Positions 1 to 44,673 of a stretch of DNA of 44,673 bases are shown one piece after another. How positions within the stretch are numbered: position 1 is the first letter of the stretch; every line of letters begins with the position of its first letter. The notes beneath the pieces were generated by a model. The model worked only from the letters and a program-made list of their open reading frames with translations. It ran no database searches and was not told where the DNA came from. The position numbers and the translations under genes are program-made. The stretch is taken from NCBI GenBank assembly GCA_021769135.1, contig JAETTM010000033.1:1-44673 (forward strand). Direction: 5' to 3'. Origin of the DNA: Lachnospiraceae bacterium (lineage in GTDB: Bacteria; Bacillota; Clostridia; Lachnospirales; Lachnospiraceae).

Positions 1-1778
1 TCAGCCAACAATTCCGTTGCAATCTCAGCATTCAAATCGTTATCTTCCGCAAGCAGAATCCTTTTTCCCGAAAAATCCACGAGGGCCTTTTCCCCTGTCT
101 TCCTGTCCAGGATATCCGTTTCCAATGCAATGCGATGAGGTATGATGACAGTAAATTTTGTGCCCTTCCCTGTCTCGCTTTCTACTTCAACAGTTCCGCC
201 CATCAGTTCGGTAAGCCGTTTTACAATCGTCATTCCAAGCCCGGTTCCGGCAATTTTACTATGCGTCGTGTCATGCTCTCTTGAAAACGCTTCAAAGAGA
301 TGGGGCATAAATTCTCTCGCGATTCCGATTCCATTATCTTCAATCTCTGTTTTGAAAAAAACATACCCTTCCTTATCCGACGGGACCTCTGTCAACCGCA
401 TCGATACTTTCCCGCCGGCCGGAGTATACTTATTGGCATTGTTCAGAATATTCAGATATATTTCCTGAAGCTTGGCCATATCGCACCAGACGAAGGGATG
501 CTGCACTTCCAGGGCCTTTTCAAAGGAGATATTTTTCTCCTGCATCCGAGGGATAAACAGGGAGCAGACCGAATCCATCATTTCCTCCGCGCTCCATGCC
601 GCCTCCTCCAGCGCGGCTTCCCTGCCTTCGATTTGGGACATTTCAAGAACGTTGTTGATAATGGATAAAAGGAGCTCGCTGGAGTCTTCCATTTTGTGGA
701 TATATTCTTTGCGCTTGTCCGGTTCTTCCTGTTGTTCGTTCAACAGATGGAGAAATCCCATGATTGCGTTCATGGGGGTCCGGATATCGTGGCTCATGCT
801 GAACAGGAAATCTGTCTTTGCCTTGCTGGCAGCCTCCGCTTTTACAAGCGCTTTTTGCGTCTCCAATCTGGATTTGTTTAAAATCAAATAAGTCAAAATA
901 AGAAGAACCGCCAAAACAGCCACGAGAAACACAGCTAATGCAATGCCGATTCGGTTTGCGTTTGAAATCATTATTTTGTTAGCCTGCTCCGGGAAAACCT
1001 GAACGATATACCAGCCGCTGTTCTCAAGCCCCATGATGCAGGCTCCGGTTTCATTCCCTGCTAAGGGGATGACCGTTGTTTCGTTTTCGTAGATAAAATC
1101 GGCCATATCGGCATCCGTTAAAATTCGCGGGCCGAGCGCAGCTTGGATGGAAACCTCTGCCGTTGTGTCGATGTTCTGGCTGCTGGCAATGATAAGCCCG
1201 TCTTCATTGCACAGATAGGCTTCCGCACGATAACCAAACACATCCATGGTCAAAAGCTTATTCAATTGCCCTGTCTCTTTATACGCTCCGATTAGCGAGC
1301 CGATAAATTCGCCTTGATAATATACGGGGGAATAAAAGACTAAGAGAGTTTCGCTCGTGGCACGGGAATTGAATATCAGTTCTACGCCGGAATTTCCCTG
1401 CATCGCATCCAGATAATACTGGCGGTCGCTTGCCTCGGATATGCCGCCGGTGGTGTTATGATTTTTTCCTTCTTTATCGGCGAATTCGATAAAGTCAAAA
1501 ATAGAGTTGTCCAAAATGCGCTGTAAGATAGCGACATCGATTTCCGGGGATGTGAGCAATTCTCCCGCCAAACTGCTCAGCACCTGGATATTCGTTAATC
1601 CATGCATCAGGGAATCGTCCACAAGTACGGCCATTTGGCTTGTATTATCGAGCAGATATTCTCTGTTGTTGTTTGAAATGTTTTTCTGATTCTCTACCGT
1701 AAAAATGACAATTGATAAAATAGCCAATACAGCGGCGGCAATTGTAAAAACAGGCAAAACAGTTATTTTCTTTTTCAT
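1..1778 (-). CDS. Hybrid sensor histidine kinase, C-terminus beyond window edge
   Basis: Membrane sensor kinase, read from an ATG at 1778 with AGAGGGG upstream; the 3' end lies outside the window. In order: an N-terminal membrane helix, an extracytoplasmic dCache-like sensor region (with the YYLDAMQG and LVFYSPVY patterns usual in these sensors), a second helix, a HisKA dimerisation domain with the phospho-acceptor motif FSMSHDIRTPMNA, a HATPase_c domain with DNGIGI and GTGLGM boxes, and the beginning of a receiver domain (ILLAEDNDLN) that runs off the edge. It shares layout and motifs with the complete kinase at 15337-18738, so the two are paralogues. Ligand and output partner cannot be read from the sequence. 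Confidence is high for the class and low for any specific signal. Confidence 0.9.
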   Translation of the reverse strand, partial: MKKKITVLPVFTIAAAVLAILSIVIFTVENQKNISNNNREYLLDNTSQMAVLVDDSLMHGLTNIQVLSSLAGELLTSPEIDVAILQRILDNSIFDFIEFADKEGKNHNTTGGISEASDRQYYLDAMQGNSGVELIFNSRATSETLLVFYSPVYYQGEFIGSLIGAYKETGQLNKLLTMDVFGYRAEAYLCNEDGLIIASSQNIDTTAEVSIQAALGPRILTDADMADFIYENETTVIPLAGNETGACIMGLENSGWYIVQVFPEQANKIMISNANRIGIALAVFLVAVLAVLLILTYLILNKSRLETQKALVKAEAASKAKTDFLFSMSHDIRTPMNAIMGFLHLLNEQQEEPDKRKEYIHKMEDSSELLLSIINNVLEMSQIEGREAALEEAAWSAEEMMDSVCSLFIPRMQEKNISFEKALEVQHPFVWCDMAKLQEIYLNILNNANKYTPAGGKVSMRLTEVPSDKEGYVFFKTEIEDNGIGIAREFMPHLFEAFSREHDTTHSKIAGTGLGMTIVKRLTELMGGTVEVESETGKGTKFTVIIPHRIALETDILDRKTGEKALVDFSGKRILLAEDNDLNAEIATELLA

Positions 1779-1945
1779 CGCTGCGTTCCCCTCTGAATTC
1801 TGGTAAAGTTCTGCATTTTTGCGGGGTTATTCTTCTCGTTGAATGCGGCAAATAAATAGCATCTGATTGCTTCATTATAGCACGCGCCCAAAAAATTTTC
1901 CACCCGTTTTCCGATACCTGCCATTATTCCGATATAATTGGAGAA

Positions 1946-1979
1946 AGTCGCCTCCACCCGTTTTACGGGCAAGGCGACT
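1946..1979 (-). terminator. Rho-independent terminator of the pst-pho operon
   Basis: Inverted repeat AGTCGCCT/AGGCGACT with an inner CCCGT/ACGGG pair and a 3-base loop. On the minus strand it overlaps the phoR stop codon and is followed by TTTCT. Its place at the end of the seven-gene phosphate operon fits a transcription stop. Confidence 0.7.
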
Positions 1980-3630
1980 ATAGCAGAAATTTCACCTGTA
2001 TAACCGTTCCTTCGCCAGGATTGCTTTGCAAATCAATTTTGCCATTCAGATACTGTACTGCATGTTTTACAATGGAAAGCCCTAAACCCGTTCCTCCCGA
2101 TTCCTTAGAACGGCTCTTGTCCACACGATAAAACCGTTCAAATATCCTTGTCTGGTGTTCCGGCGGTATGCCGATTCCTGAATCCTTTACAGAGACCACA
2201 GCCATGTTCCCTTCTCTGTTTATGGAAACTTCTACCGTACCGCCGTCTTTATTATACTTGATAGCATTGTCGCAAAGATTGAATATGATTTCTGTCAAAA
2301 GCCTCCGGACACTTTTTATTTTGATTGTTTCCCCCGTCACGGTAATCCTGACATCTTTTGCCGCCGCTATATCTGCCAGCCGGCCGGCCACATCGGCTGC
2401 GGCTTCGTACAAATCAATATCTTCATAAGGCATATCGCACCCTTCGTCCAGTTGGGACAGGCGGATAATATCGTCAATCAGCGTTACCAGCCGCTCCGCC
2501 TCTGTGCGGATATGCCCTACAAAACGGGTCATATCCTCCGATTTCACAAGGCCGTTTTCCATCAGTTCCGCGCTCCCCATGATGGATTGCAGCGGGGTCT
2601 TCAATTCATGGGATACATTTGCAGTAAACTCCCTCCTGTTCCTCTCTGCGAAAGCCGCCTCTGTTATATCAAAAACAAGTACAACCGCTCCTATCACAGC
2701 GCCGTTTGATTCAATACGGTTAATATGAAGCTGGTATTCCTTCCCCTCGCGTTCCATACGCGTTTCACCGTGTCCGTTCACAAAAGCATCCTGTATTGCA
2801 CGGCTTACGTCATGGCTTCGTTCCACCGTCAGAAAATCTTTTCCTTTGCAGGAATAGCTCGTATGGAACAGCTTCAATGCTGCAGGATTGATGCTCAAAA
2901 TCACGCTTTTTTCATCCAAAAGCACAAGGCCTTCTGTCATGCCATGGGTAATCTGCGTAAATTCATCATTTTTTCTTTGAAGTTCCGATAACTGTATATC
3001 TATCTGCCTATGCTGTTTATTGATACGGTTCAATAAAGGGGCTAATTCCTCATAAGTATCGTTTTCCAACGGCTTTTCCAAATCAAGGCTGTTTAAAGGC
3101 TCCATGATATGTTTGGAAATCCGGCTGGCCAACACCCCCGATAAGCTGAGGGCTACCACAAGCACAATTAAAATAGGCTGCATCATGCCAACAACAAGCA
3201 CCCACACCGTAACGCTGCTGACCGAAATCCTAAGTACCGAACCGTCTTCAAGCCTCCTTGCGCAGTAAAGCGTTTTTTCCAAAAGCGTTGTGGAATAGCG
3301 CAAACTTTTTCCCTCTTTGCTGTGCAATGCCTGCTGTATCTCTTCCCTGTCCGCATGGTTTTCCATACTTTTCTCATCGGCCTGCGTATCATATATGACA
3401 TCTCCATTTTCAGCAACCCATGTTAGGCGATATTGGCTCGACTGTATTTCCTCAAGATATTCCCGTCCGTTCTCTTCGACGGCTACAGCAGCCAGGAACA
3501 ATTCATCCTCCAGCTGCTTTCCCTGCACATCGCTGAAATAACGATAGAGACACCCCATAATGATAACAAGGCTTGCAAGCAGGACAGCGCCCGCCACAAT
3601 CATAATCGACTTAAAAATTTTCTTTGTCAT
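1978..3630 (-). CDS. phoR: Phosphate-regulon sensor histidine kinase PhoR
   Basis: Membrane histidine kinase of 550 residues that phosphorylates PhoP when phosphate is scarce. Two membrane segments (about 8-28 and 141-167) bracket a small extracytoplasmic domain. A PAS-like region follows (about 225-325), then HisKA with phospho-acceptor His341 in the VSHELKTPLQS motif and a HATPase_c domain (DNAIKYN, DSGIGIP, GTGLGLS). The ATG overlaps the phoP stop by four bases (ATGA), so the two are translationally coupled. It is the last gene of the pst operon, which is the main reason for calling it PhoR rather than a general OmpR-partner kinase. The length fits PhoR/ResE-type kinases. Confidence 0.92.
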   Translation of the reverse strand: MTKKIFKSIMIVAGAVLLASLVIIMGCLYRYFSDVQGKQLEDELFLAAVAVEENGREYLEEIQSSQYRLTWVAENGDVIYDTQADEKSMENHADREEIQQALHSKEGKSLRYSTTLLEKTLYCARRLEDGSVLRISVSSVTVWVLVVGMMQPILIVLVVALSLSGVLASRISKHIMEPLNSLDLEKPLENDTYEELAPLLNRINKQHRQIDIQLSELQRKNDEFTQITHGMTEGLVLLDEKSVILSINPAALKLFHTSYSCKGKDFLTVERSHDVSRAIQDAFVNGHGETRMEREGKEYQLHINRIESNGAVIGAVVLVFDITEAAFAERNRREFTANVSHELKTPLQSIMGSAELMENGLVKSEDMTRFVGHIRTEAERLVTLIDDIIRLSQLDEGCDMPYEDIDLYEAAADVAGRLADIAAAKDVRITVTGETIKIKSVRRLLTEIIFNLCDNAIKYNKDGGTVEVSINREGNMAVVSVKDSGIGIPPEHQTRIFERFYRVDKSRSKESGGTGLGLSIVKHAVQYLNGKIDLQSNPGEGTVIQVKFLL

Positions 3631-4304
3631 GCCCGCACCTCTAATCTGTAGCCAATGCCACGCACTGTTTCAATCACTTTCCCATAATCCCCCAACTTGC
3701 TGCGCAATGTACGGATATGCATATCAACCGTCCTCGTTTCGCTGAAATAATCAACGCCCCATATATCGTTAAAAATCTGGTCACGGGTGAATGCCATGCC
3801 CGGATGGGAAAGCAGCAGCCGCAAAAGCTCGAACTCTTTCAAGGTAAGCTGAATCCTTTCATTGTCAATGGCAACGGTATGTTCATCCAGATTAACAACA
3901 AGGCCGCCTGTTTTCAAAAGGCGCCTCACTTCTGCGGGTTGGCATCTGCGAAGTACAGCTTTCACCCGGGAAACCATTTCCATCATCCCAAAAGGCTTCA
4001 CAAGATAATCATCCGCCCCTAAATCGAGGCTCTGGATTTTATCATACTCCATGCCTTTTGCAGTCGCCATGATAACAGGAATCATGCAAGTTTCATGATT
4101 GTCTTTCAAATACTTCAACAATTCCACACCGTCTTCTCCGGGCAGCATAATATCAAGAATAATCAAATCCGGCTTACCTTTGGCCAAATCGTTCCGGAAA
4201 GCTGCCCCATCCGGAAAACCTTTTGCCTCAAAGCCGGTAGAATTGAGTGTATATACTTCAATGTCCCGAATACTCGCGTCATCCTCAACACACCAAATTT
4301 CCAT
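3627..4304 (-). CDS. phoP: OmpR-family response regulator PhoP/PhoB
   Basis: Transcription factor of 225 residues: an N-terminal receiver domain with acidic pocket and phospho-acceptor Asp51 (in LIILDIMLP), conserved Lys in YLVKPF, and a C-terminal winged-helix DNA-binding domain ending in the usual GIGYRLE motif. The start is placed at 4304, not at an upstream in-frame codon at 4388, because GGAGG lies six bases before this ATG and the family begins here. It overlaps phoR by four bases and follows phoU by 35 bases. Sitting in a pst operon marks it as the phosphate regulator; it probably also controls this operon through the repeats upstream of pstS. Confidence 0.93.
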   Translation of the reverse strand: MEIWCVEDDASIRDIEVYTLNSTGFEAKGFPDGAAFRNDLAKGKPDLIILDIMLPGEDGVELLKYLKDNHETCMIPVIMATAKGMEYDKIQSLDLGADDYLVKPFGMMEMVSRVKAVLRRCQPAEVRRLLKTGGLVVNLDEHTVAIDNERIQLTLKEFELLRLLLSHPGMAFTRDQIFNDIWGVDYFSETRTVDMHIRTLRSKLGDYGKVIETVRGIGYRLEVRA

Positions 4305-4339
4305 ATATTCCCTCCAAAATCTTTCACTTTCCCCTTCTC

Positions 4340-4990
4340 TTATATCTGTTTTCCTTTGTGAGTTCCTGTCACAGAAAATACTACCCACTCCGCAATATTT
4401 ACCGCATGGTCGCCGATGCGCTCAAAATATTTGGCAATCATCAGTAAATCCAGCGCATATCCTCCGTCCGCCGGTTTTTCCGCTATCAGCTTAATCAGCG
4501 ATGACTTGACCTGTAAAAACAAATCGTCAACCACATCATCCCGGTCAATTGCCTCGCCAGCCAATAAGATATCCCGCTTTACAAAGGCATCAATGCTCTC
4601 CGTAACCATTTGGCTTGCCGCATCCGCCATAAACCGGATATGTTCACACTCCCCGCCGGTCCTTCCGCCAAGGAAGGGGATGATTTCCGCGATGTCCGCC
4701 GCCTGCCTCCCAATCCGCTCCATATCGGTAATCATTTTAAGAGCCGCGGAAATCTGCCGCAAATCCTTTGCCACCGGCTGCTGCTGCAGCAACAGCTTAA
4801 GGCACAGCGTTTCTATCGTCCGCTCCATCCGGTTAATTTCCCCGTCAAAAGCTAAAACCTTATCCGCCAGCTTCACATCGCCCATAGTCAGCGCCTTTGA
4901 AGCAACGGCAATCGCTTCCTCGCACATAGCCCCCATTTGGGTCAGCTCTTTATTTAACGTTGCAAGCTGCTCATCAAAATGGCTCCTCAT
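4340..4990 (-). CDS. phoU: Phosphate signalling regulator PhoU
   Basis: PhoU protein of 216 residues, two copies of a three-helix bundle. It links Pst transporter activity to the PhoR kinase and keeps the regulon off when phosphate is plentiful. The sequence shows the N-terminal FDEQLATLNKELTQMG helix, the metal-binding-type DMERIGRQAADIAE motif in the first repeat and the matching FERIGDHAVNIAEW motif in the second. Its ATG shares one base with the pstB stop (TAATG), a tight translational coupling. The length is normal for the family. Confidence 0.96.
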   Translation of the reverse strand: MRSHFDEQLATLNKELTQMGAMCEEAIAVASKALTMGDVKLADKVLAFDGEINRMERTIETLCLKLLLQQQPVAKDLRQISAALKMITDMERIGRQAADIAEIIPFLGGRTGGECEHIRFMADAASQMVTESIDAFVKRDILLAGEAIDRDDVVDDLFLQVKSSLIKLIAEKPADGGYALDLLMIAKYFERIGDHAVNIAEWVVFSVTGTHKGKQI

Positions 4991-5769
4991 TATCCAAACC
5001 TCCCCGTAATATAATCCTCCGTCCGTTTATCCTTTGGCTGCTCAAACATCTTTTCCGTATTCCCATATTCAATTAAAGCGCCGAGGAGAAAGAAAGCCGT
5101 ATTATCGGAAATCCTCACAGCCTGCTGCATATTATGTGTAACAATGACAATAGTATACTTTTCTTTCAGCTCCATTACCAGTTCCTCGATTTTAGATGTG
5201 GAAATCGGGTCAAGGGCGCTCGTAGGCTCATCCATCAAAAGCACATCCGGCCTGGTCGCCAATGCCCGGGCGATGCAAAGCCGTTGCTGCTGGCCGCCCG
5301 ACAGCCCCAATGCCGACTTTTTCAGCCTGTCTTTCACCTCATCCCAGATGGCAGCGCCGCGCAGGGAACGTTCCACTATATCATCCAGCTTTGCCTTATT
5401 TTTAATGCCATGGGTTCTCGGCCCGTAAGCAATATTATCATAAATGCTCATAGGAAAAGGGTTGGGCTTTTGGAAAACCATACCAATGCTTCGGCGCAGC
5501 TCATTCACATCAACATCCGCATCAAAAATATTATTGCCCCTATAACGCACTTCCCCTGTAATCCTCACGCTGGAAATAAGGTCATTCATCCGGTTTAATG
5601 TTTTCAGGAAAGTAGATTTCCCACACCCGGAGGGGCCGATTAAAGCTGTAATGCTCCGCTCCTCGATTTCGATTTTTATATCTTTCAAAGCCTCCGTATT
5701 GCCATACCAAAGGCACAAATCTTTTACCGTCATAACATTTTCTTTGTCATGATTCATTGCATCACTCAT
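4990..5769 (-). CDS. pstB: Phosphate ABC transporter ATP-binding protein PstB
   Basis: ATPase of 259 residues that powers phosphate import through PstA/PstC. It has Walker [11 protein letters not shown]-loop [11 protein letters not shown], signature LSGGQQQRL, Walker [13 protein letters not shown] and switch His in VTHNMQQA. The start is placed at 5769, where ATG overlaps the pstA stop (ATGA) and GGAG precedes it; an in-frame codon at 5844 would add 25 residues lying inside pstA that PstB proteins do not carry. The residues around [15 protein letters not shown] are diagnostic for PstB among ABC ATPases. Confidence 0.97.
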
Positions 5770-6680
5770 ACATTTTCTCCACTCCGTTTTGGCCGGCGCA
5801 GAATCGATGTCTCTTTGGCATCCTGCGCCCTTTTTTGGAAGCACTTGCCTACCAGCGTAGCCGACAGGTTGATGAACACAGTCAAAATCATCAGAATAGC
5901 GGCAATGGCAAAGGCAATCTCAAACTCCCCATTTTCTTTCGCATATACATATAATGCCACCGTCAACGTCGCCCCTGCGCTGCCAAGCCCTTCAAAAATC
6001 CCATTCAGGGCATGGGCAAAGCCAGCCGTAAAAAGAAGCGCCGCCGATTCTCCAAGAATACGCCCCACCGATAGGATACACCCCGTTATGATGCCATCAA
6101 TGCAGCCAGGAAGCACAACGGTATGAATCACACGCCATTTTCCGGCCCCCAGCCCGAAAGCGCCTTCACGGTAGCTTTGCGGCACTGTTTTCAGGCTTTC
6201 CTGTGTGGTGCGCATGACGGTGGGCAGATTCATGATTACCAGTGTAAACGCCCCCGCTAGGAGAGAAGTTTTCATGCCAAAGAACTGGCAGAAAAACAGC
6301 ATGCCTACAAGGCCATAAATAATGGACGGAATACCCGATAAGGTTTCAGAGGCATATTCAATCATGTCCACCAGCTTCTTGTTTTTGGCATATTCCGTAA
6401 GGTAAATGGCCGCGCCTACTCCAAGGGGGAGGACAAGCACCAAAGTTGCAATTACAATATAGACTGTATTCAGAATATCCGGCAGTATCCCTATCCGGCC
6501 GGACAGATAGCTTGGCTTTGTGGCAAGCAGCTCCCATGATACATTGGGGATTCCTTTCCATAATACATAGCCAATCAAAAATAGCGCCAATGCGCATGTG
6601 ATACATACCGAAATCCCCATCAGCACGCGCATAGCCGTAATATATGTTTTCCTTCTAAGCGAAATCGAATGTTTTTGCAT
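5766..6680 (-). CDS. pstA: Phosphate ABC transporter permease PstA
   Basis: Membrane permease of 304 residues with six predicted helices, one of the two subunits that form the phosphate channel. It carries the binding-protein-dependent transport domain with the EAA-type loop ([23 protein letters not shown]) that docks on PstB and the [13 protein letters not shown] motif shared by PstA and PstC. It starts two bases after the pstC stop and overlaps pstB by four bases. The C-terminus is basic and slightly longer than in many homologues. Confidence 0.96.
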
Positions 6681-6681
6681 C

Positions 6682-7557
6682 TTATTTCTCCTTACTGCGT
6701 TTCAAAAAGAAATTCAACATGGCATTTATCAGCATGATAAAAAGGAACAACACCAATGCAATGGAAAATAAAGCCTGTTTTTGCAAGCTCCCATCAGCCG
6801 CATAGGACATTTCGCTCGCCACAGCGGTTGTAAGGAAACGGACGCTTTGAAACATTTTCGGCATATTGGGCGCGTTCCCCGCCACCATCATAATAGCCAT
6901 TGCCTCTCCAATAGCCCTGCCAACGCCCAGCACAACAGCTGCCGCAATGCCGCTTTTCGCTGCCGGAACGGATACCCGGAAATACGTTTCAATCGGCGTT
7001 GCCCCAAGTGCCAGCGAAGCATCCTCATATTCCTTCGGAACAGCTTCCAACGCCGTAAGCGATACTTTGATAATTGAAGGCAAAATCATAATAGCAAGCA
7101 CAATAATGGCAGCAAGCAGGCTGGCTCCGTCCGGGATGTGGAAAGCAATCCGTATCCCGGGAACAAGCACCATCATTCCTACAAGCCCGTAAACCACCGA
7201 AGGAATGCCTGCCAACAGGCTGACCGCCGTTTCAATAACAGTTTTTACTTTGGGCGGCGCGATTTTAGAAAGGTAAACCGCCGTCATAAATCCAATCGGC
7301 ACACCCACAAGAATTGCGCCAGCCGTACCGTAAATGCTTGTAAGGATAAAAGGTAAAATCCCATACTGAGGCTGCGCTGCCGTAGAAGCCCATTTTTTCC
7401 CAAAAAGGAAATTGAAAATGCCTATTTCGCGGACAGCCGGAATCCCGGATATGACGAGATAAACGGTAATGAGAAGCACGCAGCCGACCGTAATCAGGCC
7501 AAGCATCAGGAAAATGCCATGTATGGCATTCTCCATAAGCCTATTTTTGTTCTTCAT
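6682..7557 (-). CDS. pstC: Phosphate ABC transporter permease PstC
   Basis: Permease of 291 residues, partner of PstA, with six predicted helices. The conserved AGIPSVVYGLVGM motif and the EAA loop (YEDASLALGATPIETYFRVSVP) are present. The ATG is preceded by AAGGTGGGG. It lies 23 bases after pstS and two bases before pstA, in the standard pstSCAB order. Confidence 0.96.
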   Translation of the reverse strand: MKNKNRLMENAIHGIFLMLGLITVGCVLLITVYLVISGIPAVREIGIFNFLFGKKWASTAAQPQYGILPFILTSIYGTAGAILVGVPIGFMTAVYLSKIAPPKVKTVIETAVSLLAGIPSVVYGLVGMMVLVPGIRIAFHIPDGASLLAAIIVLAIMILPSIIKVSLTALEAVPKEYEDASLALGATPIETYFRVSVPAAKSGIAAAVVLGVGRAIGEAMAIMMVAGNAPNMPKMFQSVRFLTTAVASEMSYAADGSLQKQALFSIALVLFLFIMLINAMLNFFLKRSKEK

Positions 7558-7580
7558 CTGACCCCACCTTTCAATACGCT

Positions 7581-8387
7581 TTAGTTTACCGGCACCGCGC
7601 CCGCAGATGAGATGATTTCATTCGCTTCGGATGAAGTAATATAATCAAAGAATTTCTGTGCCGCCGCCGAAAGTTTCGTATCGCTTTTTGTTACAAGCAC
7701 AAAGGGGCGCTGCACTACATAGCTGCCGTCTTTTACCGTTTCTTCAGAAGGCACGATGCCGCCAACGGAAAGGGGTTTTACCGTTTCCTTTACAGATGCA
7801 AGGGAAGCATATCCGATTGCCGCCGGATTGCCGGCCACCGTTGTAATCACATCCCCGGTAGATGTAAGCTCCTGGCGGTATTGGCAGGCATCTTCCGTAC
7901 CTGTAATGGATTCGAAGCCATCCCTTGTGCCGCTTCCCGCTTCTCGGCCAATCAGCACAATTTCCAGGTCATTGCCCCCTATGTCTTTCCAGTTGGTTAT
8001 TTCACCCATATAAATCTTTCCAATCGTTTCCAGATCAAGGTCATTCACCGGGTTCTCCGGATTTACAATAACGGCTATGCCGTCAAGGGCAAGTACCGTT
8101 TCGGTCAATCCCTGTGCTTTTTCTTCTTCCTTCAAATTACGGCTGGAAAGGCCGATATCGCAGCGCCCCTCTGCAACCGCCGTAATCCCGGAGCCGGAAC
8201 CGGTAGGATTATATGTAAAGGTTATGCCGGAATTGCTTTCCTCAAAAGCTTCTCCCAAAGCGCCGATTACCTTTTCCATAGATGTGGAGCCATCCGTAGA
8301 TACCGTTCCGCTTTCCGTTTTCCCGCACCCCGTCATGGCCGCAAGCGCCAACGCTGAAATAGCGATAAAAGTGACAAATTTTTTCAT
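7581..8387 (-). CDS. pstS: Phosphate-binding lipoprotein PstS
   Basis: Extracellular phosphate receptor of 268 residues that delivers phosphate to PstCA. It has a lipoprotein signal peptide with the lipobox Met-Thr-Gly-Cys about 21 residues in. The PBP-like domain shows the phosphate-contact segments STDGSTSMEKV and NPTGSGSG near the N-terminus, SSRNLKEEE, and GREAGSGTRDGFE in the second lobe. The start is set at 8387 because AAGGAGG lies just upstream; an in-frame codon at 8492 would put 35 unrelated residues before the signal peptide. It is the first gene of the operon, so its upstream region should carry the regulated promoter. Confidence 0.96.
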   Translation of the reverse strand: MKKFVTFIAISALALAAMTGCGKTESGTVSTDGSTSMEKVIGALGEAFEESNSGITFTYNPTGSGSGITAVAEGRCDIGLSSRNLKEEEKAQGLTETVLALDGIAVIVNPENPVNDLDLETIGKIYMGEITNWKDIGGNDLEIVLIGREAGSGTRDGFESITGTEDACQYRQELTSTGDVITTVAGNPAAIGYASLASVKETVKPLSVGGIVPSEETVKDGSYVVQRPFVLVTKSDTKLSAAAQKFFDYITSSEANEIISSAGAVPVN

Positions 8388-8470
8388 AATACATTTCCTC
8401 CTTTTTTCTCGATATTTTGTTCTACACTTGTTATGATAAATGCCGCCTGTAAAATCCAAAACATAATTTA

Positions 8471-8487
8471 TGTCAAATTTTTGTAAA
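8471..8487 (-). promoter_or_regulatory. Candidate Pho box upstream of pstS
   Basis: On the minus strand TTTACA (8482-8487) and TTGACA (8471-8476) form a direct repeat with five bases between, the 11-base spacing typical of PhoP boxes in Firmicutes (consensus near TTAACA). It lies about 85 bases before the pstS ATG. The second hexamer could also act as a -35 element. Two half-sites are fewer than the usual four, so the call is tentative. Confidence 0.4.
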
Positions 8488-8565
8488 ATCACAAGATAAA
8501 ACCTTTTGAGTTGTGCTCTGCTATATAATCGAGTATAGAAGATTAATCTTCCCTACTCGCGCGCC

Positions 8566-8653
8566 GGGCATCCGTCAGCTCTGCTAACATATTTCTTTGG
8601 GATGCCCATGTACAGCAAAAGAGGGATAAAGTCCTGAATGGTCTTATCCCTCT
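8566..8653. repeat. Two inverted repeats between pstS and a gene remnant
   Basis: Two stem-loops lie side by side. GGGCATCC (8566-8573) pairs with GGATGCCC (8600-8607), and AGAGGGATAA (8620-8629) pairs exactly with TTATCCCTCT (8644-8653). Neither is followed by a clear T run on either strand. Their role is unknown; they may be old terminators left with the neighbouring remnant. Confidence 0.45.
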
Positions 8654-8667
8654 TCAACAATCTTAAT

Positions 8668-8792
8668 TTACTGTCTTACCCCTGCGGGGCTATGGTCAAT
8701 ATAATTTTCAGCCAGGCATTCCATAACAAAATCATAGTTTTTGTTTCCATAGCCTTCTACAAAAACTGCCTTACCAACTCTTTATCGCTCAT
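8668..8792 (-). pseudogene. SnoaL-like (NTF2 fold) gene remnant
   Basis: A ribosome binding site (AGAGGATG) and ATG at 8792 begin the reading MSDKELVRQF, then a stop. In another frame the text goes on as VEGYGNKNYDFVMECLAENY and then IDHSPAG before a second stop at 8668. Joined, these look like the N-terminal third of a small SnoaL-like polyketide-cyclase/NTF2-fold protein. The frameshift falls near 8760 and the rest of the gene is lost. The family name comes from the pattern alone. Confidence 0.45.
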
Positions 8793-8920
8793 TTTACATC
8801 CTCTTTCATTTATGCTTGGAAGTTCAACCATTTTATACTATCAGCCCCAATCGCCTTTGTTGATTTCGATATTCTTCACCTAAATCTTTCCCTGAAGCAA
8901 TTGAAATTATTTTCCTCCAA

Positions 8921-9670
8921 TTATTCTACCATCCGAAAGAATAATTCATTTAGTTTCTCCCAATCTACCCTGTTTTCTTCCATTGCATTTGCAATTGCCT
9001 TCATTTCCACTAACTCCTTTTCAATGTAATCGTTTATATTCTGGATTTTCGATGCCCATCCCATTTCCGGCATTTCTTTTTTCATTTCTAAAAGCCGCAA
9101 TACCTCTGGCCTTAATTCATCTTCTAATTCCGCTTCCATCAGTTCTACAAATAACATTGGCGGAGCGCTTTTCCTGTCTATGACCCACTTAGCGGCAAGC
9201 AATGGCCTTAACACGTAAAAGTACTTCTTTACCCGAACCTCCTCGCCTTTTAAATATGTCCTATAATTTGCCTCCGCCATATGCAAATAATGATACAAGC
9301 TTCTCTTCACAGAAAAATACTGTGGCAGCACTTCCTTTAACCACGCAAATTCCTTCCGTTCGAAATATATAATCGGTGAAGCGCACCATTCAAAAACTGT
9401 AGGATTGGACTTGTACAACAATTGCAGTGTTTTTTTCAAATCCCACCCGTTAATATCCAGAGTCTCATCCAAACGCCATTCTATCACATCCCTAATACCT
9501 TCAAGTTTTAAGTAATCTTGTCTTACCCTCACATAAATAAAGCGCACATCATAATCGCTATCTGGAGATGCAAACCCCCATGCCCTACTTCCGGACTCTA
9601 TGGCCATTACTATTTTAACATTTTCTGTTTCTTCTATTTTCTCCAATTCATCTAATATTCGTTCTCTCAT
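8921..9670 (-). CDS. Predicted nucleotidyltransferase (YcgL-like, COG3541 type)
   Basis: Protein of 249 residues in the DNA polymerase beta-like nucleotidyltransferase superfamily. Near the N-terminus it has the glycine-serine motif ESGSRAWGF followed by SDYDVRFIYVR, which supplies two of the metal-binding acidic residues. The rest is helical, with the tract FEWCASPIIY found in this family. Relatives include the minimal nucleotidyltransferases of toxin-antitoxin pairs and stand-alone proteins of unknown target; no HEPN partner is next to it. AGAGGAATGAA precedes the ATG. Substrate unknown. Confidence 0.8.
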   Translation of the reverse strand: MRERILDELEKIEETENVKIVMAIESGSRAWGFASPDSDYDVRFIYVRVRQDYLKLEGIRDVIEWRLDETLDINGWDLKKTLQLLYKSNPTVFEWCASPIIYFERKEFAWLKEVLPQYFSVKRSLYHYLHMAEANYRTYLKGEEVRVKKYFYVLRPLLAAKWVIDRKSAPPMLFVELMEAELEDELRPEVLRLLEMKKEMPEMGWASKIQNINDYIEKELVEMKAIANAMEENRVDWEKLNELFFRMVE

Positions 9671-9796
9671 TTCATTCCTCTATTCCAATTGGGCCTTTTC
9701 CTAAAATATACGTATATCTGAATTTATTTTAATCAAATATTATACCCATTCAAATCCATGGTCAAGGGCGTCTTCAAAATATATTTATCGCCACCT

Positions 9797-11608
9797 CTAC
9801 AATTCATTAATCGTCTCCGTCACCGCCATGTTCCGCATCCTCCTGGACGGGGCATGGACAGCGGCAGAGGTGGCTGCCACAACAAATAACAGGACGATTA
9901 GCAGCCGGGAAACAGGCAGCGTCCAAACGGCATAGGCAAAATGTCCCCGAATCAGAATATTAAAAAGCGCCTTCCCAATCGCCAGGCCCACAACACACCC
10001 AATCACGCAGCCCGCCAGGGCATAGGTGACGGCCTCTGCGGCAATCATTCGTGTAACCTGACGGCCATCCATACCTACGGCCCTCATAGCCCCGTACTGC
10101 CTGCTTCTGGCGGAAACGCTCATGGATATGCTGTTCATAATGTTCAGCGCCGTAACCATGGCGATAATCGCCAAAAAACCATAAACGCACAGGTTAAAAG
10201 CGATATAGGTTCCGGCTGTCTTCTCTTCCCTCCCATCTTTAAGGGAGCAGCTTCCGCCCAGCACAGCGCCTATGGCCGCCACATCTTCGTCCGTCACATC
10301 GCCTGTGGTCTGCACCATCACAAGGGAATAATCCGTAACGCCCGTCAGGCGGACAAAGGTTTCGCTGGATGCGATAATGGAAACCCGGCCATGGGAAAGC
10401 CCATCCCCGCTGAAAATATCATATTTCAATATGCCCGCCACGTTCAGGATTTCGCTCCCCACCTGTATGGTATCGCCTATATCAAGAGGCGCATCCTCGT
10501 CACAAATTGCCAGCACATAAGCGCTGTTGCCACGAACCTTTGAAAGGCTGCTGCCCCTTTTCAGCACATGGTCTTTTTTCAGCGCATCCAAATCAAAATC
10601 GTCATAGGAAATCAGGTCAACCGCCTGCGGCATGCCTTCCTGCCCCAGCTGCGCCGGAACGCCGAAAGCGCTCCGCCGTCCAAAGATATTCTTCACCCCG
10701 TCCATTCCCCGAATAGTTTCCACTATCTCATACGGAACGCAGTTTACGCCCTCCTCTCCGGAAATATGGATGTCGGCATCGCTGGCCGACTGGGGCAATA
10801 GATAACCCACAAAGTCCAACAGAACGGAAAACGTCAGAAATAAAATAATGCTCAGGGCAAAGGAGCCAGTCATCAGAATTAAATTCTTTCTGGCCGACAC
10901 CGCATGACGGATACCTAAGGAGATTTCGATTGGAAATACGCCGATGCGGCCTGCCCGGCGCATCCGGTTTGTATGGTCCGCATTTCCTGAAACCGCCGCA
11001 ATAGGAGATACCTTCGATACCCGTTTGGCCGGGGCTCTGGCGGCAATCAACACTGTGACCATTCCCATCACAACGCCGCTGATAATGCCAATCGGGCTGA
11101 CGCCAAAGAGCGGAATGGCGGTAAACTCCTCCCGGACAACGAAGCGCAGGATAGCGCACAGTATCCATGTGAAGGCCATTCCCAGGATAATGCCCACAGG
11201 GATAGCCGTTTTACACCAGTTAAGGGCTTCCATCCTTACAAAAAGCGAAAGCTGTCCACGGCTCATGCCGATGCAGCGCATCATCCCGAAGAACTTTGTC
11301 CTCTGGGCTACCGTACTGTTGATGCTGCCCGAAATCATCAGCACCCCCGCAATCAGAATGAGAACAAACAGCCCTCCTGCCACCAGTAAAAGGTTCTGGC
11401 CCATGGAAGTGTCCATGATGGCTTGAAATGTAAATTCCCGATTATGCTTTTCGGTCAGCCTGGACTGCTCCATCCGCATGCTAATCTCCGCCATGCTGAA
11501 CACGGCGGTTACAAGAAACACGGAGAAAATAATGCATAAGAGCGTCATACGGTTCTGCCGCCGCCTTACCTTAGCGGAAATAGGTATTAAACCAAGATAG
11601 CTTTTCAT
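9797..11608 (-). CDS. FtsX-like ABC transporter permease
   Basis: Membrane protein of 603 residues with two FtsX-type domains. A first unit of four helices (about residues 25-210) is followed by a linker and a second unit with an extracytoplasmic loop of roughly 180 residues between helices. The cytoplasmic elbows FFGMMRCIGMSRGQL and QYGAMRAVGMDGRQV are the signatures that couple to the ATPase. The start at 11608 overlaps the ATPase stop (ATGA). With the adjacent ATPase and two-component genes it forms an antibiotic- or peptide-responsive efflux module of MacB/Bce kind. The domain order differs from classical BceB, so the substrate is open. Confidence 0.88.
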   Translation of the reverse strand: MKSYLGLIPISAKVRRRQNRMTLLCIIFSVFLVTAVFSMAEISMRMEQSRLTEKHNREFTFQAIMDTSMGQNLLLVAGGLFVLILIAGVLMISGSINSTVAQRTKFFGMMRCIGMSRGQLSLFVRMEALNWCKTAIPVGIILGMAFTWILCAILRFVVREEFTAIPLFGVSPIGIISGVVMGMVTVLIAARAPAKRVSKVSPIAAVSGNADHTNRMRRAGRIGVFPIEISLGIRHAVSARKNLILMTGSFALSIILFLTFSVLLDFVGYLLPQSASDADIHISGEEGVNCVPYEIVETIRGMDGVKNIFGRRSAFGVPAQLGQEGMPQAVDLISYDDFDLDALKKDHVLKRGSSLSKVRGNSAYVLAICDEDAPLDIGDTIQVGSEILNVAGILKYDIFSGDGLSHGRVSIIASSETFVRLTGVTDYSLVMVQTTGDVTDEDVAAIGAVLGGSCSLKDGREEKTAGTYIAFNLCVYGFLAIIAMVTALNIMNSISMSVSARSRQYGAMRAVGMDGRQVTRMIAAEAVTYALAGCVIGCVVGLAIGKALFNILIRGHFAYAVWTLPVSRLLIVLLFVVAATSAAVHAPSRRMRNMAVTETINEL

Positions 11609-12303
11609 TCCAGATACCCCCTTTCCCTGCACTCCCCAAGATCAGTCAATACGCCATCGGACACCTGGAAAACCCGGTCCGCCGTATGGGCGATGGCCGG
11701 ATTGTGGGTAATCATAATCACTGTCTGTTCGTATTTCCGGGCGGTATCCTTAAGCAAAGCGAGGACTTCGCTGCTGTTTTGCGAATCCAGATTGCCCGTC
11801 GGCTCATCGGCCAGGACAAGGGAAGGGCGGGTCATCAGCGCCCTTCCGATGGCCACCCTCTGCTGCTGCCCTCCGGAAAGCTGGCTGGGCAGATGGTCCC
11901 GCCGCTTCTCCAATCCCAGAACGGTCAGCAACTCCTCCAAATATTTTTTGTTCGGCCGCCTGTGGTCCAGCAAAAGGGGAAAAATCATGTTCTGCTCTAC
12001 GGACAGCTCCGGAATCAGATTGAATGCCTGGAAAATAAATCCGATATTTCTGCGGCGAAAAATTGTGAGCGCCTTCTCCTTCATGGCAAAGGTATTTTTA
12101 TCGTTAATGAAAACCTTGCCGGAAGTGGGGGTATCCAGCGCCCCTATCATATTGAGCAGCGTGCTCTTGCCAGAGCCGGATTCCCCGACAATGACAACAA
12201 ATTCCCCCTTTGGAACGGAAAAGCTGACATTCTTTAAGGCGTGTACCGCCGTCTCGCCGCTGCCGTAAGTTTTTCCAATATGCTCTACTCGTAATAATGC
12301 CAT
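11605..12303 (-). CDS. ABC transporter ATP-binding protein (MacB/LolD type)
   Basis: ATPase of 232 residues that drives the FtsX-like permease encoded next to it. It has Walker A GESGSGKST, Q-loop FIFQAFNLIPELS, signature LSGGQQQRV, Walker B LVLADEPTGNLD and switch His in MITHNPA. The start is put at 12303 (ATG, AAGGAGC upstream); an in-frame codon at 12393 would run through the palindrome at 12333-12381. The residues around EPTGNLDSQNS are typical for this subfamily. Confidence 0.93.
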   Translation of the reverse strand: MALLRVEHIGKTYGSGETAVHALKNVSFSVPKGEFVVIVGESGSGKSTLLNMIGALDTPTSGKVFINDKNTFAMKEKALTIFRRRNIGFIFQAFNLIPELSVEQNMIFPLLLDHRRPNKKYLEELLTVLGLEKRRDHLPSQLSGGQQQRVAIGRALMTRPSLVLADEPTGNLDSQNSSEVLALLKDTARKYEQTVIMITHNPAIAHTADRVFQVSDGVLTDLGECRERGYLE

Positions 12304-12332
12304 AATAAACGTAGTGCTCCTTTCTATTAAAC

Positions 12333-12381
12333 TGTATAAACCGTAACAAATCAGCTTAGCTGAATCGTTACGGTTTATACA
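12333..12381. promoter_or_regulatory. 49-base imperfect palindrome before the ABC genes
   Basis: Outer arms TGTATAAACCGTAAC (12333-12347) and GTTACGGTTTATACA (12367-12381) are exact complements, 15 pairs. An inner TCAGC/GCTGA pair (12351-12355, 12359-12363) continues the symmetry with three unpaired bases on each side. No T run follows on either strand, so a terminator is unlikely. It sits between the kinase stop and the ATPase start, where an operator for the adjacent OmpR-type regulator, or an RNA attenuator, would be expected. Confidence 0.6.
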
Positions 12382-12417
12382 ATAGCATGCCAACTTTACA
12401 GACAGATGAATCGCAGA

Positions 12418-13449
12418 TTACAATTTTGTCATAGTTGGAAAATTAATCGTAAAGATGGTTCCGCGCCCTAATTCGCTTCGTACTTCGATACTGCCCTGAT
12501 GGGCCTCAATAATCGCCTTCGCCAAAGGCAGCCCCAAACCGACTCCTTGCTTGTCTTTGGAAAAGCGGCTTCGGTAAAAACGCTTGAAGATGTGGTACAG
12601 GTCTTCCGGATGGATGCCGCTTCCCGTGTCCTTCACAATAATCTGCGTCAGGCATGATGACTGCTGCCATTGAATCGAGATATGCTCTCCCGGACCTGTA
12701 TGGGCCAAAGCATTGTTCATAAGATTTCCAATGGCTTCCGTCAGCCATATGCGGTCGCAAAGGAGAACACTCTGCTCATCCCCTTTCAGGCGGATTTCTT
12801 TCCCCTCCCGTCCTGCGCGGAAATCATATTGTTCCTTAATATATTCCATCAAATCCGAAATGTTCTCCGGCGCCTGGTCCAATGTAATCGCACCGGCATC
12901 CAGCCATGCCATTTTCAAAAGATTCTGCACAAGCAATTCTATCCTGTCCAGCTCCTGCTCCGAAAGGCTGGTAAACTTTTGCACCGTGTCGGTATCCGCC
13001 GCCTCCTGCTGGATAATGGCATTGTAAATATTCAGCGCCGCGATGGGCGTCTTAATCTGATGGGAGATATCGGAAATAATATCCCGCAAAAACTCCTTGC
13101 TCCTCCGCTCGTTATCAGCATAATCATTAGCAATCCTTACCAGGGAATTCACTTCATGGAACAGGTGGTACATAGCGCCCTCTTCATTGCATTCGATGCT
13201 TCCCTTCCGGTTATCCAGCAGATATTCCCCTATCTGCAATGCAGCATCCTCCATCATCTGCTCCCTTTCCTTTAGGTGCCGATAACAAAGCGCAAAAACC
13301 CCTCCGGCCACGCCAAGGGAGAATATCAGCAAAAAGGGCAGCGCATTTTGCGGACGAAAGCACAGCAGTATTGCTGCCGCCAATGGAACCGCCAGCGCAC
13401 AAAACAATATCTCTATGAAAAAAACTTTATTTCCAGCCAGGGTTCTCAT
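12418..13449 (-). CDS. Sensor histidine kinase of the ABC module
   Basis: Kinase of 343 residues. Two closely spaced membrane helices (about 10-30 and 37-55) with almost no extracytoplasmic loop make it an intramembrane-sensing kinase like those that respond to cell-wall antibiotics through their ABC partner. The HisKA motif is ISDISHQIKTPIAAL with His130; the HATPase_c boxes NLMNNAL, DTGSGI and GVGLGLPLA follow. The start at 13449 overlaps the regulator stop (ATGA). Confidence 0.9.
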   Translation of the reverse strand: MRTLAGNKVFFIEILFCALAVPLAAAILLCFRPQNALPFLLIFSLGVAGGVFALCYRHLKEREQMMEDAALQIGEYLLDNRKGSIECNEEGAMYHLFHEVNSLVRIANDYADNERRSKEFLRDIISDISHQIKTPIAALNIYNAIIQQEAADTDTVQKFTSLSEQELDRIELLVQNLLKMAWLDAGAITLDQAPENISDLMEYIKEQYDFRAGREGKEIRLKGDEQSVLLCDRIWLTEAIGNLMNNALAHTGPGEHISIQWQQSSCLTQIIVKDTGSGIHPEDLYHIFKRFYRSRFSKDKQGVGLGLPLAKAIIEAHQGSIEVRSELGRGTIFTINFPTMTKL

Positions 13450-14153
13450 TCCGCAGCACCTTCCGTATTCCATTTATATCCCATGCGGCGGACTGTGACA
13501 ATCCGCACCGGACTGGCCGGGTCATCCTCTATCTTCGCCCTCAGGCGGCGGATATAGACAGCCAGCGTATTTCCATTCACATAGTTTCCGTCAAAATCCC
13601 ATAGTTTTCCCATAATCTGCTCCGCCGAAAGTATGATATTGGGATTTTCCATAAAAAGCCGCAGCAATCGGTATTCCCCGGCTGTCAATTCTATCGGCGC
13701 GTTGTCTTTATAGGCCCTTCCCTCCAATAATTGAAGGGTAATTCCGTTAGAGCGCAATTCCCCCAGGCTTTGGCTTTGCTGAAAATTCTGGCTTCTGCGC
13801 AGCAGGGCGTTGATTCTGGACATAAGGACCGCCAGCTTAAAGGGCTTTGCGATATAATCATCGCCCCCCATATCCAGCCCCATAATGATATCAATCTCCG
13901 CATTTGAAACGGTCAGGAAAATAATGGGAACCCGGGATGTCTGCCGGACCTTTTTACAAAACGAGAAGCCAGAGCCATCGGGAAGGGATACATCCAAAAT
14001 AAGCAAATCATATTTACCTTCGCCTTCCTGCCAGAAGCTGTCCGCCTCATCCAGCGTATGGGCGATGTCCAGCTCATACCCCGCCTTTTGAAGGGCAAAC
14101 GAAAGTCCGTTGATAAGGCTTAAATCATCTTCTAACAGTAGTATTTTGCTCAT
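13446..14153 (-). CDS. OmpR-family response regulator of the ABC module
   Basis: Regulator of 235 residues: a receiver domain (acidic pair EDD near residue 9, phospho-acceptor Asp54 in LILDVSLPDG, Lys in YIAKPF) and a winged helix ending in RRMGYKWN. GGAG lies six bases before the ATG at 14153. It is co-transcribed with its kinase (4-base overlap). The palindrome at 12333-12381 is its most likely binding site in the window. Confidence 0.92.
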   Translation of the reverse strand: MSKILLLEDDLSLINGLSFALQKAGYELDIAHTLDEADSFWQEGEGKYDLLILDVSLPDGSGFSFCKKVRQTSRVPIIFLTVSNAEIDIIMGLDMGGDDYIAKPFKLAVLMSRINALLRRSQNFQQSQSLGELRSNGITLQLLEGRAYKDNAPIELTAGEYRLLRLFMENPNIILSAEQIMGKLWDFDGNYVNGNTLAVYIRRLRAKIEDDPASPVRIVTVRRMGYKWNTEGAAE

Positions 14154-14186
14154 TGCGCTCCTTCTTTCCAATCCGATATTCTTTAT

Positions 14187-14633
14187 TCAACGGCTCTTCC
14201 AAACGCAGGCCAGTATATCTTTCAAAACAAGCATAGCATCCAGTTCACTATAGCCGTATTTCTTTTCCAAATCTTCCAGCAGCCGTTTCAGTTCCGCCGC
14301 ATATATTTCTGTTTCTACCTCATTTTGATAAGCGGCAAGGATAGGGTACTTTTTGCTCCATGCTTTCGTCCAGTCGATTTTTTCGGAAACGGCATCGTCC
14401 GTCCTGTCTATGATTTCCTGAATTTCTTTCACGTCCATATCGAATTCAATCAATTCATCCAATGACATTCCATACAAATTTGCAAGTTTTTTGGATTGCC
14501 GGATGTCGGGCAGCGTTTCATCCAATTCCCATTTTGAAATAGTCTGTCTGCTGACCCCCAGCCTTCCTGCAACCTCTTCCTGGGATAAACCGCTCTTTTT
14601 ACGGGCGTTAAAAAGGTTATTTCCTAAATTCAT
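14187..14633 (-). CDS. XRE-family transcriptional regulator
   Basis: Protein of 148 residues with an N-terminal helix-turn-helix (about 5-60; LSQEEVAGRLGVSRQTISKW is the core), then a helical C-terminal part of about 85 residues of unknown role. Of two nearby ATG codons (14639 and 14633), the second has proper spacing from AGGAGGG. It lies 33 bases upstream of the ABC module regulator and may belong to the same transcript. The inverted repeat upstream suggests autoregulation. Confidence 0.85.
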   Translation of the reverse strand: MNLGNNLFNARKKSGLSQEEVAGRLGVSRQTISKWELDETLPDIRQSKKLANLYGMSLDELIEFDMDVKEIQEIIDRTDDAVSEKIDWTKAWSKKYPILAAYQNEVETEIYAAELKRLLEDLEKKYGYSELDAMLVLKDILACVWKSR

Positions 14634-14664
14634 AATCATTCCCTCCTGTATTTTGTATAAATGA

Positions 14665-14703
14665 ATTATAAATACTCTGTTGGCCAAAATCCACCAACAG
14701 AGT
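14665..14703 (-). promoter_or_regulatory. Promoter with palindromic operator before the XRE gene
   Basis: On the minus strand a TATAAT -10 box lies at 14665-14670. Directly upstream is an exact inverted repeat, ACTCTGTTGG/CCAACAGAGT (14674-14683, 14694-14703) with ten bases between, covering the -35 position. There is no T run after it in the direction of the upstream gene. It fits an operator bound by the downstream XRE protein. Confidence 0.5.
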
Positions 14704-14738
14704 TTTCCCTTTTCGCCCGTTTTATTAACATTTTAAAA

Positions 14739-15323
14739 TCATTTATTCTCCCGCACTGCCCGGCAGGGGTTTCCATACGCTATTGTATCTTTCGGAATGT
14801 CTTTCGTCACAATGCTCCCTGCCCCAATTACCACATTATCGCCAATGGTAACACCGGGCATAATAATAACCCCGCCGCCTATCCACACATTATTTCCAAT
14901 CGTCACCGGTGCCGTTTGGGTTTTACAAAATTCAAAAGAACCATCTTCTTTTGGCGCCCCAAATCGATCCTTGGCATTGGTGGGGTGAAATGCTGTATAA
15001 ATCTGTACGTTTGGAGCAATCAGCGCATTATCGCCGATGCGGATAACGTTATCGTCCAAAAATGTACAGTTCATATTCACTTCACAATTATTGCCAAAAT
15101 AAATGTTGTTGCCATAATCCACGAAAAACGGAGCTGTTATCCAAAGGTTTTTTCCTTTTCCCCCCAGCAAATCGGACAATATTTTTTCCTTCTTTTCCGT
15201 TTCTGCCGAAGCAGTATTGTTATAGTTTCTTACTAAGTCCTTCGCTTTATGCCACTGCTCCAGCAGTTCCGCATCGCCGCAGTCATAAAGCTGCCCGGCT
15301 AACATTTTTTCCCTTTCCGTCAT
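14739..15323 (-). CDS. Sugar O-acetyltransferase (maltose/galactoside type)
   Basis: Acetyltransferase of 194 residues that moves an acetyl group from acetyl-CoA to a sugar hydroxyl. It shows the N-terminal Mac domain (MTEREKMLAGQLYDCGDAEL) and the left-handed beta-helix hexapeptide repeats. The catalytic His is in YTAFHPTN (about residue 113), and the GGGVIIMPGVTIGDNVVIGA and VTKDIP repeats are near the end. It follows the large hybrid kinase by 13 bases. Physiological substrate unknown. Confidence 0.93.
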   Translation of the reverse strand: MTEREKMLAGQLYDCGDAELLEQWHKAKDLVRNYNNTASAETEKKEKILSDLLGGKGKNLWITAPFFVDYGNNIYFGNNCEVNMNCTFLDDNVIRIGDNALIAPNVQIYTAFHPTNAKDRFGAPKEDGSFEFCKTQTAPVTIGNNVWIGGGVIIMPGVTIGDNVVIGAGSIVTKDIPKDTIAYGNPCRAVRENK

Positions 15324-15336
15324 ATGCCCCTTCCTC

Positions 15337-18300
15337 TCAACGCAAGAACTGGCGCAGCACGCTCATAAGCAGTTCAATATCCAGCGGTTTCGCAATATGG
15401 GCGTTCATACCGCTTTTCAATGCCGCTTCCTTATCCTCTTCCATTGCGTTTGCCGTCATAGCTATGATAGGCAGGGTTTTTACGTCCTTCCTTTCCATGG
15501 CCCGGATTGCCTTCGTAGCCTCATATCCATTCATAACAGGCATCTGCACATCCATCAGCACCCCGTCATAATAGCCTTCTTCCGATGCTTCTATCATAGA
15601 GACCGCATCCGTTCCGTCCGGTGCCGATTCTATCGTGAAGCCGGCTTCTCCCAAAATAACCTCCGCGATTTCCCGGTTCAGCTCATTATCCTCTACCAAA
15701 AGAAGCCTCTTCCCGTTGTAATCATCCTTTGTCCAGACATTTCCTTCATCCTGCATCTGGTGTCCGCCGATATTATTCGCCGCCAGCAGCGCCGCCTTCA
15801 AATCCGACATGAAAAGCGGTTTCGCGCAGAATGCAGTAATGCCTGCCGCCTTTGCCTCTTCCTCAATATCCGCCCAGTCATAAGCTGTAAGAATGATAAT
15901 AGGCGCATCCGGCCCCACCACCTTGCGGATTTTTCTTGCGGTTTCAATCCCGCTTGTTTCCGGCATCTGCCAATCAATAATGTATGTATGATAAGGATCC
16001 CCCTCATCATGGGCGGATTTGGCACGGTATACTGCCTCCCTGCCCGACGTCGTCCACTCGGAACGCATACCGATGCTCTTTAACATCTTGCTCACACTGT
16101 CGCAGACATTGAAATCGTCGTCTACCACCATGGAGCGCAGCCCCTCCAATTCCCTAATCTGTTCTGCGGTTTTTTCTATGTCCTGAAGCTGCAGCGGAAG
16201 CCTTACCGTAAAAGTGCTCCCCTTTCCAACTTCGCTTTCAACTATAATCTCTCCGCCCATCATATCAACAATGCTCTTCGTGATGGGCATGCCAAGCCCT
16301 GCGCCCTGTATACCGCTTCTTGTCGCCGTCGATTCACGCTCAAAAGGTTCAAAGATGTGTTTTACAAACTCCTGGGACATACCAATCCCATTATCCTTGA
16401 CAGTAAAGAGGTAATCGCCCCATCCATGTTTAAAAGTGGTATTCTGGGTAATACGGAAAGAAACCGTTCCGCCGGCAGGGGTATATTTCACCGCATTCCC
16501 CATCAAATTGATGAAAATCTGATTCAGCTTCAACGGGTCTGCTATTACATCTTCATTAACCACCTCAAAAGTATCGATAAACATATCCATCTGCTTTGCC
16601 TTTACCTGCGGCTGTATAATGTTTACCAGATTGTGCATCAGTTCAGGGATGTTGCACTCCTGATTATGAATCTGCAGCTTTCCGCTTTCTATACGGCTCA
16701 TATCCAAAATGTCATTTATCAGCCCCAGCAAATGATTGCTGGAAGAAAGAATCTTTTGCAGGCAGTCCTTTACCTGGTCTTTGCGGTCCATATGGCTGGC
16801 GGCAATTGTTGCAAAGCCGATAATAGCGTTCATAGGTGTACGTATGTCATGGCTCATATTTGACAGGAAAGTGGTTTTTGCCTTGTTCGCGTGCTGCGCC
16901 TGCATCAGGGCATCCTGAAGCGCCTGCGTCTGTTCACGCTGCTTCCTGACCTGTTCTGTAATATCCCTGGATACTACCATAGCAATAATATCGCCGGTAT
17001 CCTCATCGCGGGTCATTATGAAGGATTGGCGGACACATATAGGCGCCATGTTATCCGTTCCTCCCCAATAATCCACATCTACTTCCATTTCCTCCTGCTC
17101 ATAGCGTTCTTTCAAATAATCAACATTTACCGCCTTGGAATAATCCTCCAGCGATTCTGGAAGAATAAACTGCTTCCACTTCTCAAAACATACCGACGCC
17201 TTACACGGCACAGACAGCCCCACACGTTCCAGCAGCGAAATCTTTTTCCCGTCGCCCACACGGATGATGTCCTGCATAATCTGATCCTTTGTCAAATTGC
17301 ATTCAAAGGCGCTGAAAGAATTGGACATTATGGCAATCCTGTACTGCCGTTCCTTTCTGTTAAGCACAGCCCGCTCACGCTGCTCGTGCATTTCCTTCAG
17401 TTTCAGTTCTGTAACATTCTGACGGACAAGCAGGGCCCTGATAGTCTTCCCGTTCCTCCGCTCCAGGCACATTGCAATCAGATGTTCCCAGTCCTCCTTC
17501 CCATTGCGGGAAACATGGCATTCATGAACGACCGAATCCTCAACTTCAAGGTTCTTCCTAAGCGTATCAATAAGGCAGAAATGCCGGAATTCATCCTTTT
17601 CCTTATCGTCGATAACATCCGCAGCATGCAGCTCCATCAATTCGCTGTAAACGCCTTCCGAAGGAACACTGGCACCTGTCGGGCCGACTCCCGCCGCATA
17701 AGAATAACGGTTGTTTTCCAAATCCACCATAAGATAGCGTGAAGAAAAGAGGATATTCATGCCGCGCAGCACGTCATTGATTATCTTATTTTCCTTTTCC
17801 AGCCTCTTCCTTTGTCCTGCGGCACGGATTACAAGAAACGCAATATAAATTACGAACAGCACCAGGAGGCAGATTTCCAATGTCACCCCTGCCATGTTCG
17901 CTCTCTTCACCATTGTTTGTGTAATATTTTTAGGGAAAGCCTGTACCAATACATAATCATATCCCTGCAAATGCATGACGCAAAGGTTATCCGTCTTGCT
18001 GTCCTCGCTGCAAAGCAGCGCCATATCGCTGCCATCCTTGACCGCTGTCCGCGCTGTTTCGGCAGTTCCGGCATCAATAATGCCCGATTCGGTCAAAGAT
18101 TCAAACAAATTATCCCCATAAGTACCGTTTCCCGAATGGGCAATTATCATGCCTTCACGGGTACATAGAAACACATCTGCCGGCTCGCCGAAATAACTGG
18201 CGTAAAGCATATTCTTCAAATAGTCTTCGGAAAAATACATTCCTAAAAATATACCGGCAATCTTTTCATCCTCGTATACAGGAGCATAGAAAACCATCAT

Positions 18301-18738
18301 GGGCCTGCCGGTAAACCTGGACACGGCTACGGCCTCCAGCCCGCTATCCCCCTGCATCCCATGGACATAAAAATACCGGTCCGAACTATCGTTAGTTTTT
18401 CCATCGGAGGCAAGATTAATTCCATCTGTATTGGTAAAACAAACGGCATCAAATGTCGTATTATCCTCAAGCCCTTTTAACATCGGGGCATTGATTGCCG
18501 AACTATTTCCGCCCATACTGACCAGGTAAGCATCATTTTGGATACGCTGCAGCGCATTGTCAAATTCGCTCTCAATGCGTTCCACCGTCTGTCTCGCAGA
18601 ATCCTCCGCATAGACCCTGTTCTGCTCCTGAATACGCGCTCTGTTTTGCTCTGTATAATAAAAGAATAAAATCAGCACAGCCACTAGGAAAAGAAATGCG
18701 TAAATAATTGGTTGCCATGTTTTCTTCTGCAGTTTCAT
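15337..18738 (-). CDS. Hybrid sensor histidine kinase with two receiver domains
   Basis: Sensor of 1133 residues. In order: helix 11-29; a dCache-like extracytoplasmic domain about 33-275 (RYFYVHGMQG, MVFYAPVY); helix 284-304; two PAS-like regions (about 325-450 and 455-595); a coiled coil; HisKA with His630 in SNMSHDIRTPMN; HATPase_c (NLMGNAVKYT, DNGIGM, GAGLGM); receiver one (phospho-acceptor Asp922 in IDWQMP); receiver two (Asp1063 in LMDVQMP). No DNA-binding output is attached and no partner regulator is nearby. Its ATG comes directly after the stop of a short leader ORF and has no good ribosome site of its own. Confidence 0.93.
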   Translation of the reverse strand: MKLQKKTWQPIIYAFLFLVAVLILFFYYTEQNRARIQEQNRVYAEDSARQTVERIESEFDNALQRIQNDAYLVSMGGNSSAINAPMLKGLEDNTTFDAVCFTNTDGINLASDGKTNDSSDRYFYVHGMQGDSGLEAVAVSRFTGRPMMVFYAPVYEDEKIAGIFLGMYFSEDYLKNMLYASYFGEPADVFLCTREGMIIAHSGNGTYGDNLFESLTESGIIDAGTAETARTAVKDGSDMALLCSEDSKTDNLCVMHLQGYDYVLVQAFPKNITQTMVKRANMAGVTLEICLLVLFVIYIAFLVIRAAGQRKRLEKENKIINDVLRGMNILFSSRYLMVDLENNRYSYAAGVGPTGASVPSEGVYSELMELHAADVIDDKEKDEFRHFCLIDTLRKNLEVEDSVVHECHVSRNGKEDWEHLIAMCLERRNGKTIRALLVRQNVTELKLKEMHEQRERAVLNRKERQYRIAIMSNSFSAFECNLTKDQIMQDIIRVGDGKKISLLERVGLSVPCKASVCFEKWKQFILPESLEDYSKAVNVDYLKERYEQEEMEVDVDYWGGTDNMAPICVRQSFIMTRDEDTGDIIAMVVSRDITEQVRKQREQTQALQDALMQAQHANKAKTTFLSNMSHDIRTPMNAIIGFATIAASHMDRKDQVKDCLQKILSSSNHLLGLINDILDMSRIESGKLQIHNQECNIPELMHNLVNIIQPQVKAKQMDMFIDTFEVVNEDVIADPLKLNQIFINLMGNAVKYTPAGGTVSFRITQNTTFKHGWGDYLFTVKDNGIGMSQEFVKHIFEPFERESTATRSGIQGAGLGMPITKSIVDMMGGEIIVESEVGKGSTFTVRLPLQLQDIEKTAEQIRELEGLRSMVVDDDFNVCDSVSKMLKSIGMRSEWTTSGREAVYRAKSAHDEGDPYHTYIIDWQMPETSGIETARKIRKVVGPDAPIIILTAYDWADIEEEAKAAGITAFCAKPLFMSDLKAALLAANNIGGHQMQDEGNVWTKDDYNGKRLLLVEDNELNREIAEVILGEAGFTIESAPDGTDAVSMIEASEEGYYDGVLMDVQMPVMNGYEATKAIRAMERKDVKTLPIIAMTANAMEEDKEAALKSGMNAHIAKPLDIELLMSVLRQFLR

Positions 18739-18795
18739 CTAATCCGGCGCACAACATTCTGACCAACACAGGCAGACAGCTTCATAATGCGCCAT
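18739..18795 (-). CDS. Cys-rich 18-residue leader peptide before the hybrid kinase
   Basis: A strong ribosome site (GGAAGGGGGG) leads to ATG at 18795. The reading is MAHYEAVCLCWSECCAPD, then TAG directly followed by the kinase ATG in the same frame (TAGATG). The kinase ATG lacks its own Shine-Dalgarno sequence, so ribosomes probably reinitiate after this peptide. Four of 18 residues are Cys. It might make kinase translation depend on charged Cys-tRNA, or serve only as a coupling device. It could also be a non-functional upstream reading. Confidence 0.45.
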   Translation of the reverse strand: MAHYEAVCLCWSECCAPD

Positions 18796-18848
18796 ACCCC
18801 CCTTCCTAAAATAATAGCCATTGACAATGTTCCTCAATTATTAAAGAT

Positions 18849-18877
18849 ATTATACAATACCTTATCCCCAATAACAA
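18849..18877 (-). promoter_or_regulatory. Promoter for leader ORF and hybrid kinase
   Basis: Minus-strand TTGTTA (18872-18877) and TATAAT (18849-18854) with a 17-base spacer, about 55 bases before the leader ATG. The -10 is a perfect consensus and the -35 matches at four of six bases. Confidence 0.6.
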
Positions 18878-18880
18878 GTA

Positions 18881-18908
18881 TGATGATTTATGATGATTTA
18901 TGATGATT
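18881..18908. repeat. Short tandem repeat of a 10-base unit
   Basis: TGATGATTTA occurs twice in a row, followed by TGATGATT, between the barstar stop and the kinase promoter. It has the look of a slippage repeat. Confidence 0.7.
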
Positions 18909-18912
18909 CTTT

Positions 18913-19173
18913 TTATTCTGTTCCATTAATGGCAACGCTCAACCCGCCATTGTTCCGGGCCGCTCTTTTCATGACGTTCTCTACCTTCCAATAGTAACTT
19001 TCAGCCTCGCCAACATGTATAATTACCAGTTCCACATCCGCAAGTTCACACAGACACTCATAAAGGGCATCCAGATTTTTCCCATAATATTCGGGGAAAT
19101 CCAACCTTTCCTTAAGATAATCGTGGGCTTCTTTCCTGCTGCCCATCCGCCGTGCATCCAGTAAAATTTCCAC
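18913..19173 (-). CDS. Barstar-like RNase inhibitor
   Basis: Cytoplasmic protein of 86 residues in the barstar family, which binds and blocks barnase-type RNases. The segment FPEYYGKNLDALYECL corresponds to the barstar helix that plugs the RNase active site (barstar has FPEYYGENLDALWD-like text), and Asp/Glu residues of that loop are kept. Translation starts at GTG (19173) with GGAGGAG inside the end of the upstream RNase gene; the intergenic gap is three bases. It is the immunity half of a pair with 19177-19845. Confidence 0.93.
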   Translation of the reverse strand: MEILLDARRMGSRKEAHDYLKERLDFPEYYGKNLDALYECLCELADVELVIIHVGEAESYYWKVENVMKRAARNNGGLSVAINGTE

Positions 19174-19176
19174 AGC

Positions 19177-19845
19177 CTACTCCTCCCCATATAAAAGTTC
19201 AAAAGTTTCATAATGGTCTTCCGTATAATAAATCAGCCCGTCATTGGAATACACAATGCGTTTTGCCCCACGGTATCCGCCGTCGCTGTCAATATCGCAC
19301 TCATGATATTCCCTGCCTTCCTTCTCCGGCAGATTCCCTTCAAAATTCCCAAAATAATCGCCGCCGATGCTTTTGCCCGGTGCAACTTCCCCCAAATTCC
19401 CTTCACTGCTCACCCAGCCAAGCGCCTTTGCCTCCTTCTTGGTAATGAAATTACCCGGCAGATGCCCATACGTGGCTATGTATTCGGCGACCTCATCTTT
19501 GGAAGTATAAGAGCCATTCTCCGAAACCTGTTCCCTGGACGAAGCGTCTTCCTGCCCTCCCCCGCCCGGAAACTCTCCGCTTTCCTGGATTTCTTCTGTT
19601 TCCTGGTTTTCTTCTGCTTCCCGAGCCTCTCCTGTTTCCTGATTACCTTCCGTTTCCCGAGCCTCGCCTGTTTCCTGGCTTTCTTCTGCTTCTTGAGTTT
19701 CCTCTGTTTCCCGGCTTTCCTCCACCCCCTGCGTTTCCCGGGTCTGCGCCATCTGTTCCCTGCCGCACCCTGCAAACGAACCTGTTGCAAACAAACCTGC
19801 TGCAAGCAAAAATGCCCCTAACCGATATCTCCAAATTTTTTTCAT
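19177..19845 (-). CDS. Barnase-like ribonuclease, lipoprotein with Glu-rich linker
   Basis: RNase of 222 residues. A signal peptide ends in a lipobox (Phe-Ala-Gly-Cys27), so the mature protein should be lipid-anchored outside the cell. A low-complexity linker of about 65 residues (31-95), made of Glu, Thr, Gln, Gly, Ala and Arg repeats, leads to a barnase domain (about 112-222). The barnase catalytic set is complete: Lys136, Glu182, Arg192, Arg196 and His211 match Lys27, Glu73, Arg83, Arg87 and His102. The segment VAPGKSIGGDYFGN is nearly diagnostic. Barnase is usually secreted free, so the anchor and long linker are unusual. Confidence 0.93.
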   Translation of the reverse strand: MKKIWRYRLGAFLLAAGLFATGSFAGCGREQMAQTRETQGVEESRETEETQEAEESQETGEARETEGNQETGEAREAEENQETEEIQESGEFPGGGGQEDASSREQVSENGSYTSKDEVAEYIATYGHLPGNFITKKEAKALGWVSSEGNLGEVAPGKSIGGDYFGNFEGNLPEKEGREYHECDIDSDGGYRGAKRIVYSNDGLIYYTEDHYETFELLYGEE

Positions 19846-19963
19846 GCCCTGCCTTCTCCTTTATTCATAAAATGCTTCCATATAGCCACGATGCCTTCCC
19901 CGCCGTATTATGTGCCAAGCCACCGGATAAACGCGGTCTTATCCGTGCTGTTATAACTTTAAA

Positions 19964-20006
19964 AAGCCCTGCTATGGTTTTATTTATCTTACCATACACA
20001 GGGCTT
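19964..20006 (-). terminator. Terminator downstream of the sugar-binding protein gene
   Basis: AAGCCCTG/CAGGGCTT with an inner TATGGT/ACCATA pair; on the minus strand the stem is followed by TTTTT. It ends the transcript of the (broken) binding-protein gene. Confidence 0.75.
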
Positions 20007-20033
20007 CTTGTCACTTTTATCTAAATAATTATA

Positions 20034-21320
20034 CTATCTTTCTATCTCGTCCGAAACCGACTGTACATTTTGCAGTTCCGTCTCCGGGTCTCCACCTGCC
20101 GCTACATTCTGCATTGCAATATAAATTGCATTCTCCAGTTCGCTGTATTTCAGCTTTCTTGAGCCCACTGCCTCGCTTACATATTTGTTGACTTCATCAA
20201 TGGATTGCTGCTGCAATTCCCCATCCACTTCGCCTTCATATGTAATCTGGTTGGATACCGGCGCTCCCTGGCAGCTGTTTACAAAAATCTGCTGGCCGGT
20301 TCCCTGAGACATAAACTCCACAAACTTCATCGCAGCGTCCTTATTGGCAGAATCTTTATTTACCCCCAATAAAATGTCAACGCCGGAAGTAGAATATATT
20401 TTTCCGGAAGGACTCATGGAAGGGAATACGCACATGCCAATAGTATCGTCCACCACTTTTGTTCCCTGGATTTCGTCATTGCTGGGGGATGTTGCCCCAA
20501 GATGCCATGAACCCGTTAAGAAAAATGCACATTGCTTGTCATAGAAATACTGGTCTCTGGCATCCGGATATGTAGCAACCCCCAATGCGCCTTCCTCAAA
20601 CTCATTGGATATATTGATAAACCAGTCCGAGTTCACCCAATCATCTGCGGCGCCTACTGCAATGGGGATATATCCCTTTGCCTTAATTAATTCCGCATCC
20701 GCTTTCAGTTCTTCCAATGTGCGGGGGAGTTCCGTAATACCGCATTCTTCCAGCACATCGCGGTTGTAAAGCAAATCCGTCATTCCAGCCACCAATAAAG
20801 GCATACCCACCATAGTTCCGTCCTTGGTCATACACTGTTCCACTGCTGTAGTGGAAATAATATCTCTCCATCCCGGCAGGTATTCATCCGCAAGGCCGTC
20901 CATCGGCTCGCAAAACGGCTTATACTGTTCGATAACCGATGTAGTCATACCGAATAAATCCGGGCCTGTGCCGCTGGCCATTGCTACTTTCAATTTTTCT
21001 TCCACATCCTCGGAACGCGTGTATTCCACTTTAATGTTAGGATATTCTTCTTCAAAAGCCACTATCATCTTATCCCATTCATCCAGCGTAGGCAGCCATG
21101 ATCAAAAAGTCAAGGTCACCTGCTCCCCCGATGCCGCCGCATCCGCTTCCGCCGTATCCGTTGCTTCCGTTGTATCCGCCGCTTCCGGCGCATCCGCATT
21201 GCTTTCCGCCGCAGCATTGCTCTGTTCCCCGCTTCCGCCTGTCTGGCCGCTGTTCTCACATCCTGCCAGAAGGGATGCTGCCATCGACATACCTAATAAC
21301 ATGCACATCAATTTTTTCAT
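20034..21320 (-). pseudogene. Sugar ABC transporter binding protein with an in-frame TGA
   Basis: A 428-codon lipoprotein gene of the family 1 solute-binding type, interrupted by one TGA at 21102-21104. The first part (start 21320, AGGAGG upstream) gives a signal peptide with lipobox Leu-Ala-Gly-Cys, a Ser/Ala/Glu-rich linker and VTLTF. After the stop the same frame goes on SWLPTLDEWDKMIVAFEEEY and runs to the end. Binding proteins of this family usually have Trp there (TFWSW), so the change is most simply TGG to TGA. Downstream motifs such as FFLTGSWHL are intact. No permease genes follow. The middle, near NISNEFEEGALG, looks short for the family. Confidence 0.8.
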
Positions 21321-21433
21321 TATAAATGTCCTCCTTGTTCTGTGATATCTCTATGTTAGTCCAAAAATTATTCCTAAGGATTTCATATTTTTGCTTTCTA
21401 TTTTAAATATTTGTAATAACAAATCCAAAACTC

Positions 21434-21991
21434 CTACAGGCATAGGAGCGAATATCCGTCCAGTTCTGCATCTTCAAGGATTACCTCTATTTCGCAGGCC
21501 TTTTCCATACGGAACACATCATCGCATACCTGTCCGTCAGCCATACACATCAGCTGCCCGTCCGTAAATTTAAGATAGATATCATAGGGCAGTTCCTTGT
21601 CCTTGACGTCGCAAACCAGGCATTTTTTTCCATCCTCGTATTTGACCCATACCACTGCCCTGTTTCCCTTTTTCCTCCCCGAAATCGTATAGCTTTCCGT
21701 AAATGCTCCGTTCCCCTTCAACTTCCTTTTATATTGCCTGCGCCTTTCCCTGGCGCATCTCTTACAGGCGCCGATTACAATTTGAGGGGATATTTCCAGC
21801 AGCCTCCCTACAGATTTTAAGGATTCTCCCCATAGATTAATATGCTTGGATAAAGTAAAACCATAGCATTTTACCTGGCAGCGTACAGCTTGCAGCCCTA
21901 CTTTTCCTTTGGCCATAGGATATGTAAAATCCACTGCTTCCACTCCATCCAGCTCCATCCGGTAACGGTCATATTCCCTTATAATCTTCAT
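21434..21991 (-). CDS. Hypothetical protein, 185 residues
   Basis: Not recognised. The reading MKIIREYDRYRMELDGVEAV begins with GGAGG directly against the ATG, and it overlaps the end of a short upstream reading (26 residues, ATG 22049, ending DEDYKGI at 21969). A basic patch with a Cys pair (CKRCARERRRQYKRK, near the middle) is followed by a beta-rich half (KYEDGKKCLVCDVKD). No signal peptide or membrane helix is visible. It lies between the broken kinase and the broken binding protein, where a response regulator and sugar genes would be expected, so it probably arrived with the event that removed them. Whether it is expressed is unclear. Confidence 0.45.
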   Translation of the reverse strand: MKIIREYDRYRMELDGVEAVDFTYPMAKGKVGLQAVRCQVKCYGFTLSKHINLWGESLKSVGRLLEISPQIVIGACKRCARERRRQYKRKLKGNGAFTESYTISGRKKGNRAVVWVKYEDGKKCLVCDVKDKELPYDIYLKFTDGQLMCMADGQVCDDVFRMEKACEIEVILEDAELDGYSLLCL

Positions 21992-22029
21992 CCTCCACAG
22001 GAAGCGTGCTTAACTGGGCAATATAAAAA

Positions 22030-23387
22030 TCATAACTCCCCTTTGACATCCATTTTCCTTCCGCTTCTTCCATGTATTCTGTAGGCTTTCCCGGCGCATC
22101 CTGCGGCAGGCTCTGACAACAAATTTTGAACCGTAGCTTCGTCCATGCCCCTCCCGTTATCTTCAATAAGGATTTCCAAAATATCTCCCGCCGTTTTTGA
22201 CCGAATCCGTATCACCCCGTTATTTTCCGGCCCCTCCTTTAACCCATGGTGAATTGCATTTTCCACAATAGGCTGAAGGATAAATTTAGGGATATATAAA
22301 TTTCTCGTATTCTCTCCTATATCGTACTGCACTTCAATGTCCACCGCCCCGCTGTATTCCATAATGCGGAAATAAAGGTCCAGATAGGACAGTTCCTGTT
22401 CCAGCAAAATTAACGTATCCGTCTGTTTCATCACGGAACGCAAAAGCGCGGACAGGGAATCTGTCAGCCTGACAATGTTATCCGCCTGATACATTTTTCC
22501 CATCCAGGCTACCACATTCAGCGTATTGGATATAAAATGAGGGTTTATCTGCGCCTGCAAAAAATCCATCTCCAGCTTCTGTTTTTGCTCCTCCTTCTCC
22601 TTGATTTTGTCCATCAGCAAATGTATTTCGTCCACCATATAGTTAAATGTACGCTGAATCTGCCCGATTTCATTATTTCCGGTAATGGTTTCATGCACGT
22701 TCAGATTTCCCTGCGCCACCTGATTCATAGTGGCATTCAGATTTTTAATTTTATTCACCAGCCCTGACACGAAAATGGCGCACCCCAACACAGCGGCCGA
22801 AAAAATAACCAACATGGAAATCCCGGTCTGTACCATTGATTTATCCAGTTCCGATATAATCTGTTCGGAAGGTATCGCCATATGGAAGCTCCACTCCACC
22901 TTTTCATCCGTGTATTCGCTGTAAACATAATTCTTTTCTTCCCGTCCAAAATCAAAAGTTCCCTCTTCGAAGTTGGAAAATATAATATTTCCGTTTTTAT
23001 TGATAACCTGAAATTTGCTACCTTGAGGCAAGTTTCCGGCAAACATCCTCTCAATCACGCTGTAATCAAAATATAAAATGGTATAGCCGACAATCTGGTT
23101 ATAATTATTCAGCACTGCCCGTACTCGTTTAAACTTACCTTTGAAATAGCTGTAAGGGGGTTCACAATATTTTCTTTATTTAAAGTAATCAGAGTGAGCA
23201 TATACTCCGTATCCTTCAGTAGATAATCGAAAGTATCGAAGGCGTCCTGCATAATGGAATCGGCTGTCAGTTCCAGATGGATGTCCACCGTTTTTCTCGT
23301 ATTGGTATACCACAGCCAGGAAATCAAAAGCCCTGTCACCAGCAATATCCCGCAAAGCACCAATAAAGTTTTTTTCTTTATTCCCAA
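22030..23387 (-). pseudogene. YesM-like sensor histidine kinase, frameshifted and 3'-truncated
   Basis: Membrane kinase of the pfam06580 (LytS/YesM) type that normally senses sugars with a YesN regulator. The start is probably TTG at 23387, eight bases after GGAGG. The first frame ends at 23109; the rest continues in another frame. Adding one base to the G run at 23156-23160 (C run on the coding strand) joins them smoothly (…NPPYSYFKGKFK…). HAMP, the phospho-acceptor region QINPHFISNTLN and the HATPase box DNGRGM follow. After about 22105 the text no longer matches the family and stops at 22030, so the G2 box and C-terminus are lost. Confidence 0.75.
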
Positions 23388-23482
23388 AAGATACACCTCC
23401 TCTTTTTAACATTAGCATAGGAATGCAGCGCCGCTATACTCTTTTATTATCATTTACTCTATTTTTTTGCTGGCCGTCAAGC

Positions 23483-23511
23483 TTTACACTCTGCGCTTTA
23501 TCTATTATAAT
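23483..23511 (+). promoter_or_regulatory. Promoter of the 63-residue ORF
   Basis: TTTACA (23483-23488) and a consensus TATAAT (23506-23511) with a 17-base spacer, about 64 bases before the ATG of the small gene. Confidence 0.6.
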
Positions 23512-23574
23512 ATAGATAATGACTCATGGAACAGTAATACCAAAATGCTCTCTTATAAAGAAAGAGGTGATTAT

Positions 23575-23766
23575 ATGCCAACAAGTCTCGAAGTTGCCAA
23601 AGCTGCTATTGATGATTTTATCAAAGTCCAAAAATATATGCATTTGGCCAAAAAAGAAAACGCTATGGAAACATACGGCGAATTAAAACGGGAATATCTT
23701 TCCTTAAAAGCCATACTTAATGTTGCCGGCGTCAATCTTTCGGATATTGACGAAATAAAAGAATAA
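23575..23766 (+). CDS. Small protein of 63 residues, function unknown
   Basis: Starts at ATG 23575 with AAAGAGGTGATT upstream. The text is highly charged and helical (SLEVAKAAIDDFIKVQKYMH, then a short second helix and VNLSDIDEIKE). It has no signal peptide, membrane segment or Cys. A consensus promoter lies upstream and a strong hairpin terminator downstream, so it is a complete single-gene unit. I do not recognise the family. Confidence 0.65.
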   Translation: MPTSLEVAKAAIDDFIKVQKYMHLAKKENAMETYGELKREYLSLKAILNVAGVNLSDIDEIKE

Positions 23767-23783
23767 AAGTAATTATAATACGC

Positions 23784-23846
23784 AAAAAGTGTAAAGCCCT
23801 CCTTGCTGACAATCCAAGTTGTTTGCAAAAAGGCTTTACACTTTTT
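23784..23846. terminator. Bidirectional terminator between converging genes
   Basis: AAAAAGTGTAAAGCC (23784-23798) is the exact complement of GGCTTTACACTTTTT (23832-23846), 15 pairs with a 33-base loop. T runs end the stem on both strands. It serves the small plus-strand gene and the minus-strand ATPase gene. Confidence 0.8.
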
Positions 23847-23870
23847 CCGTCCAATATATAATCCTCTTCT

Positions 23871-25589
23871 TTATGCCATAGCTGCCATCACCCTGCACTC
23901 TTTCCTGTTGCACGCAATCCCATATTTCAAAACGGTCTCCATGCCGTCCTCACGAAGCTGCTCTGCATACCCCATACGTTCTATCTGTTCCAACGCTTCC
24001 CGGCATACTGCATCTTTATCTTCCTCATGGGCATATTTCACCTCTATCACAATTCCTATTTTTTCATTTTCGATTTCTATCTGTATATCGCTGTATCCGT
24101 TTCCGGCTTCTTTATTAGAGCTTATATACCAGCCCCCCTTGTAGCCGAGAATACCCAGCAGAATTCCATGATAAAAGTTCTCTTTTGTCTCCCTCCTTAC
24201 GAAGGTATCCCGGATACTGATTGTTTTCCGAAGGTAACCGGTGAACAACGCTTCCACTTCTTTGGCCTGCCCGCTTTTCAATGCCTCGCAAAAGGCATTC
24301 AAAGCTCTGCCGTCATTCTGCGCCGTTTCCTTAAATAACTCCATAATCTGGGCCGTGAATATCTTCCGTATTTCCATATTAGGAATCGCCAGGCGGATTC
24401 GTCCGCCCTCGGGCCTGCCCCTCTGTGTGAGGTAGCCCGTAGCGAATAAGGTGCTCCACAGATTATCGGCGGAATCATATAAACTATTGTAAGTCAGTTC
24501 CTGATGGATTTCCTTCTCTACGGTCTCTCCCGCCACCAGCTTCTCGATTTCCCGCTTCGTCAGGCCCTTGTCCAGCTTTTCAATAAAATGCCGGACCACA
24601 TCATTGCCGCTTGTATTCGACCAGTAGTTCTGCGGCTCTGCCGCCGGGTCTGCCCTAAGGTCATCCACGTAATTGATTACATCCCAAGGGCAGTACACAT
24701 CCACATTCCCAAAACGGTATCCGTCATACCAATCTTTTATTGTATGATAAGCTTCCGCCAAGCCATAACATTCCAGCAATTCTTTGACTTCTTTGTCCGT
24801 AAATCCAAAATATTCATCAAACCTCACGCTTATAATCGAGAGCACTTTAGGATTGTTAAGGCCCGTAAAGATACTCTCTTTGGCCACCCGCAGACATCCG
24901 GTCATCACCGCAAAGTACAAACTGTCATTGGTCTTAAGCCCCTGTTCAAAGACATTTCTGACCAGGGAAACCATTTGCTCATAATACCCCCTTTCGTTGG
25001 CCTTTGCCAGCGGCACATCATATTCGTCTATCAACAGGATGACCTTTTTCCCATAATGCTTTTGCAGAAGCAAGGAAAGGGTTTTCAGGCTTTCCATCAA
25101 AACGGAATCCGGCATGCAGAAGCTTTCCCGATTGGTCTCATCCACCATTATCAGCTGTTCGTACTGCTTTTTTTCCCTCTCCGTAAGCTTGCCGCTTTCC
25201 AGCAGAAACTGAAACCGCATGGCCTCCTGCCCCACTACGGAGCACAGCATGGAACGGGCCGTGGGATAATCGCCGCCGTTTACCCCTTTCAACGATATCG
25301 ATACCACCGGGAACTGCCCCATGTACTTCCCGCAGGTTTCTGCTTCCTTCCATATTTCAAGCCCTTCGAACAGTTCCTTCTTGCATCCGATTTCAAAAAA
25401 TGCCTTCAGCATGCTCATATTCAGGGATTTTCCAAACCGCCTGGGGCGGGTAAATAAATTCACCTTTCCCCAATTATCCAACAGTTCCTTAATCAGCCCT
25501 GTCTTATCTATATAGTAAAAGTCCTCTGCCCTTATTTCTTCAAAACTCTCAATTCCAACCGGAAGCTTCTTTTTCATATTATCAGCCAT
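23871..25589 (-). CDS. AAA-ATPase-like / PD-(D/E)XK nuclease-like protein
   Basis: Protein of 572 residues of the pfam09820 (AAA-ATPase_like) plus pfam08011 (PDDEXK_9) architecture, common in Bacteroides and Lachnospiraceae. The N-terminus shows FYYIDKTGLI and the P-loop RPRRFGKSLNMS; Walker B is about VILLIDEYDVPL. The C-terminal third has the nuclease-like core, with QIEIENEKIGIVIEVKY supplying the acidic-x-Lys pattern. The genes are often multi-copy and have been linked to mobile DNA or defence only by context; no proven role is known. A broken relative lies at 29541-29869. Confidence 0.85.
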   Translation of the reverse strand: MADNMKKKLPVGIESFEEIRAEDFYYIDKTGLIKELLDNWGKVNLFTRPRRFGKSLNMSMLKAFFEIGCKKELFEGLEIWKEAETCGKYMGQFPVVSISLKGVNGGDYPTARSMLCSVVGQEAMRFQFLLESGKLTEREKKQYEQLIMVDETNRESFCMPDSVLMESLKTLSLLLQKHYGKKVILLIDEYDVPLAKANERGYYEQMVSLVRNVFEQGLKTNDSLYFAVMTGCLRVAKESIFTGLNNPKVLSIISVRFDEYFGFTDKEVKELLECYGLAEAYHTIKDWYDGYRFGNVDVYCPWDVINYVDDLRADPAAEPQNYWSNTSGNDVVRHFIEKLDKGLTKREIEKLVAGETVEKEIHQELTYNSLYDSADNLWSTLFATGYLTQRGRPEGGRIRLAIPNMEIRKIFTAQIMELFKETAQNDGRALNAFCEALKSGQAKEVEALFTGYLRKTISIRDTFVRRETKENFYHGILLGILGYKGGWYISSNKEAGNGYSDIQIEIENEKIGIVIEVKYAHEEDKDAVCREALEQIERMGYAEQLREDGMETVLKYGIACNRKECRVMAAMA

Positions 25590-25831
25590 TGATTTTTCAC
25601 CCTCTTCCTTTTACATCTAACCTTCCCTCTTTCGGTTCATATATAATCAGTATAACACATCTTATGCGCAATTTAACTAAATATTTTTTGAGGCCCATCC
25701 GCTTCCATTTAGCAACAATATTTAACATTTTATCCTGAAAAATGTTACGTTTAATTGGTGGTTTATTTTCTAAATACATTGTATAATCAACCCATCATCA
25801 CGTTAATAATAATTGCAAAAGTAGGAAATTT

Positions 25832-26995
25832 ATGAGAAAATATTATTTAGACAATATCAGATGGTTAACTGTCATGCTCGTTGTCATTTACCATGTCATC
25901 TATATGTATAATGGCATTATAACAGATGGCGTCATCGGGCCTTTTTACGAAAAACAGTATTGGGATGGGATTCAGTATATTCTTTATCCGTGGTTTATGA
26001 TTCTGCTTTTTATCGTTGCCGGAATGTGTTCCCATTATTATCTTGAGACCCATACCATCAGGGAATTTGTATGCGCAAGAACGGAAAAGCTGCTCGTTCC
26101 CTCCACCGTCGGGCTTTTGAGCATCGGGTGGGTGCAGGGCTATATCAATATGGAAATCAGCGGTGCATTCTCCGCCATACCGGAGACGCTTCCCAAGCTT
26201 GCCCTTTACTTTATCATGGCATTGTCCGGAACCGGCGTGTTATGGTTTATTCAGATGCTGTGGCTCTTTTCCATGATACTTGCCATGCTTTTGAGCCTTG
26301 CCAGGAAGGTGGAAAAGGAAAAAACATGCCGGACAGGCCAAAGGATTCCCTCCGAAGTTCCGGAAAGCGGATTCCTTTCCAGAACAGTGCTTTCATGGAT
26401 ATATGCCCACAGAGGAACAGATATCCTTACCCTCATCCTTCTGGCTATCCCGGTTTATTGGTCGGGGCTTATTTTAAACGCGCCCGTTATCGTTGTCTAC
26501 CGGTTCGGGATATACGGCTTTACTTATTTCCTGGGATACTTTGTCTTTTCCCGGGAAGAAACCGTCATCTGCATCAGCAGATACCGAAATTCCCTTCTTG
26601 CCGGGGCAGCCCTTTTAGCCGGAGTTTATCTATTTCTGCATTATGGCGATAATTATGCCGCGGCCCCCGCCGTGAATTGCTTTTCGGCTATAGCCTATGC
26701 ATGGATTGCCTGCCTTGCGGCGATTGGATGCATGAAAAAATGGGGGAATGCCATGACCGGGTTTACTTCTTTCATGGCAAAGCGAAGCTTTGGGCTGTAC
26801 GTTTTTCACTATCTGCCATTGTCCGCAACCGCATACGGGCTCCGCAAATTTACCGGCCTTTCCGCACTGCCCTGCTATCTTCTCACCGCATTTGCGGCTT
26901 TTGCCGGCGGCCTAATCATGTATGAAACCATATCCAGAATCCCTCTGCTTCGTTGGTGCGTTCTCGGCATAAAAAAGCACCCGAATCCCAGATAA
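25832..26995 (+). CDS. Acyltransferase 3 family membrane protein
   Basis: Integral membrane acyltransferase of 387 residues with about ten helices. The N-terminal RKYYLDNIRWLTVMLVVIYH carries the catalytic-type Arg and His of the acyltransferase 3 family; FGLYVFHYLPL is the conserved late helix motif. Members O-acetylate sugars or cell-wall polymers; substrate unknown. AGTAGGAA precedes the ATG. The next gene starts 15 bases after its stop, so the two are co-transcribed. Confidence 0.85.
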   Translation: MRKYYLDNIRWLTVMLVVIYHVIYMYNGIITDGVIGPFYEKQYWDGIQYILYPWFMILLFIVAGMCSHYYLETHTIREFVCARTEKLLVPSTVGLLSIGWVQGYINMEISGAFSAIPETLPKLALYFIMALSGTGVLWFIQMLWLFSMILAMLLSLARKVEKEKTCRTGQRIPSEVPESGFLSRTVLSWIYAHRGTDILTLILLAIPVYWSGLILNAPVIVVYRFGIYGFTYFLGYFVFSREETVICISRYRNSLLAGAALLAGVYLFLHYGDNYAAAPAVNCFSAIAYAWIACLAAIGCMKKWGNAMTGFTSFMAKRSFGLYVFHYLPLSATAYGLRKFTGLSALPCYLLTAFAAFAGGLIMYETISRIPLLRWCVLGIKKHPNPR

Positions 26996-27009
26996 AAAGG
27001 AGAAGAACG

Positions 27010-27423
27010 ATGTTTAAAGATAACCTGATACAGCTTAGAAAATATAACCGCCTTACCCAGGAGCAGCTTTCGGAAAAAATCGGCGTCACAAGGCAGGCCA
27101 TTGCAAAATGGGAGGCCGGAGACACCGTTCCCGACTTGGATAAATGTAAAGCCCTCGCTGAAATTTTTGGCGTTTCCCTGGATGATTTGGCTAATTACGA
27201 GCCGGAAAAAAACATGAACCTCCCTATACCGCCAAAGGGAAAACATCTCTTTGGCCTGGTCACCGTTGGAGAAAAAGGGCAGATAGTAATCCCGGCAAAG
27301 GCAAGGAAAATATTCTCCATCTCTGCCGGGGAACAACTTGTAGTTTTAGGCGATGAAAGCCAGGGGCTAGCCCTGATGAAATCGGACTATTTTTTGAATA
27401 TGGCCGATATGCTTCATATATAA
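27010..27423 (+). CDS. XRE helix-turn-helix fused to a SpoVT/AbrB domain
   Basis: Regulator of 137 residues. An XRE domain (1-60; LTQEQLSEKIGVTRQAIAKW) is joined to a C-terminal swapped-hairpin AbrB domain (about 78-125; VTVGEKGQIVIPAKARKIFS). Both halves can bind DNA, an uncommon pairing. The start is at 27010, with AAGGAG seven bases upstream, not at 26953 inside the acyltransferase gene. It probably controls its own operon with the acyltransferase. Confidence 0.85.
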   Translation: MFKDNLIQLRKYNRLTQEQLSEKIGVTRQAIAKWEAGDTVPDLDKCKALAEIFGVSLDDLANYEPEKNMNLPIPPKGKHLFGLVTVGEKGQIVIPAKARKIFSISAGEQLVVLGDESQGLALMKSDYFLNMADMLHI

Positions 27424-27447
27424 ATGCGCCATTGAAGGAATTACTGC

Positions 27448-27717
27448 CTATATATCATTTTCCAGCTCCGCCCCGTTGGATGCAATTACTTTTTTATAGT
27501 AATAGAAGGATTTCTTCTTGCTGCGTTTTCCCGTTCCATAACCATAGTCATCCAAATCTACGTAAATCATACCGTATCTCTTTGTCATTTCGGAGGTTCC
27601 GGAGGAAACCAAATCCATCGGCCCCCACCATGCATACCCAAATACGTCAACGCCATTCTTAACCGCTTCCCGCATTTGCTCCACATGCTGCCTCAAATAA
27701 TCAATTCTGTAATCATT
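27448..27717 (-). pseudogene. 3' fragment of a GH1 6-phospho-beta-glucosidase gene
   Basis: Only the C-terminal 90 residues or so remain. NDYRIDYLRQHVEQMREAV, then FGYAWWGPMDLVSSGTSEM and RYGMIYVDLDDYGYGTGKR are the closing segments of family 1 glycosidases, including the substrate-pocket Trp pair and the YVD strand. The part with the catalytic glutamates is missing and there is no start signal. Confidence 0.8.
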
Positions 27718-27902
27718 TCTATCTGTTCCTCTTCCAAAAGCCCCTGCCTTCCCTTTACATAGTTTTGGATGAAGTCAGATATTTCTATAATATTCGGGTT
27801 CAGCGGCATATTGCTCGTCTCCAGCTTTGACAAATAAAATAACTGGTTCAGCTCCCAGCAAGTTATATCCCGATTATAAAATCCAATGATAAATAAAAAG
27901 TG
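27693..27902 (-). pseudogene. 3' fragment of an unidentified gene
   Basis: An open stretch with no start codon at its head reads FIIGFYNRDITCWELNQLFY, then LSKLETSNMPLNPNIIEISD and ends EMITELII. It looks like the helical C-terminus of a real protein and overlaps the GH1 fragment by 25 bases in another frame. It seems to be a recombination scar. Family not recognised. Confidence 0.35.
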
Positions 27903-27966
27903 TTATTCAGATTAAACAATTCCTAAACAATCCGAAAAGCTTACAGTTTTTCCGTAATTATAAATT

Positions 27967-29508
27967 TTATTCCACAACCTCCCAATACCCACCTTTAGGT
28001 GAACCATGCCGGATAAGTATTCCCAAATCCCTCAACAATTTTATGTTTTTCTCAATGCCCCTTGAAGAAAGGGAAAGTTCTTTCGCTATTGCGCTGGCAG
28101 ATATCCTATCGTTTTTTTGAACTATCTCTAATATTTGTCTTTGTGTCGCATTTAATTTAACACTTGGCTTATCCGAACTATTTTTCTGTTTACTCCGAAC
28201 TTTTTCACAAGTTTTCTCCGAACTTTTCTCTTTTTCTTTCCGAACCACTTTCACATTATCTCCGAATTTTCTCCGAACTTCCTGTAAATCTTCTCCATAT
28301 TTTACACCTCTTTCCATCAACATATTAATGCTTTTTATACTGTTTTCCAAAGGAATTTTACGATACAAATTTATTCTAAACATATCATCAAAAACCTGTA
28401 CTCTAGGCATCGGAAGTTCATATTCTTCTGCCGCTTCCATAATCCTCCTAATACCTGTACCCCAAGATTCAACCAAACCCATCTGATTAAAAACATTAGC
28501 TATCGCTCTATTTCTAAGCTTCGAATGCCCATTCATTACCTCTTCATAAGTAAGCCCATTATAAAGCCCGCCCGGGGAAGTGACCTCAAGACGGTCATCA
28601 TACACCGCTACTTGGACACAAGATGAATCCGACAGATTGCGATGACAATGCGCATTAATAATCATTTCACGGATTGCTTCTACTGGAAGCTCGTAAGATT
28701 CTTTCCGAACCAGACCTTCTATTGTTGCCTCTAACCGAATATTACGCAAAACAAATATTACCGCATTCTCAATCTGTTCATAAATCGGTCCCGTAAATTC
28801 GCGCTTATCCAAAAAAACCGTCCTCTCTTTCCCTTTAAACAAAGCGCACTGCGTTTTAGAAAACGGAAAATAATCAGATGTCAACAAAACAAACGCATTA
28901 GATGCAAGCAGACACTCATCCCCTTTTTTCAGAAGCTTCCAATTAAAAAGCTGGGAACTTGTTACCTCCCGTTCGGGCAGCCCCATCGTTTTCCGATATT
29001 CCATGATATCTTTACAAAACTTTTTTATTTCCTCATCCTTTACCTCATAGCCTATACAAGTCAGTTCATCCCAGGAAATACGTGCACCTTCCATTTCTAG
29101 TTCTTTAACCTTTTCGGGATATGCAGGTCTGGAAGTACCTCCTACCCTGATAAATGTTCCGTTTTCTTTCCCTTTCGACGCTAAATAATATGGCCGATTC
29201 GGACCCGGCGCTACTGTAATAACAATAACAGTCTGATGCTCTATTGTCTGCAACTCTATATTTGGAACAATCTGCGGGATACAAGAATCTGAAACAGCAT
29301 TTGCAATGCTATCCATCATCTCAAAAACAGAATCTTTATCTACCCCTACTACTTCCCTTGTCTTATCATCCACTCCTACAATCAACTGGCCGCCCTGAGT
29401 ATTGGCGAAGGCGATAATTGTCTTCATATATTTTATTGAATCCTTCGGCAACATCGCCTTAAATTCCACATTCTTTGACTCTCCATAAAGGATTTCTTCC
29501 ATTGTCAT
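27967..29508 (-). CDS. Schlafen/AlbA_2 domain ATP-binding protein
   Basis: Protein of 513 residues of the COG2865 type. The N-terminal AlbA_2 (Schlafen-like) domain is recognisable by ESKNVEFKAMLP and AFANTQGGQLIVGVDD. The middle carries the HATPase-like region, with EAIREMIINAHCHRNLSDSS and VESWGTGIRRIMEAAEEYEL. A Lys/Ser-rich linker leads to a winged helix at the end (TQRQILEIVQKNDRISASAI). Such proteins are thought to be transcription regulators; some occur near defence genes. Start chosen at 29508 (AAGGGGCGG upstream) rather than 29547, which lies within the preceding gene remnant. Confidence 0.82.
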   Translation of the reverse strand: MTMEEILYGESKNVEFKAMLPKDSIKYMKTIIAFANTQGGQLIVGVDDKTREVVGVDKDSVFEMMDSIANAVSDSCIPQIVPNIELQTIEHQTVIVITVAPGPNRPYYLASKGKENGTFIRVGGTSRPAYPEKVKELEMEGARISWDELTCIGYEVKDEEIKKFCKDIMEYRKTMGLPEREVTSSQLFNWKLLKKGDECLLASNAFVLLTSDYFPFSKTQCALFKGKERTVFLDKREFTGPIYEQIENAVIFVLRNIRLEATIEGLVRKESYELPVEAIREMIINAHCHRNLSDSSCVQVAVYDDRLEVTSPGGLYNGLTYEEVMNGHSKLRNRAIANVFNQMGLVESWGTGIRRIMEAAEEYELPMPRVQVFDDMFRINLYRKIPLENSIKSINMLMERGVKYGEDLQEVRRKFGDNVKVVRKEKEKSSEKTCEKVRSKQKNSSDKPSVKLNATQRQILEIVQKNDRISASAIAKELSLSSRGIEKNIKLLRDLGILIRHGSPKGGYWEVVE

Positions 29509-29540
29509 TTTTACCGCCCCTTCCACAATATTTATCGCCA

Positions 29541-29869
29541 CTAACATTCCTCATGAAGTTCTTCCAATACCTCCCGTTCCAAATATTCTGTCACTTTCTC
29601 TGCATTGGCCCCGATCAGAAATTGCTGCATATTCAGGAAAATCACATCGTACCTATTTCCGTCGAATCACACCCGCAGGCGTAATAAGCCGCCAGCATTT
29701 TTAATGCCATCGACTTTCCAAAGCGCCTCGGCCTGCTGACACAGATGTATTTCTGTTCTGTATTGATGGCCTCATTTGTACACCTAATCAGCCCTGTTTT
29801 ATCCACATATATTTTAGAGCGGATTGACTCCCAAAAGCCTTTATTTCCTGGATTAAGATAAATTCCCAT
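29541..29869 (-). pseudogene. AAA-ATPase-like gene remnant
   Basis: The N-terminus of an AAA-ATPase_like protein: GNKGFWESIRSKIYVDKTGL, then the P-loop RPRRFGKSMALKM and AAYYACGCDS. The frame then ends, and another frame carries YDVIFLNMQQFLIGANAEKV to a stop at 29541. Roughly 25 residues that normally lie between these segments are missing, so an internal deletion changed the frame; everything downstream is lost. It belongs to the same family as 23871-25589. Confidence 0.75.
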
Positions 29870-29972
29870 AGGTGTGTTCCCTTCCCTCTTTCAAATTTCT
29901 TATCGTCAGTATAGCATATATCATACATAATTTAACTATATTTTTCTCACATAAAACAAAAAGGCACTTCGC

Positions 29973-31226
29973 CTATAATTCAAGGCTTTCTTCATTCAAC
30001 AAAAAATCAAATACACTCATTACAAGCACTCCATCCTCATTATAAAGAGGCGCTAACGTATCCTTTGTTATAATAATCTTCTTGAATCCGTCCTGGACCA
30101 TAAGCAACGATTTCTGCTCCTGCTTCCTTTTTGCTTCGTCCGGCATTGCATATGCTGACTGAATATAGTACCGCTTTGAACCCCTATTGCAAACGAAATC
30201 TATCTCCCTCTGTTTTCTGATTTTCTTACCGTTTTTATCCACTTCATTTGAAACTACAACACCCACATCCACATTATATCCGCGAACCTTTAATTCATTA
30301 AAAATGATATTTTCCATCGCATGCGTCTCTTCAATCTGCTTGAAATTAAGCCGTGCATTCCTAAGGCCAAGGTCTGTAAAATAATATTTTGATGGAGTAT
30401 CAATGTATTTCTTTCCTTTAATATCATATCTTAGCGCACTGTCAATTAGGAACGAATCTTCAAAATATCCAATATATTTCTTTATTGTATATTGACTAAT
30501 TTTCTTATTTTTAACGCTTTTAAACGTCGCTGAAAGCTTATTGGGATTTGTCAAAGAGCCTATTGCGGAGGACAATATATTAAGCAATTCTTCGAGTTCC
30601 GATTTATTTCTGACCTTATTTCTCCCAACAATATCGGAAATATATGTTTCATCAAATAACCGTTTCAAAAAATCCGCCTTCTGCTCCGGAGCAGGAAACG
30701 CCATCACGAGAGGAATTCCTCCATAAAGAACATAATCTCTCCACCCGGCCATCCTGTCTCCGGAATATACGCTCATATATTCTGCAAAGGTAAGTGGATA
30801 CATATGCACCTCGTCACCCCGCCCCCTGAATTCGGTAATAATGTCTTTCGACAGGAACTTAGCGTTGCTTCCGGTAACATAGACATCAACATTTTTCATC
30901 CTTGAAAGACTATTTAAAATCGCTTCAAAATCATCCAGAAGTTGTACCTCATCTAGCAGCACATAATACATTTCCTTATCTTTAATCCGTGACTTTAAAT
31001 ATGGATAAAATACCTTTGGATTCCTGTACTCTTCATATTCATACAAATCAAATGCAATCTCTATTATATGGTCATCAGCAATTTGCTCGCCTATCAGGTG
31101 TTCACGGAAAATATTAAACATAAGGTAGGATTTTCCGCATCTACGGATTCCTGTTATTACCTTAATTAGTCCGTTGTGTTTCTTTGATATCAATTTGTTG
31201 AGATAAATATCTCTGCGAATTTCCAT
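29973..31226 (-). CDS. AAA_14 ATPase with DUF4143 domain, copy 1
   Basis: Protein of 417 residues. It has P-loop GIRRCGKSYLMF, Walker B YVLLDEVQLLDDFE, the sensor-type TGSNAKFLSKD and the YGGIPLVM motif of AAA_14 ATPases. The C-terminal DUF4143 domain follows (KKYIGYFEDSFLIDSALRYD; EIDFVCNRGSKRYYIQSAYA has the nuclease-like Glu-x-Asp pattern). GGAGG is seven bases before the ATG. It has its own promoter flanked by two matching palindromes (31254-31357). Family function unproven. Confidence 0.88.
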   Translation of the reverse strand: MEIRRDIYLNKLISKKHNGLIKVITGIRRCGKSYLMFNIFREHLIGEQIADDHIIEIAFDLYEYEEYRNPKVFYPYLKSRIKDKEMYYVLLDEVQLLDDFEAILNSLSRMKNVDVYVTGSNAKFLSKDIITEFRGRGDEVHMYPLTFAEYMSVYSGDRMAGWRDYVLYGGIPLVMAFPAPEQKADFLKRLFDETYISDIVGRNKVRNKSELEELLNILSSAIGSLTNPNKLSATFKSVKNKKISQYTIKKYIGYFEDSFLIDSALRYDIKGKKYIDTPSKYYFTDLGLRNARLNFKQIEETHAMENIIFNELKVRGYNVDVGVVVSNEVDKNGKKIRKQREIDFVCNRGSKRYYIQSAYAMPDEAKRKQEQKSLLMVQDGFKKIIITKDTLAPLYNEDGVLVMSVFDFLLNEESLEL

Positions 31227-31253
31227 TTTATGCCTCCATCTATTTTATAGAAA

Positions 31254-31357
31254 TGCAGAATTCCGCATTTTTCTTCAATAGAAATTATATGTCATATTTT
31301 CTTAGAACGCAATAGCATAATGAAAATTTTTGCAGAATTCTGCATTTTTCTTCAATA
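31254..31357 (-). promoter_or_regulatory. Promoter between two palindromic 27-base repeats
   Basis: Minus-strand promoter TTGCGT (31307-31312), 17 bases, TATAAT (31284-31289) for the DUF4143 gene. A 27-base unit beginning TGCAGAATTC lies on each side, at 31254-31280 and 31331-31357, in the same direction, with one mismatch. The first 14 bases of the upstream unit, TGCAGAATTCTGCA, are a perfect palindrome. One copy lies downstream of the -10 near the transcript start and the other about 20 bases upstream of the -35. The layout suggests a pair of operators. Confidence 0.6.
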
Positions 31358-31380
31358 ATTCATGTGAGATCCTTCCTCAA

Positions 31381-32181
<801 letters not shown>

Positions 32182-32266
32182 TTATTTGGAATATATTCTA
32201 CGTCATTTTTACTTTTGCTGTAATGTATCTGATTTCTAAGCAAAGATATGGCCAAAGATGATACAG

Positions 32267-32287
32267 ACTCTCAATGACGTTGAGAGT
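32267..32287. other. Small hairpin between divergent genes
   Basis: ACTCTCAA/TTGAGAGT with a 5-base loop, followed by TTTC on the plus strand. No gene reads into it from the left on that strand, so it may be a regulatory hairpin rather than a terminator. Confidence 0.35.
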
Positions 32288-32301
32288 TTTCAAAAAACAG
32301 A

Positions 32302-32402
32302 TTGATAAAAACGCCAATAACGGATATAATATAAATCAGATTTAATTTTATTTAAATCTATTACATATTATTCTGTAGAATAAAATCAATTTAAATCTAT
32401 TG
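32302..32402 (+). promoter_or_regulatory. Promoter and operator-like repeats of DUF4143 copy 2
   Basis: TTGATA (32302-32307), 17 bases, TATAAT (32325-32330). Eight bases on, AGATTTAA (32338-32345) pairs with TTAAATCT (32352-32359). The unit ATTTAAATCTATT recurs at 32350-32362 and near 32390. A diverged copy of this promoter lies 1980 bases downstream, lacking 39 bases between the two units. Confidence 0.6.
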
Positions 32403-32411
32403 GAGGGGCAA

Positions 32412-33614
32412 ATGGTAATAAGAGAACGTTACTTACAAAGAATACGTCCATTTTACGATTCTGAAATGGTAAAAGTAATTACTGGAATCCGGCGATGCGG
32501 CAAGTCTACGCTAATGCAACAAATTATTGCGGAAATCCAACAGCAAGATGTTGCCCATGACCATATCATTTATATTAATTTTGAAAACTATAAATACAGA
32601 AAAATCAGCAATCCTGATGCCCTTTATGAATATGTTGAAAATAAAATCAAAGATGATAAAAAATATTATCTGTTCATTGATGAAATTCAAAATGTACCGG
32701 AGTTTGAACTGGTAATTAACTCATTCCGTGCCACACACAATATCAGCATTTTTATTACAGGGTCCAATTCGAAGCTTTTGTCCGGCGAATTGGCCACCCA
32801 TTTAAGCGGAAGAACCTTATCGTTCCGCATTATGCCATTTTGCTTTAAAGAATTCGCTGCGCTTTATGAAGAAAAAGAAAAACTCATATCTCCTGAACAG
32901 TTATTGGATAAATATATGTTATGGGGAGGGTTTCCTTTGGTATGCAAAGAGGAAAATGACAGCGAAAAAGAAGTTATACTATCTAATATCTATGATTCGG
33001 TAGTCCTGAAAGATGTTGTGATGCGAAATAAAATTGCTTCTGTTACCGCTCTCGACAGAGTATTGGAAAATCTCGTAGCCAATTCCGCCCTTACCATATC
33101 CGGAAATACAATAGCTTCTTCTTTGAAGGCGGACAATATTGCTGTATCCGTGCCCACTGTCTATGATTACCTGAAATATATATCCGATGCATGCATCTGC
33201 GACAAAGTTTCCAGATACGATATACGCGGGAAAAAAGTGTTATCCTTTGAAGAAAAAATTTATGTATGCGACCTTGGATTCTTCCATTTGAAAAAAAACA
33301 GGAGCAAAGAAGAATATAGCCGTATCGTAGAAACTATTTGCTATAATGAACTGATTTCCAGAGGATACCAGGTATATGTGGGTAAGACTTATAAAAGCGA
33401 AGTTGACTTTATAGCACAAAAGGGAAAAGAAAAGCTTTATTTACAGGCTGCTTATTTATTGGACAATGCCGAAACCATAGAGCGGGAATTCGGGGCATAT
33501 AAAAAAATTGAAGATAATTATCCTAAATATGTCATTTCTACTGACAGAATCCCCATGTCGAGAGACGGAATCATTCATAAAAATCTGTGCAGCTGGCTTC
33601 TGGAAAGCGTGTAG
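32412..33614 (+). CDS. AAA_14 ATPase with DUF4143 domain, copy 2
   Basis: Protein of 400 residues, same architecture as 29973-31226. It has P-loop GIRRCGKSTLMQ, Walker B YYLFIDEIQNVPEFE, TGSNSKLLSGE, WGGFPLV, and a DUF4143 C-terminus with YKSEVDFIAQKGKEKLYLQA. The start is at ATG 32412 with GGAGGGGCAA upstream; a TTG at 32400 would fall in the ribosome site. Its last codons run into an antisense integrase remnant. A partial second copy lies at 34279-34492. The two intact DUF4143 proteins in the window are too different to be recent duplicates. Confidence 0.88.
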   Translation: MVIRERYLQRIRPFYDSEMVKVITGIRRCGKSTLMQQIIAEIQQQDVAHDHIIYINFENYKYRKISNPDALYEYVENKIKDDKKYYLFIDEIQNVPEFELVINSFRATHNISIFITGSNSKLLSGELATHLSGRTLSFRIMPFCFKEFAALYEEKEKLISPEQLLDKYMLWGGFPLVCKEENDSEKEVILSNIYDSVVLKDVVMRNKIASVTALDRVLENLVANSALTISGNTIASSLKADNIAVSVPTVYDYLKYISDACICDKVSRYDIRGKKVLSFEEKIYVCDLGFFHLKKNRSKEEYSRIVETICYNELISRGYQVYVGKTYKSEVDFIAQKGKEKLYLQAAYLLDNAETIEREFGAYKKIEDNYPKYVISTDRIPMSRDGIIHKNLCSWLLESV

Positions 33615-33679
33615 CTATCCAGTACAAGCCAGCTTTCTCCTCCTTCTTTGAGGGTGCGCACTTCCCTATAACCTCCCAT
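33611..33679 (-). pseudogene. 5' fragment of a tyrosine integrase gene
   Basis: ATG at 33679 with AGAGGTC upstream opens MGGYREVRTLKEGGESWLVL and DSY, which resembles the first residues of Lachnospiraceae tyrosine-type integrases (before the SAM-like domain). At 33611 the reading passes into the antisense of the DUF4143 gene. It follows the AbrB-like gene by 11 bases as in an operon. The family call rests on 23 residues only. Confidence 0.4.
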
Positions 33680-33690
33680 GCCTGACCTCT

Positions 33691-33930
33691 TTAAAAATCG
33701 GAAAAATCAACCGCCTCCGATACATCACCTTTCTTGAAGTTGGCAATCGCCCTGTCCATATCGCTCAAAGTTCTTACAGAGATAGACTCCGGAACGGTCA
33801 ATTCTCTCGGCTCCAGAATAATGCAGCCGTTCTTGTACTCTCTGACATTATAATACTGGTATGCCGCACCACGAAGTGTTACACGCTTCTTACTGTCAAC
33901 ATGAACCGTATAATCTTTTACTGCTTCCAT
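33691..33930 (-). CDS. AbrB-like antitoxin or regulator
   Basis: Protein of 79 residues. An N-terminal swapped-hairpin-like region (YTVHVDSKKRVTLRGAAYQY, then NGCIILEPREL) is followed by an acidic helical tail (LSDMDRAIANFKKGD), the layout of small AbrB-type antitoxins whose tail binds a toxin. No RelE/ParE toxin follows; the next gene is a remnant. AGGAGGTGACGGCG precedes ATG 33930. An overlapping GTG would be too close to the ribosome site. Confidence 0.65.
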   Translation of the reverse strand: MEAVKDYTVHVDSKKRVTLRGAAYQYYNVREYKNGCIILEPRELTVPESISVRTLSDMDRAIANFKKGDVSEAVDFSDF

Positions 33931-33954
33931 CGCCGTCACCTCCTATTAAGCAAA

Positions 33955-34005
33955 GTGGGATTTCCCACCTATCATTATAATACGCTTTTTCTTAGTGTCT
34001 GTCAA
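33955..34005 (-). promoter_or_regulatory. Promoter with palindrome at the start of the AbrB-like gene
   Basis: Minus-strand consensus TTGACA (34000-34005), 17 bases, TATTAT (33977-33982). The palindrome GTGGGATTTCCCAC (33955-33968) lies over the expected transcript start. It fits autorepression by the encoded AbrB-like protein. Confidence 0.6.
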
Positions 34006-34126
34006 CTTCCATCAGACCATTCACAAAAATTTTATACGTGTGGTACATCCTCACCTCCCATCCAGCGACATCTGAATAAGCAAAGAACGTTTATTCAATC
34101 CGCAAACAGGAACAAATAAACGCTCT

Positions 34127-34285
34127 ATGGCCATTACCCACGAAAGCACGGATATTCTCTATTATGAAGATGGTACGGTTTGGAACAACCCAAACTATGA
34201 AAACTGGATTCAGGCATACGCCGGGAAAGAAACCGATGTAGCCAAATTGCAAAATTATTATCCCCATGAATATAAAATAGATTGA
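34127..34285 (+). CDS. Possible small ORF or gene fragment, 52 residues
   Basis: From ATG 34127 the reading MAITHESTDILYYEDGTVWN runs on with a clearly protein-like composition (many Tyr, Trp, Asn) to TGA at 34283-34285, where the duplicated DUF4143 promoter begins. The frame is open about 18 codons further upstream without a start codon, and no ribosome site is visible before the ATG. It may be the 3' end of a lost gene. Family not recognised. Confidence 0.3.
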   Translation: MAITHESTDILYYEDGTVWNNPNYENWIQAYAGKETDVAKLQNYYPHEYKID

Positions 34286-34492
34286 TAAAAACGCAAATAA
34301 CGGATATAAAATGAATTAGATTTAATTATATTTAAATCCATTGGAGGGGCAAATGGTACAGGGTCAAATTCGAAGCTTTTGTCCGGCGAATTGGCCACCC
34401 ACTTAAGCGGAAGAACCTTATCATTCCGCATTATGCCATTTTGCTTTAAAGAAAGCGTATAGCTATCCAGTACAAGCCAGCTTTCCCCTCCT
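34279..34492 (+). pseudogene. Internally deleted second copy of the DUF4143 gene
   Basis: The stretch repeats three separate pieces of the 32.3-33.65 kb region. They are the promoter and ribosome site with ATGGTA; about 110 bases from the middle of the gene (from ACAGGGTC to GCTTTAAAGAA); and the last bases with about 35 bases of downstream flank (AGCGTATAGCTATCC…). Two large deletions join them, at short matching bases (TACAG, GAA), and the frame is lost. The flank shared with copy 2 includes the antisense integrase scar, so the duplication happened after that insertion. Confidence 0.8.
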
Positions 34493-34666
34493 TTATTTAT
34501 CTAAATCATCCGCCATCCTGCGGATACAATCATATGTTTCAGTCAACAACCCCGCTGCAAGCAACAGGGCATCAAGCTTGCAATGCTGCAGAGCAGCGGG
34601 GTATGTGACCCTCGCGGCAGTCGCCAAATGTCTGCAAGCAGCCACTTGGCTCGTTGCTCGCGGGAA
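34493..34666. other. GC-rich tract with nested inverted repeats and a gene tail
   Basis: CCCCGCTGC (34550-34558) pairs with GCAGCGGGG (34593-34601), and GCCAAATG (34623-34630) pairs with CACTTGGC further on, with one G-U pair. No clear T run follows. On the minus strand the text also reads LDALLLAAGLLTETYDCIRR and ADDLDK before a stop, likely the end of a lost small gene. The tract lies just downstream of the seven-gene operon and may fold at the 3' end of that mRNA. Confidence 0.4.
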
Positions 34667-36736
34667 TCAGCGGTTTTTATAAATAGTCAGACAGTTCTTC
34701 CCATCCTTGTACTCATAAATCACTTCATCCATACTCTTCTTCACCATATAAATACCGAGGCCGCCGATTTTTCTCTCTTCCGCGCTGAGGGTCACATCGG
34801 GGTCTTCCTTCCCCAACGGATTATAAGGCTTCCCACTGTCTTCGAAGCGTATGGCAAGAGTTTTCTTCTCTTCATCAAACCGGCATTTGATGGTTGCCTG
34901 GCCGCCGTCACCTTCATAAGCATAGGAAGCGATATTGACAAAGATTTCTTCCACAGCTATAGAAATCTGGATTCCTGCTGCCATGGGGAATCCCGCTTTA
35001 TCTATCTGTCCTTCCACGAATTCCATCACCCCCGCAAACGCATCCTTTTTCGCGGGGCACACCATCTCTGCCCATTCTTCCGGAACAGTTCCCCCGAAAT
35101 TTCCCGCAGTTTCTTCCGGAACAGGCTCTAGAGGCTGCTGTAGTTTACCCATCCGCAACGCCAGCATGGTGATATCATCGGACTGCTCCTCGCCTTTGGT
35201 AAAAGCGGACAGTTCTTCGCTGATAAAGGCCAGTAACGGTTCCGGCATCATATTCTTTACCTCAGGCCTGGAGAGCGCCCGCTCCAGTCTGTCATCTCCG
35301 AACAGTTCTTCCTTCGTGTCCAACGCTTCCGTCACACCGTCCGTATAAAGGTAGAGGGTATCTCCCACGCCAAGCTGCAATTCGTTTTGTCTGTAACGGA
35401 CGCCTTCCATACCTGCCAATACGAAACCGGGCCGTGCCTTTATCCATTCTACGGTTCCGTCCTTTCTGATGATGAGAGGATAATTATGTCCCGCATTCAC
35501 ATAAATCATATGGCCCGTATGGATATCCATGACTCCCATCCATCCGGTAACAAACATACCTACTTCATTGTTTTCGCACAGCTGTGCATTTACATTGGTA
35601 AATACATCCGCCGGCGTTTCTTTGTTCTGGGCATGGTTCTTGATCAGCGTCTTTGCAATGACCATAAACAGTGCGGCAGGCACTCCCTTTCCTGACACAT
35701 CGGCCATTACCACAGCCAGATGATCTTCGTCCACCATAAAGAAATCATAGAAATCTCCCCCCACCTCTTTGGCCGGATGCATGCTGGCATAAATATCGAA
35801 CTCATCATGCTCCGGAAAGGCCGGGAAAATATTGGGCAGCATATCCGCCTGAATCTGTGTGGCTACGTTCAGCTCCGCGCCAATCCGTTCTTTTTCCGCA
35901 GTCACCGACATCAGGTTTGTAATATAGCGGTTGATATTTTCTTCCATTCTGACCAGGCTGTGATACAGATCCCCGATTTCGTCCTTTGTTTTTACCGTTA
36001 TACCGCTAAATACCGAAATTCCCATTTCGGAATGTGACTTTTCTTCCTTTACCAGACGGTCCGCCGCATCCGACAATCCTTTTAACGGTTTCACCAGCGT
36101 TCTCATGGTGATATAAATAAACAGCGCGGAAAGAGCTATTGTAATAATTATTAACAGGCCAACCATTTTCATACGGAAGCTATTTAAATCCTTCATCACC
36201 GCATCCATGGAAATATCCACAGCCATACAGCCTGCCGGATTCCCCTTGGAATCAAACAACGGATAATTAATGCTCATCAGCCAGCCGAATTCTTCATTGC
36301 TGATGATGGGTTCCGTATATTCGCCTCTTACCAGCTTTTCCGCATTTTCAGAAAACGCGCCCTCGTAATAAGGTTCATGAAAGCCCATCGGTATGGCATT
36401 CTCCGTAGGGTCCGTATCCCACAGATAATATACCTCATCCAGTTCCGGCTTCGTCACATACAGAAATTCAATACCCCCATTTTCTCTTATCTCGCACAGC
36501 CTGTCATAGCTTTCCATATATTCCTCATCCATATCCAGCGTATCAATATAATACTGTATTTTGTCCGGATTGATCTGTGCAGCTGCAATCTTCGCAATAT
36601 TCGTAGCCACCGTCTCATAATGATTAAAAAGCGTTCTCCGGTAATAACTGTAACTGAATATAATCATAACCGTGCTAAGACATAAAGCAATAATGAAAAT
36701 CTGTAAACTGATTTTTTTGCTTAACGTAAATTTCAT
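34667..36736 (-). CDS. Membrane PP2C (RsbU/SpoIIE-like) phosphatase fused to an RsbW-like domain
   Basis: Protein of 689 residues. Two membrane helices (about 11-29 and 191-211) enclose an extracytoplasmic sensor; HAMP follows (212-265), then a coiled coil, a PP2C phosphatase domain (about 305-530) with metal-site motifs GGDFYDFF, MADVSGKG, YTDGVTEA and DDITML, and a C-terminal HATPase_c domain of RsbW/SpoIIAB type (about 560-689). The latter is intact: N-box Glu596/Glu597 and Asn601, G1 box Asp633-Ser-Gly635, G2 GGLGIYMVK. One chain thus joins a phosphatase and a kinase-type domain, both expected to act on a STAS protein such as 39415-39714. Last gene of the operon; AAAGGAG before ATG. Confidence 0.9.
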   Translation of the reverse strand: MKFTLSKKISLQIFIIALCLSTVMIIFSYSYYRRTLFNHYETVATNIAKIAAAQINPDKIQYYIDTLDMDEEYMESYDRLCEIRENGGIEFLYVTKPELDEVYYLWDTDPTENAIPMGFHEPYYEGAFSENAEKLVRGEYTEPIISNEEFGWLMSINYPLFDSKGNPAGCMAVDISMDAVMKDLNSFRMKMVGLLIIITIALSALFIYITMRTLVKPLKGLSDAADRLVKEEKSHSEMGISVFSGITVKTKDEIGDLYHSLVRMEENINRYITNLMSVTAEKERIGAELNVATQIQADMLPNIFPAFPEHDEFDIYASMHPAKEVGGDFYDFFMVDEDHLAVVMADVSGKGVPAALFMVIAKTLIKNHAQNKETPADVFTNVNAQLCENNEVGMFVTGWMGVMDIHTGHMIYVNAGHNYPLIIRKDGTVEWIKARPGFVLAGMEGVRYRQNELQLGVGDTLYLYTDGVTEALDTKEELFGDDRLERALSRPEVKNMMPEPLLAFISEELSAFTKGEEQSDDITMLALRMGKLQQPLEPVPEETAGNFGGTVPEEWAEMVCPAKKDAFAGVMEFVEGQIDKAGFPMAAGIQISIAVEEIFVNIASYAYEGDGGQATIKCRFDEEKKTLAIRFEDSGKPYNPLGKEDPDVTLSAEERKIGGLGIYMVKKSMDEVIYEYKDGKNCLTIYKNR

Positions 36737-36756
36737 TCCATACTCCTTTCAGGACT

Positions 36757-38502
36757 TTAGAGCTTTACGACTAAAGCGTTAAACCCTACATATCTGCGGT
36801 AGAAAAATTCCTTTGCCTTCTGCTTTACAATCTTCATACCCAGAGATTCCACGTTATGCGCCTGCTTCAAATCCAGGCTGTTTGTATCCATATCAAAAGG
36901 ATTAAAGGCCAGCGCGTTGTCTCTTAAATAAAGGCTGCATCCCTCTCCCTCAATCACAACGGTCAATTGTATGTATATCTCATCCATACTTTCTTTAAAC
37001 TGCTCCATAATCGCACAGCAGATTTCTTCAATCACCAGACTGATATAATATGCGTTCTTTCCGCCCAGTTTCTTCTGCTGGCAAAATACTTCCACCTCTT
37101 CGATAATCCTGCCGATATCCGTATCCGAACTGTTGATAAAAATTGCCTTTACCTGGCTGGTATCGATAGACTTTAACTGCAGCCAGTCCTTTTTCCAGGC
37201 CATATACCCGGCCCAAATCAACAGCGTCAACGCTTCCGCGACCAAAAAATGCCACCAGAATCCATTGATTCCGAAACGTCCGCACCAAAATACTGCCGCC
37301 AGATAACATACAAAAGTGCGCAATGTAGTAATCAGATAAGAAATCCTCTCCACTTCTATGGACTGATAATAATATCCGAAAGTGGTATTAACAATCATCA
37401 GCAGAACACTCGCCATATAAATCCGGATACCGGCCACACCGTATCCCAGCTCCGGCATCCCGCTTAATCCGAACCATACTACCAGCTGCTCCGTAGCGCC
37501 TCCAATCAACAGGATAAACAAAAGCCCCAGCCCAATGGAATGCCGGAAAGAAATCTTCAATGTATTCCTGATATTTCCGATATTCCGCTCACTCCGGTAA
37601 CTCGACAGCATGGGTTCCAGAGTCATGGAAACGGCCTCTGTCACAGCCAGAAACAGCGTAGAAATATTATAAATCACATCGAATGCCGCTACGCCTGTGA
37701 TACCGCTCATATTCATCAACATGCGGTTCACTACAATCATGGTTATAAACTGATAGAAATACTGAATCGAGGTGGCCAGCCCCGTCTTCATCGCCTTCCA
37801 GGCAATACCCAAATCTATACCCCCGCCGGTAAACCGAAGAACGCCTTTTCTCCTGATGATATGGCTCCCGGTCAGCGTCAGCATCAGACAGGCCCCAGCC
37901 ACGGTAGCATACACCGAACCCTGTACTCCAATCTGCAATCTTACCACCAATATATAGTTTAAAACAATATCCACTACATTGGACAGACTTAAGGATAATG
38001 CCGCAAGGCCCGGATTGTTGTCATTATGTACAAAATAATAAAAGGGACCCTGAGAAAACATCACCGGTATAAAGATAAGCTGCGTCCTGATATATGTCCT
38101 GACCGTTTCATTCGCCGGATCTGCACCTAACAGCCGTATGAACTGCGGCAGAAATAACATTGCCAGAGCCACCGTTGCTACATAAAGGACCAGCAGGCAC
38201 TTAAATACCGAATTAAAGATACGTATCCCTTCTTTTTCCTCTCCTTTTGCCACGCTTGACGAAAAATGGATGGAACCGCCGATAGACATGCCGTAGCTCA
38301 ATATATTATAGAATAAATAAACCGGCATACCGAAGCTGACCGCTGCCAGCCCTTCGCTTCCGATACCATTCCCAACAAAGAAACAATCCGCCACGCCTCC
38401 CAATGCGATCCATAAAGAGGAAAAAATGGAGGGCAGGAAAAATTTCCGAAAGGTTCCTTTTACAAAGTATAATTCTTTATCTTTTTCTATTTTTCTTTTC
38501 AT
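36757..38502 (-). CDS. MATE-family transporter fused to a degenerate RsbW-like domain
   Basis: Protein of 581 residues. Residues 1-437 are a MATE/polysaccharide-flippase type carrier with twelve predicted helices (FFLPSIFSSLWIALGGVADC at the start). Residues 450-581 form a cytoplasmic HATPase_c-like domain of RsbW type. Its N-box reads Glu492-Glu493-Ile-Cys-Cys-Ala497, where the Mg-binding Asn should be, and the G1 box has Asp528-Asn-Ala530 in place of Asp-x-Gly. ATP binding is therefore probably lost, leaving a protein-binding module. The ATG overlaps the upstream stop (ATGA). The natural partner is the STAS protein of the same operon, which could open or shut the carrier. Confidence 0.88.
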   Translation of the reverse strand: MKRKIEKDKELYFVKGTFRKFFLPSIFSSLWIALGGVADCFFVGNGIGSEGLAAVSFGMPVYLFYNILSYGMSIGGSIHFSSSVAKGEEKEGIRIFNSVFKCLLVLYVATVALAMLFLPQFIRLLGADPANETVRTYIRTQLIFIPVMFSQGPFYYFVHNDNNPGLAALSLSLSNVVDIVLNYILVVRLQIGVQGSVYATVAGACLMLTLTGSHIIRRKGVLRFTGGGIDLGIAWKAMKTGLATSIQYFYQFITMIVVNRMLMNMSGITGVAAFDVIYNISTLFLAVTEAVSMTLEPMLSSYRSERNIGNIRNTLKISFRHSIGLGLLFILLIGGATEQLVVWFGLSGMPELGYGVAGIRIYMASVLLMIVNTTFGYYYQSIEVERISYLITTLRTFVCYLAAVFWCGRFGINGFWWHFLVAEALTLLIWAGYMAWKKDWLQLKSIDTSQVKAIFINSSDTDIGRIIEEVEVFCQQKKLGGKNAYYISLVIEEICCAIMEQFKESMDEIYIQLTVVIEGEGCSLYLRDNALAFNPFDMDTNSLDLKQAHNVESLGMKIVKQKAKEFFYRRYVGFNALVVKL

Positions 38503-39392
38503 TCATTCTCACCTACTACGCCAATATATACCTTTTGATATTCTTCCGGCCTGTATAGCAGCTTTTTCTCACGAAGCCCCTCATGTCCCATATCATCTTC
38601 CAGATTCACATAATCCACATATCCTTTCAGCATCCGGCAAAGAATATAAAGCATATAGAAATCGATTCTTCCGGCCTCCGGAAGCTTTTTCATAAAATGC
38701 ACATCAAAGGTATCGTCATGCAAAAGCCTTCCTATGATATATCCCACAGGGCGTGAGTTCTCGCGAAACAGAATACCGCGCATACCCAGTTCTTCATAAT
38801 GGGCAAGAGCCATTTGCTGCGCTTTTTCATCCGCCATATCCATGGTATCATGCTCCATTTCCCATCTGGCTTCTATCTCCAACACCTCCGACAAATCAGA
38901 AGGCTTTATCGGAAGGAAACGGATTTGTCTCTGCCGTCTTACTTTATTGATATAATAGCGAATCTTGCTGTATTCCTTCCCTCTTAGCGCAAGAAATTTT
39001 TCTACATCTATCACATAGTCGCAGGAAGCCCTGTCCTCATCCAGGAACAGCAATTCTTCCCCATATGTTTTCTGCAAAAACTCCCTGTTTTTCTCGCTGA
39101 TAAAGTGAAATCTTACTCCTTCATCCTGAAGCAGCAGTCTGTCAATCGCCTCTTTCACCCTCTCCGGCTTTCCGCAGGGAAAGAAATAATCCCTTTCTCC
39201 CACCATAGCATATTTTACCGTAAAACAGTCTTCCTCCACACAGATGGACAGGCCCAGTTCTTCCTGCCAGCAAAACAACACGGGAAACGAATAGGAAGAA
39301 GAGGTTTCTCCGCTCATGCTCCGTATCCGTTCCACCTCTTCCTCATCTTCCATAGAAATAATCCGAAACTCACATTTTTCCAACGTTTTCAT
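38499..39392 (-). CDS. DUF2156 (LPG_synthase_C-like) protein
   Basis: Soluble protein of 297 residues with the twin-GNAT fold pattern of DUF2156. Around residues 145-160 lies YSKIRYYINKVRRQRQIRFL, the usual basic helix, and near residue 215 lies FRENSRPVGYIIGRLLHDD. The closing segment EGLREKKLLYRPEEYQKVY is also typical. Relatives form the catalytic C-terminus of MprF, which moves an amino acid from tRNA to lipid; stand-alone members have no settled role. Transfer of an aminoacyl group to lipid, or to the RiPP product, are both possible. It overlaps the MATE gene by four bases. Confidence 0.8.
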   Translation of the reverse strand: MKTLEKCEFRIISMEDEEEVERIRSMSGETSSSYSFPVLFCWQEELGLSICVEEDCFTVKYAMVGERDYFFPCGKPERVKEAIDRLLLQDEGVRFHFISEKNREFLQKTYGEELLFLDEDRASCDYVIDVEKFLALRGKEYSKIRYYINKVRRQRQIRFLPIKPSDLSEVLEIEARWEMEHDTMDMADEKAQQMALAHYEELGMRGILFRENSRPVGYIIGRLLHDDTFDVHFMKKLPEAGRIDFYMLYILCRMLKGYVDYVNLEDDMGHEGLREKKLLYRPEEYQKVYIGVVGENE

Positions 39393-39414
39393 TACACCAA
39401 CCTCTGTCCTGCTG

Positions 39415-39714
39415 CTATTCTACCGTAAGAATATCTATAAAACCGGTCATTTCAAACACTTCCATAATCGTATCATCCACATGGAAAATGGACATTTCCA
39501 CACCGTTTTTGTCGCTGAATTTCTGTCCGTTCAAAAATGCACGCAAACCGGCACTGGACACATAAACTACCTGTTCTAAATCAATACGCAGCTTATCCGT
39601 AGTTGCCAGTTCCTCTAACAGCTTCGCTTCAAACTCCGGCGCTGTTGTGGTATCGATTCTTCCTTCCACTGCCAAGATTTTTCCGTTGTTTTCTTCTTTT
39701 ACCTGAATGTTCAT
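39415..39714 (-). CDS. STAS-domain anti-sigma factor antagonist
   Basis: Protein of 99 residues with a single STAS domain of SpoIIAA/RsbV type. VEGRIDTTTAPEFEAKL is the usual first half, and VVYVSSAGLRAFL holds the expected phosphorylation site (Ser54, by position matching Ser58 of SpoIIAA). Such proteins bind RsbW-type domains when unphosphorylated and are reset by a PP2C phosphatase. Both kinds of partner are in this operon but no sigma factor gene is, so the target may be the MATE-linked domain. Confidence 0.92.
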   Translation of the reverse strand: MNIQVKEENNGKILAVEGRIDTTTAPEFEAKLLEELATTDKLRIDLEQVVYVSSAGLRAFLNGQKFSDKNGVEMSIFHVDDTIMEVFEMTGFIDILTVE

Positions 39715-39730
39715 GTCATTTTCCTTTCCT

Positions 39731-40585
39731 TTATATAATAGTTAATTTTTTCAAAAAAGAATCCTCCAGCAAATATTCCAAAGGTTTCTTCCTTTCACTG
39801 TTTTCATAAAATGCCTGTAACGTCTCTATCCAGATTTCCGCCCGCCGTACCATCCCTTCCAATTCATGGGATTCCACATAGTTTTCCAGCCTGCCGCCGG
39901 CATGGTATGCTCCTTCCCGGATACCCAGCAGCGTTTTCGCCAGCGTTCCGTCATATGTGCCAAAGGCGGCCAGAAGACCGATGCTGTCCGCAACTACTTC
40001 ATCCCGTACCGTCTGAACATCGTCCGAATACCGCTTCCTGCTGACTGCATGAGCCAGTTCATGATAAATCCTGATTGTTCTGGATTTTTCCATCCACTCC
40101 TCGGGCGTAAAACCGGCCTCCTTTGGCGTAACCGCGCTGTAATAACCTTTGCTGACTAAAAGAACGGTGTCTTTATAATTCTCCTTTTTCGCGGTAAACC
40201 GCTTAAATTCTGCCTGCCAGTCCGTCTTTCCCTGAGCCAGATATTCCTTTTTATGGGATTCTATCTTTCTCCAGTTATTCAGCCCGCTAATCATCACTGC
40301 TCCCATGGAGGGAGGAATCGCCGCCGGTTCACACCGATGGGCCAGTGCGCGGACAAAGTATTCGAACATCTCGCGTTCCGGCAAATACAATACTTCTATT
40401 GCTCCTGTCGGCATATCCATCAGGAGCAATTTTTCCTCCCCTGTCTCCTTACCGTAAAAAGCGGGATGCTCCGGCAGAATCCCTCTGCGCACTATGTTCC
40501 CATAGGCTTCTGTTTTGCTCATCCCTTCTTCAATGGCCAGTGCAAGCTGCGGATATCTCCATGTATAAAGCTCAATGGGCGTCAT
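39731..40585 (-). CDS. HExxH-motif protein, possible zinc peptidase
   Basis: Protein of 284 residues, not assigned to a family. At 171-179 it reads IRIYHELAH, with His175-Glu176 and His179 as in gluzincin peptidases, and 17-21 residues on DEVVADSIGLL offers Glu196 or Asp200 as third metal ligand. No signal peptide or membrane helix is seen, so it acts in the cytoplasm. Its ATG lies inside the end of the radical SAM gene with GGAGGCAAAGC upstream, so the two are coupled. In this setting it could cut the leader from the precursor peptide, since no C39 peptidase is encoded here. This function is inferred. Confidence 0.65.
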   Translation of the reverse strand: MTPIELYTWRYPQLALAIEEGMSKTEAYGNIVRRGILPEHPAFYGKETGEEKLLLMDMPTGAIEVLYLPEREMFEYFVRALAHRCEPAAIPPSMGAVMISGLNNWRKIESHKKEYLAQGKTDWQAEFKRFTAKKENYKDTVLLVSKGYYSAVTPKEAGFTPEEWMEKSRTIRIYHELAHAVSRKRYSDDVQTVRDEVVADSIGLLAAFGTYDGTLAKTLLGIREGAYHAGGRLENYVESHELEGMVRRAEIWIETLQAFYENSERKKPLEYLLEDSFLKKLTII

Positions 40586-43037
40586 GCTTTGCCTCCTTCT
40601 CCATATACTGCATAAACAGGGTAAACACGTTCAAAAACCAGGGGGCATACCGTTCCGGATTATCCTGCATATCCTTTGCCAGCCAGTCGATTTCCACATA
40701 TTTCATTTCCTCCGCTTCCTTTGGATTGCAGACAAATTCCCCGTCATATTCCCCGGCCAGCACATGATCGTATTCGTATTCTACAAGCCCGTTATCGAAC
40801 ACCGCACGGTAGACGAAGCTGCCAATCTCCCCGATGTCCACTTCACAGGAAATGCCTGTCTCTTCAGAAAGCCGCTTTTTTGCCGAAGCAATCAGCTCCT
40901 CTCCCCTTCTCGGATGGGAACAGCAGGTATTCGCCCAGAGGCCGGCGCTGTGATACTTTCCTGCCGCCCTCTTCTGAATCAGGACTTTATTGTCATGATA
41001 GAGCAACACGGAAAATGCCTTGTGGAGCAGCCCTTTTTGATGCGCTGCAAGCTTTTCCTCCGTTCCGCAGTCCTCATCCTTCATGTTTGTCAGAATCATG
41101 GCATTTTTTTCTTCTTCTGATTGCGGCTGTATTTCGGTTTTTAGTTCCGTCTTATCCTTCAGGGCGCACTTTGTGCCTCCCATGGCAATCTCTCCGTTCA
41201 GCTTGACGCTTACCGCCATACAAGGCAGACAATTTACCTGATACTTACAACTGCTGCAGGGAGATTTTTTCTCATCCTCCACTTCTCGCAGAGTTTGCAG
41301 TACAGAAGATTCGTTCCAATATTTTTTCAAAGAAAGCGTCTCTTCCGGGAATTCCAAATGTCTGCAGGGAGTTAGCTTTCCGTCCACATTCACGGAAACC
41401 CCGTCCCTTCCCGCACCACAGCCTCTGCCAATGCCGCGGTTTATATTTGTAAAAAATCTTTCTCCCAGAAGAGCCTTCATCTGTGAAAAGCACTCTTCCG
41501 CAACGATATGTACCGGGCCTTTATAGGCCTTAATCTGCGCTGCTACACTGCGAAGCTGCGCTTCATTTGGCACTCCCGGAAGCTGATGGGAAGCGTCCGG
41601 CTTGAATACCATCACCACCAGTTCCCTTACTCCATACTCCTGCGCCAGCCTAATCATCTGCGAAAAATCCTCCGCATTACAGGCATGCATCACCCAATTG
41701 ATGCAGATGCGCGGGTAATTCAGCTCCTTTAACAATTGCAGCGTTCGAATGGCCAGCTCATAGCCGTCTCTTGTTTTGCTGTTAATCTCCTCCGTACTGC
41801 CGTTTAAGGAAACACAGATATCCGCCGCACCGCTTTCGATTAGTTCCTGTAGCTTCTCTTTCGTCAGCCCGTAACCGGATACCGCAATATTCGGCTCCAG
41901 CCCGTAATCCCTGCATGCCCGGAGCAATGTGGTCAGATGGGGGTAGCACATGGTCTCGCCGCCGCTTAGATTTATAATCTTCACGCCATTTGCCGCCGCT
42001 TCCCCAATCCAGTACAACGCTTTTTCCAAAGAAAGCTCCTTACCTGTAGTCAAATCACAGTAACACTGCGGACACCGTAAAGGGCATTTGTCCGTCAGTT
42101 CCAGATTCATCAGCACAGGCGCGCTGTAGGCTCTGAAATCCTCTGACATAAGATGGCTTCCCTGCCGCAGATAGGCCTTTGCCGCCAGTACCTGTTCTCC
42201 CTGGAAGGGCAGCTTGAAATGGGAAATGTCATTCATCATAAAAGGACTGTGCGCCGGAAATGTTTTCACCCATTTCAACACATCCTGCCTTTTAGCAGGC
42301 AGGCAAAGCCCTTCTTCTGACAGGAAATCCAACCATGCCGAAACCGTTTCCGGCTTCTTATCTTCGGTTCCCAGATTGATGCCTATTTTCCCGGAGATTC
42401 TATCGCTAAACACATCGAAATCCAGAATAAACATTTCTTTATTGCTGTATGGCGCCAGCTTTGCAAGGAGCCCCGACAACCTATCCGTATCCCCCTCCCA
42501 GTGGAGGTCCTGCAAATAAGATACGAGGGTTTCTTTCTTCATATCCTCCGTAAACAGGCGAATACTGTCCTCCTGCTTTCTGCCCCTCATCACACCCAGC
42601 TGGAAAAGCGTCTCACACCTGCCAGTCAGCCTATCCACACAGCGTTCCAGCATGGGCCGGAGCTTCTTCGCCCGTTCTTCTCCTGCCAGCTTCGGAAGAA
42701 TGTTCTCATAAAATGCGCTGTTATCCTCTCCCGGTCTGACGGCGGAAGCATCGATAAACAAACAGGGAACAATCTCTCTTTCCCCATAAGAGCCGTAATC
42801 CATTTCGTACCAGTATTCCCGTACTGTCTTATCTTCCGTATCAATCCTGATAGAGTAATCACAGCCTCTCTCTTCTCTATTTAATACCACTTCCAGAATC
42901 GTTTCTTCCGATTCCGTCTCTCCGTAAATCCCTTCTATGTTTGCCAGTTCCTTTATACATTTCCCGCTAAAAAGTTCGGGAAAGTTCTCTTCCCGGAAAT
43001 AATTCAGATAATCCTTTACCTTTGTTCCCGTTTTCAT
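40572..43037 (-). CDS. PatF-like(?) / radical SAM-SPASM / isopentenyl-diphosphate isomerase fusion
   Basis: Protein of 821 residues in three parts. (1) Residues 1-300: an alpha/beta domain without an obvious motif. Its strand pairs LFQLGVMRGRKQEDSIRLFT and MFILDFDVFSDRISGKIGIN recall ABBA-fold peptide prenyltransferases of the PatF/LynF kind; a recognition domain is the alternative. (2) 305-625: radical SAM with Cys318, Cys322, Cys325 (CPLRCPQC), LSGGE, and a SPASM region (Cys540, 558, 594, 597, 603, 606, 624). (3) 645-815: type I IDI, with LLHKAFSVLLY, NTCCSHPRRGE (Cys705/706), LSEETGI and EYEYDHVLAGEYDGE. IDI makes DMAPP, the prenyl donor. Start 43037 has AGAGGA; an ATG at 43049 overlaps the upstream stop but lacks a ribosome site. 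Confidence 0.85.
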   Translation of the reverse strand: MKTGTKVKDYLNYFREENFPELFSGKCIKELANIEGIYGETESEETILEVVLNREERGCDYSIRIDTEDKTVREYWYEMDYGSYGEREIVPCLFIDASAVRPGEDNSAFYENILPKLAGEERAKKLRPMLERCVDRLTGRCETLFQLGVMRGRKQEDSIRLFTEDMKKETLVSYLQDLHWEGDTDRLSGLLAKLAPYSNKEMFILDFDVFSDRISGKIGINLGTEDKKPETVSAWLDFLSEEGLCLPAKRQDVLKWVKTFPAHSPFMMNDISHFKLPFQGEQVLAAKAYLRQGSHLMSEDFRAYSAPVLMNLELTDKCPLRCPQCYCDLTTGKELSLEKALYWIGEAAANGVKIINLSGGETMCYPHLTTLLRACRDYGLEPNIAVSGYGLTKEKLQELIESGAADICVSLNGSTEEINSKTRDGYELAIRTLQLLKELNYPRICINWVMHACNAEDFSQMIRLAQEYGVRELVVMVFKPDASHQLPGVPNEAQLRSVAAQIKAYKGPVHIVAEECFSQMKALLGERFFTNINRGIGRGCGAGRDGVSVNVDGKLTPCRHLEFPEETLSLKKYWNESSVLQTLREVEDEKKSPCSSCKYQVNCLPCMAVSVKLNGEIAMGGTKCALKDKTELKTEIQPQSEEEKNAMILTNMKDEDCGTEEKLAAHQKGLLHKAFSVLLYHDNKVLIQKRAAGKYHSAGLWANTCCSHPRRGEELIASAKKRLSEETGISCEVDIGEIGSFVYRAVFDNGLVEYEYDHVLAGEYDGEFVCNPKEAEEMKYVEIDWLAKDMQDNPERYAPWFLNVFTLFMQYMEKEAKHDAH

Positions 43038-43045
43038 ATTTCCTC

Positions 43046-43966
43046 TCATTCCGCCGCGTTGGCAGCTTTTCCATTCCCTGAATTTATATCCATCCGCTCA
43101 ATATCCATACATGCTTCCAGTTTTTGCAGGAACGTCTCCTCCACCCATGGAAATACTTTAGATGGCAGATAACCGGAATATCTGGAACGGCAGATATCGA
43201 TTACAGCAGGGCGGATATTGCGGTCGGTCAGCCACCCAAGCAGCCGGTCCATTCTTTTTATCATCCGCTCCTTCTCAGGCAGCTTATCAGGCTGGAATTT
43301 CTCCCGGTATTCCATATAGTACCTTCCGTCTTCTTCCACCATCTCCAAAAGCAGTCTCGGCAGAATACGGAAAGGATGGTAGGGATTTTCCCGATATTCC
43401 CTGTAAGCTTCCCGGGTTATTTCCATCCTCTTGGGGGGCACGCCGCTTAAGGAATCATCCCATGCAAAATAGTCCAAATCCACATCCAACACAAGGGGCT
43501 CATCCGGCAAATCCATCTCTCCAAGGCCTCCGTTCCGCCAACGGTAAAAACGATACGGGCTGTCCGGCGCTCCCACATAGCTTCCATGAATAAAGGGAAT
43601 CATGCTGCCTGTTTCCAACCCCGTACCGGAATACGCCGCTCTGACAAACCTCCGTTTTTCCTCAATCCGGCGGGGCAGAAGATTCTTTAATATATGTACA
43701 TCGGTAAATATCCCCTGATACACTGCGGGTATGATAAAATCAGCAATACCAAGCTTACTGTAAGTAAATTCCTTTATACTGTCCAAATCCTGCTCTTCCA
43801 AAAGTCTTGAAAAATCATACTCATATCCGCCGCATTCCATATCATCATGATGGTCCACATGGAGCAGATAGTTCCCGTTCTTTGGAATATATCCTTTCTT
43901 TATAAAGAAGTTCCAATAATAAAATGCCTCATGGTGTTCTTCCATGATATAAACAGGTATCGCCAT
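43046..43966 (-). CDS. UPF0489 protein, peptide-arginase family
   Basis: Protein of 306 residues. UPF0489 members include OspR, shown to turn Arg into ornithine within a RiPP precursor (established for that family). Two arginase-like Mn sites are visible: HVDHHDD (His36, Asp38, His39, Asp41, Asp42) and LDVDLDYFAWDD (Asp161, Asp163, Asp165). It is the first gene of the operon and lies opposite a precursor whose core ends in three Arg. Start ATG 43966; a GTG three bases upstream has slightly better spacing from GGAGA. Cytoplasmic. Confidence 0.85.
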   Translation of the reverse strand: MAIPVYIMEEHHEAFYYWNFFIKKGYIPKNGNYLLHVDHHDDMECGGYEYDFSRLLEEQDLDSIKEFTYSKLGIADFIIPAVYQGIFTDVHILKNLLPRRIEEKRRFVRAAYSGTGLETGSMIPFIHGSYVGAPDSPYRFYRWRNGGLGEMDLPDEPLVLDVDLDYFAWDDSLSGVPPKRMEITREAYREYRENPYHPFRILPRLLLEMVEEDGRYYMEYREKFQPDKLPEKERMIKRMDRLLGWLTDRNIRPAVIDICRSRYSGYLPSKVFPWVEETFLQKLEACMDIERMDINSGNGKAANAAE

Positions 43967-44232
43967 CACATCTTATCTCCCAATCCATTGTTTTGTCTCA
44001 TTATGGTGTAAAAGACATAGTACTACTTATATTTTATATACACGCGGGAACGCAGTTTTGTGACACATTTTTTGTTTTTTTTTAAAGTTCAGCCTCGTAC
44101 CTGCAAATGGTACGGGCTGAACTTTTCCGCTTTTCTTCTGTAACAGTTTTTGCCTGCAAAGTGTATATAAAAATGTAAAGGATTTTATTTCTTCACAAAA
44201 CAAAAACATACATTTAAAGGAGGTAACTTACT
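43967..44232. promoter_or_regulatory. Divergent control region with a long inverted repeat
   Basis: Between the operon and the precursor gene. AAAGTTCAGCC (44084-44094) is the exact complement of GGCTGAACTTT (44115-44125), with an inner GTACC/GGTAC pair (44097-44101, 44109-44113). AT-rich boxes that could be -10 elements lie on each side (TATAAAA on the minus strand near 44030, TATATAAA at 44164-44171), but I see no clear -35. A terminator is less likely, as transcripts here start rather than end. AAAGGAGG serves the precursor. Confidence 0.5.
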
Positions 44233-44532
44233 ATGGAAGAAAAAATCAAAGCATTAATGGAAGACGAGGCATTTGTTGCCAAACTCGTAGAGTTTGAAAC
44301 TCCGGAAGAGGTTGTTGCGGCCTTCCGTGAAAAAGAGGTTGAAGTTTCTGTTGACGACATCACAAATTTAAAAAAGCAGTTGGAAAAAATGAGTGAAAAC
44401 GGCGGAGAGCTTTCTGAGGATGAACTGGAAAGTGTGGCAGGCGGTTCAATAACCGGCCTTATCATAGCGGGTATAAGCTGCGCTATCAGCGCAGCTGCTT
44501 TTACACATGAAGCTACTAGGAGGCGCTGGTAA
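44233..44532 (+). CDS. RiPP precursor peptide with Nif11-type leader
   Basis: Peptide of 99 residues. Residues 1-71 are a charged helical leader of Nif11-like type (MEEKIKALMEDEAFVAKLVE, TPEEVVAAF), ending in the double-glycine site ELESVAGG. The core, about residues 72-99, is SITGLIIAGISCAISAAAFT followed by HEATRRRW: hydrophobic, one Cys (Cys83), one His, and three adjacent Arg before a C-terminal Trp. The Arg run suits the UPF0489 enzyme encoded opposite. Cys, Trp, Thr or Ser could accept radical SAM or prenyl chemistry. AAAGGAGG lies ten bases before the ATG and a terminator follows, so it is made as a single-gene transcript. Confidence 0.88.
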   Translation: MEEKIKALMEDEAFVAKLVEFETPEEVVAAFREKEVEVSVDDITNLKKQLEKMSENGGELSEDELESVAGGSITGLIIAGISCAISAAAFTHEATRRRW

Positions 44533-44559
44533 TTCGTTCACAAAAAGAGTGTAACGCTT

Positions 44560-44596
44560 GGGGCTGTTGCACTAAAAAGGGTGCACCAGCCCCTTT
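44560..44596 (+). terminator. Terminator of the precursor gene
   Basis: GGGGCTG/CAGCCCC with inner TGCAC/GTGCA and an 8-base loop, then TTT, 27 bases after the precursor stop. Confidence 0.75.
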
Positions 44597-44632
44597 AACC
44601 ATCTCCAAAAACTAAATTTTTCGGACAAAAAA

Positions 44633-44665
44633 CAGGAGCCGGGTACTTGAAAAATCCGGCTCCTG
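44633..44665 (-). terminator. Terminator of a minus-strand gene beyond the window
   Basis: CAGGAGCCGG/CCGGCTCCTG, ten exact pairs; on the minus strand it is followed by TTTTTTG. It should end a gene to the right that converges on the precursor gene. Confidence 0.75.
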
Positions 44666-44673
44666 CTGTAAAA

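What the first reader, a model, noticed from the sequence alone, without database searches (positions are those of the whole stretch)
39731..44532. Candidate new RiPP pathway: Nif11-leader precursor opposite a peptide-arginase, radical SAM-IDI fusion and HExxH protein
A 99-residue precursor with Nif11-type leader and VAGG site faces an operon that begins with a UPF0489 protein and a radical SAM/SPASM protein. The classes of precursor and enzymes are seen in the sequence and known from RiPP biology. I do not know a described pathway that joins a peptide arginase, a radical SAM-isomerase fusion and an HExxH protein. The combination predicts a hydrophobic peptide with ornithines and at least one further modification.
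Basis: partly seen in the sequence, partly recalled or inferred. Interest (0 to 1): 0.95.

Follow-up and report, generated by a model that had tools for sequence, protein, structure and literature searches.

The report
Nif11 peptide pathway with arginase, isomerase
A bacterium carries genes predicted to build a small, chemically altered, bacteriocin-like peptide ending in tryptophan, and one of its modifying enzymes is fused to an isoprenoid isomerase.

Summary
At 44233-44532 (+) is a Nif11-leader peptide with a VAGG site; opposite runs a predicted operon: UPF0489 peptide arginase, radical SAM-IDI fusion, DUF7005 HExxH protein. Relatives in five other genomes show a real, rare RiPP family. All 14 precursors found in the six loci end in Trp, the only invariant core residue. 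Where the locus has the arginase, the residue before Trp is Arg in 7 of 7 precursors; otherwise in 1 of 7. DUF7005 is in all six genomes, but in 4 of 366 class genomes (own included). A C39 peptidase/exporter set lies at the end of another contig. The IDI keeps the isomerase residues; in G173 it is a separate gene fused to a LuxR-type HTH. STAS follows in three of six loci (one across a contig break), and one relative fuses a HATPase to DUF7005. A distant rSAM relative (G067) sits by a precursor without C-terminal Trp. The RiPP reading is supported. The claim that no pathway joins arginase, radical SAM and HExxH is too strong: biphenomycin does, without IDI. The HExxH protein matches no NCBIfam model and is not shown to modify peptide. 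Best guess: an exported, bacteriocin-like peptide with an Orn-Trp end. New variant of a known kind.

The parts
44233..44532 (+). RiPP precursor: Nif11-type leader (44233-44445, ends VAGG) and 28-aa core (44446-44529) ending Thr-Arg-Arg-Arg-Trp
   Evidence: TIGR03798 33.4 bits, cut-off 32.3; only match in its genome; homologues beside related rSAM genes
44518..44529 (+). Arg-Arg-Arg-Trp C-terminus: predicted Arg-to-Orn sites and the invariant C-terminal Trp
   Evidence: 14 of 14 precursors end in Trp; penultimate Arg 7/7 with arginase in the locus, 1/7 without
43046..43969 (-). UPF0489 peptide-arginase homologue (Arg to Orn, inferred)
   Evidence: PF12640, NF052474 199.6 bits, below its cut-off of 350, peptide arginase structure 8brp E 5.8e-44 with all three metal-site motifs
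40572..43049 (-). radical SAM protein with an N-terminal domain of unknown family (42135-43049) and a C-terminal type I IDI (NUDIX) domain (40572-41114)
   Evidence: no significant family or PDB match for the N-terminal domain
42063..42086 (-). CxxxCxxC radical SAM motif (residues 322-329)
   Evidence: invariant in the 4- and 5-row alignments
40572..41114 (-). IDI domain with the E. coli IDI active-site residues kept
   Evidence: alignments to 3hyq and 1i9a and to six other IDI proteins; residue roles recalled
39731..40585 (-). DUF7005 HExxH protein (HExxH at 40049-40063; third-ligand candidate Glu of RDEVVAD at 39998-40000)
   Evidence: PF22541 204.4 bits; alignments; metal binding is inferred
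39415..39714 (-). STAS anti-sigma-antagonist-like protein, next gene of the row
   Evidence: PF01740 60.6 bits; STAS also follows UPF0489 in L002 and L098
34667..39392 (-). LPG_synthase_C, MATE-HATPase-like and SpoIIE-HATPase genes continuing the row; link to the peptide uncertain

Best explanation
This is a Nif11-leader RiPP pathway. SHOWN from sequence: the precursor, a peptide-arginase homologue, an rSAM-IDI fusion, DUF7005, and an NHLM-type C39 peptidase/exporter set elsewhere in the same genome. INFERRED: in the cytoplasm the arginase turns the C-terminal Arg residues of the leader-bearing precursor into ornithine; the rSAM, nearest in sequence to PqqE, acts at or near the invariant C-terminal Trp (cross-link or oxidative change); the C39 exporter cuts after VAGG and secretes a hydrophobic, bacteriocin-like peptide with a cationic Orn-Trp end. 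DUF7005, present in all six genomes of the family seen, is most likely a zinc-type metalloprotein acting on the peptide or in producer protection, under STAS/HATPase control in some strains. The IDI domain either supplies DMAPP for a prenyl group or senses isoprenoid diphosphates. Rough confidence by step: RiPP pathway 0.9; Arg to Orn 0.75; rSAM at the Trp end 0.4 (lowered from 0.45 when I weighed the G067 case below); role of IDI open.
For: Genes and domains. rSAM and Nif11 precursors together in window, L002, L003, L037, L004, L005. Trp at the C-terminus in 14 of 14 precursors; penultimate Arg 7/7 versus 1/7, Fisher p 0.0047, not independent; three Nif11-leader peptides from other clusters do not end in Trp (L083 two, L045 one). 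Arginase motifs. rSAM part best in the PDB to PqqE 6c8v, E 1.5e-18. Exporter: TIGR03796 1043 bits, TIGR03797 878, TIGR03794 257, Peptidase_C39 126. DUF7005 in 6 of 6 family genomes versus 4 of 366 class genomes, own included. Bacteriocin-like cores: of the precursors scanned, L037:12094-12420 (32.0) and L005:10771-11076 (22.4) pass the class IIb model TIGR03949, cut-off 21.5; the window precursor misses it, 19.9.
Against: No biochemical data. The exporter is on another contig; adjacency is not shown. Six loci are few, and precursors within a locus are not independent. The G067 rSAM (L045), 29% identical to the window's over its N-terminal and rSAM parts, lies by a Nif11 precursor that ends in Asp, not Trp: in a distant relative the Trp rule fails. 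The L004 and L005 rSAMs lack the N-terminal domain. L002 looks decayed or misassembled. In G173 DUF7005 lies on another contig, not beside the cluster. No leader-binding domain was identified. AlphaFold models were poor, so no fold evidence supports a catalytic role.
Confidence: 0.72

Rival explanations
1. The IDI domain supplies DMAPP for prenylation of the peptide (on Trp or Orn); the N-terminal domain of unknown family or an unlinked enzyme is the prenyltransferase.
For: IDI residues kept in window and G173. IDI recurs with arginase and rSAM in window, L002 (broken copy) and G173. A search of the own genome with the whole rSAM-IDI protein gave no second match. In two Lachnospiraceae an IDI lies near UbiD and flavoprotein genes, a pathway that I recall uses dimethylallyl phosphate. 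Trp geranylation on a precursor with a Nif11-like leader is reported (PMC12715784, passages).
Against: No prenyltransferase recognised in the loci. The N-terminal domain has no significant match. L003's genome has the arginase and no clear IDI.
Confidence: 0.3
2. The IDI domain is a sensor of isoprenoid diphosphates that couples peptide production to the isoprenoid or cell-wall carrier pool.
For: In G173 the IDI is one ORF with a LuxR-type GerE HTH (PF00196 42.1 bits), a regulator-like architecture; anti-sigma-type genes recur in the loci.
Against: The catalytic residues are kept, unlike what I recall of sensor NUDIX proteins; in the window IDI is fused to an enzyme, not to a DNA-binding domain.
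Confidence: 0.3
3. DUF7005 is an alphaKG-HExxH peptide hydroxylase.
For: HExxH motif in a RiPP gene row; such enzymes are described in RiPP clusters, one of them with a UPF0489 arginase (PMC12707348, PMC12636437, passages).
Against: No NCBIfam match up to E 10 for two members; no PDB sequence relative up to E 10; alphaKG enzymes use O2 while Lachnospiraceae are anaerobes (both recalled); one member is fused to a HATPase.
Confidence: 0.2
4. The STAS to SpoIIE genes are a separate unit, and the RiPP genes sit upstream of them by chance.
For: Of 7 other genomes whose MATE-HATPase regions I fetched (of 8 found), 6 show no match to my RiPP reference proteins beyond generic ABC ATPases.
Against: STAS follows UPF0489 in L002 and L098, and L098 fuses HATPase to DUF7005; in G265 the module lies by another Nif11/NHLM cluster. 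This rival bears on regulation only.
Confidence: 0.3

Closest known systems
Pathways with PF12640 peptide arginases, such as landornamide (OspR)
   Same: UPF0489 homologue with all three motifs; leader-bearing precursor with Arg in the core; Nif11 leaders are among known partners (PMC12703449)
   Different: rSAM with IDI fusion, DUF7005 and a fixed C-terminal Trp; below the cut-off of the FlmR/OhkR model
Biphenomycin (bip) cluster
   Same: joins a UPF0489 arginase, a radical SAM enzyme and an HExxH hydroxylase (PMC12707348, passages)
   Different: B12-type rSAM, MNIO and TldD-like protease; no IDI or Nif11 leader mentioned in the passages seen
Lah Nif11 cluster of a Lachnospiraceae strain (LahT C39 exporter)
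   Same: several Nif11 leaders cut at a double Gly by a C39 exporter domain, diverse cores (PMC6363468, passages)
   Different: a lanthipeptide operon; no arginase or IDI mentioned in the passages seen
PqqE / mycofactocin rSAM maturases
   Same: PqqE is the closest rSAM model and PDB relative; the mycofactocin maturase is also among the best models
   Different: far below those families' cut-offs (106.3 of 381.35 and 78.1 of 265 bits)

Membership tests
Nif11-like leader RiPP precursor (TIGR03798) | leader model score over cut-off | tested here: met
   33.4 against 32.3 bits. All six relatives scanned fall below the cut-off (26.0-31.2)
Nif11-like leader RiPP precursor (TIGR03798) | double-Gly cleavage site and a C39 exporter in the genome | tested here: met
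   VAGG at residues 68-71; C39 exporter on contig C39; adjacency not shown
Peptide arginase (PF12640) | EEH(N/H)EAF, DxHxD and LDIDLDYF motifs | tested here: met
   aligned to 8brp; motifs as given in PMC12703449
Peptide arginase FlmR/OhkR subfamily (NF052474) | score over the cut-off of 350 | tested here: not met
   199.6 bits
Peptide arginase (PF12640) | converts Arg to Orn in the precursor | not testable with these tools
   needs co-expression and mass spectrometry
Type I isopentenyl-diphosphate isomerase | family score and active-site residues | tested here: met
   NF002995 145.8 of 127, but TIGR02150 103.4, just below 105.8; residues kept, roles recalled
alphaKG-HExxH peptide hydroxylase | sequence match to the described hydroxylase family | tested here: inconclusive
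   no NCBIfam match up to E 10, but the family used in PMC12636437 (IPR026337) was not compared directly
PqqE / mycofactocin rSAM maturases | equivalog cut-off | tested here: not met
   106.3 of 381.35; 78.1 of 265
NHLM export system | TIGR03794, TIGR03796 and TIGR03797 over cut-off | tested here: met
   257.2/156.2, 1043.2/853.3, 878.2/709.4 bits, on contig C39

The most novel reading that the evidence does not exclude
A new RiPP class whose conserved C-terminal Arg-Trp is rebuilt into an Orn-Trp end by an arginase and a PqqE-like rSAM, coupled to isoprenoid metabolism: the IDI domain feeds a prenyl group onto Orn or Trp, or reports the isoprenoid-carrier pool, while an anti-sigma-type STAS/HATPase switch directly controls a metalloprotein (the HATPase::DUF7005 fusion).
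Probability: 0.2. Interest if true: 0.85.

Novelty: new variant of a known kind. Interest (0 to 1): 0.62.

Why it matters
It gives a small, testable enzyme set for anaerobic peptide chemistry near a fixed C-terminal Trp, and a peptide-arginase branch with a clear sequence signature (Arg-Trp at the C-terminus). It raises a question on which my searches found no paper: why an isoprenoid isomerase with intact catalytic residues travels with, and here fuses to, a peptide-modifying radical SAM enzyme. It also gives an unassigned HExxH family (DUF7005) a genomic context and a regulatory fusion partner.

Tried and rejected
AlphaFold2 of rSAM-IDI (mean pLDDT 42.9) and of DUF7005 (54.0) was too poor to use; Foldseek of the DUF7005 model gave no match at E 0.001 or better and I draw nothing from it. 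I wondered whether the rSAM N-terminal domain is a prenyltransferase-like barrel; Pfam gave only insignificant matches (best 0.22 for the window), NCBIfam and the PDB profile none, so this is not claimed. PHROGs gave no match for that domain, DUF7005 or the arginase at E 0.01. Phage or plasmid origin: pattern scans of viral contigs found no relative of the arginase or DUF7005; plasmids gave none for rSAM-IDI at 1e-40 or the arginase at 1e-15. UPF0489 hits in G207, G127 and G299 have no rSAM, DUF7005, IDI, exporter or precursor match in the stretches fetched. Other rSAM hits (G257, G069, G364, G329, G067, G586, G627) show no UPF0489, DUF7005 or IDI match in the stretches fetched and are taken as other clusters. 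Contigs C5 and C39 share only a 15-base stretch near their ends, so adjacency is not claimed. Promoter and terminator scans were near the shuffle mean. Precursor count: ORFs of 35-139 aa with [VA][AV]GG in L003, L004, L005, L037, L055 and L045, plus the window ORF and three L002 peptides found by tblastn; a precursor without that motif would be missed. Dropped rows: three minus-strand ORFs without a leader (L003:6572-6907, L005:795-1139, L045:10595-10864); L045:5063-5311, which belongs to another cluster, was kept as a control. Two of the 14 have incomplete leaders (L002 third peptide; L037 second peptide, cut by the contig end).
Full report
Observation. The precursor (44233-44532, +) scores 33.4 bits on the Nif11 leader model (cut-off 32.3) and is the only match to it in its genome at E 0.001. 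On the other strand UPF0489 (43046-43969), rSAM-IDI (40572-43049) and DUF7005 (39731-40585) overlap at their ends; STAS (39415-39714), LPG_synthase_C, MATE-HATPase-like and SpoIIE-HATPase genes follow closely. The contig ends at the window end.

Relatives. A scan of genome contigs with the rSAM-IDI protein gave four loci: L002 and L003 (Lachnospiraceae), L004 (Ruminococcaceae) and L005 (Clostridia), all with Nif11 precursors by the rSAM. Of 397 Lachnospiraceae genomes, 13 matched a four-row rSAM profile at E 1e-40: six through the IDI part alone (G229, G245, G311, G065, G148, G124), five through the rSAM part (G257, G069, G364, G329, G067), and only the own genome and G173 through both. In the genus, 13 of 16 genomes had a match at E 0.001; the 12 other than the own genome were partial, 6.1e-19 at best. 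A five-row profile matched 3 of 391 class genomes at E 1e-60: own, G586 and G627, the last two only in the rSAM part. UPF0489 occurs in 5 of 397 family genomes. The family is rare and scattered. G173 (L037) has HlyD-like, two NHLM-type ABC proteins, UPF0489, a separate IDI gene, rSAM and two precursors on the other strand, the second cut by the contig end.

Precursors. In the six loci I count 14 precursors with a VAGG site (how they were found and what was dropped is in Tried and rejected); 14 of 14 end in Trp, the only invariant core position. With UPF0489 in the locus (window 1, L002 3, L003 1, L037 2) the residue before Trp is Arg in 7 of 7; without it (L004 3, L005 4; no tblastn match in those loci, their whole genomes not searched) in 1 of 7; Fisher p 0.0047, but precursors within a locus are not independent. 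Three Nif11-leader peptides of other clusters do not end in Trp: two in L083, one in L045. The L045 one counts against a strict rule, for it lies in the same 19-kb stretch as an rSAM that is 29% identical to the window's over residues 11-612, N-terminal domain included. The cores are mostly hydrophobic with a cationic end. Two of the relatives scanned pass the class IIb bacteriocin model TIGR03949 (L037 32.0, L005 22.4; cut-off 21.5); the window precursor does not (19.9).

Enzymes. The arginase homologue aligns over residues 3-295 to 8brp with all three metal-site motifs. The rSAM core is nearest to PqqE (6c8v, 1.5e-18) but far below the PqqE and mycofactocin cut-offs, so it is not filed under either. 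Its N-terminal 305 residues have no significant Pfam, NCBIfam or PDB match; the domain is shared with L037 (42%) and L045 (31%) and missing in L004 and L005. The IDI domain passes NF002995 (145.8 of 127 bits) and just misses TIGR02150 (103.4 of 105.8); against E. coli IDI the metal-binding His, the catalytic Cys and His and the two Glu are kept (roles recalled). In L002 an IDI lies in the same frame after the rSAM, behind a stop and without its N-terminal part, and the rSAM is frameshifted: a decayed or poorly assembled copy. In G173 the IDI ORF ends in a LuxR-type HTH (PF00196 42.1 bits). L003's genome has only a weak hit (9e-4), those of L004 and L005 none. The intact fusion is thus seen only in the window.

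DUF7005. It lies beside the rSAM in the window, L004 and L005, as a C-terminal piece in L002, in L003's genome on contig C113, and in G173 on another contig, unlinked: 6 of 6 genomes, against 4 of 366 class genomes, own included. Distant rSAM relatives such as G067 were checked only in the fetched stretch, with no DUF7005 match. HExxH and a downstream Glu are kept in the members aligned except G607, whose diverged copy, like that of G647, is the end of a longer protein that reads by eye as a radical SAM protein, in G607 next to what reads by eye as NRPS and PKS genes. DUF7005 matches no NCBIfam model up to E 10 and no PDB sequence up to E 10.

Regulation-like genes. L098, of the same genome as L003, starts with the last part of UPF0489 where L003 breaks off (query residues 216-291 against 2-218); then come STAS and one ORF holding HATPase_c_2 (1.1e-20) and DUF7005 (1.9e-54). 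That the two contigs abut is inferred. L002 has STAS followed by what reads like the start of a HATPase with stops. So STAS follows in window, L002 and L003, 3 of 6 loci. By identity the window STAS is hardly closer to those (52 and 47%) than to three of the four STAS proteins compared from modules of other genomes (47-49%; the fourth 34%), which weakens the link for the window. The MATE-HATPase gene is found in 1 of 16 genus genomes at E 1e-60 and in 9 of 397 family genomes at E 1e-80. Of seven of the eight others, one (G265) has it beside a Nif11/NHLM cluster with a LanM-type protein and an rSAM.

Export. The own genome has a sigma factor and TIGR03794, TIGR03796 (with C39) and TIGR03797 proteins at the end of contig C39, 178 bases from the contig end. 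The same kind of exporter lies upstream of the rSAM in L003, L004, L005 and L037. A 15-base stretch is shared with the end of C5; adjacency is plausible, not shown.

Literature seen. PMC12703449: parts 1-2 of 5 and passages. PMC12707348, PMC12636437, PMC13060819, PMC6363468, PMC12715784: passages only. PMC10028609: start of abstract in a listing, and a search of its text for six terms, none found. One clue from PMC13060819: in its clusters an alphaKG-HExxH protein, when absent, is replaced by a predicted arginase. Searches on this combination: IDI + radical SAM + RiPP, one paper, unrelated by title; UPF0489/DUF7005/PF12640, six papers, none with DUF7005; STAS + anti-sigma + RiPP + radical SAM, none; Nif11 + peptide arginase, three; C-terminal tryptophan + radical SAM + RiPP, one, on lasso peptides; Nif11 + radical SAM + tryptophan, eleven, judged by title and abstract start except PMC12715784; isopentenyl-diphosphate + isomerase + RiPP or prenylated peptide, 12 of 18 listed, none on this by title. 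The library holds only open-licence papers.

Verdict. A real, rare and, in my searches, undescribed RiPP family. What is new is the rSAM-IDI fusion, the C-terminal Trp pattern with its arginase correlate, and the DUF7005/HATPase link. The chemistry is inferred.

Noticed in passing
L098:656-1948: One ORF joins an RsbW-like HATPase_c_2 domain to DUF7005 directly after a STAS gene: an anti-sigma-type kinase domain fused to an HExxH protein.
   Followed up: partly
L037:9376-10119: Isopentenyl-diphosphate isomerase with a C-terminal LuxR-type (GerE) HTH in one ORF.
   Followed up: partly
window 34667-39714: STAS, LPG_synthase_C, MATE with a weak HATPase-like end (19.0 of 27.4 bits), and SpoIIE phosphatase fused to HATPase: a partner-switch-like module; its MATE protein is in 9 of 397 Lachnospiraceae genomes at E 1e-80.
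   Followed up: partly
L083:2740-14014: In G265 that module lies beside a Nif11/NHLM cluster with a LanM-type protein and an rSAM.
   Followed up: partly
L089:7149-9722 and L090:7111-9684: DUF7005 without HExxH at the end of a longer protein that reads by eye as a radical SAM protein; in L089 next to what reads as NRPS and PKS genes.
   Followed up: no
L088:9195-10330: DUF7005 beside a small peptide with a TAGG site and a zinc-ribbon-like tail; the peptide matches no family.
   Followed up: partly
L045:3319-8552: Three tandem proteins, 72-81% identical, that read by eye as rSAM proteins, around a Nif11 precursor ending in Asp.
   Followed up: no
L056:2262-7261 and L060:1284-6850: IDI genes within a few kb of UbiD and UbiX-like flavoprotein genes in Lachnospiraceae.
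   Followed up: partly
window 44559-44593 and L055:14584 onward: A hairpin-like GGGGCTGTTGCACT...CAGCCCC sequence follows both the precursor and the last exporter gene.
   Followed up: partly
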